DNA of 64,000 nt from contig NZ_JADOBI010000006.1 of assembly GCF_015644585.1 (NCBI RefSeq), positions 248,001-312,000 of the forward strand. The letters run 5' to 3'. The stretch's first letter is position 1. Each line of letters starts with the position of its first letter. The notes under the pieces are model-generated. The model was given only the letters and a program-made list of their open reading frames with translations, made no database searches and was not told the DNA's origin. A program made the translations under genes and the position numbers. Shown here one piece after another: positions 1 to 64,000 of this stretch. This DNA comes from Rahnella laticis (GTDB taxonomy: Bacteria; Pseudomonadota; Gammaproteobacteria; Enterobacterales; Enterobacteriaceae).

Positions 1-331
1 AGCGTCCGGCGAGCAGCCCGACGGCCATAAAGCTGACCGACGCTGCCAGCAACGCACGGCGGCTGAATCCGCGCGAACGGGCAACCGGTGCATCCGGTAT
101 CGCATCCAAAGCTGCCTGCAAACGCCCCACCGGCGCGTCCTGTAACATCGACCCGAACGCATCGTGGAAAGGCAAATTGCTGCGCGCCATCTGCGCCAGA
201 CGCCCGGCCAGTAGGTCGTCTGCGGCGAGCCGTGTATCAAACAGCGCCCGCTGATTTTCGCTCAGCCGGTTATCGAGATAGGCGACCAGAACTTCATCGG
301 AGAATGGCGCTGGCGGGATTTCGCGGGTCAT
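1..331 (-). CDS. anti-sigma factor, partial (C-terminus off the left edge)
   Basis: About 110 residues are visible. The start reads MTREIPPAPFSDEVLVAYLD, a short soluble zinc-finger-like/anti-sigma N-terminus followed by a basic stretch (RSRGFSRR) and the start of a hydrophobic membrane segment where the window ends. Its ATG overlaps the TGA of the ECF sigma gene by 4 bases (ATGA), the classic translationally coupled sigma/anti-sigma arrangement. By analogy with such pairs it should hold the sigma factor at the inner membrane until a signal arrives. No HxxxCxxC zinc motif is seen in the visible part, so the class is uncertain. The function is inferred mainly from size, membrane segment and coupling. 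Confidence 0.7.
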   Translation of the reverse strand, partial: MTREIPPAPFSDEVLVAYLDNRLSENQRALFDTRLAADDLLAGRLAQMARSNLPFHDAFGSMLQDAPVGRLQAALDAIPDAPVARSRGFSRRALLAASVSFMAVGLLAGR

Positions 332-846
332 TTTTTCTCTCCCTGTTGTGGCTGAGCGCCGGAACCGGTGTCTTTTGCCAGCGAAAGCCGGGCAGCCGCC
401 AGACGGCTCATAATGGTGCCAATAGGCACTGACAGCGTCATTGCCGCTTCCTGATAGGTAAAACCTTCGACATACACCAGAAACACCGCGTTCCGCTGGG
501 CTTCCGGCAGGGCATTCACCCGCTGCATCACCTGCGTATGCCAGTGCCGGTCTTCAAAAGAGAACGCATCGGCGGGCACGTCTGTTTCACTGACATCGAC
601 AAATCCCTGCCCCTGACGGACGTGCTGCGCCCTGAGTTCGTTGACCCATATGGAGTGCAGAATCGAAAAGAACCAGCGATCGGCTCCGGCGCGATCAACC
701 ACCTGCGCGCAGCGTTCAAGTGCCCGCACGCAGGTCGATTGCACCAGATCATCTGCCACGTCCGGCTTGCGCGATAACACCATCGCGTAGCGCCACAGAC
801 GCGCCAGACACTGACTCAGTTCATGACGTAAGTCGGTGGGTGAAAT
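328..846 (-). CDS. ECF-family RNA polymerase sigma factor (possible ATT start)
   Basis: Region 2 is seen in LWRYAMVLSRKPDVADDLVQ and region 4 in LPEAQRNAVFLVYVEGFTYQ, ending with a helix-turn-helix around PIGTIMSRLAAARLSL. The first ATG in frame is at 783, but it would remove the first helix of region 2. The frame stays open to 846, where an ATT codon follows a good ribosome site (GGGGA, 8-base gap) 17 bases after the TPR gene. I therefore place the start at the ATT, a rare initiation codon known from infC. The stop overlaps the anti-sigma start. The gene is cotranscribed with the cytochrome b and TPR genes upstream. The trigger signal cannot be told from sequence; neighbours suggest an envelope or redox stress. 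Confidence 0.82.
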   Translation of the reverse strand: MSPTDLRHELSQCLARLWRYAMVLSRKPDVADDLVQSTCVRALERCAQVVDRAGADRWFFSILHSIWVNELRAQHVRQGQGFVDVSETDVPADAFSFEDRHWHTQVMQRVNALPEAQRNAVFLVYVEGFTYQEAAMTLSVPIGTIMSRLAAARLSLAKDTGSGAQPQQGEKK

Positions 847-862
847 TTAGCGTTTCCCCGTT

Positions 863-1405
863 TCAGGATTCAGGATGTCCGTCGATAGCCGCGCTCAGAT
901 CGCGATACTCTTCGCAGCCGGTGCCGCACAGGCCTTTGATGGTCGCCAGTTGCGCTTTCGCGAGATCGGGACGCCCTTTAATCATATAAGCCTCGCCGAG
1001 ATATTCCCGGACTTTGGCGTAATTCGCATCGATGGCGATAGATTTCTGATAATAGCTGATGCCTTCGTCGGTACGCCCGAGTTTGCGGGTAGCGTAGCCG
1101 CGATAGTTCCAGGCTTCTTTGGTGTTCGGGTCTTTCAGCGTGTCGAGCACCGTCAGCGCTTCCTGATACCGGCCCGATTTCGCCAGATGATAGGCGTACT
1201 GGGTTTTGTCCTGATCGGAAATCATGCTGCCTTTGTCCACCATACAGCTTTTGGTTTTGCTGTCGTAGATTTGCCCTTTCGGGCAGTCCGGCGTTTTTTT
1301 CTCATCAGATTCATCACCCATCGCGTGCGCGGCGACGCTGAACATCAGCAAATTACCCGCCAGACACACCACCGACAACGCCTGAATCACTGTTTTTGTC
1401 TTCAT
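863..1405 (-). CDS. periplasmic tetratricopeptide-repeat protein
   Basis: A 180-residue protein with a signal peptide ending near AHA (residues 26-28). A short cysteine-bearing segment (DCPKGQIYDSKTKSCM) follows, likely forming one disulfide. About three TPR units come next (YAYHLAKSGRYQEALTVLD, AWNYRGYATRKLGRTDEGIS and AKVREYLGEAYMIKGRPDLA). A C-terminal CGTGCEE pair could form a second disulfide. It has no catalytic signature and should be a periplasmic scaffold or sensor. It sits between the cytochrome b gene and the sigma factor in one leftward operon, so it may be part of the signal input or of the stress response itself. The specific partner is unknown. Confidence 0.75.
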   Translation of the reverse strand: MKTKTVIQALSVVCLAGNLLMFSVAAHAMGDESDEKKTPDCPKGQIYDSKTKSCMVDKGSMISDQDKTQYAYHLAKSGRYQEALTVLDTLKDPNTKEAWNYRGYATRKLGRTDEGISYYQKSIAIDANYAKVREYLGEAYMIKGRPDLAKAQLATIKGLCGTGCEEYRDLSAAIDGHPES

Positions 1406-1436
1406 AGTTTTTGTCTTCCTGTAGGGGAGAGTTTAT

Positions 1437-2015
1437 TTACGGGCGGCTGACGCGGCCCGGCAGCATGCGGCGCAAAATGCCGTCGCGGAGAACGTAGTGA
1501 TGGAACAGTGCGGCCAGCGCATGTACGCCCGCCAGAACAATCAGCGCCCAGGCCACGTTGTTGTGTAACGTGCCGAAGGTTCGGGTCATCACGCTGTCGA
1601 AGTTGAAAACGTCAGGAATGGGGAAAAGCCCGAAGAAGTAGAAGGGCTCGGCCTGCGACCAGCGGAACAAAAAGCCCAGCACGATCTGCGTGACCAGCAA
1701 AATGTAGAGCGCCAGATGGGTCAGATGCGCCGCCGCTTTCATCATCACCGGCATGGCGACAGGTTCCTGTTTGCTGCGCCCGGTGCTGACCGTAAACAGA
1801 CGCCAGAGCAAACGCCCGAGGATAATCGCCGCCAGTAAAATCCCGACAGAAATATGCACGGATTGCAGCCCTTTGCGCAGCGGCGTGCCGCGCTCAAGCA
1901 CTTCCCAGATATGCGCGCTGGCAAACAGAAAAATGACGCACAGCGCCGTCAGCCAGTGCAGAAGAATGGTCAGCCCGTCGTAACGGTGGCGGGAAACAGA
2001 AGTGGAAGTTTGCAT
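1437..2015 (-). CDS. cytochrome b561-family membrane protein
   Basis: About 192 residues with four hydrophobic helices and histidines placed for two b-type haems (LLHWLTALCVI near the N-terminus, HISVGILLAAI, HLALYILLVTQ and LAGVHALAALFHHY at the end). This is the CybB/b561 fold, which shuttles electrons between quinol and a periplasmic acceptor. I start at ATG 2015 (MQTSTSVSRHRYDGLT) because family members begin just before the YDGLTILLHW motif; an upstream GTG at 2063 would add 16 atypical residues. It is first in the operon with the TPR, sigma and anti-sigma genes, implying a redox-linked regulon. The electron acceptor is not visible in this window. Confidence 0.85.
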   Translation of the reverse strand: MQTSTSVSRHRYDGLTILLHWLTALCVIFLFASAHIWEVLERGTPLRKGLQSVHISVGILLAAIILGRLLWRLFTVSTGRSKQEPVAMPVMMKAAAHLTHLALYILLVTQIVLGFLFRWSQAEPFYFFGLFPIPDVFNFDSVMTRTFGTLHNNVAWALIVLAGVHALAALFHHYVLRDGILRRMLPGRVSRP

Positions 2016-2106
2016 AAAAAACGGTGCCCGTAAGTGTTCGATATGAGGTAAACACCTGAGCACCGCTTTTTATTCGGTATGAGGAAAAAATAATTTTCAG
2101 AAATCG

Positions 2107-3165
2107 TTAAACGCTGGTCGTCCGGTTGCGTCCGTTGGTTTTGGATTGATACAGCGCGCCGTCGGCCACAATGATATTTCCCTGCAAACTTTTACCCGTC
2201 TGGTAGTTCGCCACGCCCAGCGATACGGTAATCTTGAAAGGTTCGCCGTCGGCATTGATAAAGACCGTGCTTTCGACCGCACGGCGGATACGCTCACAGC
2301 ATTTCACGCATTCGTAGGTGTTGCCGCTGGCAATCAGAATCACAAATTCTTCGCCGCCAAAACGCGCCAGAACGTCGTCTTTTCGCAGCATCATCCGCGC
2401 CACATTCGCCACGCGCACCAGCACCTCATCGCCGATGGCATGCCCGTAGGTATCGTTCACTTTCTTGAAGAAATCGATATCCAGCATCGCCAGCCCGAAT
2501 CCGCTGTGGTTTTTCTGCACCGCTTTCAGGTGCTCTTCCAGCCCCATGCGGTTAAAGGTTTTGGTGAGGAAATCCATCGACGAGTTTTCTTTCTCGCGGA
2601 AAAACGCGCGCACGTAACGGAATTTACCTCCCAGCCCGTGGTAGCAGATAAACATGCAAAAAAGCGTGACCAGCTGGTAGCCAAGTGAACTCCAGATAAT
2701 CGCCCAGGAATTCAGGTATGGGGCTGAGACAATCAGCCGGATCACCAGGACTATCGACGTCGCGATAGCGAAGGTACGAATGTTGTTGTCGCGCCACGGC
2801 CTGAAATAGCAGATGCCCGCAATCATCACCGCGACAAACAGGTTATCGATAGTGAACATTCCGGTGAGGAAAAATTTCAGCATAAACCCGCAGAGCACGC
2901 TGAACCAGCCGACGTAGAACACGCAAATCACCAGCGGGATCATCTCAAAGCTGTAATACACCGTGTCGCTGAGGCGGAACAAATCGCGATCCAGAAAAGC
3001 CGCCACGGCACCGCAGAGCACCCCGAACAACACTCGCTTGTAGAGTGGGGAGTTCGGCCCGAGCGGGCTGTCGCTGCTGAGGAAAAAATAGAAAAACACC
3101 AGGCTGGCGTAAGTCACGCAAATATTAATGTAAAGCGCATCCAGCGACTTGATCACTTGTTCCAT
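2107..3165 (-). CDS. membrane diguanylate cyclase (GGDEF)
   Basis: A 352-residue enzyme making cyclic di-GMP from two GTP. Residues 1-180 hold about six hydrophobic helices (a membrane sensor domain). The GGDEF domain starts at DFLTKTFNRMGLEE (198-211). The catalytic motif is GGEEF (270-274), intact, and the inhibitory I-site RxxD is present as RKDD (261-264), so product feedback is expected. The start is well supported by AGGAG five bases upstream. It is divergent from ycgR, a cyclic-di-GMP receptor, and close to pdeH, pdeK and the bcs operon, so its output plausibly feeds motility and cellulose control. The signal sensed by the membrane part is unknown, and I do not recognise an E. coli orthologue. 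Confidence 0.92.
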   Translation of the reverse strand: MEQVIKSLDALYINICVTYASLVFFYFFLSSDSPLGPNSPLYKRVLFGVLCGAVAAFLDRDLFRLSDTVYYSFEMIPLVICVFYVGWFSVLCGFMLKFFLTGMFTIDNLFVAVMIAGICYFRPWRDNNIRTFAIATSIVLVIRLIVSAPYLNSWAIIWSSLGYQLVTLFCMFICYHGLGGKFRYVRAFFREKENSSMDFLTKTFNRMGLEEHLKAVQKNHSGFGLAMLDIDFFKKVNDTYGHAIGDEVLVRVANVARMMLRKDDVLARFGGEEFVILIASGNTYECVKCCERIRRAVESTVFINADGEPFKITVSLGVANYQTGKSLQGNIIVADGALYQSKTNGRNRTTSV

Positions 3166-3337
3166 ACAACTCCTGCAACCCGCTGCGAACCGGACAACAA
3201 AAATCCGTGACAGGGGCGGAAAATAACCTTCGATAGTGTGAAAGATAGCCTATATATAAAGTGAAGACGGCACAAACTCCGGCCTGCCTTCGGCGGAATT
3301 TCACCTTAAGCCGGAGAAAATACCCGTTATTGCACAT

Positions 3338-3364
3338 TAAAGTTTTGTTCTGAATAACCGATAT
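3338..3364 (+). promoter_or_regulatory. sigma-28 (FliA) promoter of ycgR
   Basis: TAAAGTTT at 3338-3345 is a perfect -35 element. It is followed by 11 bases and ACCGATAT at 3357-3364, one mismatch from GCCGATA at its core. Spacing matches the enterobacterial class 3 flagellar consensus. It lies about 70 bases before the ycgR start, fitting the known FliA control of ycgR in E. coli. Confidence 0.85.
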
Positions 3365-3435
3365 CCGTAATAGGCACTTTTTATTTCGAGGGCTGGACGA
3401 ACATTTTGTGATCATTGCATATAGAGGTGTGGCAG

Positions 3436-4182
3436 GTGAGCGAAGTATCCCGAGAGTCGTTTGCTAAGCGGAACACGCTGGCAATCTTGTCCGTACTGCG
3501 TGACTTGAAGAAGAACCAGACGCTGGTCATGGTCAGTCACGCCCGCGGGCAATTTATCAGTAAAATTTTGGACGTAGATTCTGATAACCATCAGTTTTTG
3601 TTCGATCTGGGCAGCTCAGATTATGAAAACGGCCTGGCGATTAATGCCGGGACGCTGAACTTTGTCGCGGAACCGACCGGTGCGAAAGTGGAATTTGCCT
3701 GCGGTCAGGTACGTCAGGTGACGTACGAAGGTTTGCCGACGTTTACCTGCGATATTCCGCCCGTCCTGTATTTTATCCAGCGCCGCGAGTATTTCCGCGT
3801 GAACGTTCCCTGGCTGCCGGATTACCGTTGCAGCGGAAAACTGCCGGATGCGTCAGAGTTTGCCTATCGCGTGCGCGATATCTCTCTCGGCGGTCTTGGG
3901 CTGGAAATTGACGGCACAACGCCACCGGAAATGGCTTCCGGCGCGGTGCTGAAAGATTCGCTGATTCAGCTGGCGGAACTCGGCTCGTTCAAGCTGGATT
4001 TGCAATACATCGGCTCGATGCCGCGTAAATCTGTCAGCAACAAAGGCGAAACGGTCAGCACGCAGCGGCTGAGTTTTAGGTTTCCGCATTTGTCGCCCGC
4101 GCAGGAACGTGATCTGCAACGGGCGATTTTCGAGCTGGAAAAACAGCAGCATCTCAAAGCCAGACGTTTCCAGGAAAGTTAA
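3436..4182 (+). CDS. ycgR: flagellar brake protein YcgR (PilZ)
   Basis: A 248-residue cyclic-di-GMP receptor that slows and biases the flagellar motor. It has an N-terminal YcgR domain (about 1-105) and a C-terminal PilZ domain with both ligand motifs: RxxxR as R117-R121 (RREYFR) and DxSxxG at 148-153 (DISLGG). I chose GTG 3436 (SEVSRESFAK) rather than the TTG at 3415 because AGAGGTG lies six bases before the GTG and the resulting length matches E. coli (244). A FliA promoter sits upstream. It stands divergent to a diguanylate cyclase gene, an arrangement that could couple ligand synthesis and response. Confidence 0.93.
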   Translation: MSEVSRESFAKRNTLAILSVLRDLKKNQTLVMVSHARGQFISKILDVDSDNHQFLFDLGSSDYENGLAINAGTLNFVAEPTGAKVEFACGQVRQVTYEGLPTFTCDIPPVLYFIQRREYFRVNVPWLPDYRCSGKLPDASEFAYRVRDISLGGLGLEIDGTTPPEMASGAVLKDSLIQLAELGSFKLDLQYIGSMPRKSVSNKGETVSTQRLSFRFPHLSPAQERDLQRAIFELEKQQHLKARRFQES

Positions 4183-4205
4183 CGTTCAGATCTGAGATAA
4201 ACGGC

Positions 4206-4964
4206 TCAGATAAACATGCCGCCCGACGCTTCTACGCGCTGGGCGTTCATCCAGCCCGCTTCATCGCTGAGCATCAGCGCTACCATGCCGCCGATATCAT
4301 CCGGCAAACCGGCACGCCCCAGCGCGGTGTTCGCGGAGACAATCTGATTCACCTGCGGATTATCACGCACCATTCCGCCGCTGAAATCCGTTTCAATCGC
4401 TCCCGGCGCCAGAACGTTGGCGGTGATACCACGCGCACCCAGCTCTTTCGCCTGATAACGCGTCAGCACTTCGATTGCGCCTTTCATGATGGCGTAAGCC
4501 GAAGAACCCGGCAGCGCAAACCGCGCCAGACCGCTGGAAATATTCAGAATACGGCCACCGTCGGCCATCAGCGGCAACAGTTTTTGCGTGAGGAAGAACG
4601 GCCCTTTCAGGTGGACATTCATCATCAGGTCAAACTGCTCTTCGGTGGTGTCGGTGAACGCTTCATGCAGCCCCACGCCCGCATTGTTGACCAGAAAATC
4701 AAAAGTCTCACGCTGCCAGATCTGCTGAAGCTGCGTTTTTACCTCAGCCACAAACGCATCAAACGATCCGGTTTCGCCGGTATTGAGCGCTAATGCCACC
4801 GCCTTTCCGCCCGAAGCTTCCACGGTCTGCACCACGGCTTTCGCCGCGTCAATCTGACTGTGGTAAGTGAAAATGACATCAACACCCTTTTTCGCCAGTT
4901 TTTCAATGGCATTCCGGCCTAAACCACGGCTCCCACCGGTTACGATAGCGATTTTACGATTCAT
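4206..4964 (-). CDS. short-chain dehydrogenase/reductase
   Basis: A 252-residue classical SDR. The NAD(P)-binding TGGSRGLG is at residues 9-16, NNAGVG follows at about 92-97, and the catalytic Ser and YxxxK are seen in SSGLARFALPGSSAYAIMKG. I start at MNRKIAIVTG (4964) because GAGG sits nine bases upstream; the ATG 12 bases earlier lacks a site. It is divergent from yhjC, and the shared 80-base gap carries an inverted repeat, so YhjC probably controls it. The substrate cannot be told from sequence. The family often reduces quinones, aldehydes or 3-oxoacyl compounds. Confidence 0.85.
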   Translation of the reverse strand: MNRKIAIVTGGSRGLGRNAIEKLAKKGVDVIFTYHSQIDAAKAVVQTVEASGGKAVALALNTGETGSFDAFVAEVKTQLQQIWQRETFDFLVNNAGVGLHEAFTDTTEEQFDLMMNVHLKGPFFLTQKLLPLMADGGRILNISSGLARFALPGSSAYAIMKGAIEVLTRYQAKELGARGITANVLAPGAIETDFSGGMVRDNPQVNQIVSANTALGRAGLPDDIGGMVALMLSDEAGWMNAQRVEASGGMFI

Positions 4965-5016
4965 TTCAGACCTCATTGGCTTTTGGTACGTTTTCGTTGT
5001 TTAAAACACAGCCTAT

Positions 5017-5045
5017 TGGACTCCGTTGTAATGATAAATAGTCCA
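5017..5045. promoter_or_regulatory. candidate LysR-type operator between the SDR gene and yhjC
   Basis: TGGACT (5017-5022) and AGTCCA (5040-5045) form an inverted repeat with a 17-base spacer in the divergent gap. LysR regulators usually bind such dyads next to their own promoter and a divergent target. The assignment rests only on position and symmetry. Confidence 0.35.
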
Positions 5046-5089
5046 TAATGAGTTTCACTGTCTCAGAACCAACAACAATCGGGCAAAAT

Positions 5090-5989
5090 GTGGATAAAAT
5101 TCAATCAATGAAGGTTTTCGTTCGCGTCGCGGAACTGAGCAATTTTACCCGTGCCGCCGAAAGCCTGGGATTACCCAAAGGCAGCGTGTCGCGGCTGGTC
5201 CAGCAACTGGAAATCCGCATGTCCGCCCGTTTGTTGCACCGTTCCACGCGCCGCGTTCAGCTGACGCAGGACGGTCAGGTGTTTTATCAGCGCTGCAAGG
5301 AACTGCTTTCCAGCATGGACGAACTCGAATCGATGTTTCAGTCGAACCCGGCGAGCATCAGCGGGCGGTTGCGCGTGGATATGTCGGTCGGCATGGCGAC
5401 GCATCTGGTGTTGCCGCGTCTGGCGGAGTTTCTGAACCGCTATCCGGCACTGGAAATCGAACTGAGCAGCACCGATCACCGCGTGGATGTCGTGCGCGAA
5501 GGGTTTGACTGCGTGGTGCGCAGCGGCACTTTGAAGGATTCCGGCCTGATCGCCCGCCCGCTGGGGCATCTGAGCGTGATTAACTGCGCCAGCCCCGGTT
5601 ATCTGCAACGCTACGGCACGCTGGATCACCCCGATCAGCTGGCGCAGCATGCGATGGTGCATTACGAACAAACGCTCGGCAGCCATACGTCTGCGTTTGA
5701 ATATCTCGACGGCAAGCAGGTGAAAACCGTCAAAAGCGGCGGCGCGGTGACGGTCAACAGCACGGAAACCTATGTTTCTGCCTGTCTGGCCGGTCTGGGA
5801 ATTATTCAGGCGCCGCTGATTGGTGTGCGTAACGCGCTGGCGGGCGGCCAGCTGGTGAGTATTTTGCCGCAATTCCGCGCGCCGCCGATGCCCGTGACGC
5901 TGGTTTATCCGCACCGCCTGAACCTTTCGCGGCGCGTGAAAGTCTTCATGGACTGGCTGACAGAAATCACCCAAACGTTCATTGCCTGA
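5090..5989 (+). CDS. yhjC: LysR-family regulator YhjC (RcdB)
   Basis: A 299-residue transcription factor. The winged helix-turn-helix is in residues 7-65 (FTRAAESLGLPKGSVSRLVQ) and the LysR substrate-binding domain follows from about 90. The GTG at 5090 gives MDKIQSMKVFVRVAEL, which lines up with the E. coli YhjC start and gives the same length; the ATG at 5048 would add 14 residues not expected. Position before yhjD matches E. coli. There it has been linked to acid-stress and biofilm regulation; here its likely direct target is the divergent SDR gene. The inducer is unknown. Confidence 0.85.
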   Translation: MDKIQSMKVFVRVAELSNFTRAAESLGLPKGSVSRLVQQLEIRMSARLLHRSTRRVQLTQDGQVFYQRCKELLSSMDELESMFQSNPASISGRLRVDMSVGMATHLVLPRLAEFLNRYPALEIELSSTDHRVDVVREGFDCVVRSGTLKDSGLIARPLGHLSVINCASPGYLQRYGTLDHPDQLAQHAMVHYEQTLGSHTSAFEYLDGKQVKTVKSGGAVTVNSTETYVSACLAGLGIIQAPLIGVRNALAGGQLVSILPQFRAPPMPVTLVYPHRLNLSRRVKVFMDWLTEITQTFIA

Positions 5990-6073
5990 GCGGTTAAACC
6001 CGCCGGACATCGCCCGGACGGCTCAGGCGTCTATACTTAAGGCTGGATGCACTTTTAAGGACAACATGGATCA

Positions 6074-7189
6074 ATGCCCATTATTTCTAAGCAAGAACCG
6101 GTAAAACAGGAAAAACCCGCTCCGCTGATTAACATCAAAACCGGCAATTCGACGGTGGATAAAAATATCGGCAGATTTTCGCGACTGGTGGAACACGTTC
6201 AGTCCTGGGGCTGGGTCGCGCATTTGCTGCGGGCCACGGAACGTTTCAACGATCGTCTGGGTAGCCAGTTTGGTGCCGCGATCACCTATTTCTCGTTCCT
6301 CTCGCTGATCCCGATTCTGATGGTTTCCTTCGCCGCCGTGGGTTTCGTGCTGGCGTCCAATCCGGACCTGCTGGCCGGTCTCATCAATAAAATCGTGAAC
6401 AGCATCAGCGACCCGAATCTGGCAAATACGCTGAAAAGCACGGTCAACACTGCCATTCAGCAACGTACCGCCGTCGGGTTATCCGGCCTGCTGATTGCGC
6501 TGTACTCCGGCATCAGCTGGATGGGAAATTTGCGCGAGGCGATCCGCGCGCAGTCGCGTGACGTCTGGGAACGCAATCCGCAGGATCAGGAGAAGATTTA
6601 CCGCCGCTACATTCGCGATTTTATTTCGCTGACCGGGCTGGTGCTGGCGCTGATCATCACGCTGTCGCTGACGTCTATTGCCGGTGCGGCGCAAAAAACC
6701 ATTGTGGATGCGCTGGGGCTAGGCGGTATCGAGTGGCTGAGGCCGGTGATGACCAGTATTACGCTGGTGATTTCCATTGCGGCCAACTATCTGCTGTTCC
6801 TGTGGATTTTCTGGATGTTGCCGCGCCATAAACCGCGCAAGAAAGCCCTGCTACGCGGGACGTTGCTGGCGGCGATTGGCTTTGAGGTGATTAAATTCGT
6901 GATGACCATGACGCTGCCGAAACTGGCCACCTCGCCTTCCGGCGCGGCGTTCGGTTCGGTCATTGGCCTGATGGCGTTCTTCTATTTCTTCGCCCGCCTG
7001 ACGTTGTTTGTTGCCGCGTGGATTGCCACCGCGAAATACAAAGATGACCCGGTCATGCCCGATCATGGGAAAAAAGGCGCAAAAGCGGCGTCGGGAAACG
7101 ACAGTGAATACACGCCTGACGACCTCATCGTGCCAGATGAAATGCATATAACCGCCGTTAATTCTGAAAATGAAACCAAAAAGCAGTGA
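6074..7189 (+). CDS. yhjD: inner membrane protein YhjD (YihY/BrkB family)
   Basis: A 371-residue polytopic protein. After a soluble N-terminus of about 60 residues it has six hydrophobic helices, starting with AAITYFSFLSLIPILMVSFA, the family signature. A charged C-terminal tail (about 325-371) is probably cytoplasmic. In E. coli a point mutation in YhjD suppresses loss of Kdo in lipid A, so a role in moving lipid A precursors or another envelope lipid has been proposed; the normal substrate is not settled. It follows yhjC as in E. coli. The E. coli protein is shorter (about 337) because of its termini. Confidence 0.88.
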   Translation: MPIISKQEPVKQEKPAPLINIKTGNSTVDKNIGRFSRLVEHVQSWGWVAHLLRATERFNDRLGSQFGAAITYFSFLSLIPILMVSFAAVGFVLASNPDLLAGLINKIVNSISDPNLANTLKSTVNTAIQQRTAVGLSGLLIALYSGISWMGNLREAIRAQSRDVWERNPQDQEKIYRRYIRDFISLTGLVLALIITLSLTSIAGAAQKTIVDALGLGGIEWLRPVMTSITLVISIAANYLLFLWIFWMLPRHKPRKKALLRGTLLAAIGFEVIKFVMTMTLPKLATSPSGAAFGSVIGLMAFFYFFARLTLFVAAWIATAKYKDDPVMPDHGKKGAKAASGNDSEYTPDDLIVPDEMHITAVNSENETKKQ

Positions 7190-7476
7190 ATAACACCAGA
7201 TAGCGCTTCTCGCTGCCCTTAAAACCAGAATAACTGACTAATGGCCGTACTTTTATTTCACGGTTTTGCAGTCAGTTACTCTGAATTTGTTCCATTGAGC
7301 AAACTTATGATTTGCAAACGGGCGACACCAAAATAGATTCCCCCGATCCCGCCCGAAATGCCGTTTTTGAGCATTTCTCCCTCGTTGAAAACCCGTCTGG
7401 CTCTGCATAAGATGCCCTTTCACCACACATTTATTTACAAACCCTCTATTTCATCAACAACAAATAAGAAACACTT

Positions 7477-8799
7477 ATGCAAGCCTCCATCGCTCAAGAA
7501 TTAGAAGCTGACGCCAATCTGGTGAATCAGAACTCACGCGGAAAAGTCATCGTTGCGTCGCTGATCGGGACGGCCATCGAGTTTTTCGACTTTTACATTT
7601 ATGCCACCGCTGCGGTGATCGTGTTCCCGCATATCTTCTTCCCGCAGGGTGACCCGACGGCAGCCACGCTACAGTCGCTCGCCACTTTCGCTATCGCCTT
7701 TATTGCGCGTCCGATTGGCTCCGCGCTGTTCGGGCATTTCGGCGACCGCGTCGGGCGTAAAGTGACGCTCGTGGCGTCCCTGCTGACCATGGGTGTTTCC
7801 ACCGTTGTCATTGGTCTGCTGCCGACTTACGCGACGATTGGCGTTTTCGCACCGATGCTGCTGGCGCTGGCGCGTTTTGGTCAGGGTCTCGGCCTGGGCG
7901 GCGAATGGGGCGGCGCGGCATTGCTCGCAACGGAGAATGCGCCACCGAAAAAACGCGCGCTGTACGGTTCTTTCCCGCAGCTTGGCGCGCCGATTGGCTT
8001 CTTCTTCGCTAACGGCATGTTCCTGCTGCTGTCCTGGCTGCTGACTGACGAACAGTTTATTTCCTGGGGCTGGCGCGTGCCGTTCCTGCTTTCTGCGGTG
8101 CTGGTACTGGTTGGCCTTTACGTGCGTGTTTCCCTGCACGAAACGCCGGTCTTTGCCAAAATCGCCAAAGCCGGTAAACAGGTGAAAGTACCGATTGGCA
8201 CACTGTTCACCAAATACAAAAAAGCGACCCTGCTCGGCACGTTCATCATGGTGGCGACATATACACTGTTCTACATCATGACCGTGTATTCACTGGGTTA
8301 CGGCACGGCAGCGCAGCCCGTCGGTCTGGGCATTCCGCGTAATGAATTCCTGCTGATGCTGATGATTGGCGTAGTCGGTTTCGGCGTGATGGTTCCGGTT
8401 GCCGGCCAGCTGGCGGATAAATTTGGGCGTCGCAAAACGATGATCTGCATTACCTTGCTGATGATTGTTTTCGCACTGTGCTTCCCGACCATCCTCGGTT
8501 CAGGCTCGCAGGCGCTGGTGATGGTCTTCCTGCTGTGCGGTTTTATGGTGATGGGGCTGACGTTTGGCCCGATGGGCGCGCTGCTGCCGGAACTGTTCCC
8601 GACAGAAGTCCGCTACACCGGCGCATCCTTCTCCTATAATGTGTCTTCGATACTGGGTGCGTCCGTCGCGCCGTACATCGCCACCTGGCTGGCAACTCAT
8701 TACGGGTTGTTCTATGTGGGCGTTTATCTGGCCTTTATGGCAACGCTGACGCTGATCGCGCTGCTGCTGTCCAAAGAAACTGCCCATCAGTCACTGTAA
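7477..8799 (+). CDS. yhjE: MFS metabolite:proton symporter YhjE
   Basis: A 440-residue transporter with about 12 membrane helices. It shows the sugar/metabolite-symporter (MHS) motifs: GTAIEFFDFYIYATAA in helix 1, DRVGRKVTLV after helix 2 and GLGLGGEWGGAALLATENAP in helix 4. Substrates of the MHS group are organic acids and osmolytes such as citrate, alpha-ketoglutarate, shikimate and proline; the YhjE substrate is not established. A 287-base leader before the start (7190-7476) shows no gene; I see no clear operator there. Order yhjD-yhjE matches E. coli. Confidence 0.88.
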   Translation: MQASIAQELEADANLVNQNSRGKVIVASLIGTAIEFFDFYIYATAAVIVFPHIFFPQGDPTAATLQSLATFAIAFIARPIGSALFGHFGDRVGRKVTLVASLLTMGVSTVVIGLLPTYATIGVFAPMLLALARFGQGLGLGGEWGGAALLATENAPPKKRALYGSFPQLGAPIGFFFANGMFLLLSWLLTDEQFISWGWRVPFLLSAVLVLVGLYVRVSLHETPVFAKIAKAGKQVKVPIGTLFTKYKKATLLGTFIMVATYTLFYIMTVYSLGYGTAAQPVGLGIPRNEFLLMLMIGVVGFGVMVPVAGQLADKFGRRKTMICITLLMIVFALCFPTILGSGSQALVMVFLLCGFMVMGLTFGPMGALLPELFPTEVRYTGASFSYNVSSILGASVAPYIATWLATHYGLFYVGVYLAFMATLTLIALLLSKETAHQSL

Positions 8800-8809
8800 C
8801 TGATCCGGA

Positions 8810-8840
8810 CACCGTGCCAGGTTTTTCGCCCGGCACGGTG
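8810..8840 (+). terminator. hairpin between yhjE and cdh
   Basis: CACCGTGCC (8810-8818) pairs with GGCACGGTG (8832-8840) around a T-rich loop. There is no following T-run, so it may attenuate or stabilise rather than fully terminate. Confidence 0.45.
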
Positions 8841-8859
8841 CCTTCTGCGAAGGTTTCTT

Positions 8860-9627
8860 ATGCGTTTACGACGATTAGTTTTGCCTGTCCTGCTCCTGCT
8901 TATCATCATAGCCGCCGCTTTCTGGTATTTCTGGCCCCACTCTTCCAATCCTAACGCCCTGTGGAACATCATCAGCAAAAAATGCGTGCCGAATGAGCGC
9001 AGCACGGGAAAACCCGATCCCTGCGCGCAGGTAGATGAACAACAGGGATTTGTGGTGCTGAAGGATTTGAACGGGCCGTTGCAGTATTTACTGATGCCCA
9101 GCGCGCGGATCACCGGTATGGAAAGCCCGGCGCTGCTGGAGCCGGAAACGCCGAACTTCTTCAATCAGGCCTGGAATGCGCGGCATTTTATGGCGGATAA
9201 ATATGGCAAACCGATTGATGACAGCAATATCTCGCTGGCGATTAATTCACAATACGGACGCTCGCAGAATCAGCTGCACATCCATATTTCCTGCCTGTTG
9301 CCGCAGGTAAAAACCACGCTGGCCAGAGATGGCGCGCAGATGGGTTATAACTGGCAGGAACTGCCGGACAAACTGCTGGGCCACACGTATCTGGCGCGTA
9401 AAGTAACGCCCGCCGAGCTCAATGAGAAAGGCGCGTTCAGAATTCTGGCGCAAGGCGTGCCGGACGCGGATAAAAAAATGGGCCACTTCGGTATGGCGAT
9501 GGTCAGCCTGCAAAGCGGTGATTTCCTGCTGCTCGCCAGCGAGCGCGACTTACTGAAACTCAACAACGCCTCGACCGAGGAAATCCAGGACCATAACTGC
9601 GCGGTACTGGATCCGCTGCCCCGGTGA
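8860..9627 (+). CDS. cdh: CDP-diacylglycerol pyrophosphatase
   Basis: A 255-residue enzyme that hydrolyses CDP-diacylglycerol to phosphatidate and CMP. An N-terminal membrane anchor (residues 5-25, LVLPVLLLLIIIAAAFWYFW) is followed by a periplasm-facing HIT-like domain. Family marks are LWNIISKKCVP, the PCAQVD segment, and the histidine motif QLHIHISCL, which carries the catalytic triad-like histidines. It starts 20 bases after the hairpin downstream of yhjE, with GAAGG before the ATG. In E. coli cdh lies elsewhere on the map, so its place here between yhjE and yhjG is a lineage difference. Confidence 0.9.
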   Translation: MRLRRLVLPVLLLLIIIAAAFWYFWPHSSNPNALWNIISKKCVPNERSTGKPDPCAQVDEQQGFVVLKDLNGPLQYLLMPSARITGMESPALLEPETPNFFNQAWNARHFMADKYGKPIDDSNISLAINSQYGRSQNQLHIHISCLLPQVKTTLARDGAQMGYNWQELPDKLLGHTYLARKVTPAELNEKGAFRILAQGVPDADKKMGHFGMAMVSLQSGDFLLLASERDLLKLNNASTEEIQDHNCAVLDPLPR

Positions 9628-9664
9628 AATCAGCCCCTCCCTTTCGCCAGGAGGAGCGTATCAA

Positions 9665-11719
9665 TCACTTCTCTTTCATCTGCTGCAATATCGGGCCGCA
9701 CTGGTTTTCTTCGTTGTCGCTTGGGGAAATCAGTGCGAGCAACGCGGCGGCCGGGGCGACGACCGCGCCGAGGGCTACGGCGGCGGCGCCACGGGCGATC
9801 AGCGGGCCGGGTTTGACACCGGCGTCCGGGTTTTTATACGTGCCGCGAACATACAGCGGTGAACGCAGCGTCAGAATACGCACGCCCTTACTTTCCGGAT
9901 TGATCGACAAATCCAGACGTTCCGTCGCCATATTGGTGCTGCCGGTGATGTTGATCACCGCATTCTCGGTATCGAACACAAACAACCGTGGCGTCACCAG
10001 CCCGTTTTTGACGTTCACGTTGGCGGCGGCGCAATTGATCGCCACTTCGTCATCACCGAACAGTTTGCTGACCACGTAGTTCCCCACGTTCAGCCCGGCC
10101 AGTTCCATCAGACCACGGCTGATCACGCCATCGTTGATGAGAATTTTCATGTCGCCGTTGCTGGTGCCGAGCAACGCGGCCACCGAATTCCCGGTACCGG
10201 TCAGCGTCGCATCACCATTAAGATCGCCCAGACTACGCTCCATTGACTGTACGCTCGGCAGCAACTGTTTCAGTTTCAGCTTACGCGCATGAATATCCGC
10301 ACGTGCCTGCATCGGCGATTTGTCGCCCTCCAGCCGGATGGTGGAATTGAGATTACCGCCCGCCACGCCAAAACGCAGAGGGTCGAGCAGGATTTCGCCG
10401 TCGGTGAGTTTCAGGTGCGTACTTAAATCGCTCAGCGGCAGCGATTTACCGTGCTCAATACGTTTGGCGCTGAATTTCACATCCGCGTCCATCACGCGCC
10501 AGCTTTTAGTATCAAACTTCTCTACCGGCAGCACTTTGTCAGAAGGCTGACGGGTCGTTTCGCCGCGCTTCGCTTTATCCGTATTGGAATCAGCCCCGAT
10601 CAGCGGTGCGAGATCGGCAAAGCGCAGCTGTTTGGACACCACGTCGCCGGTCAGTTTTGGCCTTGGTTTGGTGGCCTCATAGGTCAGCGAGCCGTGAATA
10701 TCGCTGTCGCCAATCTCGCCGTTAAAGTTCTGATAACGGTAAATTGCGCCGTTCTTCCCGTGCAATGTCGCCGACAAATGGCCGTCGGTAGAATACGGCG
10801 GCGTTTGCGGCAGCAGAACGCCGGTCAGACCGTACAAATCAGACAACGTCTGCCCGGAGAATTTCAGGCGTAAATCCAGACCGCCAAGGTTCATCGGATC
10901 CTGCAATGTCCCGGCGACGGCAACGCGGGTTTTTCCCGAACGCACATCCGCCTGTAACGGGAACAGCGCGTCAGGGTCTTTCAGCGCCAGCATTCCGCCA
11001 ATTTTCCCGCTGCCCGACAGGGATTCACCGTTATATTTACCGTCCACTTTCCAGCCAAATACGTAAGGCGGGGTTTTGGTTTTCGGCGCATCTTTCTTAT
11101 CGCCGACCACTTCCGTAAACGGCAGCGGTTTACCCAGCGGATCAATCACGGCGCGGAAATCGGCTTTGAGTTTGGCGTCTTTATAGTCAATCTGCCCGCG
11201 ATCAAACACGATATCGTTGAGGGTAAATGACCAGGCTGACGGCGGCTGCGCAGGGTCTTTGGTGTCGCTGTTAGCGAGATTGAACGTCCAGTTATTTTTG
11301 CCGTTATCCAAACGTAGCAGCGAGGCATCAGGCTGTTTCAGCCAGATACGCGGGATCAGCACTTCTTTGTGCAGCAACGCGAGCGGCGCAATGCTGGCAT
11401 CGACGCGGGCGAGTTTCACCATCTGCGCATCTTTTTCGCCGGTCTGAACGTCGGAAGGGTTTCCGAGCACAATATCTTCCGCATGGATGTGAGGCCACGG
11501 AACCCACGCGCGCCAGCCCGCTTCATCTTTTTGCCGCGACCAGTCCACGCCTAAATCACCGCGGATCGCGAATTGCCGGTTGAGTTCGGTGCTGACTTTT
11601 TGATTTATCGTGGGTTTGAGGCGGTTCCAGTCGAACATCGCGATGAAAATCACGATGGCAATCAACAGAATAACAATCACACCGACAACCCAGGAGATCA
11701 CTTTACCTGTGCGCGTCAT
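9665..11719 (-). CDS. yhjG: AsmA-family envelope protein YhjG
   Basis: A 684-residue protein with one N-terminal membrane helix (residues 7-30) and a long periplasmic body of AsmA type: FDWNRLKPTINQKVSTELNR at the start of the AsmA fold, and the C-terminal LNGDATLTGTGNSVAALLGT region shared by the family. AsmA-like proteins are bridge-like and are implicated in phospholipid transport to the outer membrane; YhjG is among the six E. coli paralogues. Position between yhjE and pdeH matches E. coli. Its C-terminal tail has a hydrophobic Ala/Gly-rich stretch and ends NQCGPILQQMKEK. Confidence 0.9.
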   Translation of the reverse strand: MTRTGKVISWVVGVIVILLIAIVIFIAMFDWNRLKPTINQKVSTELNRQFAIRGDLGVDWSRQKDEAGWRAWVPWPHIHAEDIVLGNPSDVQTGEKDAQMVKLARVDASIAPLALLHKEVLIPRIWLKQPDASLLRLDNGKNNWTFNLANSDTKDPAQPPSAWSFTLNDIVFDRGQIDYKDAKLKADFRAVIDPLGKPLPFTEVVGDKKDAPKTKTPPYVFGWKVDGKYNGESLSGSGKIGGMLALKDPDALFPLQADVRSGKTRVAVAGTLQDPMNLGGLDLRLKFSGQTLSDLYGLTGVLLPQTPPYSTDGHLSATLHGKNGAIYRYQNFNGEIGDSDIHGSLTYEATKPRPKLTGDVVSKQLRFADLAPLIGADSNTDKAKRGETTRQPSDKVLPVEKFDTKSWRVMDADVKFSAKRIEHGKSLPLSDLSTHLKLTDGEILLDPLRFGVAGGNLNSTIRLEGDKSPMQARADIHARKLKLKQLLPSVQSMERSLGDLNGDATLTGTGNSVAALLGTSNGDMKILINDGVISRGLMELAGLNVGNYVVSKLFGDDEVAINCAAANVNVKNGLVTPRLFVFDTENAVINITGSTNMATERLDLSINPESKGVRILTLRSPLYVRGTYKNPDAGVKPGPLIARGAAAVALGAVVAPAAALLALISPSDNEENQCGPILQQMKEK

Positions 11720-11860
11720 AACGCTGTTCCTTTCAAACAGTTAACGAATCCCAGAGTTTAACCATAGTTGAATTCGTCGCAACTTGCCGGAAACGGCCTG
11801 TATCAGGAAGGATAAAACGTGAAGGAGAGGCAATGGTAAAGCCTTAAAAATCAGTGCGAT

Positions 11861-11936
11861 GATAATGTATCACACCACATCAACTCACCCGGCATTTTGA
11901 GACTTAGCCTCAGCGAGTTAGGTGTGATTCATTATC
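11861..11936. repeat. long imperfect inverted repeat at the 3' end of pdeH
   Basis: A 16-base arm at 11861-11876 (GATAATGTATCACACC) matches the reverse complement of 11921-11936 at 15 of 16 positions. Inside, AACTC (11882-11886) pairs with GAGTT (11915-11919), and TGAG/CTCA can pair further in. The right arm overlaps the last codons and stop of pdeH. It can form a large hairpin on either strand and may end or protect the pdeH transcript before yhjG. Confidence 0.6.
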
Positions 11937-12708
11937 CTTTGAAATGTATTGGCAGATTATCCAGATGGTCGAAAACAACCGGTCGCGCCAGATAATAACC
12001 CTGAGCGGCCAGCGCATCAGAATTACGCACCATCGCCCATTCGGCGGCGGTTTCGACCCCTTCGATAATGACGCCTTTGCTGTAGCGCTTCATGAGCGTC
12101 ACCAGCGTGTAAAACAGGCGCGAGCCTTCTTCGCTCTGGCCCAGCAGAATAAACAAATCGCGGGCAATTTTAATGTATTCGTAGTGCCAGGTGGTGAAGG
12201 AAGAGAAGTTGGCAATGCCCTGACCAAAGTCGTCGAGCCACAACCGGTCAGACTGCTGAATCTGCGATAACGGAATGCTCAGCGCATGCTCAGCACTTTC
12301 GACCAGCTCAAAACGGACGTACGGCATCGCGTTGATTTGCGCTTGCAGCGCAGAATCAGACTGCAACACTTCCAGCACCTGACCATCGACGTTGATAGAA
12401 GCCAGTAATTCGTTATCGATGAACAGATTTTGCCAGCGCTGCAACAGGTCGAGTTGTTCCTGAACGATTTGCAGGCGTTTACCGACGGCGATCGCGACAA
12501 AATATTCTTCGGGCGAAATGAATTTATGCGGGTTCGCAGGGTGAAAAACCCCGGTCAGCAGTTCAATGCCCAACAGTTTTCCTGTGGTGCGATAAATCGG
12601 CTGAAAACGGTACACTCTCTGACATTGACGCCAGTAAGACTGTGCTTTTACGCGTTCGATAGCGGTAAAAGAAGGCGTAATCAGCCCTAACATCATCTTA
12701 GTTATCAT
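11932..12708 (-). CDS. pdeH: cyclic-di-GMP phosphodiesterase PdeH (YhjH)
   Basis: A 258-residue stand-alone EAL domain that hydrolyses cyclic di-GMP to pGpG. The EAL signature appears as ELL (49-51), as in E. coli YhjH (GVELL). Metal and catalytic motifs follow: NVDG (106-109), ELVE (134-137), DDFGQG (159-164), K180 in YIKIARDLF and EGVET (216-220). In E. coli it is the main phosphodiesterase keeping YcgR unbound during motility. A FliA promoter lies about 115-142 bases upstream, giving coexpression with flagellar class 3 genes. The start could also be an internal Met (5 or 6); no strong ribosome site decides. Confidence 0.92.
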   Translation of the reverse strand: MITKMMLGLITPSFTAIERVKAQSYWRQCQRVYRFQPIYRTTGKLLGIELLTGVFHPANPHKFISPEEYFVAIAVGKRLQIVQEQLDLLQRWQNLFIDNELLASINVDGQVLEVLQSDSALQAQINAMPYVRFELVESAEHALSIPLSQIQQSDRLWLDDFGQGIANFSSFTTWHYEYIKIARDLFILLGQSEEGSRLFYTLVTLMKRYSKGVIIEGVETAAEWAMVRNSDALAAQGYYLARPVVFDHLDNLPIHFKG

Positions 12709-12823
12709 ATTTTTCTGCCGTCATGAATAAGAATCAGATCATCAGGGGACATGCGGCAACATGTGTTGCGTGACTACAAGGTGATTAGTAGCCCGATTTC
12801 CTGGCTTTCATTAATAGAGATAT

Positions 12824-12850
12824 CTATCGGCGCTGCGCGGGGAAACTTTA
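12824..12850 (-). promoter_or_regulatory. sigma-28 (FliA) promoter of pdeH
   Basis: Read on the minus strand: TAAAGTTT (12850-12843), 11 bases, then GCCGATAG (12831-12824). Both elements and the spacing match the flagellar class 3 consensus (TAAAGTTT-N11-GCCGATAA) with one terminal mismatch. E. coli yhjH is FliA-dependent too. Confidence 0.9.
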
Positions 12851-12985
12851 ATCACTCCGCATTTCTCGCCGTTCTGCCCGCATAAAAAACCAAAAAGGCA
12901 GGCTGGCGGTTCTTTTCATCCGCTTCTACAGTGGAGAACTAGCCTCACGTTATTTCCCTTTTGCTTACCCGATACGGAGAAAAAA

Positions 12986-13189
12986 ATGCCCTACGTGAAT
13001 ATCAAAATCACCCGCGAAGGCGCGACCGCCGAACAGAAAAAAGTGCTTATCGCCGGCGTGACTCAGCTGCTGGTCGATACGCTGGGTAAAAATCCGGCCA
13101 CCACGGTGGTGGTCATTGATGAAGTCGATACCGATAACTGGGGGATCGGGGGCCGCCCGGTGACCGAACTGCGTAAAGAAAGCCAGTAA
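12986..13189 (+). CDS. 4-oxalocrotonate tautomerase-family protein
   Basis: A 67-residue enzyme with the family's catalytic Pro directly after the initiator Met (MPYVNIKITREG). The conserved GVT and the VVVIDEVDTDNWGIGG segment place it with the small tautomerase subunits, which assemble as hexamers or dimers and tautomerise 2-oxo acids. GGAG lies eight bases before the ATG. A terminator follows, so it is probably a single-gene unit before kdgK. The substrate is unknown. Confidence 0.88.
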   Translation: MPYVNIKITREGATAEQKKVLIAGVTQLLVDTLGKNPATTVVVIDEVDTDNWGIGGRPVTELRKESQ

Positions 13190-13211
13190 CCTTCCCACGG
13201 TGATGCCCCAG

Positions 13212-13237
13212 GTGGAAGTTCTGCTGCTTCCACTTTT
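13212..13237 (+). terminator. rho-independent terminator of the tautomerase gene
   Basis: GTGGAAG (13212-13218) pairs with CTTCCAC (13227-13233) and is followed by TTTT. Confidence 0.75.
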
Positions 13238-13277
13238 ACCCTCCTTTTATTTCATTTTTTCGCTTCCCGCCTAAAAA

Positions 13278-13298
13278 AATAAAACCTCGTTTTAATTT
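13278..13298. promoter_or_regulatory. candidate KdgR operator upstream of kdgK
   Basis: AATAAAACCTCGTTTTAATT (13278-13297) matches the KdgR box layout (RAAAC-N3-GTTTY flanked by AAT and ATT). It sits just before TTGACT at 13301, a possible -35 element of kdgK. kdgK is a known KdgR target in enterobacteria; the site itself is read by eye. Confidence 0.6.
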
Positions 13299-13394
13299 AT
13301 TTGACTGACCGCATTCTTATGAAGAGACTAGAGCGCAATAATGACGGTCTTTTCTTTCCTTTCGTTTTAATGCTTCAGACATAGGCCAGGTACA

Positions 13395-14333
13395 ATGACC
13401 AGCAAAAACATTGCCGTTATCGGCGAATGCATGATCGAATTGTCTCAGAAAGGCGATGCCCTTCACCGTGGTTTTGGTGGCGACACGCTGAACACGTCTG
13501 TTTATATTTCCCGCCAGGTTTCACCTGAAGCGCTGAACGTTCACTACGTGACGGCGCTCGGCAATGACAGCTTCAGCAATGAAATGCTGGAAGCGTGGCA
13601 GCAGGAAGGTGTCCACACCGCGCTGACGCAGCGTCTGGAAAACAAACTCCCTGGCCTGTATGTGATTGAAACGGACAGCACCGGTGAACGCACGTTCTAC
13701 TACTGGCGCAACGACGCCGCCGCGCGTTACTGGCTCGACAGCCCGCAATCTGAAGAGATTTGCCAGAAGCTGGCAGAGTTTGATTATCTGTATCTGAGTG
13801 GGATCAGCCTGGCAATTCTGAACGATGAAAGCCGTAAACGTCTGATGACGCTGCTGCAAGCCTGCCGTTCACGCGGCGGGAAAGTCATTTTCGACAACAA
13901 CTACCGTCCGCGTCTGTGGGCCAGCAAAGAGCAAACGCAGGCGGCTTACAACGCCATGCTTTCCTGCACGGACATCGCGTTCCTGACGCTTGATGACGAA
14001 GATATGCTGTGGGGCCAGAAGCCGTACGACGAAGTGATTGCCCGCACTCACGCGCTTGGCGTCAGCGAAGTCGTGGTAAAACGCGGCGCCGACAGCTGCA
14101 TCGTGTCCAGCGCCGAAGGCGAGCTGCACGACGTTCCGGCGGTTAAATTACCGAAAGAGAAAGTGATTGATACCACTGCGGCGGGCGATTCGTTCAGCGC
14201 CGGGTATCTGGCTGTTCGGTTAACCGGCGGCAGCGCGGTGGAAGCCGCCGTGCGCGGGCATGAGACGGCAAGTACCGTGATTCAGCATCGCGGGGCGATC
14301 ATTCCGGTGGAGTTTATGCCAAACCGGGCATAA
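13395..14333 (+). CDS. kdgK: 2-dehydro-3-deoxygluconokinase
   Basis: A 312-residue PfkB-family sugar kinase that phosphorylates KDG to KDPG for the Entner-Doroodoff aldolase, joining pectin and hexuronate breakdown to central metabolism. It shows the N-terminal GECMIELSQKGDALHRGFGGDTLN substrate region in part (CMIELSQKGDALHRGFGGDT) and the C-terminal PfkB signature DTTAAGDSFSAGYL with the catalytic Asp in GDSF. Length equals the family norm. Order pdeH-kdgK-yhjJ follows E. coli, but here the tautomerase gene intervenes. A KdgR-like box lies upstream and a strong terminator downstream. Confidence 0.95.
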   Translation: MTSKNIAVIGECMIELSQKGDALHRGFGGDTLNTSVYISRQVSPEALNVHYVTALGNDSFSNEMLEAWQQEGVHTALTQRLENKLPGLYVIETDSTGERTFYYWRNDAAARYWLDSPQSEEICQKLAEFDYLYLSGISLAILNDESRKRLMTLLQACRSRGGKVIFDNNYRPRLWASKEQTQAAYNAMLSCTDIAFLTLDDEDMLWGQKPYDEVIARTHALGVSEVVVKRGADSCIVSSAEGELHDVPAVKLPKEKVIDTTAAGDSFSAGYLAVRLTGGSAVEAAVRGHETASTVIQHRGAIIPVEFMPNRA

Positions 14334-14424
14334 GGGCGGTTTTCGCTTGCCAGCGTACGGATGGACCGAGAAGATTTCGGTTTCTCAATTGCGGTGATCA
14401 CTTGACGCACTGCGCCGAAACCGA

Positions 14425-14454
14425 CCAAAGAGGCCCAGGACGGGGCCTCTTTGG
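14425..14454 (+). terminator. hairpin downstream of kdgK (left copy of the repeat)
   Basis: A 12-base stem (CCAAAGAGGCCC with GGGCCTCTTTGG) with a 6-base loop. It suits termination of kdgK. It is the counterpart of the hairpin at 14897-14927. Confidence 0.65.
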
Positions 14455-14896
14455 AATCTCCGCGTCTTTTTTACTGCGCGCTATCGCTCGCTGGCTATGT
14501 TTCAGAAACGCCTGCTAGTGCCGCAAACTCCGCCGCTGCGCGGTACTCTCACTTCGGGTTCGAACCTGCTCGAAAAAACACTCTCGCTGTTTCTCACCAC
14601 TCACTCGACGTCGTTTTGAAAGCGGCCACAAACTTTCTAATTCGCAACCTCACTACTGAATGTTAATTATAAAACGAGTGAATTTTCTCGCCTGAAATTA
14701 AGCAAGAAAACAGAATGCTGTTGAATTTAGATAAGCCTCCGGCCGCTTTCAGAAAGCTTGCCGAGCGAAGTGTTTCGAGACCTATGGCTCGAAACCGAGC
14801 AAGGGAACCGCGTAGCGGCAAGATTTCGCGGCAATAACTGACGTGGCTGAAACATAGCCAGCGAGCGGAGCGCGTGTTGAAAAAGCGTGGGGAAAT

Positions 14897-14927
14897 CCAA
14901 AAGGGGAAAAGCACTTTCCCCTTTTGG
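14897..14927 (-). terminator. hairpin downstream of yhjJ (right copy of the repeat)
   Basis: A 13-base stem (CCAAAAGGGGAAA with TTTCCCCTTTTGG) with a 5-base loop. It lies about 90 bases past the yhjJ stop on the minus strand. The sequence of the stem core differs from the left copy while flanks are shared, suggesting compensatory change. Confidence 0.65.
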
Positions 14928-15018
14928 TCGGTTTGGGCGCAACAAGCTAAGCGGTCACCGCAATTGATAAACCGAAACTTTCTCCATCCCAAAACGGGGA
15001 TAAATAAGGGCCCAACCC

Positions 15019-16506
15019 TTATTGAGAAGCCGCCGGGGCATCCGCCGCAGGCGCAACATCAGCCGGTGCCATGATCTTATCGTAAATAGCCCGTAACTCG
15101 CCGGCATTCACCTCGGGTTCCCCTTTCGGCTGTGCAATGAGCAACGCCGGATCCCGCGATAACTGCTGTTTGAGTTCCTGATTCAGTACCGGCAAGGTCA
15201 GCGTGGTAAGGAACTGCTGACGCAATTGCTGATATTGCTCAGGCGCGATGTCGACAACGCCATTTTGCTGCGAGCGTAAACGCTGGCTCATCAGTACGTC
15301 GGTGTCAGTACGCGCGTAAGTGGCGAAAAGTTTGCTCAGCTGATCGTTCTTCTGCGCAATCAGCGCATCAAACTCTGCCTGAGAAATCCCTTTGTCACGC
15401 ACGACCAGAAGTTCTTCGGAAAGACGCTTGAACAGCTCGGTCAGCTTAGCCTGTGGCGCTTCAATACGGATGGCGCACTGCGCACGCTGATACTGCACGT
15501 TGCAGTCAAAACCAAGGCCAGGGCCCGGTGTTGTGGCGTCTTTTTTGCTTTCGAAAGCACTTTTCAGGGCTTCCTGAAGATGCCAGAACAGCGCTTCGCG
15601 GGCCAGATCACTGCGCCAGTAAGCGGCCAGCGCCTGCGAATCCTGAATCGGCTGCCACGCGTTATCCCACATTAATGAGAGACGATCTTGCGTCAGGTTG
15701 CCGTCCATCGTGGTCATGGATTTGGTGGTGACTTCCGACAGCGTCGGCAACGTTTGTGGCGTCTGACGGCTGCCTTTCAGCGGCGAGAATGTCCGGTTGA
15801 TTTGTTCACCCAGCGAGCGGCTGTCGACATTACCCACCACAAACAGCGTCATGGCGTCCGGCGTATACCACTGATGATAAAACTTCGTCAGGGCTTCTAT
15901 ATTGACCGGTTTGGTCGGCAGCTGATCCGGGCTATGTCCCACCAGCGTTGAGCCGACGATACGGGTACGCCACCAGGCATCCTGCGTATTTTGCGGCAAT
16001 GAACCTACCGGATCCTGCGATTCCTGGCGCGCGGCGCTGACCAGCGCAGGCGTCACGGAGATTTTACCCGCCGTATTCGCCAACCAGTTCAGCGCATCTT
16101 TCAGCAGCTCCGGGCGGTTATTCGGCAGGCTCAGGTTATACATCGTGAAATCATAGGAACTGACCGCGGGCGGCAATGGCCGTTGCGGATTGATACTTTG
16201 CTGCCAGAGTGATTGCAGCTCAGACGTGCTGAAGCCTTCGCTGTGCATCAGCGCCAGACGCGGCAGGAAATGGGCGTAGCCCGCCTGCTGGGCAGATTCT
16301 GCCAGCGAGCCGGTGCGTACCACCAGACGTAATTCGATACGATCGCTCGGACGTTGCGGCGTGGTCAGCAACTGCCAGGTAAATCCATTATCCAACTTGC
16401 CCTGCTGCCAGGCCGGGTCAGGTTGTAATGCTTCAGCTTGCACATGACTTGCGGCTGCTGCCAGCAACAATCCACCAACGAGTAAACGGATTTTGGTGCC
16501 CTGCAT
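15019..16506 (-). CDS. yhjJ: M16 peptidase-like periplasmic protein YhjJ, zinc motif lost
   Basis: A 495-residue protein with a signal peptide (LLVGGLLLAAAASHVQAEA) and two pitrilysin-like M16 domains. Where active M16 enzymes have HxxEH, this sequence has YAHFLPRLALM, so the zinc site is absent and it is probably not a peptidase; the E. coli protein also lacks it (FSHFIPR). Other family stretches are kept (FYHQWYTPDAMTLFVVGN and LFATYARTDTDVL). Position between kdgK and dctA matches E. coli. A Pro/Ala-rich tail closes the protein. Its role is unknown. Confidence 0.9.
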   Translation of the reverse strand: MQGTKIRLLVGGLLLAAAASHVQAEALQPDPAWQQGKLDNGFTWQLLTTPQRPSDRIELRLVVRTGSLAESAQQAGYAHFLPRLALMHSEGFSTSELQSLWQQSINPQRPLPPAVSSYDFTMYNLSLPNNRPELLKDALNWLANTAGKISVTPALVSAARQESQDPVGSLPQNTQDAWWRTRIVGSTLVGHSPDQLPTKPVNIEALTKFYHQWYTPDAMTLFVVGNVDSRSLGEQINRTFSPLKGSRQTPQTLPTLSEVTTKSMTTMDGNLTQDRLSLMWDNAWQPIQDSQALAAYWRSDLAREALFWHLQEALKSAFESKKDATTPGPGLGFDCNVQYQRAQCAIRIEAPQAKLTELFKRLSEELLVVRDKGISQAEFDALIAQKNDQLSKLFATYARTDTDVLMSQRLRSQQNGVVDIAPEQYQQLRQQFLTTLTLPVLNQELKQQLSRDPALLIAQPKGEPEVNAGELRAIYDKIMAPADVAPAADAPAASQ

Positions 16507-16715
16507 GTGAACCCCTACGTAATGACAATCTAATGTTCAAATATGCTGTCCTGCCGGTGCCGGTTGGCGAGCCCACAGGAACTGAATGCGTAAGTTAAGG
16601 ACGTAAATTACAGCCCTTCGTTAGACCGCGCGTTTTTCGCAATGTCGCGCAGCCCGTGAAAATATTCTGGTAAAAAGCGCCGGAGGTGGCCTTCGGGGGA
16701 GTTATTATGAAGATA

Positions 16716-16746
16716 ATCCACCGGTTACATCAAGCAACCGGTGGTT
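16716..16746 (-). terminator. terminator-like hairpin downstream of dctA
   Basis: CCACCGGTT (16718-16726) pairs with AACCGGTGG (16736-16744), extended by flanking A/T pairs. It lies in the 317-base gap 16507-16823 between dctA and yhjJ. The rest of that gap shows no gene or clear operator. Confidence 0.65.
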
Positions 16747-16823
16747 ATTAGGGGATTTTGAGCCTAAATAAATGCGTTTTTTGGAACGGTTAGCGATATT
16801 TTCATCCGTTCAGAGACCATTAT

Positions 16824-18116
16824 TCAGAAACCTGACGCCGATTTCTCAGCTTCCGTCAGACCTTTCTGACCATTCAGCGTCGCTTTTAACTGGCCTTCGT
16901 CCAGCTGATCACACCATTTTGCGACCACGATGGTTGCCACGCCGTTACCCACCAGATTGGTCAGCGCACGCGCTTCTGACATGAAGCGGTCAATGCCCAG
17001 AATCAGCGCCAGCCCGGCAACCGGTAAATGCCCCACCGCTGACAACGTCGCCGCCAGAACGATAAAACCACTGCCGGTCACGCCCGCCGCCCCTTTCGAG
17101 GATAACAGCAGCACAACAATCAGGGTGATCTGATGCCAGATATCCATGTGAGTATTGGTCGCCTGCGCGATAAACACCGCCGCCATGGTCAGATAAATCG
17201 AGGTGCCGTCGAGGTTAAACGAGTAGCCGGTCGGGATAACCAGACCCACCACCGATTTCTTACAACCCAGACGCTCCATTTTATCCAGCATGCGCGGCAG
17301 CGCGGATTCAGAGGATGACGTACCCAGCACGATCAGCAGCTCTTCTTTAATGTAGTTAACAAACTTGAAGATGCTGAAGCCGGTGAAGCGGGCGATAAGC
17401 CCCAGCACCACGACCACAAACAGAATACAGGTCAGGTAGAAGCACAGAATCAGCTGGCCGAGCTGCACCAGAGAACCGACACCGTATTTACCAATTGTGA
17501 ATGCCATCGCCCCGAATGCCCCTAACGGCGCGAGACGCATGATCATATTGATGATGCCGAAAATGACCTGTGAGAAGCTTTCGATGACGTTGAAAATCAG
17601 CTGCCCCTTGTGGCCCATGCGGTGCAGCGCGAAGCCGAACAGCACGGCAAACAGCAACACCTGCAAGATATTGCCACTGGCAAATGCGCCGATCACGCTC
17701 GACGGAATGACATCCAGCAGGAACGGAATAATGCCCTGGCTCTGCGCCTGCTCGGCGTAAACCGCGACCGCTTTGGCATCCAGCGCCGCCGGATCGACGT
17801 TCATCCCCGCGCCCGGCTGGAAGATATTCACAATCACTAGACCGATAATCAGCGCCAGCGTACTGACGATTTCAAAGTAGAGCAGCGCGATCGCCCCGGT
17901 GCGCCCCACGGCTTTCATGCTTTCCATGCCTGCAATGCCGGTCACTACTGTACAGAAGATGACAGGAGCGATGATCATTTTGATTAATTTAACAAAACCA
18001 TCACCCAATGGTTTCATTTGAGCGCCGAGATCGGGGTAAAAATGTCCCAGTAAAATACCGAGGGTGATTGCCAGAAGAACCTGAAAATACAGACTCTTGA
18101 AGAGTGATTTTTTCAT
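16824..18116 (-). CDS. dctA: C4-dicarboxylate transporter DctA
   Basis: A 430-residue sodium/proton:dicarboxylate symporter of the glutamate transporter (DAACS) fold, importing succinate, fumarate, malate and orotate. Family marks are the serine-rich loop [14 protein letters not shown] (HP1), [18 protein letters not shown] (helix 7) and the second hairpin [19 protein letters not shown] start at [14 protein letters not shown] (18116), which matches the E. coli start and length (428); the frame is open upstream but that part is not protein-like. Order yhjJ-dctA-yhjK matches E. coli. Confidence 0.96.
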
Positions 18117-18319
18117 AAATACCCATCCTGAAGTGATTGCGCCGCCTTCTATTTTTGTAAGGTCAAAGGTAATGAGCGGCAGCAGGGAAATAACACATAC
18201 ACAACATGATGGAAATATTTCGTTTCGCACTGCAATGACGGTTCATGAAAAACCAGAGCGGAAAGCATTCAGCAATAAGTAATGTAATTAAAAAAAGTAA
18301 AGGAGGGGTGAAAAAGGCC

Positions 18320-18342
18320 GGACAGGAAGGGGTTTCCTGCCC
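18320..18342 (-). terminator. terminator of pdeK/hmsP
   Basis: CAGGAA and TTCCTG (plus an outer GG/CC) form a hairpin just past the pdeK stop; on the minus strand it is followed by GGCCTTTTT. Confidence 0.6.
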
Positions 18343-18352
18343 TTTATCGGAT

Positions 18353-20335
18353 TCAGGCGGGCTGACAGAATTTCTGTTCGAACTCTTCTTTAGAAAGCGG
18401 CGCAGAGAATAAATAGCCCTGCCCGAACTGGATATTTTCTTTCAGCAGCCACTGGCGCTGCGCTTCGGTTTCGACGCCTTCTGCAATGAGCTGAATATCC
18501 ATCGCGCGGCCAATTGAGGCCACAATGTTTACCATCACTTCGTCTTCCGGCAGAACGCTGACGAAGCTGCGGTCAATTTTAATGACGTCGATAGGCAAGG
18601 AGCGCAGGCGGTTGAGGTAATCCAGACCGGAATAACCCAGGCCGAAATCATCCAGTTCAATCGAGACGCCTACGGCGCGGAGTTCGCTGAGCAACAGCAG
18701 CGCGCGATCCAAATCATCAATGCGCGCCGTTTCGGTGATTTCCAGCACCAGCTGACCCGGATTAATTTTGTAGCGGCTGAGCAGGCTGCGCAGTTCCGGC
18801 AGGAAATTACGCTGCTGAACCTGAACGCCGGACAAATTCACCGAAAGCGGTAAGGTAATGCCGCGCTGTTGCCAGTCGGCAAGAATGCCGCAGCCCAGTT
18901 CGAGGATTTTGTAACCCAGCATGCTCATCACGCCGATTTCTTCGGCCAGCACGATGAAGTCACTTTCCAGACCATAACTGCCGTTGGCCATTTTTCTGCG
19001 CAACAGGGCTTCAGCGCCCACCACCGTGCCGGTTTCCATATTGACCTGTGGCTGGATGAACAGCGTGAAATCGTTCTGTTCCATCGCGTGCAGAATTTCG
19101 TTTTCCTGCAACAGGCGTTTCTGAATTTTCTCGGTCAGTTCCGGTTCGAAGAACAGAATCTGGTTTTTGCCCTGCTGATACGCCGACACTCTGGCCGCGC
19201 GCGCATTGGCCATCAGCTGCTGCGCAGTCACCGGCGTTTCGCCCGTGTGCTGAACAATACCGATGCTGCCGGTCGGGTGCAGCGACATATTGCCGGAATC
19301 GCTTTCCTGCGGCGCATTAATGCGTTCCATGATTTGCCGCGCAAGGCGCATCGCCATAAATGGCCGCGGCACATCGCCCGCCAGCAACGCAAATTCGTTG
19401 TAACTCAGACGCGCCAGCAAACAGTGTTCCGGCAGCACATCCATAATAGAAGAGATCAGCGGGCAGCTGACATGGCCGTCGTCGCGCAGGCTTTCAATGC
19501 CAATCAGCAACAGGTGGAAGCCCTTTTCCGGCTCCGACGAATGCAGCCGGTGTTGCAGGCGTTGCATAAACTGCTCGGCATTATTGAGGGTGTCTTCCGC
19601 GGGCAGCAGCGCGTCATTCATGCTTTGCTGCGCTTTTTCCAGCTGCTGCTGATTGCGGTTATAACTGCGCACCAGCATGCCAATTTCATCGTCTTCATGG
19701 CGCTCCGGCAGCACCAGCTGATGATAAGGCACTTCGCTTTCCGGCAGAGATTCCAGCTCGCTGGCAATGGTGCGCAGCGGTTTGACGATCAGACGGTTCA
19801 CCACCCAGCTCACCGAAATGGTGAGGATCAGCGACAGCAGGAGATAGGTTGTCAGCATGGTCGACAGCGCGCTGACGATAAACTGATACATGCGGTACGA
19901 ATCCGCCTGAAGGACCAGATACGCCAGCGGCTTGGGGGCTTTAGGGCTGGCAGCCGCAGAATAAAGGGGAACTGAAATAGTAACGGGCAGATTGAAACCG
20001 CGGGTAACCCACTGCGGCACCGGTCTGCCGGGCGGGAAATGCGTGTGCAATGCGGCAATCTGATTAGGCATCACGACGTCGGCGCGACTGAGGATCCCGA
20101 CCGGTTGCAGGGTGTTGAGAATGTCCTGCGTTTCTTCCAGATCGACATCAAGCACCGCTTGCGAAAGGGGCTCACGGACAGAATGTGCAATATTTTCAAG
20201 TTGCTGGGCGTAATCGTCCCTCCGTTGTTGCACAAAGTGAAACAACTGGATGACGATAAAAATACAAATGGTGATTGCAGCAATACTGGACACCGCCGCC
20301 ATCTGCTTAATCGTTAATGAACGCCTGACCCGCAA
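18353..20335 (-). CDS. pdeK: membrane GGDEF/EAL protein PdeK (YhjK/HmsP)
   Basis: A 660-residue phosphodiesterase of the HmsP type. Residues 1-30 and about 155-178 are membrane helices flanking a periplasmic domain; a HAMP segment follows (WVVNRLIVKPLRTIASELES). The GGDEF domain is degenerate: the active motif reads RLSYNEF, so cyclase activity is not expected. The EAL domain is intact (GAEALLRR, SVNLSG, ELDDFGLGYSGLDYL, IDVIKIDRSFV, AEGVETEAQ). In Yersinia HmsP lowers cyclic di-GMP and exopolysaccharide. It lies directly before the bcs operon, divergently, as in E. coli, which suits local control of BcsA. Confidence 0.93.
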   Translation of the reverse strand: MRVRRSLTIKQMAAVSSIAAITICIFIVIQLFHFVQQRRDDYAQQLENIAHSVREPLSQAVLDVDLEETQDILNTLQPVGILSRADVVMPNQIAALHTHFPPGRPVPQWVTRGFNLPVTISVPLYSAAASPKAPKPLAYLVLQADSYRMYQFIVSALSTMLTTYLLLSLILTISVSWVVNRLIVKPLRTIASELESLPESEVPYHQLVLPERHEDDEIGMLVRSYNRNQQQLEKAQQSMNDALLPAEDTLNNAEQFMQRLQHRLHSSEPEKGFHLLLIGIESLRDDGHVSCPLISSIMDVLPEHCLLARLSYNEFALLAGDVPRPFMAMRLARQIMERINAPQESDSGNMSLHPTGSIGIVQHTGETPVTAQQLMANARAARVSAYQQGKNQILFFEPELTEKIQKRLLQENEILHAMEQNDFTLFIQPQVNMETGTVVGAEALLRRKMANGSYGLESDFIVLAEEIGVMSMLGYKILELGCGILADWQQRGITLPLSVNLSGVQVQQRNFLPELRSLLSRYKINPGQLVLEITETARIDDLDRALLLLSELRAVGVSIELDDFGLGYSGLDYLNRLRSLPIDVIKIDRSFVSVLPEDEVMVNIVASIGRAMDIQLIAEGVETEAQRQWLLKENIQFGQGYLFSAPLSKEEFEQKFCQPA

Positions 20336-20847
20336 CTTATTTCTCCATCAACTGCCGGGCTGATTTGCCCCACATACACTAACAGGAACGGTACTTCTGC
20401 GCAGTATACCTCATAACCGGTTATTTCGAGGTGAAACACGATGTTTTGGCTATAAAAAACAACACGTTTGGCAATCAGCATCTACACTCAAAATTCATAG
20501 GGTTATTTCGCTTACGAAAAACATACATTACCAGGAGTAATTGAATTATAAGCATCATAAGAAGATGCCAGCTTCAATACACTTAATGAAGTTTGTGTGC
20601 TACCGATCACAGCAAAGGCAAATGATTAGTCTGTGCTAACACAAAAATTCAGATAATAAATATCAAAAACCTTCTGTGACAGACAGTTATCAATGTGATG
20701 ATATTTATGCGTGAAAATCCTATTTTTTGTAAAAAGTGCTCTATGCTGTAAAAGAGCTGATATATTAAGAAGAGTCTCATTCCCACTAAAAACTTAAAGA
20801 AAATTAAACTTTTCTCATGCTTTGTTAACGGCCTTTTTAGGTTCGTT
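20336..20847. other. AT-rich regulatory gap before the bcs operon
   Basis: A 560-base gap between the divergent pdeK and bcsP genes, much richer in A/T than its flanks. I find no gene in it. It carries a CRP-like site and, at its right end, the probable bcsP promoter. The base composition suggests H-NS binding and complex control, as is known for biofilm promoters. Confidence 0.5.
20596..20611. promoter_or_regulatory. candidate CRP site in the pdeK-bcs gap
   Basis: TGTGCTACCGATCACA matches the CRP layout TGTGA-N6-TCACA with a single mismatch in the left half. It lies about 250 bases before the bcsP promoter and about 260 before pdeK, so the controlled gene is unclear. Confidence 0.5.
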
Positions 20848-20878
20848 TTGACGTCCAGAAAACACCGATATATATAAT
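20848..20878 (+). promoter_or_regulatory. probable sigma-70 promoter of the bcs operon
   Basis: TTGACG (20848-20853) with TATATA at 20871 (17-base spacer) or TATAAT at 20873 (19-base spacer). Transcription would begin about 10 bases before the bcsP ATG, giving an unusually short leader with GGCGGGA as ribosome site. Confidence 0.5.
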
Positions 20879-20895
20879 CCTAGCGGGCGGGATTT

Positions 20896-21774
20896 ATGAA
20901 TAAATATGACGACATTAAACGTTTTATGGATAAAACGAAGTTGGAAAAGCTTGATTATAAAGAGCTTAACGAAAAATCAACGGGTGAATCCATTACCGGT
21001 TCTATGAACCAGTGGACGTTGATTAAACAAGTGTCAGCCAGCGAAGATCCGGCCGGACCACTCGACAATGGCCGCACGACACAACCCACGCCTCAGTCTA
21101 TTTCTGCCGATGAGTTTTCACTCGCTGCGTCGCAGCCGGTGAGTGAACCTTCTTTCACGCAATCCCCGGTGAATCAGCCTCAGCAACCGTTGCCACAAGC
21201 CGCGGCCGCACAGCCGGTGCAGCAAAATCAGGCCACACCGATGTCATCGGAAGTCCCTCCGCCCGCGGCGGGTTTTGGGTTGCTCGATGCCTTGCGTGAA
21301 ACGCTGCCTCCGGTGCCGCCACAGCCTGCTCCCGTGCAGGCCGCGCAGCCCGGAAAGCATCAGCCGGTTCACACCGCGCCGACGTTCCACGCCCAGTCAG
21401 TTATTCCTGACAACGGCGGAAGTCTGCTCGATTCACTGCGTAAAGTGATGCCGGAATCGGCTGCGCGACCTGCGCCTGTTCAGCCGGCTCCGGTTCACAC
21501 GCCAGCCCCTGTTCAGCAGGCCGCACCGGTTCGCAGCCAGCCCGTACAGCCTGCGGCACCGGCATATCAACCGGCTCCGGTACACAAACCGGCACCGGCC
21601 AACGCGTACACAACCAGCACGGCGCCTGCTACACCCGCGTCCCCGGCGTCTGCTGATGCTAACCAGCGCTTTAAACAAATGTTTAAACAGCGGGCTCCGC
21701 AGCCTGCCAGCGCCTATTTACATCGCGACACACCGCTTCAACCCCTGTTAGAGATGATTGCCTCATGCCGTTAG
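20896..21774 (+). CDS. bcsP: proline-rich cellulose biosynthesis protein (BcsR/BcsP type)
   Basis: A 292-residue protein. Residues 1-50 (DDIKRFMDKTKLEKLDYKEL ... MNQWTLIKQV) resemble the small BcsR protein of E. coli (DI...L...DY..I...WPLL). Residues 60-255 are a disordered Pro/Ala/Gln-rich linker. Three short helical motifs punctuate it: GFGLLDALRETLP (about 131-143), GGSLLDSLRKVMP (about 174-186) and NQRFKQMFKQRAP near the C-terminus. Proline-rich partners in type I operons are thought to help arrange BcsD and the synthase row. The bcsQ start overlaps the last 10 bases. Its base composition in the linker follows simple repeats, and the length is likely variable. Confidence 0.75.
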   Translation: MNKYDDIKRFMDKTKLEKLDYKELNEKSTGESITGSMNQWTLIKQVSASEDPAGPLDNGRTTQPTPQSISADEFSLAASQPVSEPSFTQSPVNQPQQPLPQAAAAQPVQQNQATPMSSEVPPPAAGFGLLDALRETLPPVPPQPAPVQAAQPGKHQPVHTAPTFHAQSVIPDNGGSLLDSLRKVMPESAARPAPVQPAPVHTPAPVQQAAPVRSQPVQPAAPAYQPAPVHKPAPANAYTTSTAPATPASPASADANQRFKQMFKQRAPQPASAYLHRDTPLQPLLEMIASCR

Positions 21775-22568
21775 TTTGCGTTTGTTCACCGAAAGGTGGG
21801 GTAGGAAAAACCACGGTGGCCTCCAACCTGGCCTATTCGCTTGCCCGCAGTGGCAGCAAAGTTCTGGTCATCGATTTTGATGTGCAAAACGCCCTTCGCC
21901 TTCATTTTGGTGTGCCTATTTCCGATACCCGCGGCTTTGTCGCCGGTTCAGGCAATGAATCCGACTGGAGCCAGTTTATTCTCAAGGCGGGTTCAAATAC
22001 CTTTGTATTACCTTACGGCGAAGTGACGGAAGATCAGCGTCTGGAATTCGAACACCAGTTAGCCAGCGATCCGCATTTCTTGCAGCGGGGATTAAATACC
22101 GTACTGAATTATCCGGGTTTAATTATTGTCGCCGATTTTCCTCCCGGCCCGAGCCCGGCGTTAAAAGCCGTTCAGGCGCTTGCGGATTTACATATTGTGG
22201 TGATGTTAGCGGATACCGCGTCATTATCTTTATTGCCATTAATGGAAAAAAATAAATTAATTGGCACGCCTTTAAATAATAAGAAAGGTGAATTTTACGT
22301 CGTTAACCAAAGTGACACTCGCCGGACATTAAGTCGCGACGTGACGCAATTTTTTGAGCAACGTCTGAACGAAAGATTATTAGGCACGATCCACAGGGAT
22401 GAATGTGTGCCAGAGGCGAATGCCTCGCAGCGCTCTATTATTGATTTTAGTCCGGTATCGGCTTCGGCATTTGATATTGAACTGATCAGCAAAAAAGTCG
22501 CCGCTATTTTAGGGATTAAAGTCGGTGATGGTGAATTACACGCCGCGCCTAAATCTGGCAGTTATTAA
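21765..22568 (+). CDS. bcsQ: ParA/MinD-like ATPase BcsQ
   Basis: A 267-residue SIMIBI ATPase needed for cellulose secretion and its cell-pole placement in E. coli. The deviant Walker A is at residues 9-17 (PKGGVGKTT), switch I-like DFDVQNALRLHFG follows, and VADFPPGPSP forms the switch II region. The bcsP end overlaps its start. In type II systems BcsQ works with BcsR under the synthase; here the BcsR-like N-terminus of BcsP could supply that partner. Base composition becomes A/T-richer at 22200-22300 than in bcsA. Confidence 0.93.
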   Translation: MPLVCVCSPKGGVGKTTVASNLAYSLARSGSKVLVIDFDVQNALRLHFGVPISDTRGFVAGSGNESDWSQFILKAGSNTFVLPYGEVTEDQRLEFEHQLASDPHFLQRGLNTVLNYPGLIIVADFPPGPSPALKAVQALADLHIVVMLADTASLSLLPLMEKNKLIGTPLNNKKGEFYVVNQSDTRRTLSRDVTQFFEQRLNERLLGTIHRDECVPEANASQRSIIDFSPVSASAFDIELISKKVAAILGIKVGDGELHAAPKSGSY

Positions 22569-22597
22569 CTATCACTGTTAACAGCGACCCCAAAGCG

Positions 22598-24697
22598 ATG
22601 AATAAATTCCTGTTTTCCTTACTTGTGCTTCTGCTGCTGCCGGTGGCAGCAGTGATCATCATCACCCCTATGGACAGCCAGAAACAGTACATTTTTGGTC
22701 TGATCAGCATCGGGCTGTTATTCCTGCTCGGTATCAGCAAGAGCCGCCGTATCAGTGTGGTCATGGTCATCATGTCCGTTATTATGTCGACGCGTTATAT
22801 TTACTGGCGCGCGACAGAGACACTGCATTTTAATTCAACGATAGAAGCCATCTTAGGGATCGGGTTATTCCTCGCCGAACTGTATGTCTGGATTATTTTA
22901 TTGCTGGGCTACCTGCAAACCACGTGGCCACTGAAACGCACCATCGAACCGTTGCCGGATGACACCACCCTGTGGCCGACCGTGGACGTGTATATTCCGT
23001 CTTACAACGAAAGTCTGGATGTGGTGCGTGATACCGTTCTGGCCGCGCAATGTATCGATTATCCGAAAGACAAAATCAAAATATACGTGCTCGATGACGG
23101 TAAGCGCGACGAATTCGCCGTGTTCTCCGCCGATGCGGGCGTGGGTTATATCACCCGTAACGACAACTCCCACGCCAAAGCCGGTAACCTGAACCATGCG
23201 ATGAAACTCACCAAAGGTGAGCTGATTTGCGTGTTTGACTGCGACCACGTTGCGACACGCGCCTTTTTACAGGCCACCGTGGGCAGCTTCCTGAAAGATC
23301 CGCGTCTGGCGCTGATCCAGACACCTCACTATTTCTACTCGCCGGACCCGTTCGAACGTAACCTTTCCGCCGGCCGCACCATGCCAAACGAAGGCGCGCT
23401 GTTCTACGGCCCGGTTCAGCAAGGTAACGATAACTGGAACGCCACGTTCTTCTGCGGTTCGTGTGCGGTTATCCGCCGCGTGGCGCTTGAAGAAGTCGGC
23501 GGTTTTGCCGTTGAAACCGTGACAGAAGATGCGCACTCCGCGCTGAAAATGCAGCGCCGTGGCTGGAATACTGCGTTTCTGGATATTCCGCTGGCCGCCG
23601 GTCTGGCGACAGAACGTCTGGGTCTGCATGTCATTCAGCGTACCCGATGGGCGCGTGGCATGACGCAGATTTTCCGCGTCGATAACCCGCTTCTGGGACG
23701 TGGCCTGAAATGGCAGCAACGCCTGTGTTATCTGAACGCCATGCTGCACTTCCAGTTTGGCCTGCCGCGCGTGGTGTTCCTGACCGCCCCGCTGGCGTTC
23801 CTGCTTTTCAACCTGAACATCATTTCCTCGTCCGCCAGCCTGATTTTTGCTTACGCGCTGCCGCACCTGGTGATGTCGCTGTACATCAACTCCCGCATGA
23901 ATGGCCGGTTCCGCTATACGTTCTGGGGTGAAATCTACGAAACCGTCATGGCTTTCCACCTGATCCTGCCCACGCTGGTCACGATGTTTGCGCCAAAACG
24001 CGGGAAATTTAACGTGACCGACAAAGGCGGCCTGCTGGACGTCGGCTTCTTTGACTTCAACATCGTGAAACCGCACCTGATTGTCGCGATTCTGATGATT
24101 ATCGGCATTGGCTACGGCGTGGTGCGCGCGATTTTCCATGACTACTTTGCCATCGATCCGAACGTTATCGCCCTGAACGTCGCATGGGGCAGTTTCAGCG
24201 TGCTGATTTTGCTGGCGGCGATTGCCGTGGCGAAAGAAACCCGTCAGGTGCGTAAAACCATCCGTATTGATGTCGCCATTCCGGCCATCATTCATTACGC
24301 CAATGGGATTTCACTGCGCACCACCACAATTGATATGTCGATGGGCGGCGTGCAGCTGGTGACGCCGGATGTGCGTTACATCGACGAAGAAATTGAAGAA
24401 GTGGAAATTCAGCTTTCTTCCGGTGCAGAGAGTTTCCCGGTGACGCAAATCAGCGGCAATAAAGAACGCCTGCGTCTGCAATTTGAAAACCTGCCGCTGT
24501 CGAAACGCCGCGAGCTGGTACGCGTTGTGTTATGCCGTGCTGACGCCTGGATTGGCGAAGAGTATCCGCCGGACAACCCGTTCAAATCTCTGGTCAGCAT
24601 TATCCGTTGCGTGTTTGAGCTGTTCTACAACACCTGGAAAGAGCGCCGTGCCAAAAATAAACCCGCTGACGCCACCAGCAAGAGTGAAGCAGCATGA
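22598..24697 (+). CDS. bcsA: cellulose synthase catalytic subunit BcsA
   Basis: A 699-residue processive GT2 enzyme polymerising UDP-glucose to beta-1,4-glucan and threading it through the inner membrane. N-terminal helices (about 5-110) precede the GT domain with DDG (166-168), DCD (214-216), FFCGS (284-288), TED with the catalytic Asp (309-311) and QRTRW (347-351). More helices follow, then the PilZ domain with RKTIR (552-556) and DMSMGG (579-584), which binds cyclic di-GMP and frees the gating loop. It is shorter than E. coli BcsA (872) because that N-terminal extension is absent, as is usual in type I enzymes. The stop overlaps bcsB by 4 bases. Confidence 0.97.
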   Translation: MNKFLFSLLVLLLLPVAAVIIITPMDSQKQYIFGLISIGLLFLLGISKSRRISVVMVIMSVIMSTRYIYWRATETLHFNSTIEAILGIGLFLAELYVWIILLLGYLQTTWPLKRTIEPLPDDTTLWPTVDVYIPSYNESLDVVRDTVLAAQCIDYPKDKIKIYVLDDGKRDEFAVFSADAGVGYITRNDNSHAKAGNLNHAMKLTKGELICVFDCDHVATRAFLQATVGSFLKDPRLALIQTPHYFYSPDPFERNLSAGRTMPNEGALFYGPVQQGNDNWNATFFCGSCAVIRRVALEEVGGFAVETVTEDAHSALKMQRRGWNTAFLDIPLAAGLATERLGLHVIQRTRWARGMTQIFRVDNPLLGRGLKWQQRLCYLNAMLHFQFGLPRVVFLTAPLAFLLFNLNIISSSASLIFAYALPHLVMSLYINSRMNGRFRYTFWGEIYETVMAFHLILPTLVTMFAPKRGKFNVTDKGGLLDVGFFDFNIVKPHLIVAILMIIGIGYGVVRAIFHDYFAIDPNVIALNVAWGSFSVLILLAAIAVAKETRQVRKTIRIDVAIPAIIHYANGISLRTTTIDMSMGGVQLVTPDVRYIDEEIEEVEIQLSSGAESFPVTQISGNKERLRLQFENLPLSKRRELVRVVLCRADAWIGEEYPPDNPFKSLVSIIRCVFELFYNTWKERRAKNKPADATSKSEAA

Positions 24698-27183
24698 ATC
24701 GACCACGTAAACAGACCGTAAAACGCCCTTTATCTGCTGTGCCGGGCGCGTCCCTGCTCAGGAAAATCTCCGCCGGCCTGCTGCTGACCTTCAGCAGCCT
24801 GCCTTTTACTCATGCTGAAGACGCCGCAGCACCTGCCGTGGATCCGGCGACCAGCCTGCCCGCTGCGCCATCATGGTTGCCGCCTGTCACGCCGATGCCG
24901 GATGAAAGCGCACCGACCAGCGCAGCACCTGCCGCGCCAGCAACGGCGGGCGATGCACCTCAGACCGACACCACGCCGGTGAATACCAGCAGCACCGCGC
25001 CCGCTGCCGATCCGTCGGCAGCCCCTGCGCCGGTCATTCCGCTGGTTCAGCCGGTGACCAGCACTATTACCGTGGCTGAAATGGGGCAGACCAACGGCCT
25101 GACCCTCAGCGGCGGCCAGTTACAGTCCGGAATTATCTTTACGCTGCCAGCCGATGAAGTGGTCACCAACGCCCACCTGTCGCTGGCACTGAAAATTTCC
25201 CCGGCGCTGATTGCCCGCGATACTACGCTGGAACTGATGCTTAACGGTCAGCCTCTGGGCAATCTGCCGCTCAATCAAAGCAGCAACGGCGGCGATGTTT
25301 ACGATCTGGATATTCCGTCGGCGATGGTGGTCTCCAACAACAACCTGAGCTTCCGCGTGCATGACAGCAACACCATGACCTGCGAGAAAGATCAGTCGGA
25401 CAAATATTGGGTCACCATTTTGCCGACCACCAGCATTGGTCTGGAAGGTCAGCAGCTGAATATTGGCCGCAATCTGGGTAACTTCCCGCGTCCGTTCTTT
25501 GATGGCCTGCAAATGCAGGAATCGAAAATTACGATGGGCTTCTCCGCGGCGATGAAACCCGGCGATGTCAGCGCAGCGGCGATGGTCTCTTCTTATCTCG
25601 GCATGTTGTCCGATTATCGCAGCGTCGATTTCCCGGTCATCCTGAACGATTTACCGGACCAGAACGGCATTCTGTTTGGTAAGCCGGGCGATAAAATCGG
25701 TTCACTGACGTTGCCAGCCAGCAACGGCGCATCGATTCAGATTATCGATAACCCGATCAACCCGGTTTATAAACTGCTGCTGGTGCTGGGCAATGACGAT
25801 AACGAACTGCGTCAGGCCGCGTACCGCCTGATCAGCGGCGGAATGCCGAACAACGCCGAGCGTCTGGATGTTACGCAGCAAACCATTCCGTCGAGCAAAC
25901 CGTATGACGCGCCGCGCTGGATTGATACCTCGCGCCCGGTCACGCTGGGCGAACTGGCAGGCAAAGATCCGGACTCCCTGATTTCCAACGGGATTTATCA
26001 CGACGGCATTCAGGTTGCCTTCCGCGCAGCGCCGGATCTGTTCATGTGGGATGGCCACAACATTCCGGTGCGCATCGATTACCGTTTCCCGACGGAAAAC
26101 TGGATTGATGAAGACAGCTCGCGCCTCAATGTGTCCATCAACAGCAACTTCCTGCGCAGCCTGACAGTGAACAAAGTCGGTCTGGTGGAAAACATCTGGC
26201 GTCGCCTGGGCGGTGACAGCCGTCAGGAACGTTATACCCTGCAACTCGCGCCATACCTGATTTACGGGGATAACCAGCTGCAATTCTATTTCGACATCAA
26301 GCCGAAAAAAGATGCGCCGTGCAGCATTCTGACCAGCGACAACATCAAGAGCCGTATCGATCCGAAATCCTTCATCGACCTGAGCGGAAGCTACCATTTC
26401 GCACAGTTGCCGAACCTGTCGTATTTCGTCGGTGCGTCTTATCCGTACTCCAAACTGGCTGACTTCACCGACACGCTGATGTTGCTGCCGGAAATGCCTT
26501 CCGCCGATGAAATCCACACGCTGCTGAATCTGGCCGCACGCGCCGGGAAAGCGACGGGTGTACCGGTGAATCACGTGCAGGTCGCCTTTGGCCTGAAAGG
26601 CGATGAAAGAAATAACGCGTTGTTTGACCGCGATATTCTGGCCGTCACCACCCTGGGCGATACGCCGTTCAACCAGCAGTTACTGGCCGATTCGCCGTTC
26701 AGCGTGAATGCCGGTTCGATGGGCGTGAAAACGCCGACGCAGGTTCAGCGTATCGTGGCCTGGCTCACCGGCGACTGGTACCGCCAGCCGGTGGATGCTG
26801 ACCGTTATCTGTCCTCAACCGGCGCATGGCGCGGCTTCGTCAGCTACCGCTCACGCTGGTCAAACGATCACGTCGTGGTCGTCGCAACGGGCACGGACGA
26901 TCAGCAACTGCTGAAAATTCATAACGACCTGAAATCGCCGAAAATCAACGCCAACGTGCGTGGCGATCTGGCGATTATTACCGATGAAAATGGCATCCGC
27001 AGCTTCTCCGTCGGGCAGCAATTCCCGACCGGCCAGATGCCGTGGTACATGATGGTGCTCTGGTACGCCAGCACGCATATCGTGATCCTCTCGCTGATTG
27101 CCACACTGGTTTCACTGCTGATTGGCCTGAGCCTGTTCGTCGTGTTGCGTCGTCATGCTGCTAAACGTCTGGGTCAGAAATGA
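24694..27183 (+). CDS. bcsB: cellulose synthase periplasmic subunit BcsB
   Basis: An 829-residue partner of BcsA. A signal segment (SLLRKISAGLLLTFSSLPFTHAEDA, about 19-43) is followed by a Pro/Ala/Thr-rich linker to about residue 110. Carbohydrate-binding and flavodoxin-like modules come next, and one C-terminal membrane helix (about 790-815) anchors it beside BcsA. A Cys pair (MTCEKD and APCSIL) may form a disulfide. It guides the glucan out of the BcsA pore. The ATG overlaps the bcsA stop (ATGA), so translation is coupled. The linker accounts for the greater length than E. coli BcsB (779). Confidence 0.95.
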   Translation: MNRPRKQTVKRPLSAVPGASLLRKISAGLLLTFSSLPFTHAEDAAAPAVDPATSLPAAPSWLPPVTPMPDESAPTSAAPAAPATAGDAPQTDTTPVNTSSTAPAADPSAAPAPVIPLVQPVTSTITVAEMGQTNGLTLSGGQLQSGIIFTLPADEVVTNAHLSLALKISPALIARDTTLELMLNGQPLGNLPLNQSSNGGDVYDLDIPSAMVVSNNNLSFRVHDSNTMTCEKDQSDKYWVTILPTTSIGLEGQQLNIGRNLGNFPRPFFDGLQMQESKITMGFSAAMKPGDVSAAAMVSSYLGMLSDYRSVDFPVILNDLPDQNGILFGKPGDKIGSLTLPASNGASIQIIDNPINPVYKLLLVLGNDDNELRQAAYRLISGGMPNNAERLDVTQQTIPSSKPYDAPRWIDTSRPVTLGELAGKDPDSLISNGIYHDGIQVAFRAAPDLFMWDGHNIPVRIDYRFPTENWIDEDSSRLNVSINSNFLRSLTVNKVGLVENIWRRLGGDSRQERYTLQLAPYLIYGDNQLQFYFDIKPKKDAPCSILTSDNIKSRIDPKSFIDLSGSYHFAQLPNLSYFVGASYPYSKLADFTDTLMLLPEMPSADEIHTLLNLAARAGKATGVPVNHVQVAFGLKGDERNNALFDRDILAVTTLGDTPFNQQLLADSPFSVNAGSMGVKTPTQVQRIVAWLTGDWYRQPVDADRYLSSTGAWRGFVSYRSRWSNDHVVVVATGTDDQQLLKIHNDLKSPKINANVRGDLAIITDENGIRSFSVGQQFPTGQMPWYMMVLWYASTHIVILSLIATLVSLLIGLSLFVVLRRHAAKRLGQK

Positions 27184-27268
27184 AAAGCGTCGTCTTAAGA
27201 AGAACAACAATAACAATGAAGGTAGCCGTTACTCCCGGCTATAACCTGGCGATTACCGGAGCTGGAAA

Positions 27269-30200
27269 ATGAAAAAACATAAACTGTCCCTGGCGGTGAT
27301 CAGGGCTATTTATCTGGTAGGGATCGCCGGAGTTGCAAGTTTCAGTGCCACCACGTTTGCGGCGGATACCACTAATCCGGCCATGAAAGCCCTGTTTGAC
27401 CAGGCCGCTTACTGGCATGAACGCGCCCACGATGATCTGGCAAAAGATGCCTTGCAGAAAGTCCTGCTGGTCGAGCCGAATAACGCGCAGGCGTTGTACC
27501 TGATGTCGCTGTATTCCATGCAAAGCGGCGACAAAACGGCGGCAAACCAGTGGCGTCAGAAACTGTCCAGCGTTTCGCCGGATGACCCGCGTCTGGCATC
27601 GCTCAACAGCGCTAAAGCGATGCAGTCTATTCCTCCGGCGCAGCTGGCGTCTGCCCGTCAGATGGCGGCGCAGGGGAACGTCAGCGGCGCGCTTTCTGCC
27701 TACCGCACTATTTTTAACGGCAACCAGCCGCTCGACAGCCTGGCGACCGAATATTACCTGACCATGGCGGGCGACAAATCGCTCCAGCCGCAGGCCATTC
27801 AGGGATTGCAGCAGCGCGTCGCCGCCCGTCCGGACGACACGCAGGCGCGCCTCGGATTAGGCAAAGTGCTGACGTATCAGGAATCGACCCGCCGCGACGG
27901 GATCAAACTGCTGAGCACGATGGCCGGTTCCAGCACCGAAGCTGACCGCTCGCTGCGTCAGGCGTTGTTGTGGATGGCACCGCAGGAAGATGACCGCGAT
28001 TTGTATCAGGGCTATCAGGCGCGTCATCCGAATGACACCGCCGTGATGGCGTACTTCCAGAAAAACATTGGCGGCGCGGCGAAGGGTCAGGGCTTTACGG
28101 CGCTGAACAGCGGCGACGTCAACAGCGCGAAAGCCAAGTTTGAAAGCGTGCTGGCCGATAACCCGAACGACGCCGATGCACTGGCCGGTCTGGGTTACAT
28201 CGCGCAGCGCAGCGGAAACTTTGAAGAAGCGTCGCAGTATCTGAGCAAAGCCGCCGCACAGGGCGGCGCGAACAGTGCGCAGCTGAGCAATCAGGCGCAG
28301 GATTCTGCGTTTTACGCCCAGCTGGCGAAAGCCAAAGCCGCCGCAGCGTCCGGCAGTTATGACGCCGCGCTGGCCGCCGTCACCCCGCTGGCGTCAGTCG
28401 GCGGAGAAAAAGGCCAGTCAGCCGGTTTACTGCGTGCAGATATTCTGCGCCGCAAAGGCGATCTGGCCGGTGCGGAACAGCAGTACAGCGCACTCGGTGA
28501 CAACGCCGACGCCCGCGCCGGGCTTTTCTACGTGTTGCGTCAGCAAAACAAAACGGCGGAAGCCAATCAGGTTCTGAAAACCCTGCCAGCCAGTTTGCAG
28601 GCGAAGATGAATCCGCCGACCGTGGCCGACGTCATCGAACCGATGCGCCGGCAGGCCGCGCAGGCCGTCGCCAACAACGATCCGCAGCGCGCGCTGAATA
28701 TTCTTCAGCAGGCGCAGGAACGTCAGCCGTCTAACGTCTGGGTCAAACTGGATATGGCGCGCATTCTGCAATCGCAGGGACAGACCGCACAAGCGCAGTC
28801 CATCATGGCGCCGTCTTCGCGTCCGGGCGCGTCATCGGCAGACCTTTACGCCGCCGCGCTGTTTGCATCCGAAACCAAAAACTGGGCCACCGCCAACGCC
28901 CTGCTCTCGCGCATTCCGCGCAGCAGCCAGAATCAGGGTATGCGTGAACTGGCGCAGCGCGCCAACTTCAATGCGCAAATGGCGGATGCCGAAAATTATC
29001 TGCAACAGGGCAATACCGCCGCGGCCGCCAATACGTTGCGCGCACTGGCGCAGAACCCGCCAACGGCGCCCGCCGATGTCGGCGCGCTGGCAAAAAACCT
29101 CGCCGCCACCGGGCAAGTACCGCTGGCCGTGCAGCTGGTTCGCCAGAACATGCGTCAGGGGGTGAACGGCAATGCGGGCGATTATGCCGATCAGATCACC
29201 GTGCTCAATTCCGCCGGTCTGGGCAACGAAGCTCAGGCTTTCCTGCAAAATCCGCAAATTCAGTCCGGCACATCCGCAACCGCGCTGGCCAATCTGCGTA
29301 ACGGATACGTGATCACTCAGGCCGATCAGCTGCGTGAGCAAGGTCAGTACGCCGCCGCTTACGACAAACTGGTCGTCGCACTTCAGGCCGATCCGCAAAA
29401 CCGCGATCTGATGCTGGCGATGGCGCGCCTTTATCAGTCCGGCAAACTCAATAAACAGGCCGGTCAGGTTTATAACTATCTGATGCTGAACGATACGCCG
29501 ACGCAGGATGCACGCGTCGGTGCCATCAATGTCGCGCTGGGCGAAGGCGATAACAAACGGGCGCAGGAACTGTTAACCGGCCTGCGCGGCGAACGTACGC
29601 CGGACCGTTTGTTACTCGAAGCCCGCGTGGCCGAAGCGCAGGGCGATCACCAGCAGGCGCTGGCGTTGCTGCGCTCCGCGAAGGGCAAGATGATTGGTCT
29701 GGAAGGCGCAGACAGCACGGCGCAGGTGGCCGGGTTGCAGATCAGCGACAACCCGTTTATCAACCGCTCAACCCGGACTTCACCGGGCCGTCCGGCAACA
29801 CAATCTTCTTACGGCACCGTATTGCCATGGCAGGTCTCTGATCAGGTTCCGGTGCCGGGTAATATTCCGACACCTGCCGTACCAACCGCCGTCGCGCAGC
29901 GTACCGCAACGGAAAAACAGATCGACGACATGCTCGACGATTTGCAGGGCAAAACCGCGACCTGGGCGCAGGGCGATATGTCGATTCGCGGGCGTGACGG
30001 TGAAAGCGGCCTCAGCCAGCTGACCGAAGCGAAAGCGCCAATGACCTTTGCTTTCGTGCCGTTTGATACGTCGCGTCTGAGCATCGGCGTCACGCCGGTT
30101 TCCCTCAGCGCAGGCAGCCCGTCCGGCACCGGCAATACCCGGTTTGGTCAGGGTGCTCTGGCGCAGGCACAGTCGGCGCAGAAAGACGTGGCAGCGGCAG

Positions 30201-31222
30201 CTGTCGCAGCGGGATTGGATCCTACATTAAGTCTGGCTAATCTGAGGAAAAGCATCACTGCTAATGACCTTAGCACGGCATGTGCGAGCACTGGCGATGC
30301 AGCGACATGTTCGGCTTACAGCACAATTAACAGTATTGACCCAACAACCTACAGCGCTCCGGATGCAGGCAACCAAAGCGCGACCGGCGTAGAAGTGAAC
30401 GCCGCGCTGACCGGCGACAGCTATAAAGCGGATATCGGCAGTACGCCGCTCGGACAGGATCTGAACTCACTGGTCGGTGGTGTGCAATGGGCACCGAAAC
30501 TGACTGATTTCACCACGCTGCGCCTGACGGCTGAGCGTCGTGCGGTCACCGACAGCATTCTGTCTTATGTCGGCACCAAAGATAACTACAGCGGCAAAAC
30601 CTGGGGTCAGGTCACCAAAAACGGCGGCAGCATTAATCTGTCCTACGATGACGGCGACGCCGGTTTCTATGCCGAAGGCGGTTACTACAGCTATCTGGGT
30701 AACAACGTGAAGAGCAACCAGTCGGTAAATGCCAACGCCGGGTTGTACGTTCGTCCGTATCGTTATGACGACCGCGAGCTGAAAACGGGGATCAACGTCG
30801 GTTACATGAACTTCGACAAGAACCTCAGCTACTACTCCTACGGTCAGGGCGGTTACTTCAGCCCGCAGAACTACGTCAGCGTCTCCTTCCCGGTGGAATA
30901 CACCCAGAAGTATGACGACTGGGATCTGAAACTGTCAGGCGCCGTGGGCTATCAGTCCTATTCTCAGGATAAGAGTGCGTACTTCCCGAATAACCCGGAC
31001 TTGCAGAAACAGCTGGAAGATCTGGTCGCAGAAGGCTACGGCACCGAAGCGTATTACGGCGGGAAAACGCAAAATGGCATCGGCTGGAACGCAGGCGTTG
31101 GCGGTAACTACCATCTGAATAAAAATATGCAGATTGGCGGAAAAGTTGGCTACGATACTTTCGGTGATTACAACGAAAGCACCGCGCAGGTCTACTTCCG
31201 TTACCTGATGGGCCAAAATTAA
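27269..31222 (+). CDS. bcsC: cellulose export outer membrane protein BcsC
   Basis: A 1317-residue exporter: signal peptide (to about residue 33), a long array of TPR-like helices (about 40-850) spanning the periplasm and a C-terminal 16-strand beta-barrel (about 1040-1317, ending VYFRYLMGQN with a barrel-closing pattern). It is longer than E. coli BcsC (1157). Part of the difference is a segment at about 985-1035 (bases about 30220-30375) with two Cys (STACASTGDAATCSAY), lower GC and different codon choice, placed just before the barrel. The gene follows bcsB after 85 bases. Confidence 0.95.
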   Translation: MKKHKLSLAVIRAIYLVGIAGVASFSATTFAADTTNPAMKALFDQAAYWHERAHDDLAKDALQKVLLVEPNNAQALYLMSLYSMQSGDKTAANQWRQKLSSVSPDDPRLASLNSAKAMQSIPPAQLASARQMAAQGNVSGALSAYRTIFNGNQPLDSLATEYYLTMAGDKSLQPQAIQGLQQRVAARPDDTQARLGLGKVLTYQESTRRDGIKLLSTMAGSSTEADRSLRQALLWMAPQEDDRDLYQGYQARHPNDTAVMAYFQKNIGGAAKGQGFTALNSGDVNSAKAKFESVLADNPNDADALAGLGYIAQRSGNFEEASQYLSKAAAQGGANSAQLSNQAQDSAFYAQLAKAKAAAASGSYDAALAAVTPLASVGGEKGQSAGLLRADILRRKGDLAGAEQQYSALGDNADARAGLFYVLRQQNKTAEANQVLKTLPASLQAKMNPPTVADVIEPMRRQAAQAVANNDPQRALNILQQAQERQPSNVWVKLDMARILQSQGQTAQAQSIMAPSSRPGASSADLYAAALFASETKNWATANALLSRIPRSSQNQGMRELAQRANFNAQMADAENYLQQGNTAAAANTLRALAQNPPTAPADVGALAKNLAATGQVPLAVQLVRQNMRQGVNGNAGDYADQITVLNSAGLGNEAQAFLQNPQIQSGTSATALANLRNGYVITQADQLREQGQYAAAYDKLVVALQADPQNRDLMLAMARLYQSGKLNKQAGQVYNYLMLNDTPTQDARVGAINVALGEGDNKRAQELLTGLRGERTPDRLLLEARVAEAQGDHQQALALLRSAKGKMIGLEGADSTAQVAGLQISDNPFINRSTRTSPGRPATQSSYGTVLPWQVSDQVPVPGNIPTPAVPTAVAQRTATEKQIDDMLDDLQGKTATWAQGDMSIRGRDGESGLSQLTEAKAPMTFAFVPFDTSRLSIGVTPVSLSAGSPSGTGNTRFGQGALAQAQSAQKDVAAAAVAAGLDPTLSLANLRKSITANDLSTACASTGDAATCSAYSTINSIDPTTYSAPDAGNQSATGVEVNAALTGDSYKADIGSTPLGQDLNSLVGGVQWAPKLTDFTTLRLTAERRAVTDSILSYVGTKDNYSGKTWGQVTKNGGSINLSYDDGDAGFYAEGGYYSYLGNNVKSNQSVNANAGLYVRPYRYDDRELKTGINVGYMNFDKNLSYYSYGQGGYFSPQNYVSVSFPVEYTQKYDDWDLKLSGAVGYQSYSQDKSAYFPNNPDLQKQLEDLVAEGYGTEAYYGGKTQNGIGWNAGVGGNYHLNKNMQIGGKVGYDTFGDYNESTAQVYFRYLMGQN

Positions 31223-31240
31223 CACCGGTGGAATAAAACC

Positions 31241-31720
31241 ATGCAAGAACAGAACTATGCACAAGTTGCGCAGGAATATTACCGCCAGCGTCACACCACA
31301 CCAGGCTGGCAAAGCCTGGTGCAGGTGCTTTTTTCAGGTATTCTGGCGTCGGCCGACGATGAAGATGGCCGTCGTTTTATCACACTGATGGGCAATAATC
31401 TGGCGCGTCAGCATGCGTTACCGGCTTCTTCAACGCTGGGTGAACTGGAAGATAACATTAACCACATTCTCAGCCATTTTGACTGGGGTGTGGTGAAGCT
31501 GGAAGCCACTCAGCAACAGCTCGCGCTGGTTCATATTGCCTGGCCGGTGTCGCCGCAAGGACAGGATGACGAATTGTGGCGTATCGCCCTGATTTCGTTG
31601 TTTGAAGGTCTGTATGCTGAGTGGTTGTTATCACAAGGCGGGCAGCCTTATGTTCCCCTGCGCTGGCAGGAAAGCACACCGGAAGGCGCCTTTGTTTTCC
31701 GCTATCAAAATGGTTTGTAA
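31241..31720 (+). CDS. bcsD: cellulose biosynthesis protein BcsD
   Basis: A 159-residue subunit, hallmark of type I cellulose operons. In Komagataeibacter BcsD forms an octameric cylinder that aligns synthase complexes so that glucan chains crystallise. Here the helical N-terminus (YAQVAQEYYRQRHTTPGWQ) and the C-terminal LWRIALISLFEGLYAEWLLS segment fit the family. It has no signal peptide, in line with a cytoplasmic scaffold. It follows bcsC after 18 bases. Its expected scaffold partner is BcsH in acetic acid bacteria; none is seen here, so BcsP is a candidate substitute. Confidence 0.92.
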   Translation: MQEQNYAQVAQEYYRQRHTTPGWQSLVQVLFSGILASADDEDGRRFITLMGNNLARQHALPASSTLGELEDNINHILSHFDWGVVKLEATQQQLALVHIAWPVSPQGQDDELWRIALISLFEGLYAEWLLSQGGQPYVPLRWQESTPEGAFVFRYQNGL

Positions 31721-31729
31721 GGAATTTAT

Positions 31730-32743
31730 ATGTGGTTATTTCGGCGCTACAGCCTGGTGCTGTGGTTCAGCCTTATTGTTGCATTTTTCAGTTCTTCAGT
31801 AATGGCGCAGGATGCAGGCTGGTCGGCTTATAAAAGCCGCTTTCTGATGCCAGACGGTCGAATTATTGATACCGCCAATAAAAACGTCAGCCACACAGAA
31901 GGCCAGGGTTTCAGCATGTTGCTGGCCGTGTTCAACGACGATCAGGCGACATTCGACAAACTGTGGCAGTGGGCAAATACAACGCTTTACCGTAAAGATA
32001 TCGGCCTCTACTCATGGCGCTATGACCCGAACAGCAGCGTCCATGTCGCGGACAAGAATAACGCCTCTGACGGCGATACGCTCATCGCCTGGGCGTTGTT
32101 GCTGGCGGGGGATAAATGGAATGAATCCCGCTATACCCAGGCTTCTGACAAATTGCAGGCCGCGCTGATTAAACATAATGTGATTGATTACGCGGGCTAC
32201 AAAGTGATGCTGCCGGGCGTATCAGGCTTCAATCAGACCAGCAATATCACGGTCAACCCGTCTTACTTCATCTTCCCCGCCTGGCAGTCGTTTTTTGCGC
32301 GCAGCCATTTAAAAGTGTGGAAAGATCTGGATGAAAGCGGCACCGCGATGCTCAGCAAAATGGCATTTGGTGAATTCCGCCTGCCGACAGACTGGGTCGA
32401 TATGCAGGCAGACGGCACGATGAAACCGGCCACCCGCTGGCCAACGCGTTTCAGCTATGACGCTGTGCGTATCCCGCTGTATCTCGGCTGGGCACATCCT
32501 GGCAGCCCGCAGCTGGCGCCGTTTATTCTGTGGTGGCAGAAATCTCCGCGCACCGCGACACCGGCCTGGATTGACGTCATGACCGGCACCAAAGCCAGCT
32601 ACAACATGTCGCCGGGCCTGTTAGCCATCCGTGATTTCACCATGGCAAACACCAGCGCCATCAGCCCGACTCTGGCACCGAAGGATGACTATTATTCTTC
32701 CTGCCTCCAGCTGCTGAGCTGGTGGGCGAGTCATAAAGGTTAA
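31730..32743 (+). CDS. bcsZ: periplasmic endoglucanase BcsZ (GH8)
   Basis: A 337-residue cellulase that trims stray glucan during synthesis. A signal peptide (to about SSSVMAQDA, residue 29) leads into the GH8 (alpha/alpha)6 barrel. The general acid is E57 in SHTEGQGFSMLLA, and the base is probably D244 in FSYDAVRIPLYLGW. Length matches the family. It is last in the operon, after bcsD, whereas in E. coli bcsZ lies between bcsB and bcsC. Tandem palindromes and a terminator follow. Confidence 0.95.
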   Translation: MWLFRRYSLVLWFSLIVAFFSSSVMAQDAGWSAYKSRFLMPDGRIIDTANKNVSHTEGQGFSMLLAVFNDDQATFDKLWQWANTTLYRKDIGLYSWRYDPNSSVHVADKNNASDGDTLIAWALLLAGDKWNESRYTQASDKLQAALIKHNVIDYAGYKVMLPGVSGFNQTSNITVNPSYFIFPAWQSFFARSHLKVWKDLDESGTAMLSKMAFGEFRLPTDWVDMQADGTMKPATRWPTRFSYDAVRIPLYLGWAHPGSPQLAPFILWWQKSPRTATPAWIDVMTGTKASYNMSPGLLAIRDFTMANTSAISPTLAPKDDYYSSCLQLLSWWASHKG

Positions 32744-32757
32744 GGGATTTATTGCAG

Positions 32758-32816
32758 GCCAATTTATTGTATATATGCAATAAATTGGCGCTGTAGTTAT
32801 TGTATATACGCAATAA
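32758..32816. repeat. two tandem AT-rich palindromes after bcsZ
   Basis: Two 20-base units share the frame TTATTG-TATATAYG-CAATAA at 32764-32783 and 32797-32816. The first is extended to a 12-base perfect stem (GCCAATTTATTG with CAATAAATTGGC, 32758-32789). They lie between the convergent bcsZ and dppF ends, just before a terminator. Confidence 0.75.
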
Positions 32817-32824
32817 GTTTCCAC

Positions 32825-32851
32825 AAAAAAGCCCGCTTTCGCGGGCTTTTT
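32825..32851. terminator. bidirectional terminator between bcsZ and dppF
   Basis: AAAAAAGCCCGC-TTTC-GCGGGCTTTTT: a GC-rich stem flanked by A- and T-runs, so it can stop transcription from both sides. Confidence 0.9.
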
Positions 32852-32873
32852 CATTTCTGCAAATCCATCAGAA

Positions 32874-33887
32874 TTACGCGACGGTTTGCGTGGTTCCGTT
32901 TTCATCCTGATCGACGGCAAAGCAGGCGACCAGCTGATCACCGTATTGCTTCAGCTGTGGCTGGAACTGCTTGCAGGTGCCGAACGCGCGGCGGCAGCGG
33001 GCGTTGAACGCGCAACCGGCTGGCGGGTTCAGCGGGCTTGGCAGCTCACCGGTCAGTTTGATGCGCTCACGGCGCTCGTCCGGGTTCAGACGCGGCGTGG
33101 CGGACAGCAGCGCCTGTGTGTACGGATGGCGGGGGTTGCTGAAGATGGCGTCTTTCGAGCCTTTCTCCACGCAGCGGCCAAGGTACATCACCATCACTTC
33201 GTCGGCGATATGTTCCACAACGGACAAATCATGAGAAATGAAGACGTAGGACAACCCCAGATCCTGCTGCAAATCCATCATCAGGTTCAGCACCTGCGCA
33301 CGGACAGAAACGTCGAGCGCGGAAACCGGCTCATCGGCGATCACCACGTCCGGGTCCAGCATAAGACCACGGGCGATAGCAATACGCTGACGCTGACCGC
33401 CGGAAAACATGTGCGGATAACGGTCGTAGTGTTCCGTTTTCAGGCCCACTTTCGCCATCATCGCCAGCGCTTTTTCACGGCGTTCGGCCGCTGTCAGTTT
33501 GGTGTTGATCAGCAACGGTTCTTCGAGGATCTGACCGACTTTCTTGCGCGGGTTCAGCGATCCGTAAGGATTCTGGAACACGATTTGGATCTTCTGACGA
33601 CGCAGCTTTTCTGCCGTGGCATCCGGTTTCAGCAAATCCTGACCGCGATAATAAAGCTCACCGCCGGTTGGCACTTCGATCATGGTCAGCAAACGGCCCA
33701 GCGTGGATTTTCCGCAGCCGGATTCACCGACCACTGCCAGCGTTTTCCCGCGTTCCAGCGTGAAAGACACACCGTCGAGCGCTTTTACGGTACGTTCCGG
33801 GGCGAACATCCCTTTCTTCACCGGGTAATGTTTTTTCAGGTCAATCGCATGCAACAGCGGCTGCGGTTGGGTGTTATCAGGACTCAT
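32874..33887 (-). CDS. dppF: dipeptide ABC transporter ATPase DppF
   Basis: A 337-residue ABC ATPase powering dipeptide import with DppD. Walker A is GESGCGKST, the signature [15 protein letters not shown], Walker B VVIADEP, and the oligopeptide-type C-terminal domain holds cysteines for an iron-sulfur or metal site ([14 protein letters not shown]). I start at [10 protein letters not shown] (33887); it overlaps the end of dppD by 11 bases. It is the last gene of the leftward dpp operon, ending against the bcs terminator. Confidence 0.95.
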
Positions 33888-34902
33888 AAGTAGGTCTCCC
33901 GGCATCATCCAGCGGATAATGGCACTTCGACTGACGCCCGTTCGCGAGGTCACGCAGCGCAGGTTCTTCTTTACGGCAACGGTCAGTTGCATACGGGCAG
34001 CGCGGGTTCAGCAGACAACCGCTCGGGCGGTCGTATTTACCCGGCACCACGCCCGGCAATGACTGCAAACGGGCTTTATCCGCCGCAAATTCCGGCAACG
34101 AGCGCAGCAGCGCCTGAGTGTACGGATGGCGCGGCGCACGGAAAATCTCCGTGGCTTTGGCCGATTCCACCACCTGACCGGCATACATCACGATGATGTG
34201 ATGCGCGGCTTCCGCCACCAGCGCCAGGTCATGGGTGATCAGCATCAGCGCCATGTTCTCTTTCTGTTGCAGCTCAAGCAGCAGCTCGATGATCTGCGCC
34301 TGAATGGTCACGTCGAGCGCGGTGGTCGGCTCATCGGCAATCAGTAATTTTGGACGACAGGCGATTGCCATCGCGATCATCACACGCTGGCTCATCCCAC
34401 CGGAAAGCTGGTGCGGATACACGTCGAGACGCGAAGCCGGATCAGGAATACCGACCAGATTCAGCAGGTCGATGGTGCGCTGACGCCGGGTCTTTTTGTT
34501 GCCACCCTGATGCACCTTGATGGCTTCCATAATCTGGAAACCGACGGTGTAGCACGGGTTCAGGCTGGTCATCGGATCCTGGAAAATCATCGCGACTTCC
34601 GCACCGACAATCTGACGGCGCTCTTTTTCGCTGATCCCCTGAAGATTGCGGCCACCGAACTCCAGTTTTTCCGCCATCACTTTGCCGGGGAAGTCGATAA
34701 GCCCCATCAGCGCCAGTGAACTGACCGATTTACCCGAGCCGGATTCACCGACAATCCCGACCACTTCGCCCTGCTTCACGCTGTAACTGATACGGTCTAC
34801 GGCGCGGAACGGCGTACCTTCGTCACCAAAGTGAACGGAGAGTTTGTCCACGGTCAGCAATGTTTTACCGACCTGAACGTCATTCGTTAATGTTGTTTCC
34901 AT
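33877..34902 (-). CDS. dppD: dipeptide ABC transporter ATPase DppD
   Basis: A 341-residue ATPase, partner of DppF. It shows Walker [10 protein letters not shown], signature [16 protein letters not shown] and Walker [13 protein letters not shown], with the C-terminal cysteine set ([14 protein letters not shown]). [10 protein letters not shown] at 34902 is taken as start; AAGGGG lies upstream, overlapping the end of dppC. It has about 14 more residues than E. coli DppD, all at the N-terminus. The final codons overlap dppF. Confidence 0.95.
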
Positions 34903-34912
34903 CTCCAACCCC

Positions 34913-35827
34913 TTACTGCTTGAGTTTAGGGTCGAGGGCATCACGCAGGCCATCACCCATCAGGTTAAATGCCAGCACCGTCAACAGAATGATCACACCC
35001 GGGAAGGTCACGACCCACCAGGCACTTTGAGCAAACTGTAAAACGTCAGACAGCATGGTGCCCCACTCAGGCGTTGGCGGCTGTGCGCCCATCCCGAGGA
35101 AGCCCAACGCTGCCATATCGAGGATGGCGTTGGAGAAGCCGAGTGATGCCTGAACAATCAGCGGCGCTAAGCAGTTAGGTAAAATATTGATGAACATCTG
35201 GCGCGCAGAACCGGCACCGGCGACGCGCGAAGCAGTCACGTAGTCACGGTTCACTTCCACCAGCACCGCCGCGCGGGTTAAGCGGACATAGTGCGGCAGG
35301 GCGACGAACGTCAGCGCCAGCGAGGCGTTGACTATCGACGGACCGAAAATCGCCACCAGCACCAGCGCCAGCAACAGGCTTGGCAGGGCCAGCATGATAT
35401 CGACCACGCGCATGATGATGGCGTCCACGACACCGCCGTAGTAACCGGCAAACAGGCCGAAAACCACGCCGAGGATCAGGGAAAGCACCACGACCAGACA
35501 TCCGACCAGCAGCGATAAACGCGCGCCGTACATCAGACGCGAAAGAATATCGCGGCCCACGTCGTCAGTGCCCAGCAGGAATTTCCAGCTGCCGCCTTGC
35601 ATCCAGACCGGCGGGCGCAGCAACGCATCGCGGAACTGTTCAGCCGGTGCGTGCGGGGCGATGAAGTTCGCGCCAACCGCCAGGATCAGCATGATGATGA
35701 TGTAAACCAGACCGGTAACGGCCCCTTTGTTACGCTTAAAATAGTGCCAGAATTCGCGCATCGGCGGCATCGGCGCTGGCGCAGCCGTCACTAACTCGTT
35801 AGCGACTGGCTCAGTGGTTTGAGACAT
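34913..35827 (-). CDS. dppC: dipeptide ABC transporter permease DppC
   Basis: A 304-residue inner membrane permease with an N-terminal helix and five core helices. The ABC permease EAA-type loop reads [26 protein letters not shown], contacting the ATPases. N-terminal about 25 residues are soluble and Pro/Ala-rich ([11 protein letters not shown]). It lies 10 bases after dppB. Confidence 0.95.
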
Positions 35828-35837
35828 TGTGCGCCCC

Positions 35838-36857
35838 TTATTTCTTGTGGCGAATACGCGGGTTGACCACGCCGTAGAGCACGTCTACCAGCAGGTTAAC
35901 CACGATGATCAGAGTAGCGACCAGCAACACCCCGCCCTGCACGACCGGATAGTCGCGGCGCTGGAGTGCGTCAATCAGCCACCGGCCAAGTCCAGGCCAG
36001 GAGAAGATGGTTTCCGTCAGGATGGCGCCGCCCAACAGCGTACCGACCTGCAAACCAATGATGGTCACGACCGGCAACAGCGCATTACGCAAGGCATGAA
36101 TGACGATCACCCGCATACGGCTGACGCCCTTGGCTCGCGCGGTACGGATGTAGTCTTCACCCAGCACTTCCAGCATGGAAGAACGGGTCATACGCACAAT
36201 CACCGCCAGCGGAATGGTGCCCAGAACGATAGCCGGTAAGATCATGTGCATGACGGCATCCACGAAATCACCCGGTTCGCCCCAGAACAGCGTGTCGATC
36301 AGCATAAAGCCGGTCAGCGGCAGGCTGTCGTCGAGGAAGACGGTATCGCTTATTCGCCCCGATACGGGCGTCAGATTCCATTGCACCGAGACCAGCATAA
36401 CCAGCATGATCCCCCACCAGAATATGGGCATTGAATAGCCGGTCAGCGATATTCCCACGGCCGTGTGATCGAATATCGAGCCCCTTTTCACTGCCGCCAG
36501 CACCCCGACAGGAATACCGACAATGATCGCAAAGATCATCGCGCAGATACCCAGCTCCAGCGTGGCTTTAAAGCGCGGCACGAATTCCTGCCAGACAGGC
36601 GTGCGGCTTTTTAATGACGTGCCCAGGTCGCCGTGCAGCACCCCATTCACGTACTTGAAGTATTGTTGATAAAGAGGCTTGTCGAGCCCCATATCTGCCA
36701 TTAGCTGGGCATGACGCTCGGGGGAAACACCGCGCTCGCCTGCCATAATGGTGACCGGGTCGCCTGGTATCATGTGTACGAAGGCAAAAGTCAGCAAAGT
36801 AATGCCGATAAACGTTGGGATAACTAACCCCAAACGTCGGAGTATGAACTGCAACAT
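35838..36857 (-). CDS. dppB: dipeptide ABC transporter permease DppB
   Basis: A 339-residue permease, the same length as in E. coli when started at MLQFILRRLGLVIPTF (36857). The EAA loop is GEDYIRTARAKGVSRMRVIV. The frame is open for 56 codons upstream, but that part reads through the intergenic hairpin and is not protein-like. It is separated from dppA by 200 bases, unlike the tight spacing of dppB-C-D-F. Confidence 0.95.
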   Translation of the reverse strand: MLQFILRRLGLVIPTFIGITLLTFAFVHMIPGDPVTIMAGERGVSPERHAQLMADMGLDKPLYQQYFKYVNGVLHGDLGTSLKSRTPVWQEFVPRFKATLELGICAMIFAIIVGIPVGVLAAVKRGSIFDHTAVGISLTGYSMPIFWWGIMLVMLVSVQWNLTPVSGRISDTVFLDDSLPLTGFMLIDTLFWGEPGDFVDAVMHMILPAIVLGTIPLAVIVRMTRSSMLEVLGEDYIRTARAKGVSRMRVIVIHALRNALLPVVTIIGLQVGTLLGGAILTETIFSWPGLGRWLIDALQRRDYPVVQGGVLLVATLIIVVNLLVDVLYGVVNPRIRHKK

Positions 36858-36880
36858 ATCCCGTACTCTCTGTATAAAAT

Positions 36881-36906
36881 GCCCGGAGAACCGTAGCGCT
36901 CCGGGC
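36881..36906 (-). promoter_or_regulatory. stem-loop in the dppA-dppB gap
   Basis: GCCCGGAG (36881-36888) pairs with CTCCGGGC (36899-36906). On the minus strand it is followed by ATTTT. It probably attenuates or protects the 3' end of dppA mRNA, giving more binding protein than permease. Confidence 0.7.
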
Positions 36907-37057
36907 TTATTGTGGCTCACATTTCTTTCTTGAGAATCAAGGCTGTACTGAATGGCCCGCGAGCAAGGCGAAGGTGCACAGCAATCAAGACATACCTTCA
37001 GGCAGGCGAAGATTGCGAGCACCACACAACGCAGCTCCCGGGTTATTCAGCAGGCGA

Positions 37058-38665
37058 TCACTCCATTGAGACGTTTTCGAAGTGGTGTTTGCCTAACGGA
37101 TCAACCACATAGCCTTTGACTTCTTTACGAACAGGTTCGTACACAGTGGAGTGAGCGATGATCAGCGCAGGCGCCTGGTCATGCATCACAACCTGAGCCT
37201 GTTGGTACAGCGCTGCACGTTTGGCGTGATCAGATTCAGCACGGGCTGGCTGGATCAAATCTTCAAACGGCTTGTAGCACCAGCGGGAGTAGTTGGAACC
37301 GTCTTTCGCAGCGGCACAGCTGAACAGGGTCGCGAAGAAGTTATCCGGATCCCCATTGTCGCCGGTCCAGCCCATCATCACAGACTGGTGCTCACCGTTT
37401 TTCGCACGCTTGAGGTATTCGCCCCACTCGTAAGTCACGATGTTGGCTTTCACGCCAATTTTCGCCCAGTCAGCCTGGATCATTTCAGCCATACGGCGTG
37501 CGTTCGGGTTGTACGGACGCTGTACTGGCATTGCCCACAGGTCGATAGTGAAACCGTCTGCGTGACCTGCTTCTTTCAGCAGCTCTTTGGCTTTAGCCGG
37601 ATCGTACGGGTAATCCACGATGTCTTTGTTATAGCCCCACATTGTTGGTGGGATCAGGTTTTTAGCTGGCTGGCCAGCACCCTGATAAACCGCGTCGATG
37701 ATGGCTTTTTTGTTCACAGCCATGGTCAGCGCCTGACGCACTTTCACTTCATCCAGCGGTTTTTTCTCAACGTTGAAGGACAGGTAACCCACGTTCAGAC
37801 CTGGCTGTTGCATCAGGTTGATGGATTTATCTTTCTTCATTGCCGCAATATCAGCCGGGTTCGGGTACGGCATGACCTGGCATTCGTTTTTCTGCAATTT
37901 CGCGTAACGCACGGAGGCGTCAGGCGTGATGGAGAAGACTAAACGGTCGATCTGCGGCTTGGTGCCCCAGTAGCCCGGGAAGGCTTTGTAGAGGATGCGC
38001 GAATCTTTCTGGTATTGCAGAAGCTGGAACGGACCGGTACCGATTGGATCCAGGTCAACTTTCTCAGGGGTTTTCGCTTTCAGCATGTTGTCAGCGTATT
38101 CCGCAGACAGAATGGAAGCGAAGTCCATCGCGAGGTCAGCCAGGAATGGAGACTCAGGGCGGTTCAGGACGAACTGCACGGTATTGTCGTCCACTTTCAC
38201 GATCTTGTTGATCAGATCGCCCATGCCCATACCTTCGAAGTATTCGTAGCTGCCGCCGGAAACGCCGTGGTAAGCGTTGTTTTTATCCAGCTGACGTTCG
38301 AAGGAGAAAATGATGTCGTCCGCATTCAGATCACGGGTCGGTTTGAAGTCCTTGTTATCCTGCCATTTCACGCCTTTGCGCAGATGGAAGGTGTACGTTT
38401 TGCCGTCAGCGGAAACGTCCCACTTCTCTGCCAGACCAGGCTGGATTTCTGTGGTCCCGATTTTGAACTCAACCAGACGGTTGTAGATAGGCACGGAGCT
38501 TGCGTCATACGTGGTGCCGGAGGTGAACAACTGAGGGTTAAAGCCTTCAGGTGAACCTTCGGAGCAATAGACTAACGTTTTTGCCTGGACACTGGCCGCA
38601 ACGGTCAGCGCAATCAGGCCCATACTGAATTTCAGTAGCCCCGACTTACCTAAAGAGATTGTCAT
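37058..38665 (-). CDS. dppA: periplasmic dipeptide-binding protein DppA
   Basis: A 535-residue solute-binding protein (same length as E. coli). The signal peptide ends at SVQA-KTLVYC. The SBP family 5 marks include GTGPFQLLQYQKDSRILYKA and RQALTMAVNKKAI. Mature cysteines should form disulfides (C34 region, KNECQV, FSCAAAKDGSNYSRWCYKP). It feeds DppBCDF and in E. coli also haem uptake and chemotaxis via Tap. The 5' leader holds a C/A-rich stretch suited to GcvB. Confidence 0.97.
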   Translation of the reverse strand: MTISLGKSGLLKFSMGLIALTVAASVQAKTLVYCSEGSPEGFNPQLFTSGTTYDASSVPIYNRLVEFKIGTTEIQPGLAEKWDVSADGKTYTFHLRKGVKWQDNKDFKPTRDLNADDIIFSFERQLDKNNAYHGVSGGSYEYFEGMGMGDLINKIVKVDDNTVQFVLNRPESPFLADLAMDFASILSAEYADNMLKAKTPEKVDLDPIGTGPFQLLQYQKDSRILYKAFPGYWGTKPQIDRLVFSITPDASVRYAKLQKNECQVMPYPNPADIAAMKKDKSINLMQQPGLNVGYLSFNVEKKPLDEVKVRQALTMAVNKKAIIDAVYQGAGQPAKNLIPPTMWGYNKDIVDYPYDPAKAKELLKEAGHADGFTIDLWAMPVQRPYNPNARRMAEMIQADWAKIGVKANIVTYEWGEYLKRAKNGEHQSVMMGWTGDNGDPDNFFATLFSCAAAKDGSNYSRWCYKPFEDLIQPARAESDHAKRAALYQQAQVVMHDQAPALIIAHSTVYEPVRKEVKGYVVDPLGKHHFENVSME

Positions 38666-38687
38666 CGCTTCTGCTCCATCGATTAAT

Positions 38688-38716
38688 GGTGATGTGGATG
38701 TGTGTGTTGTGTTTTA
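38688..38716 (-). promoter_or_regulatory. probable GcvB sRNA target site in the dppA leader
   Basis: On the minus strand the leader reads as an unbroken A/C-rich run (AACACAACACACACATCCAC and on) 23-51 bases before the dppA ATG. GcvB represses dppA in enterobacteria through its G/U-rich R1 region pairing with such C/A-rich sites. Pairing here is inferred. Confidence 0.6.
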
Positions 38717-39361
38717 CAGCTCACGTCACCCTTTATTTTTATTTGCGGGTGACTGTGTTTGCTCGTGCGCTGCAATAAGTCCAACCAGAGCATGGTGAAC
38801 TGCCATTTTTTTCCTGCGTTCTGTAAAGCTGGCTTTACAAAACCTTACCGGAAATAATCACTGGTCTTCCTTGGGGCTATCAATTTGGCAACTCCTATCC
38901 TTGACGTCAATATAACCATCAGGCATTTACACAGACTGTGAGTAACAGCAAACAAACATAAAAAAACATTTTATTAACGAATGCAGGATGAATGTTCAGT
39001 CATGACGTCCAATACCCACACAATCCGCCATGTAAAAGAATATTCCTGGGGGTTTCGCCCATTTTAAATCCCTAAAAATTTCTGGCTAAATGATGAATAT
39101 ATGAACGGTTATTTTTGAGATCGGGGTGAAAACCAGCGGAAAATGCTGGGAAGTGCGGCAAACGGCTCCGACTCGTCAGAAAGCAAGTTGGCTTCTGTTC
39201 CCTGAAAAGCCCCCAAAATAGCGCAAATGCGCGATCGTGGTGCAGACGAATATTCGTACAAAAATCGCCTGTTTTTCCGGCATCAGGACCGTATAGGGCG
39301 GAAATGGATTGAAACTAATGTGTTAATGACTTTTTAAATCCTGGCGTATTTTTTGCAAGAC
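38717..39361. other. non-coding gap upstream of dppA
   Basis: About 640 bases without a convincing gene. A small hairpin, GTAAAG-CTGG-CTTTAC (about 38823-38838), lies in the expected dppA leader. The dppA promoter must be here, but I cannot pick a single -35/-10 pair with confidence. Confidence 0.4.
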
Positions 39362-39377
39362 TGTGAAGCTTGTCACC
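39362..39377. promoter_or_regulatory. candidate CRP site between dppA and prlF
   Basis: TGTGA-AGCTTG-TCACC differs from TGTGA-N6-TCACA only at the last base. It is about 57 bases before the prlF operator. It could act on either divergent gene. Confidence 0.45.
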
Positions 39378-39433
39378 CGTCAGAGGTTTTAGGATGGAAC
39401 TGAAGTGGTTTGGATGCACTGAAAATTAAAAAG

Positions 39434-39466
39434 CAATGCAATTGCATTGGCAATGCATTTGCATTA
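39434..39466. promoter_or_regulatory. palindromic operator of prlF-yhaV
   Basis: CAATGCAATTGCATTG (39434-39449) is a perfect 16-base palindrome; a second, weaker copy, CAATGCATTTGCATTA, follows one base later (39451-39466). Tandem TGCAWWTGCA-type sites 45-75 bases before the antitoxin start suit autorepression by the PrlF-YhaV complex. Confidence 0.75.
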
Positions 39467-39509
39467 CGCTGCCGCATCGTTCAATTATTCATCACAAGGA
39501 ACCGCACTT

Positions 39510-39854
39510 ATGTCTGCCTCAGCCACTTGGGGAATCAAACTTGAAGCGGAATCAAAAGTGACTCGTCGTTTTCAGACCACCATTCCTGCAGCGATACGCA
39601 AAGCACTCAACCTCACCGAGAATGACCGCATTCAATACAAAGTGTTGCCTGACGGACAGGTGGTTATTTCGAGGCAGCTCGAAGAACACAGTGATCCGGT
39701 TATCAATGCCTTTCTGGATTTCGTTGAGGCGGATATGTTCAATAACCCGGAAAATCTGCAACCGCTCACCTTAGCAATGCATGAAAAAATCAATGTGCTG
39801 ACCGCAGGCATAGATGCCGACCTGAACAGTCCGCTTTCTGACGATGATGAGTAA
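39510..39854 (+). CDS. prlF: antitoxin PrlF (SohA)
   Basis: A 114-residue antitoxin with an AbrB/SpoVT-like swapped-hairpin DNA-binding N-terminus (SKVTRRFQTTIPAAIRKAL, then DRIQYKVLPDGQVVISR) and an acidic C-terminal tail (SDDDE) that should block the toxin. I use ATG 39510 (MSASATWGIK), with AAGGAA nine bases upstream. It overlies no other gene and is followed after 6 bases by yhaV. In E. coli the pair lies elsewhere (near gar genes), so here it is an insertion beside tRNA-Pro. Confidence 0.92.
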   Translation: MSASATWGIKLEAESKVTRRFQTTIPAAIRKALNLTENDRIQYKVLPDGQVVISRQLEEHSDPVINAFLDFVEADMFNNPENLQPLTLAMHEKINVLTAGIDADLNSPLSDDDE

Positions 39855-39860
39855 TGGATT

Positions 39861-40340
39861 ATGCATAATCAGGCAATTGAGGTTAATGGATGGACCCTGC
39901 TGTCTCACCCGTTGATCCAACAGCAAATACAAAAACTCACTGACCAGGTGATTCAGCTCCGCCGTAAAGATCCGGTGGGATACAAAACCAAAAACGCCTC
40001 CAAAAGACTGGCAGCGATCAATAAGCTGATGCATGAAGTCATCCCACAAGATCCTGCGCGAGTGGAATTTCGGCAAGGCGATACATTAGGGGGTGAGTTT
40101 TCTCATTGGTTCAGAGCAAAATTCTTCCAGCAATACCGCCTTTTTTTCCGCTATAACCTCAGAACCCGAATCATCATTTATGCGTGGGTAAATGACGATA
40201 AAGAATTACGTGCCTATGAAAGTAAAACGGACGTGTACCGTGTTTTTCGCAAGATGCTTAAAAGTGGCGAGCCGCCGGACAGCTGGGCAGCATTGCTTGA
40301 AGCCGCAAACGGGGAAAAAATGGCGGAAGAAATCATTTGA
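39861..40340 (+). CDS. yhaV: ribosome-associated RNase toxin YhaV
   Basis: A 159-residue RelE-fold endoribonuclease, close to E. coli YhaV (154). Typical segments are GWTLLSHPLIQQQIQKLTDQ, GDTLGGEFSHWFRAKFFQQYRLFFRY with the basic active region, and IIIYAWVNDDKELRAYESKTDVYRVF. It cleaves mRNA and slows growth when PrlF is lost. The gene is intact with no frameshift, so the module may be active. Confidence 0.93.
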   Translation: MHNQAIEVNGWTLLSHPLIQQQIQKLTDQVIQLRRKDPVGYKTKNASKRLAAINKLMHEVIPQDPARVEFRQGDTLGGEFSHWFRAKFFQQYRLFFRYNLRTRIIIYAWVNDDKELRAYESKTDVYRVFRKMLKSGEPPDSWAALLEAANGEKMAEEII

Positions 40341-40359
40341 TTTTTCTTCGTACAAAACA

Positions 40360-40392
40360 AAAAGCCCGCAACCATAAGGCTGCGGGCTTTTT
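40360..40392. terminator. bidirectional terminator between yhaV and tRNA-Pro
   Basis: AAAAAGCCCGCA pairs with TGCGGGCTTTTT around ACCATAAGGC. It can end yhaV on the plus strand and tRNA-Pro on the minus strand. Confidence 0.9.
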
Positions 40393-40429
40393 GTTGTCTG
40401 AGGATTAACTGCATCATCAGATCGGGATA

Positions 40430-40506
40430 TGGTCGGCGAGAGAGGATTCGAACCTCCGACCCACTGGTCCCAAACCAGTTGCGCTACCAAGCTGCGCTAC
40501 TCGCCG
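40430..40506 (-). tRNA. proM: tRNA-Pro (UGG)
   Basis: A 77-base cloverleaf with encoded CCA. The acceptor stem CGGCGAG pairs with CTCGCCG, the anticodon arm is ACTGG-TTTGGGA-CCAGT with anticodon TGG, and the T-loop is GGTTCGAATCC. The sequence matches the E. coli proM type. In E. coli the tRNA beside dpp/eptB is proK (CGG), so the isoacceptor at this locus differs. Confidence 0.97.
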
Positions 40507-40608
40507 CGAGTGGGGCGCATCTTACTGCGGCGGTTTCAGAGCGTCAACGGCTTTTTAAAACTTAAATGCTGACTGACCATAAATCATCCGATGCGCCGTC
40601 AAAATAGC

Positions 40609-42288
40609 CTAAAGCTTCTGTTCAGCCTGAGGTTTTGCACACCAGTTATTCGCCGGGTTAATACCCCCGTCTGGCGACGTATATCCCAGACAGCCCAAAA
40701 TCGAATCGAAGAGTTCGACATGGCGCTTCTTCTCCCCGACCCGCTGCTGCGCCTGTAACTGCTCAAACGCCTGCTTGTGATCAGCCTGTTCTAGGAAAGT
40801 ATCCGAAGCCCAGACGATCATCGGCACGCGGAACTGCTCCGGCGGTGCCATTTCACGCGGCGTGCCGTGCAGGTGTGAGTTTTCATCGATAGATTCACCG
40901 TGGTCGGCGGCATAAAACACCAGCGCTTTTTTATCGCGCAGCTGATCAATCACGCTGTCGATAAAGGTATCGGTATACAACACGCTATTATCAAAGGCGT
41001 TAATCAGCTCGGCTTTGCTACAGGTGTTGCCCATACATTCCGGGGTAAAACGGGCATAACTGCGCGGATAACGCTGGGAATACATGTAATGCGAGCCTTT
41101 GGTATGCAGGATCACCAGATGTTTGCCTTTCGGATGGTTCTTCAGCGATTCCTGTAATTCATTCACCAGCAGCATGTCATCGACCGGTTTACCGTCGTTG
41201 CGCTTCTCTGATGCAATAATTTCGCGGAAAGAGAAGTTATTGGTATCCGCATTATTGTAGAACCACAGCTCGCTTTGCATCGCGAACAACTCCGAGGTGA
41301 AACCCAGCGATTTCATCACGGCAAAGATATTTTGTTCTTTCAGGGTTCGCTGCGGATTGTCTTCTGTTCCGCCTTCACGGACAAACATGCATCGCAGCGA
41401 AAGCTTGGTCGCGGTGTCACAGGATGTCCCGCGAAATGCCACCAGATTCTTTTCTTTTGACAGGCGCGGCGTGGTGTCGCGCTCATACCCAAGAATTCCC
41501 ATATGATCCCAGCGGGTCGTTTCGCCGATAATAAACACCACATAGGTATCGTCGATATCCGCCGGCGGCACGTAGGTAAACTCTTTGGCCGGATCCAGAT
41601 AATTACCAGCGTCCTGGCTTTCGTCGACCTGCGTGTAAGCATATAAACCGAGCGCAGCCAGCCAGTTAGACGGCAAATACGAGTGCGCCACAACGCCGCC
41701 GTAACTTGGCAAATCAATGTTGGTTTTTTTCTCGTTGACGCTTTGCGCGTGGTCAAGCGAACGCAGAGGGAGCCAGACCAGCAGAACCGTCGCCAGCATC
41801 ACGCCCAGCGGGAGCAGTCGCTGTCCCGGCGTTTTCATCTGCTCAATCAGCGTCTGCCGCAGATCATTTTTCCAGATCAGAACCAGCGGTAAAGCGCTGA
41901 CCAGCGCCATCCAGATAAACAGCGGCAGACCGATGATCTCCTTACTGAGATCGATATCCGTCGTCATCACGGACACCACGATGCCGTATCCGATCACCAC
42001 ATTGAACATCATCATGTAATAACTGGCGGCGACGGAAATCAGCACCAGCAAACTGGCCACCACGCGGAAAAACATTTTTCCGCCCAGCGACAGCAAACGC
42101 AGCACAAAGAAGGTAAACAGGACGATGGCGCATACTTCCGTGATCGCCTGAATCAGCTCAGTGGGTGTGAACTGATGGATTAACGCGGCGAAACGGCGCT
42201 GGAACACCGAGGCGTTCAGGAATATGCCAATGTAAATCGCTAACAATAAAGAGATATTTTGCTGCGATAGAGTCTTCACTCTATTCAT
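40609..42288 (-). CDS. eptB: Kdo2-lipid A phosphoethanolamine transferase EptB
   Basis: A 559-residue inner membrane enzyme adding phosphoethanolamine to the outer Kdo of LPS. Five N-terminal helices (about 10-185) precede a periplasmic sulfatase-fold domain with VVFIIGETTRWDHMGILGY (metal Glu), the Thr nucleophile region RGTSCDTATKLSLRC, and AADHGESIDEN with metal ligands. Cysteines for structural disulfides are kept. Place next to the dpp-linked tRNA-Pro matches E. coli. No clear terminator is seen between it and the tRNA. Confidence 0.95.
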   Translation of the reverse strand: MNRVKTLSQQNISLLLAIYIGIFLNASVFQRRFAALIHQFTPTELIQAITEVCAIVLFTFFVLRLLSLGGKMFFRVVASLLVLISVAASYYMMMFNVVIGYGIVVSVMTTDIDLSKEIIGLPLFIWMALVSALPLVLIWKNDLRQTLIEQMKTPGQRLLPLGVMLATVLLVWLPLRSLDHAQSVNEKKTNIDLPSYGGVVAHSYLPSNWLAALGLYAYTQVDESQDAGNYLDPAKEFTYVPPADIDDTYVVFIIGETTRWDHMGILGYERDTTPRLSKEKNLVAFRGTSCDTATKLSLRCMFVREGGTEDNPQRTLKEQNIFAVMKSLGFTSELFAMQSELWFYNNADTNNFSFREIIASEKRNDGKPVDDMLLVNELQESLKNHPKGKHLVILHTKGSHYMYSQRYPRSYARFTPECMGNTCSKAELINAFDNSVLYTDTFIDSVIDQLRDKKALVFYAADHGESIDENSHLHGTPREMAPPEQFRVPMIVWASDTFLEQADHKQAFEQLQAQQRVGEKKRHVELFDSILGCLGYTSPDGGINPANNWCAKPQAEQKL

Positions 42289-42466
42289 AAAACGTTACAT
42301 TCCAAATGTGTTTTTTAAAATTCTGAATCATTGTGACATGATTGTGCGAGGCGAGTTCACAGATAATGCCGAGATTACGTTTATATACACAATTCCGGAA
42401 AGTTCTGCGTCTGGCGTGCCTTGCAGGCGGGACGTGATCATTTTTGCATTTGTTTGCGGCACGAAA

Positions 42467-42486
42467 AAGGGGGCCGAAGCCCCCTT
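42467..42486 (-). terminator. rho-independent terminator of ohr
   Basis: On the minus strand: AAGGGGGC-TTCG-GCCCCC followed by TTTTT, a stable UUCG-loop hairpin. It lies about 60 bases past the ohr stop, inside a 259-base gap (42289-42547) that otherwise shows no gene. Confidence 0.92.
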
Positions 42487-42547
42487 GTCATTTTCTTCTT
42501 ATTGGTACACTCACAGCTCCCTGGTGAAGGCGCTGATTCTGCTTCAG

Positions 42548-42970
42548 TTATTTTACGTTAAGCGTTACGTCGATGTTTCCACGGGTTGCGTTTGAGTACG
42601 GGCAAACCAGATGCGCTTTAGCGACCAGCGCTTCGGCTTCGCTGCGTTCAAAGCCAGGCAGCGTAATATCAAGCTGAACTTCAATCCCGTAACCGCCAGG
42701 GATTGCGCCAATACCCACTGCGCCTTCAATTTTTGCATCCGCAGGGATTTTAATTTTTTCCTGCGCGGCAACGGCTTTCAGTGCGCCGAGGAAGCAGGCG
42801 GAATAACCGGCTGCAAACAGTTGTTCAGGGTTAGTCCCGCCGCCCATTCCGGCCATCTCTTTTGGCACGCCCAGCTTAACGTCCAGAACGCCATCATCAG
42901 ATGTCGCACGACCATCACGGCCACCGGTTGCAGAAGCGTGAGCACGATATACCACTTTTTCAATAGACAT
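42548..42970 (-). CDS. ohr: organic hydroperoxide reductase Ohr
   Basis: A 140-residue thiol peroxidase of the Ohr/OsmC fold, reducing fatty-acid and other organic hydroperoxides with lipoylated proteins as electron donor. Catalytic cysteines are C59 (GYSACF) and C123 ([11 protein letters not shown]). The conserved Arg and Glu of the active site are within [10 protein letters not shown] and GTNPEQLF. It is downstream of ohrR on the same strand with its own candidate operator. Confidence 0.96.
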
Positions 42971-43021
42971 ATTTCGTTCCTTTTCGATGAGATTGATGAG
43001 GAAAATACTTAAAATTCATTA

Positions 43022-43036
43022 TGCGATTTAATCGCA
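43022..43036. promoter_or_regulatory. candidate OhrR operator before ohr
   Basis: TGCGAT-TTA-ATCGCA is a perfect dyad 52-66 bases before the ohr start. Position fits a MarR-type repressor site. Its core differs from the palindrome upstream of ohrR, so specificity needs testing. Confidence 0.45.
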
Positions 43037-43106
43037 CGCTACTTATTTACCGCAAACAAACGGAGTGAAAATGCTGCCTTCCGTTCCGTTTGCTGAATCA
43101 TTCTTC

Positions 43107-43571
43107 TCAGGCTTTATCCTGAAGATGGTCGCGCAGTGCTTCAAGTTGCTGTTTCAGCGCAGTAATCTCGCCCATATTGCATTCTGTGGCGCAAAAAATC
43201 GCTTCCGGAATGCCCTGAGCTTTTTCACGTAAGGCTTTACCTACGCCGGTCAGGGTAATAATCACCTGACGTTCATCGGCTTTTGCACGCTGACGAACCA
43301 GTAAACCCGCCGCTTCGAGACGTTTCAACAACGGCGTTAGCGTCGCGGAATCCAGAAACAGCTTTTCGCCAATATCAGAAACCGTGACTTCATCACGCTG
43401 CCAGAGAACCAACATCACCAGATATTGCGGATAGGTGAGGTCGAGCTGCCCGAGCAGCTTGCGGTACACTTTGTGCAGCGCAAGATTCGCGGAATACAGG
43501 GCAAAACACATCTGTTGATCAAGATGTAGCATGCTGCTGTGCGTTAAGTCAGTGTCTGTTGTCGTCTTCAT
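43107..43571 (-). CDS. ohrR: peroxide-sensing repressor OhrR (MarR family)
   Basis: A 154-residue MarR regulator. The reactive Cys is C22 in [19 protein letters not shown], the same place as in Xanthomonas OhrR; the two conserved Tyr of the sensing site are at YSANL and KVYRKLL. The winged helix is [24 protein letters not shown]. Oxidation of C22 should release it from ohr. A further Cys pair (FCATEC) near the C-terminus could form the second half of a disulfide switch. Confidence 0.94.
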
Positions 43572-43582
43572 GCTTTCAATAT

Positions 43583-43598
43583 ATATAGCGCGCTATAT
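43583..43598. promoter_or_regulatory. candidate OhrR operator before ohrR
   Basis: ATATAGCGCGCTATAT is a perfect 16-base palindrome 12-27 bases before the ohrR ATG. It overlaps the place expected for the promoter, fitting autorepression. Confidence 0.55.
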
Positions 43599-43657
43599 TA
43601 TCGCAAGCGCTTTTAATGATTATTTAATCATCAACGGATGATTTCCGCGCATCTCAT

Positions 43658-45103
43658 TCAAAACCCTTCAATTCTTTTCAGCATATACGGATAAAAAGGA
43701 TTGGAAGAAACCCGCATCAGCTGATCCATACTCACCACCAGCGCACCATTTTCACCCCGGGCAGCCAGCGTGCCAAGATGAATACCGAACTGCGCCGGCC
43801 CTTGAGGGTTTCGTCCGTAAAGCGAATCATCCGTCGGGAAAGGCAACGCAACGTGCGATAACGAATAGAATTCCGAAGGATAATTTAGCCCCAGCGGGCT
43901 GCTGCTGACTGTGGTCTGCCCTGCCTGCGTCACCTGCGCAATCGTGGCGGCGTCATCCGGTGAGGCATTGGTGATAATGGTTGTCTGATACGCGCGCGGC
44001 GGCGCAGGCAGAAGACGTTCAACGGCGGTCTCCGCCGCAGGCCGCAGCAACGGGCCAACATAAGCGTTGCGGTTGATATCAAACAACACCAGCTGACTGC
44101 CGTTGGCGGGAAGCTGATTAAATAATGCCGTGACCACCGCGCGGGTGCTGACGGTAGAATCAATCACCGACTGGAAAGCCAGCAGCGGCGGCAATTGCGC
44201 CAGCTTGCCCGACTGCGCATCCTCGCTGATTTGCTGCTGCAAAACATGGGTGAGCAGATAAGACTGCCGCGCCGCTTTCACCGGGAATGAATTGTATTTA
44301 AACGGATTAAATTCTGGCATCAGATTCAGCCAGGCAGTTTTGGCAAAGGCCGGGAAGATCGACGGCCAGCCGGCGTATCCGGCGAAACGTGCAAAACGGG
44401 TGACGCCGATCATCGGGGAAACCAGCACCACACGCGTCGGGCGTACCAGGGATTTGTCATCCAGCGTATCCAGCGTGTACTTCATCGCCAGCGCACCGCC
44501 ATTGGAGAAACCGACGATCTGCAACGGAACATTTTCACCGGCCGCACGATGCGCTTCTCTCACCGCCAGCCGCGTGGCAGCCAGCCATTGTTCCCAGTCA
44601 ACGCGCGTCAGGCCGCCCGGCACGGTGCCATGCCCCGGCAGACGGATCCCCACAGCCACAAAACCACGGCGGCGATAATCTTCTGCAATGTGACGCAGGC
44701 TGTAGGGCGAATCCGTCAGGCCGTGCAATAACACCACCGCACCGACCGGTTTACCGTCAGGCATCAGCTCATATGAGCGGTTCCAGTCCTGCGCAAAATG
44801 TTCAGGATAAACCGGGCTGCGGTCGTAATACCGGTTCAGCGGAATACGGTCTTCAGCATCGAGTTTGTCCGTCACCTGCTGCTTCACTTCCAGAAATGCC
44901 TGCTGCTCGGCCCGTAAATACGCAGCCCAGTCGCTTTTATCCAGCTGCGACGCGCTCAGTTCATCAGGAACCAGTTTGTGCCACGGCTCCAGCGCCGGCC
45001 CCTGTAATGCGTCATAAGTGCGAACCGCCAACAAAGTCAGCACGATAAGAATAACCGCCAGTAACAGTTTTTTCAGGCGTTCAAAGAGGTGACGGAATTG
45101 CAT
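43658..45103 (-). CDS. membrane-anchored alpha/beta hydrolase
   Basis: A 481-residue protein with one N-terminal membrane helix (KLLLAVILIVLTLLAVRTYD, about 11-30) and a periplasmic alpha/beta-hydrolase domain. The oxyanion loop is LLHGLTDSPYSLR, the nucleophile elbow is GFSNGG (Ser), and SLSHVALPFPTDD probably holds the catalytic His. I start at MQFRHLFERL (45103) because upstream codons are not protein-like, although no strong ribosome site is seen. It begins 14 bases after parE, so it may be cotranscribed with the toxin-antitoxin genes. The substrate is unknown; lipase/esterase is likely. Confidence 0.8.
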   Translation of the reverse strand: MQFRHLFERLKKLLLAVILIVLTLLAVRTYDALQGPALEPWHKLVPDELSASQLDKSDWAAYLRAEQQAFLEVKQQVTDKLDAEDRIPLNRYYDRSPVYPEHFAQDWNRSYELMPDGKPVGAVVLLHGLTDSPYSLRHIAEDYRRRGFVAVGIRLPGHGTVPGGLTRVDWEQWLAATRLAVREAHRAAGENVPLQIVGFSNGGALAMKYTLDTLDDKSLVRPTRVVLVSPMIGVTRFARFAGYAGWPSIFPAFAKTAWLNLMPEFNPFKYNSFPVKAARQSYLLTHVLQQQISEDAQSGKLAQLPPLLAFQSVIDSTVSTRAVVTALFNQLPANGSQLVLFDINRNAYVGPLLRPAAETAVERLLPAPPRAYQTTIITNASPDDAATIAQVTQAGQTTVSSSPLGLNYPSEFYSLSHVALPFPTDDSLYGRNPQGPAQFGIHLGTLAARGENGALVVSMDQLMRVSSNPFYPYMLKRIEGF

Positions 45104-45117
45104 TAGTTTGTGTTTTC

Positions 45118-45396
45118 CTAAGGCCAGTGCTGAGCGGTATGTACAAGTCTGACAATCTGAATTTCTGTTTCCGTGATGCAATAAACCATTCTGAAGTGCA
45201 TATGCACGATGCATTCGCGCGTTCCGGCAACCCGCCCGGCAACATACATATCCGGACGCAGGAAAATGCGTTCTGCGGCGGCATCAAACTCCTCATCCAG
45301 TTCAATGGCCGCATGCGGATTTGCTTTCGCGACATAGTTAAAAATATGCTCGCGATCCTCCAGAGCGTGTGGTTTCCATACCTGTTTGATCGTCAT
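45118..45396 (-). CDS. RelE/ParE-family toxin
   Basis: A 92-residue toxin: KQVWKPHALEDREHIFNYVA at the start and MHFRMVYCITETEIQIVRLVH at the end are the ParE/RelE fold marks, with GTRECIVHMHFRMVY giving the core strand pair. ParE members poison DNA gyrase; RelE members cut mRNA; sequence alone does not decide. It starts 3 bases after the antitoxin stop. Confidence 0.85.
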   Translation of the reverse strand: MTIKQVWKPHALEDREHIFNYVAKANPHAAIELDEEFDAAAERIFLRPDMYVAGRVAGTRECIVHMHFRMVYCITETEIQIVRLVHTAQHWP

Positions 45397-45399
45397 CCG

Positions 45400-45861
45400 T
45401 TACTTGTCCCGCCCTTTCAGCAATGCCTCTTTGCGGGCGGCAAACTGAGCTTTAACGTCTTCATGCGGGATGGCGGGACGCGGATCATCCAGTGATTCTT
45501 TAACTCTTTCGCGAAACCAGAGGTCAAAGGCCGTTTCGTCGAAAGCTGCCGCTTCATGGGCGCGTTTCAATGCAGCCGAACGGTCGGGGCGCGTTCCTTT
45601 ACCGCTACCTTCAGGATCATAGTCGGTAATATCCACTTCAAACTGATTTATCCCCATGTCTTTAAGATAGGCTGCCAGTGTGTCAAAGCGCTTAAATACC
45701 CGTATTTTCCCACTGCGTTGTGCCACTAAGGTGCGCTGATGTTCGCCGTATCTGATCATTATTGTCCACCCTCCTTGTTGTGCAGTCACATTGAGATGAC
45801 CAATCGCGCCTGCTTCTGCCAGACAAACCAGTGTTGAATGGTCGATCGTTTCCTGTGTCAT
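45400..45861 (-). CDS. antitoxin-like protein partnered with the ParE-type toxin
   Basis: A 153-residue protein (157 if started at the GTG at 45873). Residues about 10-75 form a compact beta-rich domain (GGWTIMIRYGEHQRTLVAQR and VFKRFDTLAAYLKDMGINQF). The C-terminal part is helical and ends in WFRERVKESLDDPRPAIPHE, a toxin-binding tail like that of PaaA2/ParD antitoxins. It lies directly before the toxin gene. The extra N-terminal domain is larger than in most ParD proteins and might bind DNA; no ribbon-helix-helix is obvious. Confidence 0.75.
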   Translation of the reverse strand: MTQETIDHSTLVCLAEAGAIGHLNVTAQQGGWTIMIRYGEHQRTLVAQRSGKIRVFKRFDTLAAYLKDMGINQFEVDITDYDPEGSGKGTRPDRSAALKRAHEAAAFDETAFDLWFRERVKESLDDPRPAIPHEDVKAQFAARKEALLKGRDK

Positions 45862-45992
45862 AAATTCGCTCACTTTTCTGCAAACAATAATAAATCATCG
45901 ATTCAGACAACTATATACCGGTTCAATCAACAAACGGCTTTAATCTTATTCTTGCGAGACATCGCGCACAAAATCGCCCCATTTTTGTTCAG

Positions 45993-46014
45993 TTGCATTC
46001 CGTCCGTGGTGCAA
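45993..46014. promoter_or_regulatory. candidate NtrC-type activator site
   Basis: TTGCA (45993-45997) and TGGTGCAA (46007-46014) form an imperfect dyad; the right half is a perfect NtrC half-site, but the spacing is 3 bases longer than the glnA consensus. It is about 62 bases upstream of the sigma-54 promoter, a usual enhancer distance. Confidence 0.4.
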
Positions 46015-46075
46015 CAAATGAGCAACCCATTCGGGAAATAAATAATAAATCATTTGAAATCAATGAATAATGATG

Positions 46076-46091
46076 TGGCACAGCGATTGCT
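46076..46091 (+). promoter_or_regulatory. sigma-54 promoter of the urea degradation operon
   Basis: TGGCAC-AGCGA-TTGCT matches the sigma-54 consensus (TGGCAC-N5-TTGCW) at every fixed position. Transcription would start near 46102, about 30 bases before the allophanate hydrolase ATG. Confidence 0.88.
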
Positions 46092-46096
46092 TAGAT

Positions 46097-46126
46097 GAAT
46101 TCAATCTTGTGTACTAGATGGAATTC
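46097..46126. promoter_or_regulatory. candidate operator for the GntR regulator
   Basis: GAATTC repeats at 46097-46102 and 46121-46126 flank CTTGTGTACTAGATG, whose TTGTGTAC core resembles GntR/FadR-family sites. It overlaps the expected start point and could let the GntR protein block the sigma-54 promoter. Confidence 0.35.
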
Positions 46127-46131
46127 AAAAC

Positions 46132-47979
46132 ATGGCTGCAACTTCAGACTCCGTTACCTCGCCTTACCGCGGTTTTACGCTGCGGGAATGGCAGCAACAT
46201 TACCGCACCGCGCCGGACAGCCTGCGAACCACGCTTTCACTGGTTTCAGGCAGCCTGAGCAAAACCGACAATGCCTGGCTTTATCTCGCCACGGCGGAGC
46301 AGCTTGAAGCGCAGATTACCCGTCTGGAAACCCTGCGCAGTCAGGCCGAAGGCTCTCTTTCCGCCCTGCCGCTGTTTGGCGTGCCGTTTGCCGTAAAAGA
46401 CAATATTGATATCGCGGGCTGGCCGACCACGGCCGCCTGCCCCGCCTTTGCCTACACCGCGCAAGCTGACGCCACCGTGGTCGCCAATCTGAAAGCCAAA
46501 GGCGCCATCGTCATTGGCAAAACCAATCTCGATCAGTTTGCGACCGGCCTGGTCGGCACGCGTTCACCGTTTGGCGCGGTGCGAAACACCTTCAATCCGC
46601 AATATGTCAGCGGCGGTTCCAGTTCCGGCTCCGCATCGGTTCTGGCGCGCGGTCTGGTGGCGTTTTCGCTGGGGACAGACACCGCCGGTTCCGGCCGCGT
46701 GCCCGCCGGTTTTAATAATATCGTCGGCCTGAAACCCACCAAAGGCTGGCTGTCGAATACCGGCGTGGTGCCAGCCTGCCGCCTCAATGATGCCGTATCC
46801 GTTTTTGCCCTGACCGTCGCCGATGCGCAAACCGTTGCTCATGCGGCTGGCGGATATGACGCCGCCGATACCTATTCGCGTAAAAACCCGCACACCGCGC
46901 CGTTCGCCCTGCCGCTTCAGCCGCGCATTGCGGTACCCGATCGTCTTGAGTTTTTTGGGGATGATCTGGCCGAAGCCGCGTTCAGCGAGGCGCTCGAGCG
47001 TTTACGCCAAAACGGCGTGACGCTGGAAACGATTGATTTCACGCCGTTCCGCGAGCTGGCCGGGCAGCTTTATTACGGCGCATGGGTGGCGGAACGGACG
47101 GTGGCCGTCGGGGCAGTTTTTGAAGAAAACCCGGAAGCGATGGATCCGGTGGTGCGCGGCATTGTCGCCAGCGGCCTGAATTACACCGCCTGCGATGCGT
47201 GGCGGGCGGAATATCTGCGGGCGGAACTGGCGCGCAAAATCAATCTGGCGCTGGAAGGGTTTGATGCGCTGGTTGTGCCGACCTCGCCGACCATCCGCAC
47301 GCTGGAAGAGATGGCGCAGGAGCCGGTGCTCTACAACTCGCAGTTCGGGATTTACACCAACTTCACCAATCTGGCGGATTTATCTGCGCTGGCGCTGCCC
47401 GCCGGAATGCGCGCAGACAGCCTGCCCGCCGGGATCACGCTGATCGCCCCGGCCTGGCACGACGATGCGCTCGCCAGTTTTGGCCGTCAGTGGCAGCGCA
47501 GCCTGAACCTGCCCCTCGGTGCCACCGGTCTTGCGGTGAAACCGGAAGAATTCATGGTTTCTGCGCCGCTCAGCCCTGCGTGCGTGCGCGTCGCCGTGGT
47601 CGGTGCGCACCTGACCGGCATGCCGCTCAATTTCCAGCTCACCCGCCGCAACGCGGTTCGCGCAGAGCAAACCACCACCGCCGCCCGTTACAAACTTTAT
47701 GCGCTCGCCAATACCACACCGCCGAAGCCGGGGCTGGTCAGGGTAGAAGGCGGCAGCGCGATTATCGTCGAACTGTGGGATATCCCGCTGGCACGCTTCG
47801 GGGAGTTTGTCGCGGAAATCCCGGCCCCGCTGGGCATAGGTTCGCTCGAACTGGCCGATGGCCGCACGGTGAAAGGCTTTATCTGCGAGCCGTGGGCAAT
47901 TCCTGACGCCACCGATATCACCCATTTTGGCGGCTGGAGAAGTTACATCCAGAGCCTCAATTCACCGGTAAAAAGCTGA
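46132..47979 (+). CDS. atzF: allophanate hydrolase
   Basis: A 615-residue enzyme splitting allophanate to CO2 and ammonia. The amidase-signature half (about 1-450) has the Ser-cisSer-Lys triad: K89 (FAVKDN), S163 (GGSSSGS) and S187 (TDTAGSGR). The C-terminal half (about 470-615) is the allophanate hydrolase domain, beginning near PLSPACVRVAVVGAHLTGMP. It is the first gene after the sigma-54 promoter; the urea carboxylase gene follows after 9 bases. Together they form the urea amidolyase route, used where urease is absent. A biuret hydrolase homologue lies 14 kb downstream and would feed the same step. Confidence 0.95.
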   Translation: MAATSDSVTSPYRGFTLREWQQHYRTAPDSLRTTLSLVSGSLSKTDNAWLYLATAEQLEAQITRLETLRSQAEGSLSALPLFGVPFAVKDNIDIAGWPTTAACPAFAYTAQADATVVANLKAKGAIVIGKTNLDQFATGLVGTRSPFGAVRNTFNPQYVSGGSSSGSASVLARGLVAFSLGTDTAGSGRVPAGFNNIVGLKPTKGWLSNTGVVPACRLNDAVSVFALTVADAQTVAHAAGGYDAADTYSRKNPHTAPFALPLQPRIAVPDRLEFFGDDLAEAAFSEALERLRQNGVTLETIDFTPFRELAGQLYYGAWVAERTVAVGAVFEENPEAMDPVVRGIVASGLNYTACDAWRAEYLRAELARKINLALEGFDALVVPTSPTIRTLEEMAQEPVLYNSQFGIYTNFTNLADLSALALPAGMRADSLPAGITLIAPAWHDDALASFGRQWQRSLNLPLGATGLAVKPEEFMVSAPLSPACVRVAVVGAHLTGMPLNFQLTRRNAVRAEQTTTAARYKLYALANTTPPKPGLVRVEGGSAIIVELWDIPLARFGEFVAEIPAPLGIGSLELADGRTVKGFICEPWAIPDATDITHFGGWRSYIQSLNSPVKS

Positions 47980-47988
47980 GGAGCCACG

Positions 47989-50900
47989 ATGATGTTTACT
48001 AAAGTTCTGATCGCCAACCGTGGCGAAATTGCCTGCCGCGCGATCCGCACGCTGAAACGTCTGGGCATCGCCAGCGTTGCCGTCTATTCCGACGCCGACC
48101 GCAATGCGCCGCACGTCACGGATGCCGATATTGCCATCGCGATCGGCGGCGAGAAGGCCAGCGAAAGCTACCTGATGATCGACAAAATTCTGGCCGCCGC
48201 GAAAGAATCCGGCGCGCAGGCGATTTATCCCGGCTACGGGTTTTTATCCGAAAGCGCAGAGTTTGCCGACGCCTGCGAAGCCGCGGGTATCGCGTTTATC
48301 GGCCCGACCGCCGGACAAATCCGCGAGTTTGGCCTCAAACATCGCGCCCGTGAATTAGCCGGTGCAGCCAGTGTGCCGATGACGCCGGGCACCGGTTTGC
48401 TCGACAGCATTGACGATGCGGTCAGCGCCGCTGCGAAAATCGGTTATCCGGTGATGCTGAAAAGTACCGCAGGCGGCGGTGGCATTGGCCTGACGCGCTG
48501 CGACGACGAAGACGCATTGCGCGCCGCGTGGGACAGCGTGAAGCGCCTCGGCGAACAGTTTTTCCGTGATGCCGGCGTATTTTTGGAACGCTTTGTCGAT
48601 CGCGCCCGGCATGTCGAAGTGCAGATTTTTGGCGACGGCAAAGGCCGCGTAGTTGCACTCGGTGAGCGTGACTGCTCGTTGCAGCGCCGCAATCAGAAAG
48701 TTGTGGAAGAAACCCCTGCCCCCAATCTGCCGCAGGCCAGCCGCGAAGCGCTGCACCGTGCCGCCGTACAGCTCGGCGAATCGGTGAATTACCGCAGCGC
48801 CGGAACGGTTGAATTTATTTATGACGCCGCGCGCGACGAATTTTATTTTCTCGAAGTGAATACCCGTTTGCAGGTCGAGCATCCGGTCACCGAAATGGTC
48901 ACCGGGCTGGATTTAATCGAATGCATGTTGCGGGTCGCCGCAGACGAACCGATGGACTGGCCTGCGCTGGAAAAAGCCCCGCAGGGCGCGTCGATGGAAG
49001 TGCGTATTTACGCCGAAGATCCGCTGAAAAATTTCCAGCCGAGCCCCGGCGTGCTGACCGAAGTATTTTTCCCGCCAGACGTTCGCGTGGACGGCTGGGT
49101 TTCAACCGGCAGCGAAGTGTCGGCATTTTATGACCCGATGATCGCCAAGCTGATTGTTCACGGCAAAGATCGCCAGGACGCACTGGCGAAAATGTCTGCC
49201 GCGCTGGCCGCCACCCGCCTGCACGGTATCGCCACCAATATTGATTACCTGCGTCAGGTCGTCGCCACGCCGGTGTTCCGCGAAGGCGAAATGTGGACGC
49301 GGATGCTCGACAGTTTTGTCTACGCGCCAAACGCCGTCGAAGTGATTGCGCCCGGCACGTACAGCAGCGTGCAGGATTATCCGGGCCGTCTCGGCTACTG
49401 GGATATCGGCGTGCCGCCTTCCGGGCCGATGGACGATTTTGCGTTCCGCCTCGCCAACCGTATTGTCGGGAATCATCTCGACGCCGCCGGGCTGGAATTC
49501 ACGCTTCAGGGGCCGGTGCTGCGTTTTCATTGTGACGCGACCATCGCGCTGACCGGCGCTCGCTGCCCGGCCGATCTCGATGGTGAAAGCGTCGCTTACT
49601 GGCAGCCGGTGCCGGTGAAAGCCGGTCAGACGCTGACGCTGGGCCGCGCCACGCAGGGCTGCCGCACTTATCTGGCGGTGCGTAACGGGTTTGATGTGCC
49701 GGTTTATCTCGGCAGCCGCTCGACCTTTGCGCTCGGACAGTTTGGCGGCCACGCAGGTCGCACGCTGCGTGTCGCGGATATGCTGACCGTTTCGCAGCCG
49801 GAACTTGCCGCCTGCACCACACCTGCGCCAGTGGATTTACCGCAGGCCGCTGCCGCCAATATCGTTCAGCCTTATGGCGAAATCTGGAACATTGGCGTGC
49901 TTTACGGCCCGCACGGCGCGCCGGATTTCTTCACCCGCGAATCTATTGAAACGTTCTTCGAAGCCGAATGGCAGGTGCATTACAACTCCAACCGCCTGGG
50001 CGTGCGGCTGGTCGGCCCGAAACCGCAATGGGCGCGGCAGGACGGCGGCGAAGCCGGTCTGCATCCGTCGAACGTGCATGACTGCGAATACGCCATCGGC
50101 GCAATCAACTTCACCGGCGATTTCCCGGTCATTCTGACGCGCGACGGGCCAAGCCTCGGCGGTTTCGTCTGCCCGGTGACCATCGCCAAAGCCGAGCTGT
50201 GGAAAGTCGGTCAGGTCAAACCGGGCGATAAAATCCGTTTCCATCCGATCAGTTTCGAACAGGCGCAGGCGCTGGAACTGGCGCAACAAGGCACGATTGA
50301 TTCACTGATGCCCGTCAATGCAATGGCGCTGCCGGTGCCGTCGCAGCTGCCGGACACCACGGTTTCCGCGACGGTTCTTGCTGCGTTACCGGCCACTGCG
50401 GAACGCCCGTTGGTGGAATACCGGCAAGCGGGCGATAGCTACGTGCTGATTGAGTACGGCGATAACGTGCTGGATCTGGCGGTGCGCATGCGCATTTATC
50501 TGCTGATGAATGCCATTAAAGCGGCCGGTCAGGCAGGTATCGAAGAGCTGTCGCCGGGCGTGCGTTCACTGCAAATCCGCTACGACAGCCGCGTGCTGCA
50601 CCAGAGTGCGCTGCTTCAGCATTTACTGACGCTCGAACACCATCTGGCGGACGTCAGCCAGCTCAAAATCCCGACCCGCATCGTGCATATGCCGATGGCG
50701 TTTGAAGACTCCGCCACGCTCGGCGCAGTTGAACGCTATCAGCAAACCGTGCGCGCCGACGCGCCGTGGCTGCCCAATAACGTGGATTTCATCCAGCGCA
50801 CCAACGGGCTGGCCAGCCGCGAAGACGTGAAAAAAATCATTTTCGACGCCAGCTACCTGATTCTGGGGCTGGGCGATGTGTATCTCGGCGCGCCTTGTGC

Positions 50901-51624
50901 GGTGCCGGTCGATCCGCGTCATCGACTGCTCAGTTCCAAATACAACCCGGCGCGCACGTTCACCGCCGAAGGCACGGTCGGCATCGGCGGCATGTATATG
51001 TGCATTTATGGCATGGATTCGCCGGGCGGCTATCAACTGGTCGGCCGCACGCTGCCTATCTGGAACAAATTCCTCAGGAACGAACAGTTCAAAAACGGCG
51101 AACCGTGGCTCCTGCATTTCTTCGATCAGGTGCGTTTCTATGAAGTCAGTGAAGCCGATCTGGATCTTCAGCGCGACGCTTTCCGCGAAGGCCGCGCGCA
51201 GGTTCGCATCGAAGAAACCGAGTTCGACTTTGCGCAATACACCCAATTCTTAGCCGATAACGCCGCCGATATTACTGAATTCCGCGCCAGACAGGCCGAC
51301 GCGTTCAGCCGTGAAGTGGCGCACTGGCATGAAGCGGAAAGCGCTGCCGTGGAAGCCGCCGCCAATGCCGTGCGGTTAGTGGAAGACGAAACCGATCAGG
51401 ACGGGCATTTAGTCAGCGCCGATCTCAACGGCAACGTCTGGAAAATTCTGGTGGAACCGGGCCAGCAGGTCGAAGAAGGGCAGCCGCTGATTGTCGTCGA
51501 GGCGATGAAAATGGAGCTGTCCGTTAACGCACCGTGCGCCGGTACGGTACTGAAAATCAGTTGCCAGCAGGGCCATCCGGTCGGGCCGGGCGATGCTTTG
51601 TTGTGGCTGGACGCAGCCGTTTAA
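47989..51624 (+). CDS. uca: urea carboxylase (biotin-dependent)
   Basis: A 1211-residue multifunctional enzyme: ATP + urea + bicarbonate to allophanate. Residues 1-450 are biotin carboxylase (LIANRGEIACRAIRTLKRLG; ATP-grasp with KSTAGGGGIGL; FLEVNTRLQVEHPVTE). About 460-1110 are the KipA/KipI-like carboxyltransferase parts (VIAPGTYSSVQDYPGRLGYW; DGPSLGGFVCP; PGGYQLVGRTLPIWN). The C-terminal carrier domain has the biotin Lys K1174 in VEAMKMELS. The first ATG has GAGG seven bases upstream. No urea-carboxylase-associated helper genes and no ykkC guanidine riboswitch are seen, so urea rather than guanidine is the likely substrate. Confidence 0.96.
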   Translation: MMFTKVLIANRGEIACRAIRTLKRLGIASVAVYSDADRNAPHVTDADIAIAIGGEKASESYLMIDKILAAAKESGAQAIYPGYGFLSESAEFADACEAAGIAFIGPTAGQIREFGLKHRARELAGAASVPMTPGTGLLDSIDDAVSAAAKIGYPVMLKSTAGGGGIGLTRCDDEDALRAAWDSVKRLGEQFFRDAGVFLERFVDRARHVEVQIFGDGKGRVVALGERDCSLQRRNQKVVEETPAPNLPQASREALHRAAVQLGESVNYRSAGTVEFIYDAARDEFYFLEVNTRLQVEHPVTEMVTGLDLIECMLRVAADEPMDWPALEKAPQGASMEVRIYAEDPLKNFQPSPGVLTEVFFPPDVRVDGWVSTGSEVSAFYDPMIAKLIVHGKDRQDALAKMSAALAATRLHGIATNIDYLRQVVATPVFREGEMWTRMLDSFVYAPNAVEVIAPGTYSSVQDYPGRLGYWDIGVPPSGPMDDFAFRLANRIVGNHLDAAGLEFTLQGPVLRFHCDATIALTGARCPADLDGESVAYWQPVPVKAGQTLTLGRATQGCRTYLAVRNGFDVPVYLGSRSTFALGQFGGHAGRTLRVADMLTVSQPELAACTTPAPVDLPQAAAANIVQPYGEIWNIGVLYGPHGAPDFFTRESIETFFEAEWQVHYNSNRLGVRLVGPKPQWARQDGGEAGLHPSNVHDCEYAIGAINFTGDFPVILTRDGPSLGGFVCPVTIAKAELWKVGQVKPGDKIRFHPISFEQAQALELAQQGTIDSLMPVNAMALPVPSQLPDTTVSATVLAALPATAERPLVEYRQAGDSYVLIEYGDNVLDLAVRMRIYLLMNAIKAAGQAGIEELSPGVRSLQIRYDSRVLHQSALLQHLLTLEHHLADVSQLKIPTRIVHMPMAFEDSATLGAVERYQQTVRADAPWLPNNVDFIQRTNGLASREDVKKIIFDASYLILGLGDVYLGAPCAVPVDPRHRLLSSKYNPARTFTAEGTVGIGGMYMCIYGMDSPGGYQLVGRTLPIWNKFLRNEQFKNGEPWLLHFFDQVRFYEVSEADLDLQRDAFREGRAQVRIEETEFDFAQYTQFLADNAADITEFRARQADAFSREVAHWHEAESAAVEAAANAVRLVEDETDQDGHLVSADLNGNVWKILVEPGQQVEEGQPLIVVEAMKMELSVNAPCAGTVLKISCQQGHPVGPGDALLWLDAAV

Positions 51625-51671
51625 CGCCGTTCTGGCCGCGTAAAGCGGCTTAAAAATTCAGGGAATATTGT

Positions 51672-52394
51672 ATGCAACTGACGGGCTCTAAATCTTCACG
51701 CAGTAAAAACCGGCCGGAAGGGCTGGCGGAGCGGATTTACCAGCAACTCAAAGATGACATTTTCAGTTTCCGGCTGCTGCCGGGCGACAAATTCAGCGAA
51801 AACGACATCGCCGATCGTATGGAAGTCAGCCGTACACCGGTGCGTCAGGCGCTGTTCTGGCTGGAACGCGAAGGCTATGTCGAAGTGTTTTTCCGCAGCG
51901 GCTGGCAGGTGCGTCCGTTCGATTTCGATTTTTTCGAGCAGCTTTATGACCTGCGCATTGTGCTGGAGCTGGAAGCGGTGAAACGCCTGTGCGCCCTGCC
52001 GCCCGCGGCACAACCGCTGCAACTGGCCGAGCTGAAAGCGTTCTGGATTGACCAGCCCCGGCTCGAAGACGGTCAGGTGGTTTCGCGTTACGACGAAGAG
52101 TTTCACATGACGCTGGTGGCGGCGGCCGGGAATGCCGAGATGGCCCGCATCCACCGCGAACTGACGGAGAAAATCCGCATTATCCGCCGTCTGGATTTCA
52201 CCAAAGACGAGCGCGTTAACGCGACGTACAAGGAACACGCGAGCATTTTGCTCGCCATCATTCAACAACAAACCGGGGAGGCGCAACGCCAGCTACACGA
52301 CCACATTGCCGTCAGCAAAGCCGAGGTGCGCAAGATTACCCTGCATATGTTGCACCGGGCGCGGGCGGAGAGTGACGAAAACACACCGTCATGA
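51672..52394 (+). CDS. GntR-family (FCD) regulator of urea/allophanate metabolism
   Basis: A 240-residue regulator. The N-terminal winged helix (LAERIYQQLKDDIFSFRLLP; FSENDIADRMEVSRTPVRQA) is followed by an FCD ligand domain (about 95-225) with metal-type residues in RYDEEFHMTLVAAAGN. It sits 47 bases after urea carboxylase and 101 before urtA, in the same direction, so it probably controls both halves. The ligand may be allophanate, biuret or urea; this is inference. AGGGA lies seven bases before the ATG. Confidence 0.88.
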   Translation: MQLTGSKSSRSKNRPEGLAERIYQQLKDDIFSFRLLPGDKFSENDIADRMEVSRTPVRQALFWLEREGYVEVFFRSGWQVRPFDFDFFEQLYDLRIVLELEAVKRLCALPPAAQPLQLAELKAFWIDQPRLEDGQVVSRYDEEFHMTLVAAAGNAEMARIHRELTEKIRIIRRLDFTKDERVNATYKEHASILLAIIQQQTGEAQRQLHDHIAVSKAEVRKITLHMLHRARAESDENTPS

Positions 52395-52495
52395 CTTTTT
52401 ATCTTTTTTCGACTTAAGGCATTTTTCGACTCAAAACAGTCCAGCTTTTCTCTGAAATCACTTAAATCACAGCGTTTTTTACAGAGGGTACATCT

Positions 52496-53764
52496 ATGCA
52501 ACGTCGACGTTTTATTAAAGCCTTTGCTCTGTCCGCCACCGTAGTCAGCATGGGATTAGCCTGGAGCGCGCAGGCTGCCGACACCATTAAAGTCGGCATT
52601 ATGCATTCTCTTTCCGGCACCATGGCGATTTCCGAAACGCCGCTGAAAGACGTCGCGCTGATGACCATTGATGACATCAATGCGCACGGCGGTGTGCTGG
52701 GCAAAAAGCTGGAACCCGTGGTGGTCGATCCGGCGTCCAACTGGCCGCTGTTCGCTGAAAAAGCCCGCCAGTTACTGACGCAGGATAAAGTTGCCGTGGT
52801 GTTCGGCTGCTGGACGTCGGTGTCGCGTAAATCGGTGCTGCCGGTCTTTGAGGAGCTGAATGGCCTGCTGTTCTATCCGGTGCAATACGAAGGCGAGGAG
52901 ATGTCGCCAAACGTGTTTTACACCGGCGCGGCGCCTAACCAGCAGGCGATTCCGGCGGTGGAATATCTGATGAGCGAAGACGGCGGTGCGGCCAAACGCT
53001 TCTTCCTGCTCGGCACGGACTATGTGTATCCGCGCACCACCAACAAAATCCTGCGCGCCTTCCTGCATTCCAAAGGCGTGAAAGACAGCGATATCGAAGA
53101 AGTCTACACACCGTTTGGTTACAGCGATTACCAGACCATTGTCTCCAACATTAAGAAATTCTCCGCAGGCGGTAAAACCGCAGTCATCTCCACCATCAAC
53201 GGTGATTCCAACGTGCCGTTCTACAAAGAGCTGGCGAACCAGGGCGTGAAAGCGACCGATGTGCCGGTGGTGGCGTTCTCCGTCGGCGAAGAAGAACTGC
53301 GCGGCATCGACACCAAACCGCTGGTCGGCGACCTCGCGGCGTGGAACTACTTCCAGTCCGTCGATAACCCGACAAACAAGAAATTCGTTGCCGAATGGAA
53401 GGCGTACGCCAAAGCTCACAAACTGCCAAACGCGGACACCGCCGTGACCAACGACCCGATGGAAGCGACGTATGTCGGCATCCATATGTGGGCACAGGCA
53501 GTTGAAAAAGCCGGAACGACGGATGTGGATAAAGTCCGCGCCGCGATGGCCGGACAGACCTTCGCCGCACCGTCAGGCTTCACGCTGACCATGGATAAAA
53601 CCAATCACCACCTGCACAAACCGGTGATGATCGGCGAAATCGAATCGAACGGTCAGTTCAACGTGGTCTGGCAGACCGACAAACCGATCCGCGCCCAGCC
53701 GTGGAGCCCGTACATTCCGGGCAACGACAAGAAGCCTGATACCCCGGTGAAAACGACGAACTAA
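52496..53764 (+). CDS. urtA: urea ABC transporter binding protein UrtA
   Basis: A 422-residue periplasmic protein. The leader begins MQRRRFIKAFALSATVVSMG, a twin-arginine (RRxFIK) signal ending at AQA-ADTIKVG, so Tat export is likely. The mature part is a type I binding fold with the urea/amide family marks (VGIMHSLSGTMAISETPLKD; VVFGCWTSVSRKSVLPVFEE; NGLLFYPVQYEGEE). GAGGGT precedes the ATG. It heads urtABCDE; the following intergenic repeat may raise its level above the permeases. Confidence 0.95.
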   Translation: MQRRRFIKAFALSATVVSMGLAWSAQAADTIKVGIMHSLSGTMAISETPLKDVALMTIDDINAHGGVLGKKLEPVVVDPASNWPLFAEKARQLLTQDKVAVVFGCWTSVSRKSVLPVFEELNGLLFYPVQYEGEEMSPNVFYTGAAPNQQAIPAVEYLMSEDGGAAKRFFLLGTDYVYPRTTNKILRAFLHSKGVKDSDIEEVYTPFGYSDYQTIVSNIKKFSAGGKTAVISTINGDSNVPFYKELANQGVKATDVPVVAFSVGEEELRGIDTKPLVGDLAAWNYFQSVDNPTNKKFVAEWKAYAKAHKLPNADTAVTNDPMEATYVGIHMWAQAVEKAGTTDVDKVRAAMAGQTFAAPSGFTLTMDKTNHHLHKPVMIGEIESNGQFNVVWQTDKPIRAQPWSPYIPGNDKKPDTPVKTTN

Positions 53765-53808
53765 TAAGCACCTCCCCCAGAGGAAGGGTTGAAGGATAAA
53801 CCGGTCAG

Positions 53809-53916
53809 CTCCCTCCCCTGCGAAGGGGAGGGTTGGGGTGGGGTATTAATGGCAACGTTGAATCTTGAGTTGTCTGCTAAACCCCCTCCCAACCTCCCCC
53901 TTCGCAGGGGGAGGAG
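53809..53916. repeat. paired inverted GC-rich repeats between urtA and urtB
   Basis: Two related units, 53809-53843 and the reverse complement of 53879-53916, each carry a hairpin (CCTCCCC-TGCGAA-GGGGAGG and CCTCCCCC-TTCGCA-GGGGGAGG) followed by GTTGGGGTGGGG or GTTGGGAGGGGG. They enclose about 35 bases. The layout is that of REP/BIME elements. It may stabilise the upstream urtA message. Confidence 0.8.
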
Positions 53917-53950
53917 CAAATCAGCATCAACTTTATGCGGCGAGAACATT

Positions 53951-55519
53951 ATGAGAATCCTCATCAGATCACTGCTTTTCCTGCTTTGTTGCCTGCCGTT
54001 GCTGGCGCAGGCCGGGGCGGCGAATGACTTTGCTGCCGCCAGCCGCAGCCAGCAAGCCGACTTATTACAACAATGGGCGGCGGATCCGCAGCCGGAAAGA
54101 TTGCCCCTGCTTGAGGCGCTGAAGCAGGAAAACGTCGTCACCGACGCCGCTAAACACGCTTTCACTCAAAACGGCGATCAGCTGACGTCCCTCGACGGCG
54201 ATGTGAAACCGCAGGGCGACACCAAAAAAGTGTGGCTGAACAACCGCCTGCGCATTCTGATTGCCAACGCATTATCCGCGCACCGGCTGGTCAGCACCGA
54301 CAGCGCCGTGCGTTTACAGGCCGCAAAATCCTTACAGCGTGAAGCGCAGGCCGACCAGTTGCCGCTGCTGACCCGTCGTCTCGACGCGGAAAAAGACAGC
54401 GCGGTTCACGATGCGCTTGCCGTCGCGCTGGCGAATTTACAGCTGAGCGATGCCAGCCCGCAGGTGCGTCTGAAAGCCGTCGAGCTGCTCGGTACCTCCG
54501 GCGACCCGGATACGCAGGGCCGCTTGCAAAGCCTGACCGATCCCAAAACCGAAACCGACGCCACCGTGCGCGCGGCGGCGGATATCAGCCTGAAAGCGGT
54601 TCAGCACCGCCTGCTGATCGGCGATTTGCTCGGACAGGCATTTACCGGCTTATCGCTCGGCTCGATTTTACTGCTCGCCGCGCTCGGGCTGGCGATCACC
54701 TACGGCCTGCTGGGCGTGATCAACATGGCGCACGGCGAAATGCTGATGCTCGGTTCGTACTCGACCTACATGGTGCAGTCGCTGTTTCAGCATTACGCGC
54801 CGGGCCTGCTGGCGATCTACCCGCTGGTCGCGCTGCCGGTGGCGTTTTTCATCACCGCTGGGATCGGCATGGCGCTCGAACGCACGGTGATCCGCCATTT
54901 ATATGGCCGCCCGCTGGAAACCTTGCTGGCAACCTGGGGCATCAGCCTGATTCTGATCCAGGGCGTGCGCGTGCTGTTTGGCGCGCAGAACGTCGAGGTC
55001 GCCAACCCCGGCTGGCTCTCGGGCGGCATTCAGTTATTGCCCAATCTGGTGCTGCCGTACAACCGCATCGCCGTCATTATTTTTGTGCTGCTGGTGCTTG
55101 GCCTGACCTGGCTGCTGCTCAATAAAACGCGGCTCGGCATGAACGTGCGCGCGGTGACACAAAACCGTGCAATGGCCGCCTGCTGCGGCGTGCCGACCGG
55201 TCGCGTGGATATGCTGGCGTTCGGCCTCGGTTCCGGCATCGCCGGGCTGGGCGGCGTAGCGCTGTCGCAGCTCAGCAACGTCGGCCCGGAACTCGGCCAG
55301 GGTTACATCATCGATTCATTTTTAGTGGTTGTGCTCGGCGGCGTCGGCCAGCTGGCGGGAACCGTCGTTGCGGCCTTTGGTCTGGGTATCGTGAACAAAA
55401 TTCTTGAGCCGGAAATCGGTGCTGTGCTGGGCAAAATCCTGATCCTCGCGCTGATTATTCTGTTTATCCAGAAACGTCCTCAGGGACTCTTCGCCTTTAA
55501 AGGCAGGGTGATTGACTGA
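53951..55519 (+). CDS. urtB: urea ABC transporter permease UrtB
   Basis: A 522-residue protein. I start at ATG 53951 (MRILIRSLLFLLCCLPLLAQ, a signal-like helix) because the open frame upstream only reads through the intergenic repeat. Residues about 20-215 form a helical, HEAT-like periplasmic domain (DSAVRLQAAKSLQREAQADQ; ASPQVRLKAVELLGTSGDPD), usual for UrtB. The C-terminal about 300 residues are a LivH-type permease with some eight helices (GLLGVINMAHGEMLMLGSYS). It ends by overlapping urtC (TGATG). Confidence 0.94.
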   Translation: MRILIRSLLFLLCCLPLLAQAGAANDFAAASRSQQADLLQQWAADPQPERLPLLEALKQENVVTDAAKHAFTQNGDQLTSLDGDVKPQGDTKKVWLNNRLRILIANALSAHRLVSTDSAVRLQAAKSLQREAQADQLPLLTRRLDAEKDSAVHDALAVALANLQLSDASPQVRLKAVELLGTSGDPDTQGRLQSLTDPKTETDATVRAAADISLKAVQHRLLIGDLLGQAFTGLSLGSILLLAALGLAITYGLLGVINMAHGEMLMLGSYSTYMVQSLFQHYAPGLLAIYPLVALPVAFFITAGIGMALERTVIRHLYGRPLETLLATWGISLILIQGVRVLFGAQNVEVANPGWLSGGIQLLPNLVLPYNRIAVIIFVLLVLGLTWLLLNKTRLGMNVRAVTQNRAMAACCGVPTGRVDMLAFGLGSGIAGLGGVALSQLSNVGPELGQGYIIDSFLVVVLGGVGQLAGTVVAAFGLGIVNKILEPEIGAVLGKILILALIILFIQKRPQGLFAFKGRVID

Positions 55520-56592
55520 TGAGCCAACCGTTAACGATTACCGGCGTACAGAAGGCGCCAAAGATTGCGATTTCCGTGGGCACGCTGGGGCTGATCGTCC
55601 TGATTATCCTGCCGTTTCTTGCGCTGCTTCCGGATGACAGCCCGCTGGCAATCTCCACTTACACGCTGACGCTGATCGGTAAAATCCTCTGTTACGCCAT
55701 TGTCGCGGTCGCGCTGGATCTGGTCTGGGGCTACGCCGGTTTGTTGTCGCTCGGCCACGGCTTGTTCTTTGCGCTCGGCGGTTACGCGATGGGCATGTAT
55801 TTAATGCGTCAGGCGGCGGGCAGCGGCCTGCCGGATTTCATGTCGTTTCTGTCATGGACTGAACTGCCGTGGTTCTGGGCCGGGACGCAGCATTTCGCCT
55901 GGGCGTTATGCCTGATCGTTCTGGTGCCCGGTGCGCTGGCGTTCGTGTTCGGCTACTTCGCCTTCCGTTCAAAAATCAAAGGCGTCTATTTTTCGATTAT
56001 GACGCAGGCGCTGACCTACGCCGGTATGTTGCTGTTTTTCCGCAATGAAACCGGTTTTGGCGGCAACAACGGCTTCACCGGTTTTACCACGCTGCTCGGC
56101 TTTCAGGTCACGGCTACCGGCACCCGCGTCGGATTATTTTTGATGACCGTTTTGGTGCTGGTCTTCAGCCTGGCGCTCGGGTTCGCGCTGGCACGCAGCA
56201 AATATGGCCGCGTGCTGACCGCCGTGCGCGACGCCGAAAACCGACTGATTTTCTGCGGCTACGATCCGAAAGGTTTCAAGCTGTTCGTCTGGACGATTTC
56301 CGCCATGCTGTGCGGGCTGGCGGGCGCGCTGTACGTGCCGCAGGTCGGCATCATTAACCCCAGCGAAATGTCGCCGACCAACTCCATCGAAGCCGCCATC
56401 TGGGTGGCGCTGGGCGGGCGCGGCACGCTGATCGGCCCGGTTATTGGCGCAGGCATCGTCAACGGCGCGAAAAGCTGGTTCACCGTCGCCATCCCCGAAT
56501 ACTGGCAATTTGTTCTCGGCGGCATGTTCATTCTGGTGACGCTGTTCCTGCCGCAAGGCGTGATTGGCCTGCTGCGCAAAAGGAAATCCTGA
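55519..56592 (+). CDS. urtC: urea ABC transporter permease UrtC
   Basis: A 357-residue LivM-type permease with about ten helices (LVWGYAGLLSLGHGLFFALG is the family mark; GLAGALYVPQVGIINPSEMS follows later). It pairs with UrtB. The ATG shares a base with the urtB stop, and its own stop overlaps urtD in the same way. Confidence 0.95.
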   Translation: MSQPLTITGVQKAPKIAISVGTLGLIVLIILPFLALLPDDSPLAISTYTLTLIGKILCYAIVAVALDLVWGYAGLLSLGHGLFFALGGYAMGMYLMRQAAGSGLPDFMSFLSWTELPWFWAGTQHFAWALCLIVLVPGALAFVFGYFAFRSKIKGVYFSIMTQALTYAGMLLFFRNETGFGGNNGFTGFTTLLGFQVTATGTRVGLFLMTVLVLVFSLALGFALARSKYGRVLTAVRDAENRLIFCGYDPKGFKLFVWTISAMLCGLAGALYVPQVGIINPSEMSPTNSIEAAIWVALGGRGTLIGPVIGAGIVNGAKSWFTVAIPEYWQFVLGGMFILVTLFLPQGVIGLLRKRKS

Positions 56593-57398
56593 TGAGCCCG
56601 ATGACCATGACCGAAGACCTTTTTACCCAGCAGCAGCGGGCGGATAAGCACCGCGAACAGACCGATCCGATTTTGCAGCTGGAAAACATCAACGTCAGTT
56701 TTGACGGTTTTAAAGCGCTGACCAATTTGTCGCTGAACATCGGCGTCGGTGAATTGCGCTGCGTGATTGGCCCGAACGGCGCGGGAAAAACCACGCTGAT
56801 GGACGTGATCACCGGCAAAACCAAACCGCAAAGCGGACGCGTTTTTTACGACCAGCGGACCGATCTGACGAAGCTCGATCCGGTGCGCATCGCGCAGTCG
56901 GGCATTGGCCGTAAATTCCAGAAACCGACGGTCTTCGAAGCGCTGACGGTCTTCGAAAATCTGGAAATCGCGCAGAAAACCAATAAATCGGTGTGGGCGT
57001 GTCTGCGCGCCAAAATGAACAGCGAACAGCGCGACCGCATTGATGAAATGCTCGGAACGCTGCGCCTCGCGGCAGAACGCCATCGCCCGGCGGGATTGCT
57101 GTCCCACGGCCAGAAACAGTTTCTGGAGATCGGCATGTTACTGGTGCAGGAGCCGCATTTGCTGCTGCTCGACGAACCGGCGGCGGGTATGACCGACGCC
57201 GAAACCGAGTACACCGCCGAGCTGTTCAGACAGCTGTCGGGCAAACATTCGCTGATGGTGGTTGAACACGACATGGGGTTTGTGGAAACCATCGCCGACC
57301 ACGTCACCGTGCTGCATCAGGGCCAGGTGCTGGCCGAAGGTTCGCTGCGCGACGTGCAGGCCAATGAGCAGGTCATCGACGTTTATTTAGGGCGCTGA
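56592..57398 (+). CDS. urtD: urea ABC transporter ATPase UrtD
   Basis: A 268-residue LivG-type ATPase. Walker A is GPNGAGKTTLMDV, the signature is LLSHGQKQFLEIGMLL (serine-histidine variant usual in this family) and Walker B is LLLLDEPAAGMTDAE. Its first 30 residues are an extra soluble leader. The start ATG overlaps urtC, but the later ATG 12 or 18 bases in is possible. Confidence 0.95.
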   Translation: MSPMTMTEDLFTQQQRADKHREQTDPILQLENINVSFDGFKALTNLSLNIGVGELRCVIGPNGAGKTTLMDVITGKTKPQSGRVFYDQRTDLTKLDPVRIAQSGIGRKFQKPTVFEALTVFENLEIAQKTNKSVWACLRAKMNSEQRDRIDEMLGTLRLAAERHRPAGLLSHGQKQFLEIGMLLVQEPHLLLLDEPAAGMTDAETEYTAELFRQLSGKHSLMVVEHDMGFVETIADHVTVLHQGQVLAEGSLRDVQANEQVIDVYLGR

Positions 57399-57421
57399 GT
57401 TTTTTTCGAGGAATAACACGC

Positions 57422-58120
57422 ATGCTGGAAGTGAAAGAACTGAATCAGTTTTACGGCGGCAGCCACATTCTGCGCGGCCTGTCCTTTGATGCAAAAATCG
57501 GTGAAGTCACCTGCCTGCTGGGCCGCAACGGCGTGGGCAAGACCACGTTACTGAAATGCCTGATGGGACTGATCCCGGCAAAATCGGGCACCATCAGCTG
57601 GCAGGATCAGGTCATCAATTCCCGCAAACCGCACCAGCGGGTGCAGGCGGGAATAGCCTACGTCCCGCAGGGACGCGAAATTTTTCCGCGCCTGACCGTA
57701 GAAGAAAATCTGCTGATGGGGCTTTCGCGTTTTTCCGGTAGCGCGGCAAAGCAGGTGCCCGATGAAATCTATCATCTGTTCCCGATCCTGCTGGAAATGA
57801 AGCACCGCCGCGGCGGCGATTTGTCCGGCGGTCAGCAACAACAGCTGGCGATTGGCCGCGCGTTAGCCTGCAAACCCGGCCTGCTGATCCTCGACGAGCC
57901 TACCGAGGGCATTCAGCCTTCCGTCATCAAAGAAATCGGCGCGGTAATCAGACAGCTCGCCGCCAAAGGCGACATGGCGATTTTGCTGGTCGAACAATTC
58001 TACGATTTCGCCGCCGAACTCGCCGACAGCTATCTGGTGATGTCGCGCGGCAGCATCGTGAAACGCGGACGCGGTGAAGAGATGGAAGCGGAAAATGTGC
58101 GAGGCATGGTGGCAATTTAA
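57422..58120 (+). CDS. urtE: urea ABC transporter ATPase UrtE
   Basis: A 232-residue LivF-type ATPase. Walker A is GRNGVGKTTLLKC, signature DLSGGQQQQLAIGRAL and Walker B LLILDEPTEGIQP. GAGG lies about ten bases before the ATG. It closes the urtABCDE set; no clear terminator is visible in the 122 bases before the helicase gene. Confidence 0.95.
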   Translation: MLEVKELNQFYGGSHILRGLSFDAKIGEVTCLLGRNGVGKTTLLKCLMGLIPAKSGTISWQDQVINSRKPHQRVQAGIAYVPQGREIFPRLTVEENLLMGLSRFSGSAAKQVPDEIYHLFPILLEMKHRRGGDLSGGQQQQLAIGRALACKPGLLILDEPTEGIQPSVIKEIGAVIRQLAAKGDMAILLVEQFYDFAAELADSYLVMSRGSIVKRGRGEEMEAENVRGMVAI

Positions 58121-58242
58121 ACAATAGTTTTCGATTTTCGTTGATACACACGCCGGTACCTGACACCGTAAAAGCCGATGATTTTTCCGCCAGCGACGGC
58201 TAAGGAACTGACGCGCCAGCCGTTCAAAACAAGGGATTGACG

Positions 58243-60343
58243 ATGAACCGAGAACAGGCTGAACAGCTTCTGAAAACCGCATTATCTGACCCGTCGGCGC
58301 AATTTCGTGACGGCCAGTGGGAAGCTATAAACGCACTGGTCAATGAGCGTAAAAAATTACTGGTTGTTCAGCGTACCGGATGGGGGAAAAGCTCGGTCTA
58401 TTTTATCAGCGCTAAAATATTTCGTGACCGTGGCATGGGGCCGACCATTATTGTCTCTCCGCTGCTGGCGCTGATGCGTAACCAGATTGAGTCGGCACAG
58501 CGGTTGGGTATTGTCGCCCAAACAATGAACTCCACCAATATTGACGACTGGCAGGCCGTCACGGCGCGCATGCTAAATAACGAAATTGACTGCCTGCTGA
58601 TTTCACCTGAACGATTGGCCAATGACCGCTTTATCGAAACGGTGCTGGTTCCCGTCGCCGACCGGATTGGTTTGATAGTGATTGATGAGGCGCACTGTAT
58701 CTCCGACTGGGGGCATGATTTCCGCCCTGATTATCGGCGGATTGTGAGCATTCTGCGCCAGCTTCCTCCGAACACGCCGGTTTTAGGCACCACCGCTACC
58801 GCGAACAATCGTGTCGTCGAAGACATCCAGCACCAGCTGGGCGAAATTCACATCCAGCGCGGAAAATTAACCCGTGAAAGCCTGGCACTCCAGACGATGG
58901 TTTTGCCCGATCAGGCATCACGTCTGGCGTGGCTGGCACAGGTTATTCCCTCGCTGCCCGGCACCGGTATTGTTTACACACTCACCGTTCGCGATGCGGA
59001 ACAGGTCGCACTCTGGCTAACTCAAAACGGAATTATTGCAAAAGCGTACCACGGCAGTGTTGAAGCTGAAGGTTTTGCCAACAGTAACGACTATCGCCAG
59101 CATCTTGAAACTCTCCTTCTGACGAATCAGCTAAAAGTTCTGGTGGCAACGACGGCGCTGGGCATGGGTTATGACAAGCCCGACTTAAGCTTTGTCATTC
59201 ATTATCAGGCGCCAGGCTCAATTGTCGCGTATTACCAGCAGGTAGGCCGTGCCGGGCGTGGCATCAGACATGCGGTTGGCGTGCTGATGTCCGGCGTTGA
59301 AGACCAGAATATTCATGAATTCTTCCGGGATGCCGCATTTCCTTCCGAAGCACAAGTGAATGAAATTTTGGAGGTTCTGACAAACAGCGACGGGCTGTCT
59401 TTGCGCGCAATTGAAGAACAAACCAATCTGCGCCACGGTCAGATCGAAAAGGTACTGAAATTACTGAGCGTGGAAAACCCTGCGCCAGTGATCAAAGTGG
59501 GTTCCCAGTGGCGAAGAACACCGGTGCCTTATGCCATGGATCACGCCCGCATCGCACACCTTACCCGACAGCGGGTACTGGAATGGGATGAAGTCCAGTC
59601 CTACCTGGGCGAACAAGGCTGCAAGATGACTTTCCTCCGCCGGTCACTGGACGATCATGATCCAACGCCTTGCGGTAAATGCGAAATTTGTCTCGGACAG
59701 TCGGTGATTGATATTCAGGTCGATTCAGCGCTGGCACATCAGGCCGCGAGTTTTCTGAGGCAGGCGGAGATGATCATTGATCCCAAAGTGCAGGTTGCTG
59801 CGGACGCATTTACGCAATATGGATTTAAGGGCAACTTGCCGGTTGAACTTCGGGCTCAGGCAGGCAGAGTGCTTTCCCGCTGGGGGGATGCAGGTTGGGG
59901 TAAAATTGCCGCAGAAGGGAAACACCGTGGAGTATTTGGCAATGATCTGGTGGATGCCATGGCGGAGATGATCCATGAACGCTGGCAGCCATACCCCGCG
60001 CCAGCCTGGGTGTGTTGTGTGCCGTCATTGCGTCATCCTGAGCTTGTGGGCAATTTTCGCACGCCGTCTTGCAACGTGCCTCGGATTGCCTTTTAACGAT
60101 GCGATATCAAAAGTTAAGGACAATCAGCCTCAAAAAGGGCAGCAAAACCGCTATCATCAGTGCAGAAATCTCGACGGCGCTTTTGTCGTTCATCCGCAAC
60201 TCCCGGCAGGCCCTGTGCTTCTGGTTGACGACATCATCGACTCGGGATGGACACTGACAGTGATGGCCGCATTATTACAACAAGCAGGAAGTGGCTGCGT
60301 TTATCCGGTCGCTTTAGCTTCTTCTTCGGTAAAAGGTTCATGA
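58243..60343 (+). pseudogene. RecQ-like helicase fused to a ComF-like phosphoribosyltransferase, frameshifted
   Basis: Residues 1-460 are a RecQ-type superfamily 2 helicase: FRDGQ (21-25), Walker A RTGWGKS (44-50), DEAH (148-151), GTTATA, and a motif VI QVGRAGRG. A zinc-binding cluster follows (C477-GKC-EIC with an upstream Cys in EQGCKMTF). Reading on, the frame enters VCCVPSLRHPELVGNF and then stops at 60096 after 13 unrelated residues. One base later in frame (+1, at TTTC 60055-60058) the sequence continues FARRLATCLGLPFNDA and ends with a PRPP-binding motif, VLLVDDIIDSGWT. Joined, the protein is 699 residues. Start ATG 58243 has AGGGA seven bases upstream. The shift may be a mutation, a read error or recoding. 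The end overlaps the dprA-like gene (ATGA). Confidence 0.85.
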
Positions 60344-61602
60344 ATTTATTGCCCGCCGCACAAGCTACGTTACTTCTGACGAGTTATTTCGGTAACGCGA
60401 ATACTGACGGAATAAAGCCTCTCACGAACAGTGAATGGGGGCGTTTTGCTTTGTGGTTGCGAACAAAAGGACTGACTCCTGCCGATTTACTGGCACCTGA
60501 CGTGGCCTCGTTGATTCATGGGTTGCAGGACAAAAGTATCAGCGCTGAACGAATCCTCGCACTGCTGGGACGCGGACACAGTCTGGCTTTAGCCGTAGAA
60601 AAATGGCAGCGGGCTGGCCTGTGGATTGTGACCCGCTCCGACCGCGATTATCCGCACCGCCTGAAATCCCGGTTAAAAAATGATTCGCCGCCGGTGCTTT
60701 TTGTCTGCGGTAACAAGGGCTTGCTCAACTCTGGTGGCCTTGCGGTTGTCGGTTCACGCAATGCAGATAACGAGGATTTGCACTTCTCTCAAGAGTTGGG
60801 CGAAAAAGCAGCCGCTGAGGGGAAATCTGTTGTTTCAGGTGGAGCGCGGGGGGTTGATGAAACGGCGATGCTCGGTGCTATGCATCAGGGCGGCACAGTG
60901 ATTGGTGTGATGGCGGACAGTTTGCTGAAAGCAGCCACCAGCGCGAAATGGCGCAAAGGCCTGATGGAGGGAAATGTTGTCTTAGTTTCACCTTACTATC
61001 CGGAAGCGGTATTTAACGCGGGCAATGCGATGGGCAGAAATAAGTATATTTACTGTCTGGCCGACAGCGCTCTGGTTGTACATTCCGGCCAGAAAGGCGG
61101 AACGCTCAGTGGTGCGGAAGAGAATCTGAAAAAACAGTGGGTACCGCTGTGGGTGAAACCCAGCCGGGACAATCAGTCAGCCAATTCCGATCTGGTCGCA
61201 AAAGGGGGGAGATGGTGTGCGTCTGAGATCCAGGTTTTAGACATTGCAGAATTGTTTGTGCCCGGCAATTTCACTGAAGGAGTCAACGGCGAGCAAGCGG
61301 AGATGTTTGCAGCCTCTGATGAGCCGCAGCCAGAGGCGTTCGAATACCCGCGTCGCCCGCAAGCCCCTCCGGGTCTGTCACTGCGTGAAGAAGTGGCCGT
61401 TTATCCTCAGGCGGATTTTTACCAGATCTTCCTTCGTGAATTAAGCCGGTTAGCCGCAGAGCCTGTCACTGCCGAGTACCTGATTGAAGCAATGTCGCTG
61501 AATAAATCTCAGATGAACGACTGGCTGAAACGCGCTGAAGACGAAGGCTCCGTAAAAAAACTCACAAAACCAATGCGCTATCAGTTCGTGCATTCTCACT
61601 GA
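60340..61602 (+). CDS. DprA-like DNA-processing protein
   Basis: A 420-residue protein of the DprA/Smf Rossmann family. Key segments are VVGSRNADNED (about 133-143), SGGARGVDETAM (about 168-179) and a conserved helix region before it. The C-terminal about 75 residues look like a winged helix (TAEYLIEAMSLNKSQMNDWL). DprA binds single-stranded DNA and loads RecA. I start at MNLLPAAQAT (60340), whose ATG overlaps the stop of the shifted phosphoribosyltransferase frame, showing that the two genes evolved as one translational unit. The middle holds an extra stretch with a WCASEIQVLDIAELF motif. It is not the housekeeping smf locus (no topA/smg neighbours). Confidence 0.85.
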   Translation: MNLLPAAQATLLLTSYFGNANTDGIKPLTNSEWGRFALWLRTKGLTPADLLAPDVASLIHGLQDKSISAERILALLGRGHSLALAVEKWQRAGLWIVTRSDRDYPHRLKSRLKNDSPPVLFVCGNKGLLNSGGLAVVGSRNADNEDLHFSQELGEKAAAEGKSVVSGGARGVDETAMLGAMHQGGTVIGVMADSLLKAATSAKWRKGLMEGNVVLVSPYYPEAVFNAGNAMGRNKYIYCLADSALVVHSGQKGGTLSGAEENLKKQWVPLWVKPSRDNQSANSDLVAKGGRWCASEIQVLDIAELFVPGNFTEGVNGEQAEMFAASDEPQPEAFEYPRRPQAPPGLSLREEVAVYPQADFYQIFLRELSRLAAEPVTAEYLIEAMSLNKSQMNDWLKRAEDEGSVKKLTKPMRYQFVHSH

Positions 61603-61857
61603 TCCTTGTGCGACGGCATCGCTGATACACGTCACACTCCTTCAACAAATTTTTTATCACTGAGCGGCGTGCGGCATCAAATAATTTGCTGCGCGCCGCG
61701 CGCTTATGCGGTGCCTCACAGTTATTTCCTCCGGAAAATCCCTCTGCAAAATATTCGTCGCTGGCCAAAGAATCATTTCGCTGTTCGCTTTTCTGGCAAT
61801 TCATATACTTCCTGCCAGTAGCTCTCTTACCCACATTGGATGTTCAGGAGATTGATG

Positions 61858-62532
61858 ATGACCACACATAAATTTCAGGCCGAACCGTTCCCGCTGATGT
61901 TTGATCCGCAAACCACCGCGCTGGTCATGATCGATATGCAACGCGATTTTGTTGAACCCGGCGGGTTTGGCGAAGCGCTGGGCAACGACGTTTCACGGGT
62001 CCGCACCGCCATCGCGCCGTGCAAAAAAGTGCTGGATGCCGCCCGTGCCCGTGAAATTCTGGTGATTCATACCCGCGAAGGGCATCGCGCCGATCTGAGC
62101 GATTGCCCGCCAGCCAAACTGACGCGCGGCGGCCAGACATTTATTGGCACCGCCGGGCCGATGGGTCGCATTCTGGTGCGCGGCGAAGCGGGCCACGACA
62201 TTATTCCGGAGCTGTATCCGGTGGCGGGCGAACCGGTGATCGACAAACCCGGTAAAGGCGCGTTTTATCAGACAGATCTGCATCTGGTTCTGCAAAACCA
62301 CGGCATCCGCACGCTGATTGTCTGCGGCGTCACCACCGAAGTTTGCGTGACCACCACCGTCCGCGAGGCCAATGACCGCGGCTATGAATGCATTATTCCT
62401 CAGGATTGCGTCGGTTCTTATTTCCCGGAATTCCAGAAATCTGCGCTGGAGATGATCAAAGCGCAGGGCGCGATTTTCGGCTGGATCAGCGATGCTGACG
62501 CCATTGTCGGCGGCCTGAACGCGAAAGCATAA
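61858..62532 (+). CDS. cysteine hydrolase, biuret amidohydrolase-like
   Basis: A 224-residue isochorismatase-superfamily enzyme. The catalytic triad is D26 (MIDMQRDF), K130 (IDKPGKGAF) and C163 (CGVTTEVC). The stretches HTREGHRADLSD, GRILVRGEAGHDIIPELYP and REANDRGYECI are very like biuret hydrolase BiuH, which converts biuret to allophanate and ammonia. With allophanate hydrolase and urea carboxylase nearby, that role is the best guess; a ureidoacrylate or oxamate-type substrate is possible. Start at ATG 61858 has AGGAG seven bases upstream; ATG 61855 is the alternative. The 255 bases before it show no sigma-54 site. Confidence 0.85.
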   Translation: MTTHKFQAEPFPLMFDPQTTALVMIDMQRDFVEPGGFGEALGNDVSRVRTAIAPCKKVLDAARAREILVIHTREGHRADLSDCPPAKLTRGGQTFIGTAGPMGRILVRGEAGHDIIPELYPVAGEPVIDKPGKGAFYQTDLHLVLQNHGIRTLIVCGVTTEVCVTTTVREANDRGYECIIPQDCVGSYFPEFQKSALEMIKAQGAIFGWISDADAIVGGLNAKA

Positions 62533-62533
62533 C

Positions 62534-63322
62534 GTGCAGCTGCCCGTCGTTTCCGTCGGTTATCTGGCGGCCGGAAGACTGGCTCAGCGCCTCAGGGTTC
62601 ACAGCCGCTTCCGGCACGCGATGAACTTCATGGCGGCCGACGGACATCTGCTGACGCTGCTCGATGCCTGCCGTTATCCGAATCTTCCCGACGCCGTCCG
62701 GTTGCAGTTACCGCACGGCTGGGACTGGCGTGAAATGACCGGCGCGATGGACGGGCTGGAAAAGGCCGTAATCTGGCAACCGGAACGGGCTCTTGCGCAG
62801 ACCGGTGAACAGCCTGCACACCACGCCGCGCTGGCAGAAGCACTGCAAAAACAGCCGGTTGAAAGCGCCCTGATGTTACTGCCGGGTGGCGACAGCACTA
62901 AGCGCCAGCCACTGTTATCAGCGCAAAGTTCAGCGCAGGCGCTGACGGCTCAGGTTGCGCAGCTGATCGGTTTTGGCAACGGGCTGACGCCGGACGGCGA
63001 TGATTACCTGCTTGGCTATCTGGCGGCGCTGTGGCGATGGCAGGACACGCCGCTTATCGCCGGACATTTTCGCCTGATGCGCGAAATTATCACCGGGCAG
63101 CTGAACCGCACCAACGACATCAGCGCCCATTATCTCGGGCGGGCGGCACACGGACATTTTTCTGAACCGGTGTGCGACCTGATGATGTTGCTGACGCAAC
63201 AGGCCAGCAACGGTCAGATCCAGACCGCCGCCCGGAACGTGATGCAGTTTGGCGCCAGCTCAGGCGCGGACTGCCTGGCCGGAATGCTGCACGGAATACG
63301 CACGATTCAGACAGCGTTGTAA
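62534..63322 (+). CDS. DUF2877 protein, AllH (YlbF)-like
   Basis: A 262-residue protein of the YlbF/DUF2877 family, seen by GFGNGLTPDGDDYLLGYLAA and FGASSGADCLAGMLHG. In E. coli YlbF works with FdrA and YlbE as oxamate carbamoyltransferase in allantoin fermentation. The start is GTG 62534, immediately after the hydrolase stop, so the two are coupled. FdrA follows, which supports a carbamoyltransferase complex here as well. Confidence 0.82.
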   Translation: MQLPVVSVGYLAAGRLAQRLRVHSRFRHAMNFMAADGHLLTLLDACRYPNLPDAVRLQLPHGWDWREMTGAMDGLEKAVIWQPERALAQTGEQPAHHAALAEALQKQPVESALMLLPGGDSTKRQPLLSAQSSAQALTAQVAQLIGFGNGLTPDGDDYLLGYLAALWRWQDTPLIAGHFRLMREIITGQLNRTNDISAHYLGRAAHGHFSEPVCDLMMLLTQQASNGQIQTAARNVMQFGASSGADCLAGMLHGIRTIQTAL

Positions 63323-63417
63323 TTCACTCTTTTTTCTTCATGCCGGATGCCCTCAGGCCTCCGGCAGGGGATCCCTTTGCCTGAAAAAACAGGCAGTCAG
63401 AACACAGGTACAGAGTT

Positions 63418-64000
63418 ATGAGCGTCATATTTCAGGTTTTCAGCAACATGTATCAGGACTCGGTTTCGCTGATGCAAATCTCCGCCAAAATCAGCCAGCA
63501 GGCCGGGATTGAGCAGGCATCGGTGGTCATGGGGACGCAAACCAATCTGGCACAACTGGCGGATGCCGGGCTGGGCGACGGCGTTAAAGCCGGGCCGAAT
63601 GATTTGATTATTGCAGTGATGGGCGACGAAGCCGCGTGCAACGGCGCGATAACGCTGGCGCGCGAACTGCTCAGCAGCAAACCGCAGGAAAGCAGCAACG
63701 ACGGCGTGTTTGCGCCCAATCTGGTGAGCCTGGACATGGCGCTCGGGCGTCACCCGGACATCAATCTGGCGCTGATTTCAGTCCCCGGCGATTACGCCGC
63801 CGCCGAAGCAATCAAGGCGTTGCAACTGGACATGAACGTGATGCTGTTCAGCGATAACGTCAGCCTGACGCAGGAAAAGCAGATCAAAACACTGGCCCGC
63901 GAAAAGAACCGGCTGGTGATGGGGCCGGACTGCGGCACTGCGATCATCAACGGGCTGCCGCTGGGATTTGCGAACGTGGTGAATCGCGGCGCGATTGGCG
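63418..64000 (+). CDS. fdrA: FdrA-family protein (AllF-like), partial at the right edge
   Basis: The first 194 codons are visible. MSVIFQVFSNMYQDSVSLMQ, VVMGTQTNLAQLADAG and the succinyl-CoA-synthetase-like core LVMGPDCGTAIINGLPLGFA identify FdrA. It has the CoA-ligase-type Rossmann segments but in E. coli acts as an oxamate carbamoyltransferase subunit. It follows the AllH-like gene by 95 bases in the same direction. Genes beyond the edge (AllG/YlbE-like, carbamate kinase) are predicted. Confidence 0.9.
   Translation, partial: MSVIFQVFSNMYQDSVSLMQISAKISQQAGIEQASVVMGTQTNLAQLADAGLGDGVKAGPNDLIIAVMGDEAACNGAITLARELLSSKPQESSNDGVFAPNLVSLDMALGRHPDINLALISVPGDYAAAEAIKALQLDMNVMLFSDNVSLTQEKQIKTLAREKNRLVMGPDCGTAIINGLPLGFANVVNRGAIG

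Follow-up and report, generated by a model that had tools for sequence, protein, structure and literature searches.

A PsyrTA/RqlHI toxin–antitoxin pair with a broken toxin gene, probably in decay, in Rahnella laticis

Gene content and identity of the locus

Within the window (the whole 64,000-nucleotide stretch of Rahnella laticis DNA that was analysed) a helicase gene, a phosphoribosyltransferase (PRTase) sequence and a DprA-like gene form one compact unit (Table 1). An earlier note, made from the letters alone, had named these as RecQ-like, ComF-like and DprA-like, and in the presence of all three, their order and their belonging together it was right. The helicase matches Pfam DEAD (E 1.8e-24) and falls into the RecQ family by TIGR00614 (250 bits; cut-off 219.8), the PRTase sequence matches Pfam Pribosyltran (E 1.6e-7), and the DprA-like gene matches Pfam DNA_processg_A (E 8.1e-42). 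The 4-base overlap that the note described holds between the PRTase frame and the ATG of psyrA, the helicase ORF itself ending 243 bases upstream of psyrA. A longer alternative psyrA frame of 451 aa, from 60247, appears in the ORF listing.

Table 1. Features of the psyrTA locus and its flanks (positions in the window)
Feature	Position	Strand	Remarks
psyrT (rqlH), first frame	58243..60096	+	RecQ-like helicase, middle domain, N-terminal half of PRTase
psyrT, second frame	59975..60343	+	C-terminal PRTase half with PRPP-binding motif; out of frame with helicase
psyrT lesion stretch (frame change)	60040..60060	+	family match switches frame at residue 605-606
psyrA (rqlI)	60340..61602	+	DprA/SLOG-type antitoxin, 420 aa, intact; PADLOC PDLC03927
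Insertion with psyrTA	58121..61631	.	no insertion here in G005 and G008; right boundary approximate
Left flank, ABC-transporter ATPase gene (urtE-like, inferred name)	57422..58120	+	
Right flank, isochorismatase-family gene	61840..62532	+	
allH-like gene	62534-63322		downstream of isochorismatase-family gene

A PADLOC profile search of the proteins encoded at 58243-61602 gave PsyrTA (RqlHI) as the best match of both. PsyrT (PDLC03928) was found at E 3.9e-267 and 886 bits over residues 2-606 of the first frame, with DpdF next at 305 bits; PsyrA was found at E 3.6e-170 and 564 bits, with ShosA next at 92 bits. The Walker A K49 and the DEAH D148 are present at the RqlH positions, 385 of 605 PsyrT residues are identical to those of an E. 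coli homologue (L158), and the DprA-like gene lies directly downstream of the toxin gene. The locus is of a known toxin–antitoxin type, with PsyrT as the helicase-PRTase toxin and PsyrA as the DprA-like antitoxin. It is not a new module, the system having been described as RqlHI (2015) and as PsyrTA. PsyrTA is said to have been reported by Sberro et al. in 2013.

RqlHI of extraintestinal E. coli (PMC4670107) has the same two genes, order, close spacing and K49/D148 positions, but in R. laticis a frame change disrupts the PRTase, so that the toxin, unlike that of PADLOC PsyrTA, is not continuous. The genomic site also differs from those in E. coli, which lie between gntU and yhgN (L158) and on an integrase-carrying island beside tRNA-Thr (L157).

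ShosTA likewise pairs a DprA-like antitoxin with a PRTase toxin, but is not known to have a helicase domain. PsyrA matches DprA and ShosA structures (ShosA 9vzo at E 6.9e-7), yet identity with ShosTA was rejected, as neither a stand-alone PRTase toxin nor ShosA is the best match. A wide ShosTA search returned mostly unrelated names. Identity with DpdF of the Dpd system for 7-deazapurine DNA modification was also rejected on the profile scores and on the four flanking genes checked, which are transport or metabolic genes.

A frame change within the PRTase

The helicase frame is open for 617 residues, up to a stop at 60094-60096, and its PsyrT match ends at residue 605-606. The last 95-99 residues lie in the second frame, which matches PDLC03928 over profile positions 592-687 (E 1.1e-35) and in which the PRPP-binding motif starts at 60227. 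The C-terminal half of the PRTase is thus absent from the helicase polypeptide. The helicase joined to a ComF-type PRTase of the earlier note is there in the DNA as two domains, but not as a single frame. Because the PRTase is split in this way, we regard the locus as a degenerate PsyrTA/RqlHI locus and not a working member.

The published work on E. coli indicates what such a break may mean. According to Russell and Mulvey (2015; PMC4670107), RqlH and RqlI are encoded in one operon and interact physically. In the absence of RqlI, the PRTase of RqlH damages the cell, with SOS induction, filamentation and slowed growth. Deletion of aa 509-690, or changes around D663, abolishes both SOS and the inhibition of growth, the point variants around D663 still affecting viable counts modestly. 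RqlH 1-509 did not bind RqlI, of which residues 1-320 sufficed, and the drop in viability of the helicase mutants K49A and D148A was not reversed by RqlI (PMC4670107). The earlier statement that no effector or toxin is seen does not hold, the PRTase being the published toxic domain; and since these data make the PRTase the toxic part, the R. laticis copy is predicted to be non-toxic. The break in the toxin gene falls immediately ahead of the active site, and the pair is probably no longer functional. Against this, the R. laticis fragment keeps residues 1-605, more than the 1-509 version studied in E. coli, where the results were complex.

The frame change is read from a single assembly of 23 contigs. 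We therefore considered that it might be a sequencing or assembly error in an intact, working PsyrTA, a reading consistent with there being one frame change only, in an assembly available without reads, and with 82% identity to the psyrT of a Mangrovibacter relative (L025), whose pair is intact, on both sides of it. As a check, 66 ORFs of at least 120 aa from a congener (G009) were compared with the 64-kb stretch. Sixty matched at 80% identity or more, 51 of them intact and 9 partly; by coordinates, seven of the partial ones are antisense or overlapping shadows, one is cut by the stretch edge and one is an unassigned overlap. The assembly is thus not generally prone to frame errors: across matched ORFs that total about 55 kb and include antisense ones, no clearly real gene was found broken. 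As the sister species has also lost the system, we think an error unlikely.

Genomic setting and acquisition

The pair occupies an insertion of about 3.5 kb between the urtE-like gene, one of two ABC-transporter ATPase genes checked on the left (both the urtE name and a urea role are inferred), and the isochorismatase gene, which an AllH-like gene follows. Two congeners (G005 and G008) have nothing inserted at this site, psyrT fragments remain in a third (G009), and psyrA is found in 1 of 14 genus genomes. The pair arrived by horizontal transfer. Base composition is uninformative, the G+C of the insert (0.529) lying inside the range (0.482-0.616) of 219 same-length windows upstream. As the note had held, the pair lies away from the housekeeping smf locus: a second DprA match, 31% identical and presumably the housekeeping gene, is at C20:4002-4505, far from C20:308247-309599 for psyrA. 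A phage origin was rejected, since 28 phage records match the helicase part and none covers 80%. Among plasmids 98 records matched PsyrA, three at 80% coverage or more, all below 60% identity.

PsyrTA loci in relatives

In an order-wide sample PsyrT occurs in 8 of 394 genomes and PsyrA adjoins it in the same eight, so the homologues are not always apart, which the earlier note would have taken as counting against a joint module. Some DNA match to the locus is present in 4487 of 5426 E. coli genomes, only one of which has a place covering 80% of it; L157 and L158 were inspected among the shorter matches. E. coli K-12 MG1655 carries neither gene (PMC4670107).

Eighty named loci were collected through PsyrA. 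Three psyrT genes run off a contig end, and among the 77 evaluable relatives psyrT is one open frame in 66 and broken in 11, none with a frame change at the R. laticis place. Before the C-terminal region, lesions fall on the toxin in 11 cases and on the antitoxin in none (sign test p 0.001), an asymmetry that is biased by the choice of loci through PsyrA. It carries little weight, also because 7 of the 11 are metagenome-assembled, one (L085) lies near a contig end, and another, with several frame changes (L042), may be a sequencing artefact.

Interpretation of the R. laticis pair

We consider it probable (about 0.78) that the locus is a horizontally acquired PsyrTA/RqlHI toxin–antitoxin pair, a candidate for phage defence, whose toxin is broken and which is now decaying. 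By analogy with E. coli, the PRTase of an intact PsyrT would be toxic unless PsyrA is present, binding of PsyrA to PsyrT would require the PRTase, and a phage or DNA-damage trigger may free the toxin. In R. laticis the break before the PRPP-binding part would leave PsyrT as a non-toxic helicase fragment and PsyrA with little to restrain, and abortive defence from the pair would not be expected. The loss of a costly addiction-like module fits a broken toxin, an open antitoxin and a sister species that has lost nearly everything. The defence suggested earlier was reasonable, with the roles now assigned to the PRTase as toxin and the DprA-like protein as antitoxin, and the toxin broken in this copy. 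The published evidence is mixed: a DprA plus PRTase pair protects against phage, and overexpressed PsyrTA of E. coli NILS69 gave no detectable protection in one assay and a growth defect (PMC12409345), so defence is a candidate role even for intact PsyrTA.

The readings are not mutually exclusive, and their confidences do not add up to one. One that overlaps with decay is the idea, to our mind about as improbable as an assembly error, that the pair was detoxified but kept, the helicase fragment and PsyrA serving another role as a PRTase-less helicase-DprA pair. A locus of this form exists in Xenorhabdus griffiniae (L059), where a 437-residue helicase frame is followed by an intact overlapping PsyrA and the PRTase is gone, and M. 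smegmatis RqlH is cited in PMC4670107 as having ATPase and helicase activities independent of the PRTase; the failure of RqlI to bind RqlH 1-509 and the decay of the G009 copy speak against it. The X. griffiniae locus is identical to that of G190 over the compared stretches. A close intact relative of the R. laticis pair that could serve a selection test was not found. That ribosomal frameshifting produces a certain amount of full-length PsyrT, and so sets an inherent limit on its dose, seems very unlikely: nothing points to it directly beyond the otherwise good preservation of both frames, and we rejected programmed frameshifting because the 77 evaluable relatives share no such site, 66 having one frame and the others lesions elsewhere.

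Least probable of all, and hardly credible, is the competence-like DNA-uptake module that the earlier note proposed. ComFA, ComFC and DprA of naturally competent bacteria do have similar helicase, PRTase and DprA domains, and the parallel with comF had already been drawn by Russell and Mulvey; but the ComF profile scores 23 bits, under its cut-off of 233.55, the PsyrTA family has a RecQ-type helicase fused to the PRTase and published toxin–antitoxin behaviour, and the pair is sporadic in the order. The helicase matches 25 NCBIfam families, RecQ first and then other helicases or nucleic-acid enzymes, none ComFA by name, in a library that may contain no ComFA model. Russell and Mulvey detected no transformation in E. 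coli with the pair (PMC4670107).

psyrTA inside type I restriction operons

One clade carries psyrTA inside type I restriction operons, in the order hsdM-hsdS-psyrTA-hsdR, as in Shewanella L020, with mostly 12-16 base gaps. The hsdS-hsdR slot with tight spacing is occupied in 13 of the 80 named relatives and in a plasmid copy (L159), and some stand-alone copies retain an hsdS remnant. PrrC-EcoprrI is a known occupant of the same slot, with an anticodon nuclease gene between hsdS and hsdR; the R. laticis copy does not lie there. A preprint by Payne et al. (2024) reportedly deals with embedded defences. The observation for psyrTA may be new, a literature search outside bioRxiv having returned no title or abstract reporting it.

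We tentatively suggest, as a possibility more doubtful than not, that psyrTA acts in this gammaproteobacterial clade as an integral guard of one type I restriction-modification family. It would be passed on together with hsdM and hsdR as hsdS is swapped, a phage disabling the restriction enzyme would bring about release of the PRTase toxin, and some stand-alone copies would be escapees with an hsdS tail. Toxin lesions occur in 0 of 14 embedded copies and 11 of 63 others, a difference that is not significant (Fisher p 0.20; 0.11 with R. laticis).

The R. laticis copy branches outside the restriction clade, beside L057, L058 and the E. coli L158 (weak support, 83/62); none of the four flanking genes checked is an hsd gene, and a search for an hsdS tail at the locus found none. 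We therefore rejected it as a restriction-operon escapee, and the guard idea touches it only as a relative.

The R. laticis locus offers a naturally occurring allele with a broken toxic half of PsyrT and an open antitoxin, with an empty site and fragments in congeners. With such an allele, the published proposition that the PRTase is the seat of toxicity can be tested without engineered mutants. Annotation as plain RecQ and DprA, or as "recombination" or "transformation" genes, obscures a psyrTA system. The wider comparison raises the question whether psyrTA may back up type I restriction as a second line within the same operon.

The psyrTA pair and its broken toxin frame

Two genes in one orientation occupy positions 58243–61602, the first encoding a helicase of the RecQ family that ends in phosphoribosyltransferase (PRTase) sequence and the second a DprA-family protein. 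In PADLOC the first matches PsyrT best (E 3.9e-267; 886 bits vs 305 for DpdF) and the second PsyrA (E 3.6e-170; 564 bits vs 92 for ShosA), a pair named RqlH and RqlI in E. coli (PMC4670107). The helicase residues K49 and D148, both tested in RqlH (PMC4670107), carry identical numbers in the window PsyrT. The testable features of the family are found here with the exception of a continuous PRTase. Since the remainder with the PRPP-binding motif (first codon at 60227) sits in a separate frame, which shares 4 bases with psyrA, the helicase-PRTase gene that an earlier note had described as joined is split. Similarity of the helicase frame to PsyrT stops at residue 605–606. The helicase, PRTase and DprA-type sequences seen in that note are borne out by PADLOC and family matches; its interpretation as a competence-like or defence module is partly supported. 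The locus is a degenerate PsyrTA/RqlHI, ordinary as a system.

Features of the psyrTA region (window coordinates)
Feature	Position	Remark
ABC-transporter ATPase gene (left neighbour)	57422–58120	urtE-like; basis of the name is inference
psyrT, first (helicase) frame	58243 to stop at 60094–60096	
psyrT, second frame	59975–60343	last 95–99 family residues
Isochorismatase-family gene (right neighbour)	61840–62532	

In the E. coli study (PMC4670107), RqlH without RqlI is reported to cause SOS induction, filamentation and growth inhibition. These effects depend on the PRTase domain, which is insufficient by itself, and on residues around D663; point variants there still affected viable counts modestly. 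Co-precipitation of RqlI was seen with RqlH and not with a PRTase-less version, RqlI 1–320 is sufficient, and the authors speculate that the PRTase modifies a nucleotide in DNA. We infer that the window PsyrT would be a non-toxic fragment (residues 1–605), longer than the 1–509 version tested for RqlH, and that toxin-antitoxin action of the pair has probably been lost.

A single sequence error is a less likely source of the frame change in psyrT. As a check, the window was searched for ORFs of 120 aa or longer from a 60-kb stretch of the congener G009; 60 of 66 had a match of at least 80% identity, 51 as a single intact frame (55 kb in all, antisense shadows among them) and nine partly. By coordinate reading, seven of the nine are antisense to, or run across, an intact gene, one is truncated at the window edge, and the last (1967–2623) is an overlap without clear assignment. 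With 51 intact and the partial matches mostly explained, the assembly shows no general tendency to frame errors.

State of the pair among relatives

A PsyrA-based search gave 88 confirmed relatives, of which 80 named loci were kept. psyrT runs off the contig end in three (L038, L044, L092) and is in a single open frame in 66 of the other 77. The remaining 11 (L021, L037, L042, L050, L051, L052, L059, L071, L085, L086, L093), seven of them metagenome-assembled, lack a single open psyrT frame, and none of them shares the position of the window lesion. L085 lies near a contig end, no psyrT at all was seen in L086, and for L042 a sequencing artefact is possible. Xenorhabdus griffiniae L059, which is identical to the Xenorhabdus genome G190 over the stretches compared, has lost the entire PRTase, and an intact psyrA follows. 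psyrA is open to at least reference residue 299, through the DprA part, in all 80 loci. Its C-terminal region is shorter in six (L053, L060, L086, L088, L090, L093), with the remainder in another frame in L053; the C-terminal HTH region of E. coli RqlI is described as dispensable for the antitoxin effect (PMC4670107). In a further genome (G038; loci L145 and L155) psyrT and psyrA apparently share a frame, with a single TGA between them.

Insertion and distribution

Among 14 genomes of the genus psyrA was found only in the window's own, other matches to PsyrA being at 28–32% identity and resembling ordinary DprA proteins. In the congeners G005 and G008, 213 and 216 bases separate the urtE-like gene from the isochorismatase gene downstream, and similarity to the window begins again near 61632, thus pointing to an insert of about 3.5 kb, filled by psyrT and psyrA. 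A direct repeat matching at 11 of 12 bases lies on both sides of the insertion (58138–58149 and 61619–61630) and may have arisen as a target duplication or by chance. G009 has the same 38 bases after the urtE-like gene and then two short psyrT pieces, matching 58772–58855 and 58973–59086 at 88 and 96% identity, beyond which its DNA resembles that after the urtE-like gene in other congeners. On the simplest reading, the pair would have entered before G009 and the window species split, G009 having since lost nearly all of it. No psyrTA remnant was found at the site in G010, equally close by its urtE-like gene, so that either the insert was cleanly lost there or this lineage parted earlier. In G013, the cluster downstream of the urtE-like gene (L140) is mostly decayed and only pieces match the window.

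Across 394 sampled genomes of the order, PsyrT (E up to 1e-100) occurs in eight, including the window's own and G190, and PsyrA (E up to 1e-40) in the same eight. The two genes are adjacent in each of the eight; the pair is sporadic and, within this sample, never apart.

psyrTA within type I restriction operons

On an E. coli plasmid (L159) the pair lies within a type I restriction operon, in the order hsdM-hsdS-psyrT-psyrA-hsdR. Searching the 80 named loci with the Hsd proteins of this operon, we found 14 in which the pair is preceded by hsdM and hsdS and followed by hsdR (L017, L018, L020, L023, L027, L028, L032, L033, L034, L043, L048, L055, L061, L065), the surrounding DNA of 11 of the 80 being judged too short; in L028 the hsdR match spans residues 1–577 only. 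In 13 of the 14, psyrA and hsdR are closely spaced (12–15 bases in 12 resolved by script, L027 by position), hsdR being 1.8 kb off in L061, and the hsdS-psyrT gap is 13–16 bases in the nine loci measured. prrC of EcoprrI occupies a resembling slot. Among the journal papers searched, no title or abstract reported psyrTA between hsdS and hsdR.

For these 13 closely spaced loci and L159, psyrA identity tracks that of hsdM and hsdR (rho 0.915 and 0.914; 0 of 2000 permutations as high), and hsdS is variable (mean 44% identity) without tracking psyrA; hsdS appears to be exchanged while psyrA co-varies with hsdM and hsdR. The PsyrA-PsyrT value in the same set was 0.17. Part of the reason may be a mosaic psyrT in L033, L055 and L159, 39–54% identical to L034 in most blocks of its middle (alignment columns about 240–300 and 360–540) and 90–100% at its ends, as if its part upstream of the PRTase had been exchanged. 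L055 (Chelonobacter oris) and L159, on a conjugative plasmid, have identical PsyrA, identical psyrT in every block compared, and hsdM and hsdR at 100 and 99% identity, which would reflect recent transfer across families.

The last 57 bases of hsdS in 12 embedded loci served to build a model, with which the DNA preceding psyrT was scored in the window and in 36 further named loci, next to 2000 controls (the highest at 7.9 bits). All controls were exceeded by twelve of the 36: L022, L026, L035, L042, L045, L046, L047 and L053 at 15 to 58 bits, L025 at 54.6 with a longer hsdS piece, L061, itself embedded, at 27.3, and L056 and L019 marginally at 8.8 and 8.4. That part of the hsdS coding tail persists directly before psyrT in the first eight, which stand alone, suggests that these left restriction operons. 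No such match was found before the window psyrT with this model. In a tree of 84 PsyrA proteins every restriction-embedded copy except L061 falls within one 36-member group (support 95/78); the window PsyrA is not in this group and sits with L057, L058 and the E. coli homologue L158, with weak support (83/62). The restriction link is therefore a property of relatives and does not indicate that the window copy was ever embedded.

Evidence for phage defence by PsyrTA-type pairs is mixed. A DprA and PRTase pair is reported as protective against T7 and lambda (PMC9122126), overexpressed PsyrTA of E. coli NILS69 gave a growth defect and undetectable protection in the assay described (PMC12409345), and PsyrTA is listed as a defence system (PMC10121019, citing Millman et al. 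2022). The restriction link speaks for a defence role of the family. As a natural, probably toxin-dead allele the window locus itself is of some value, and it led to the more interesting question of psyrTA in type I restriction operons.
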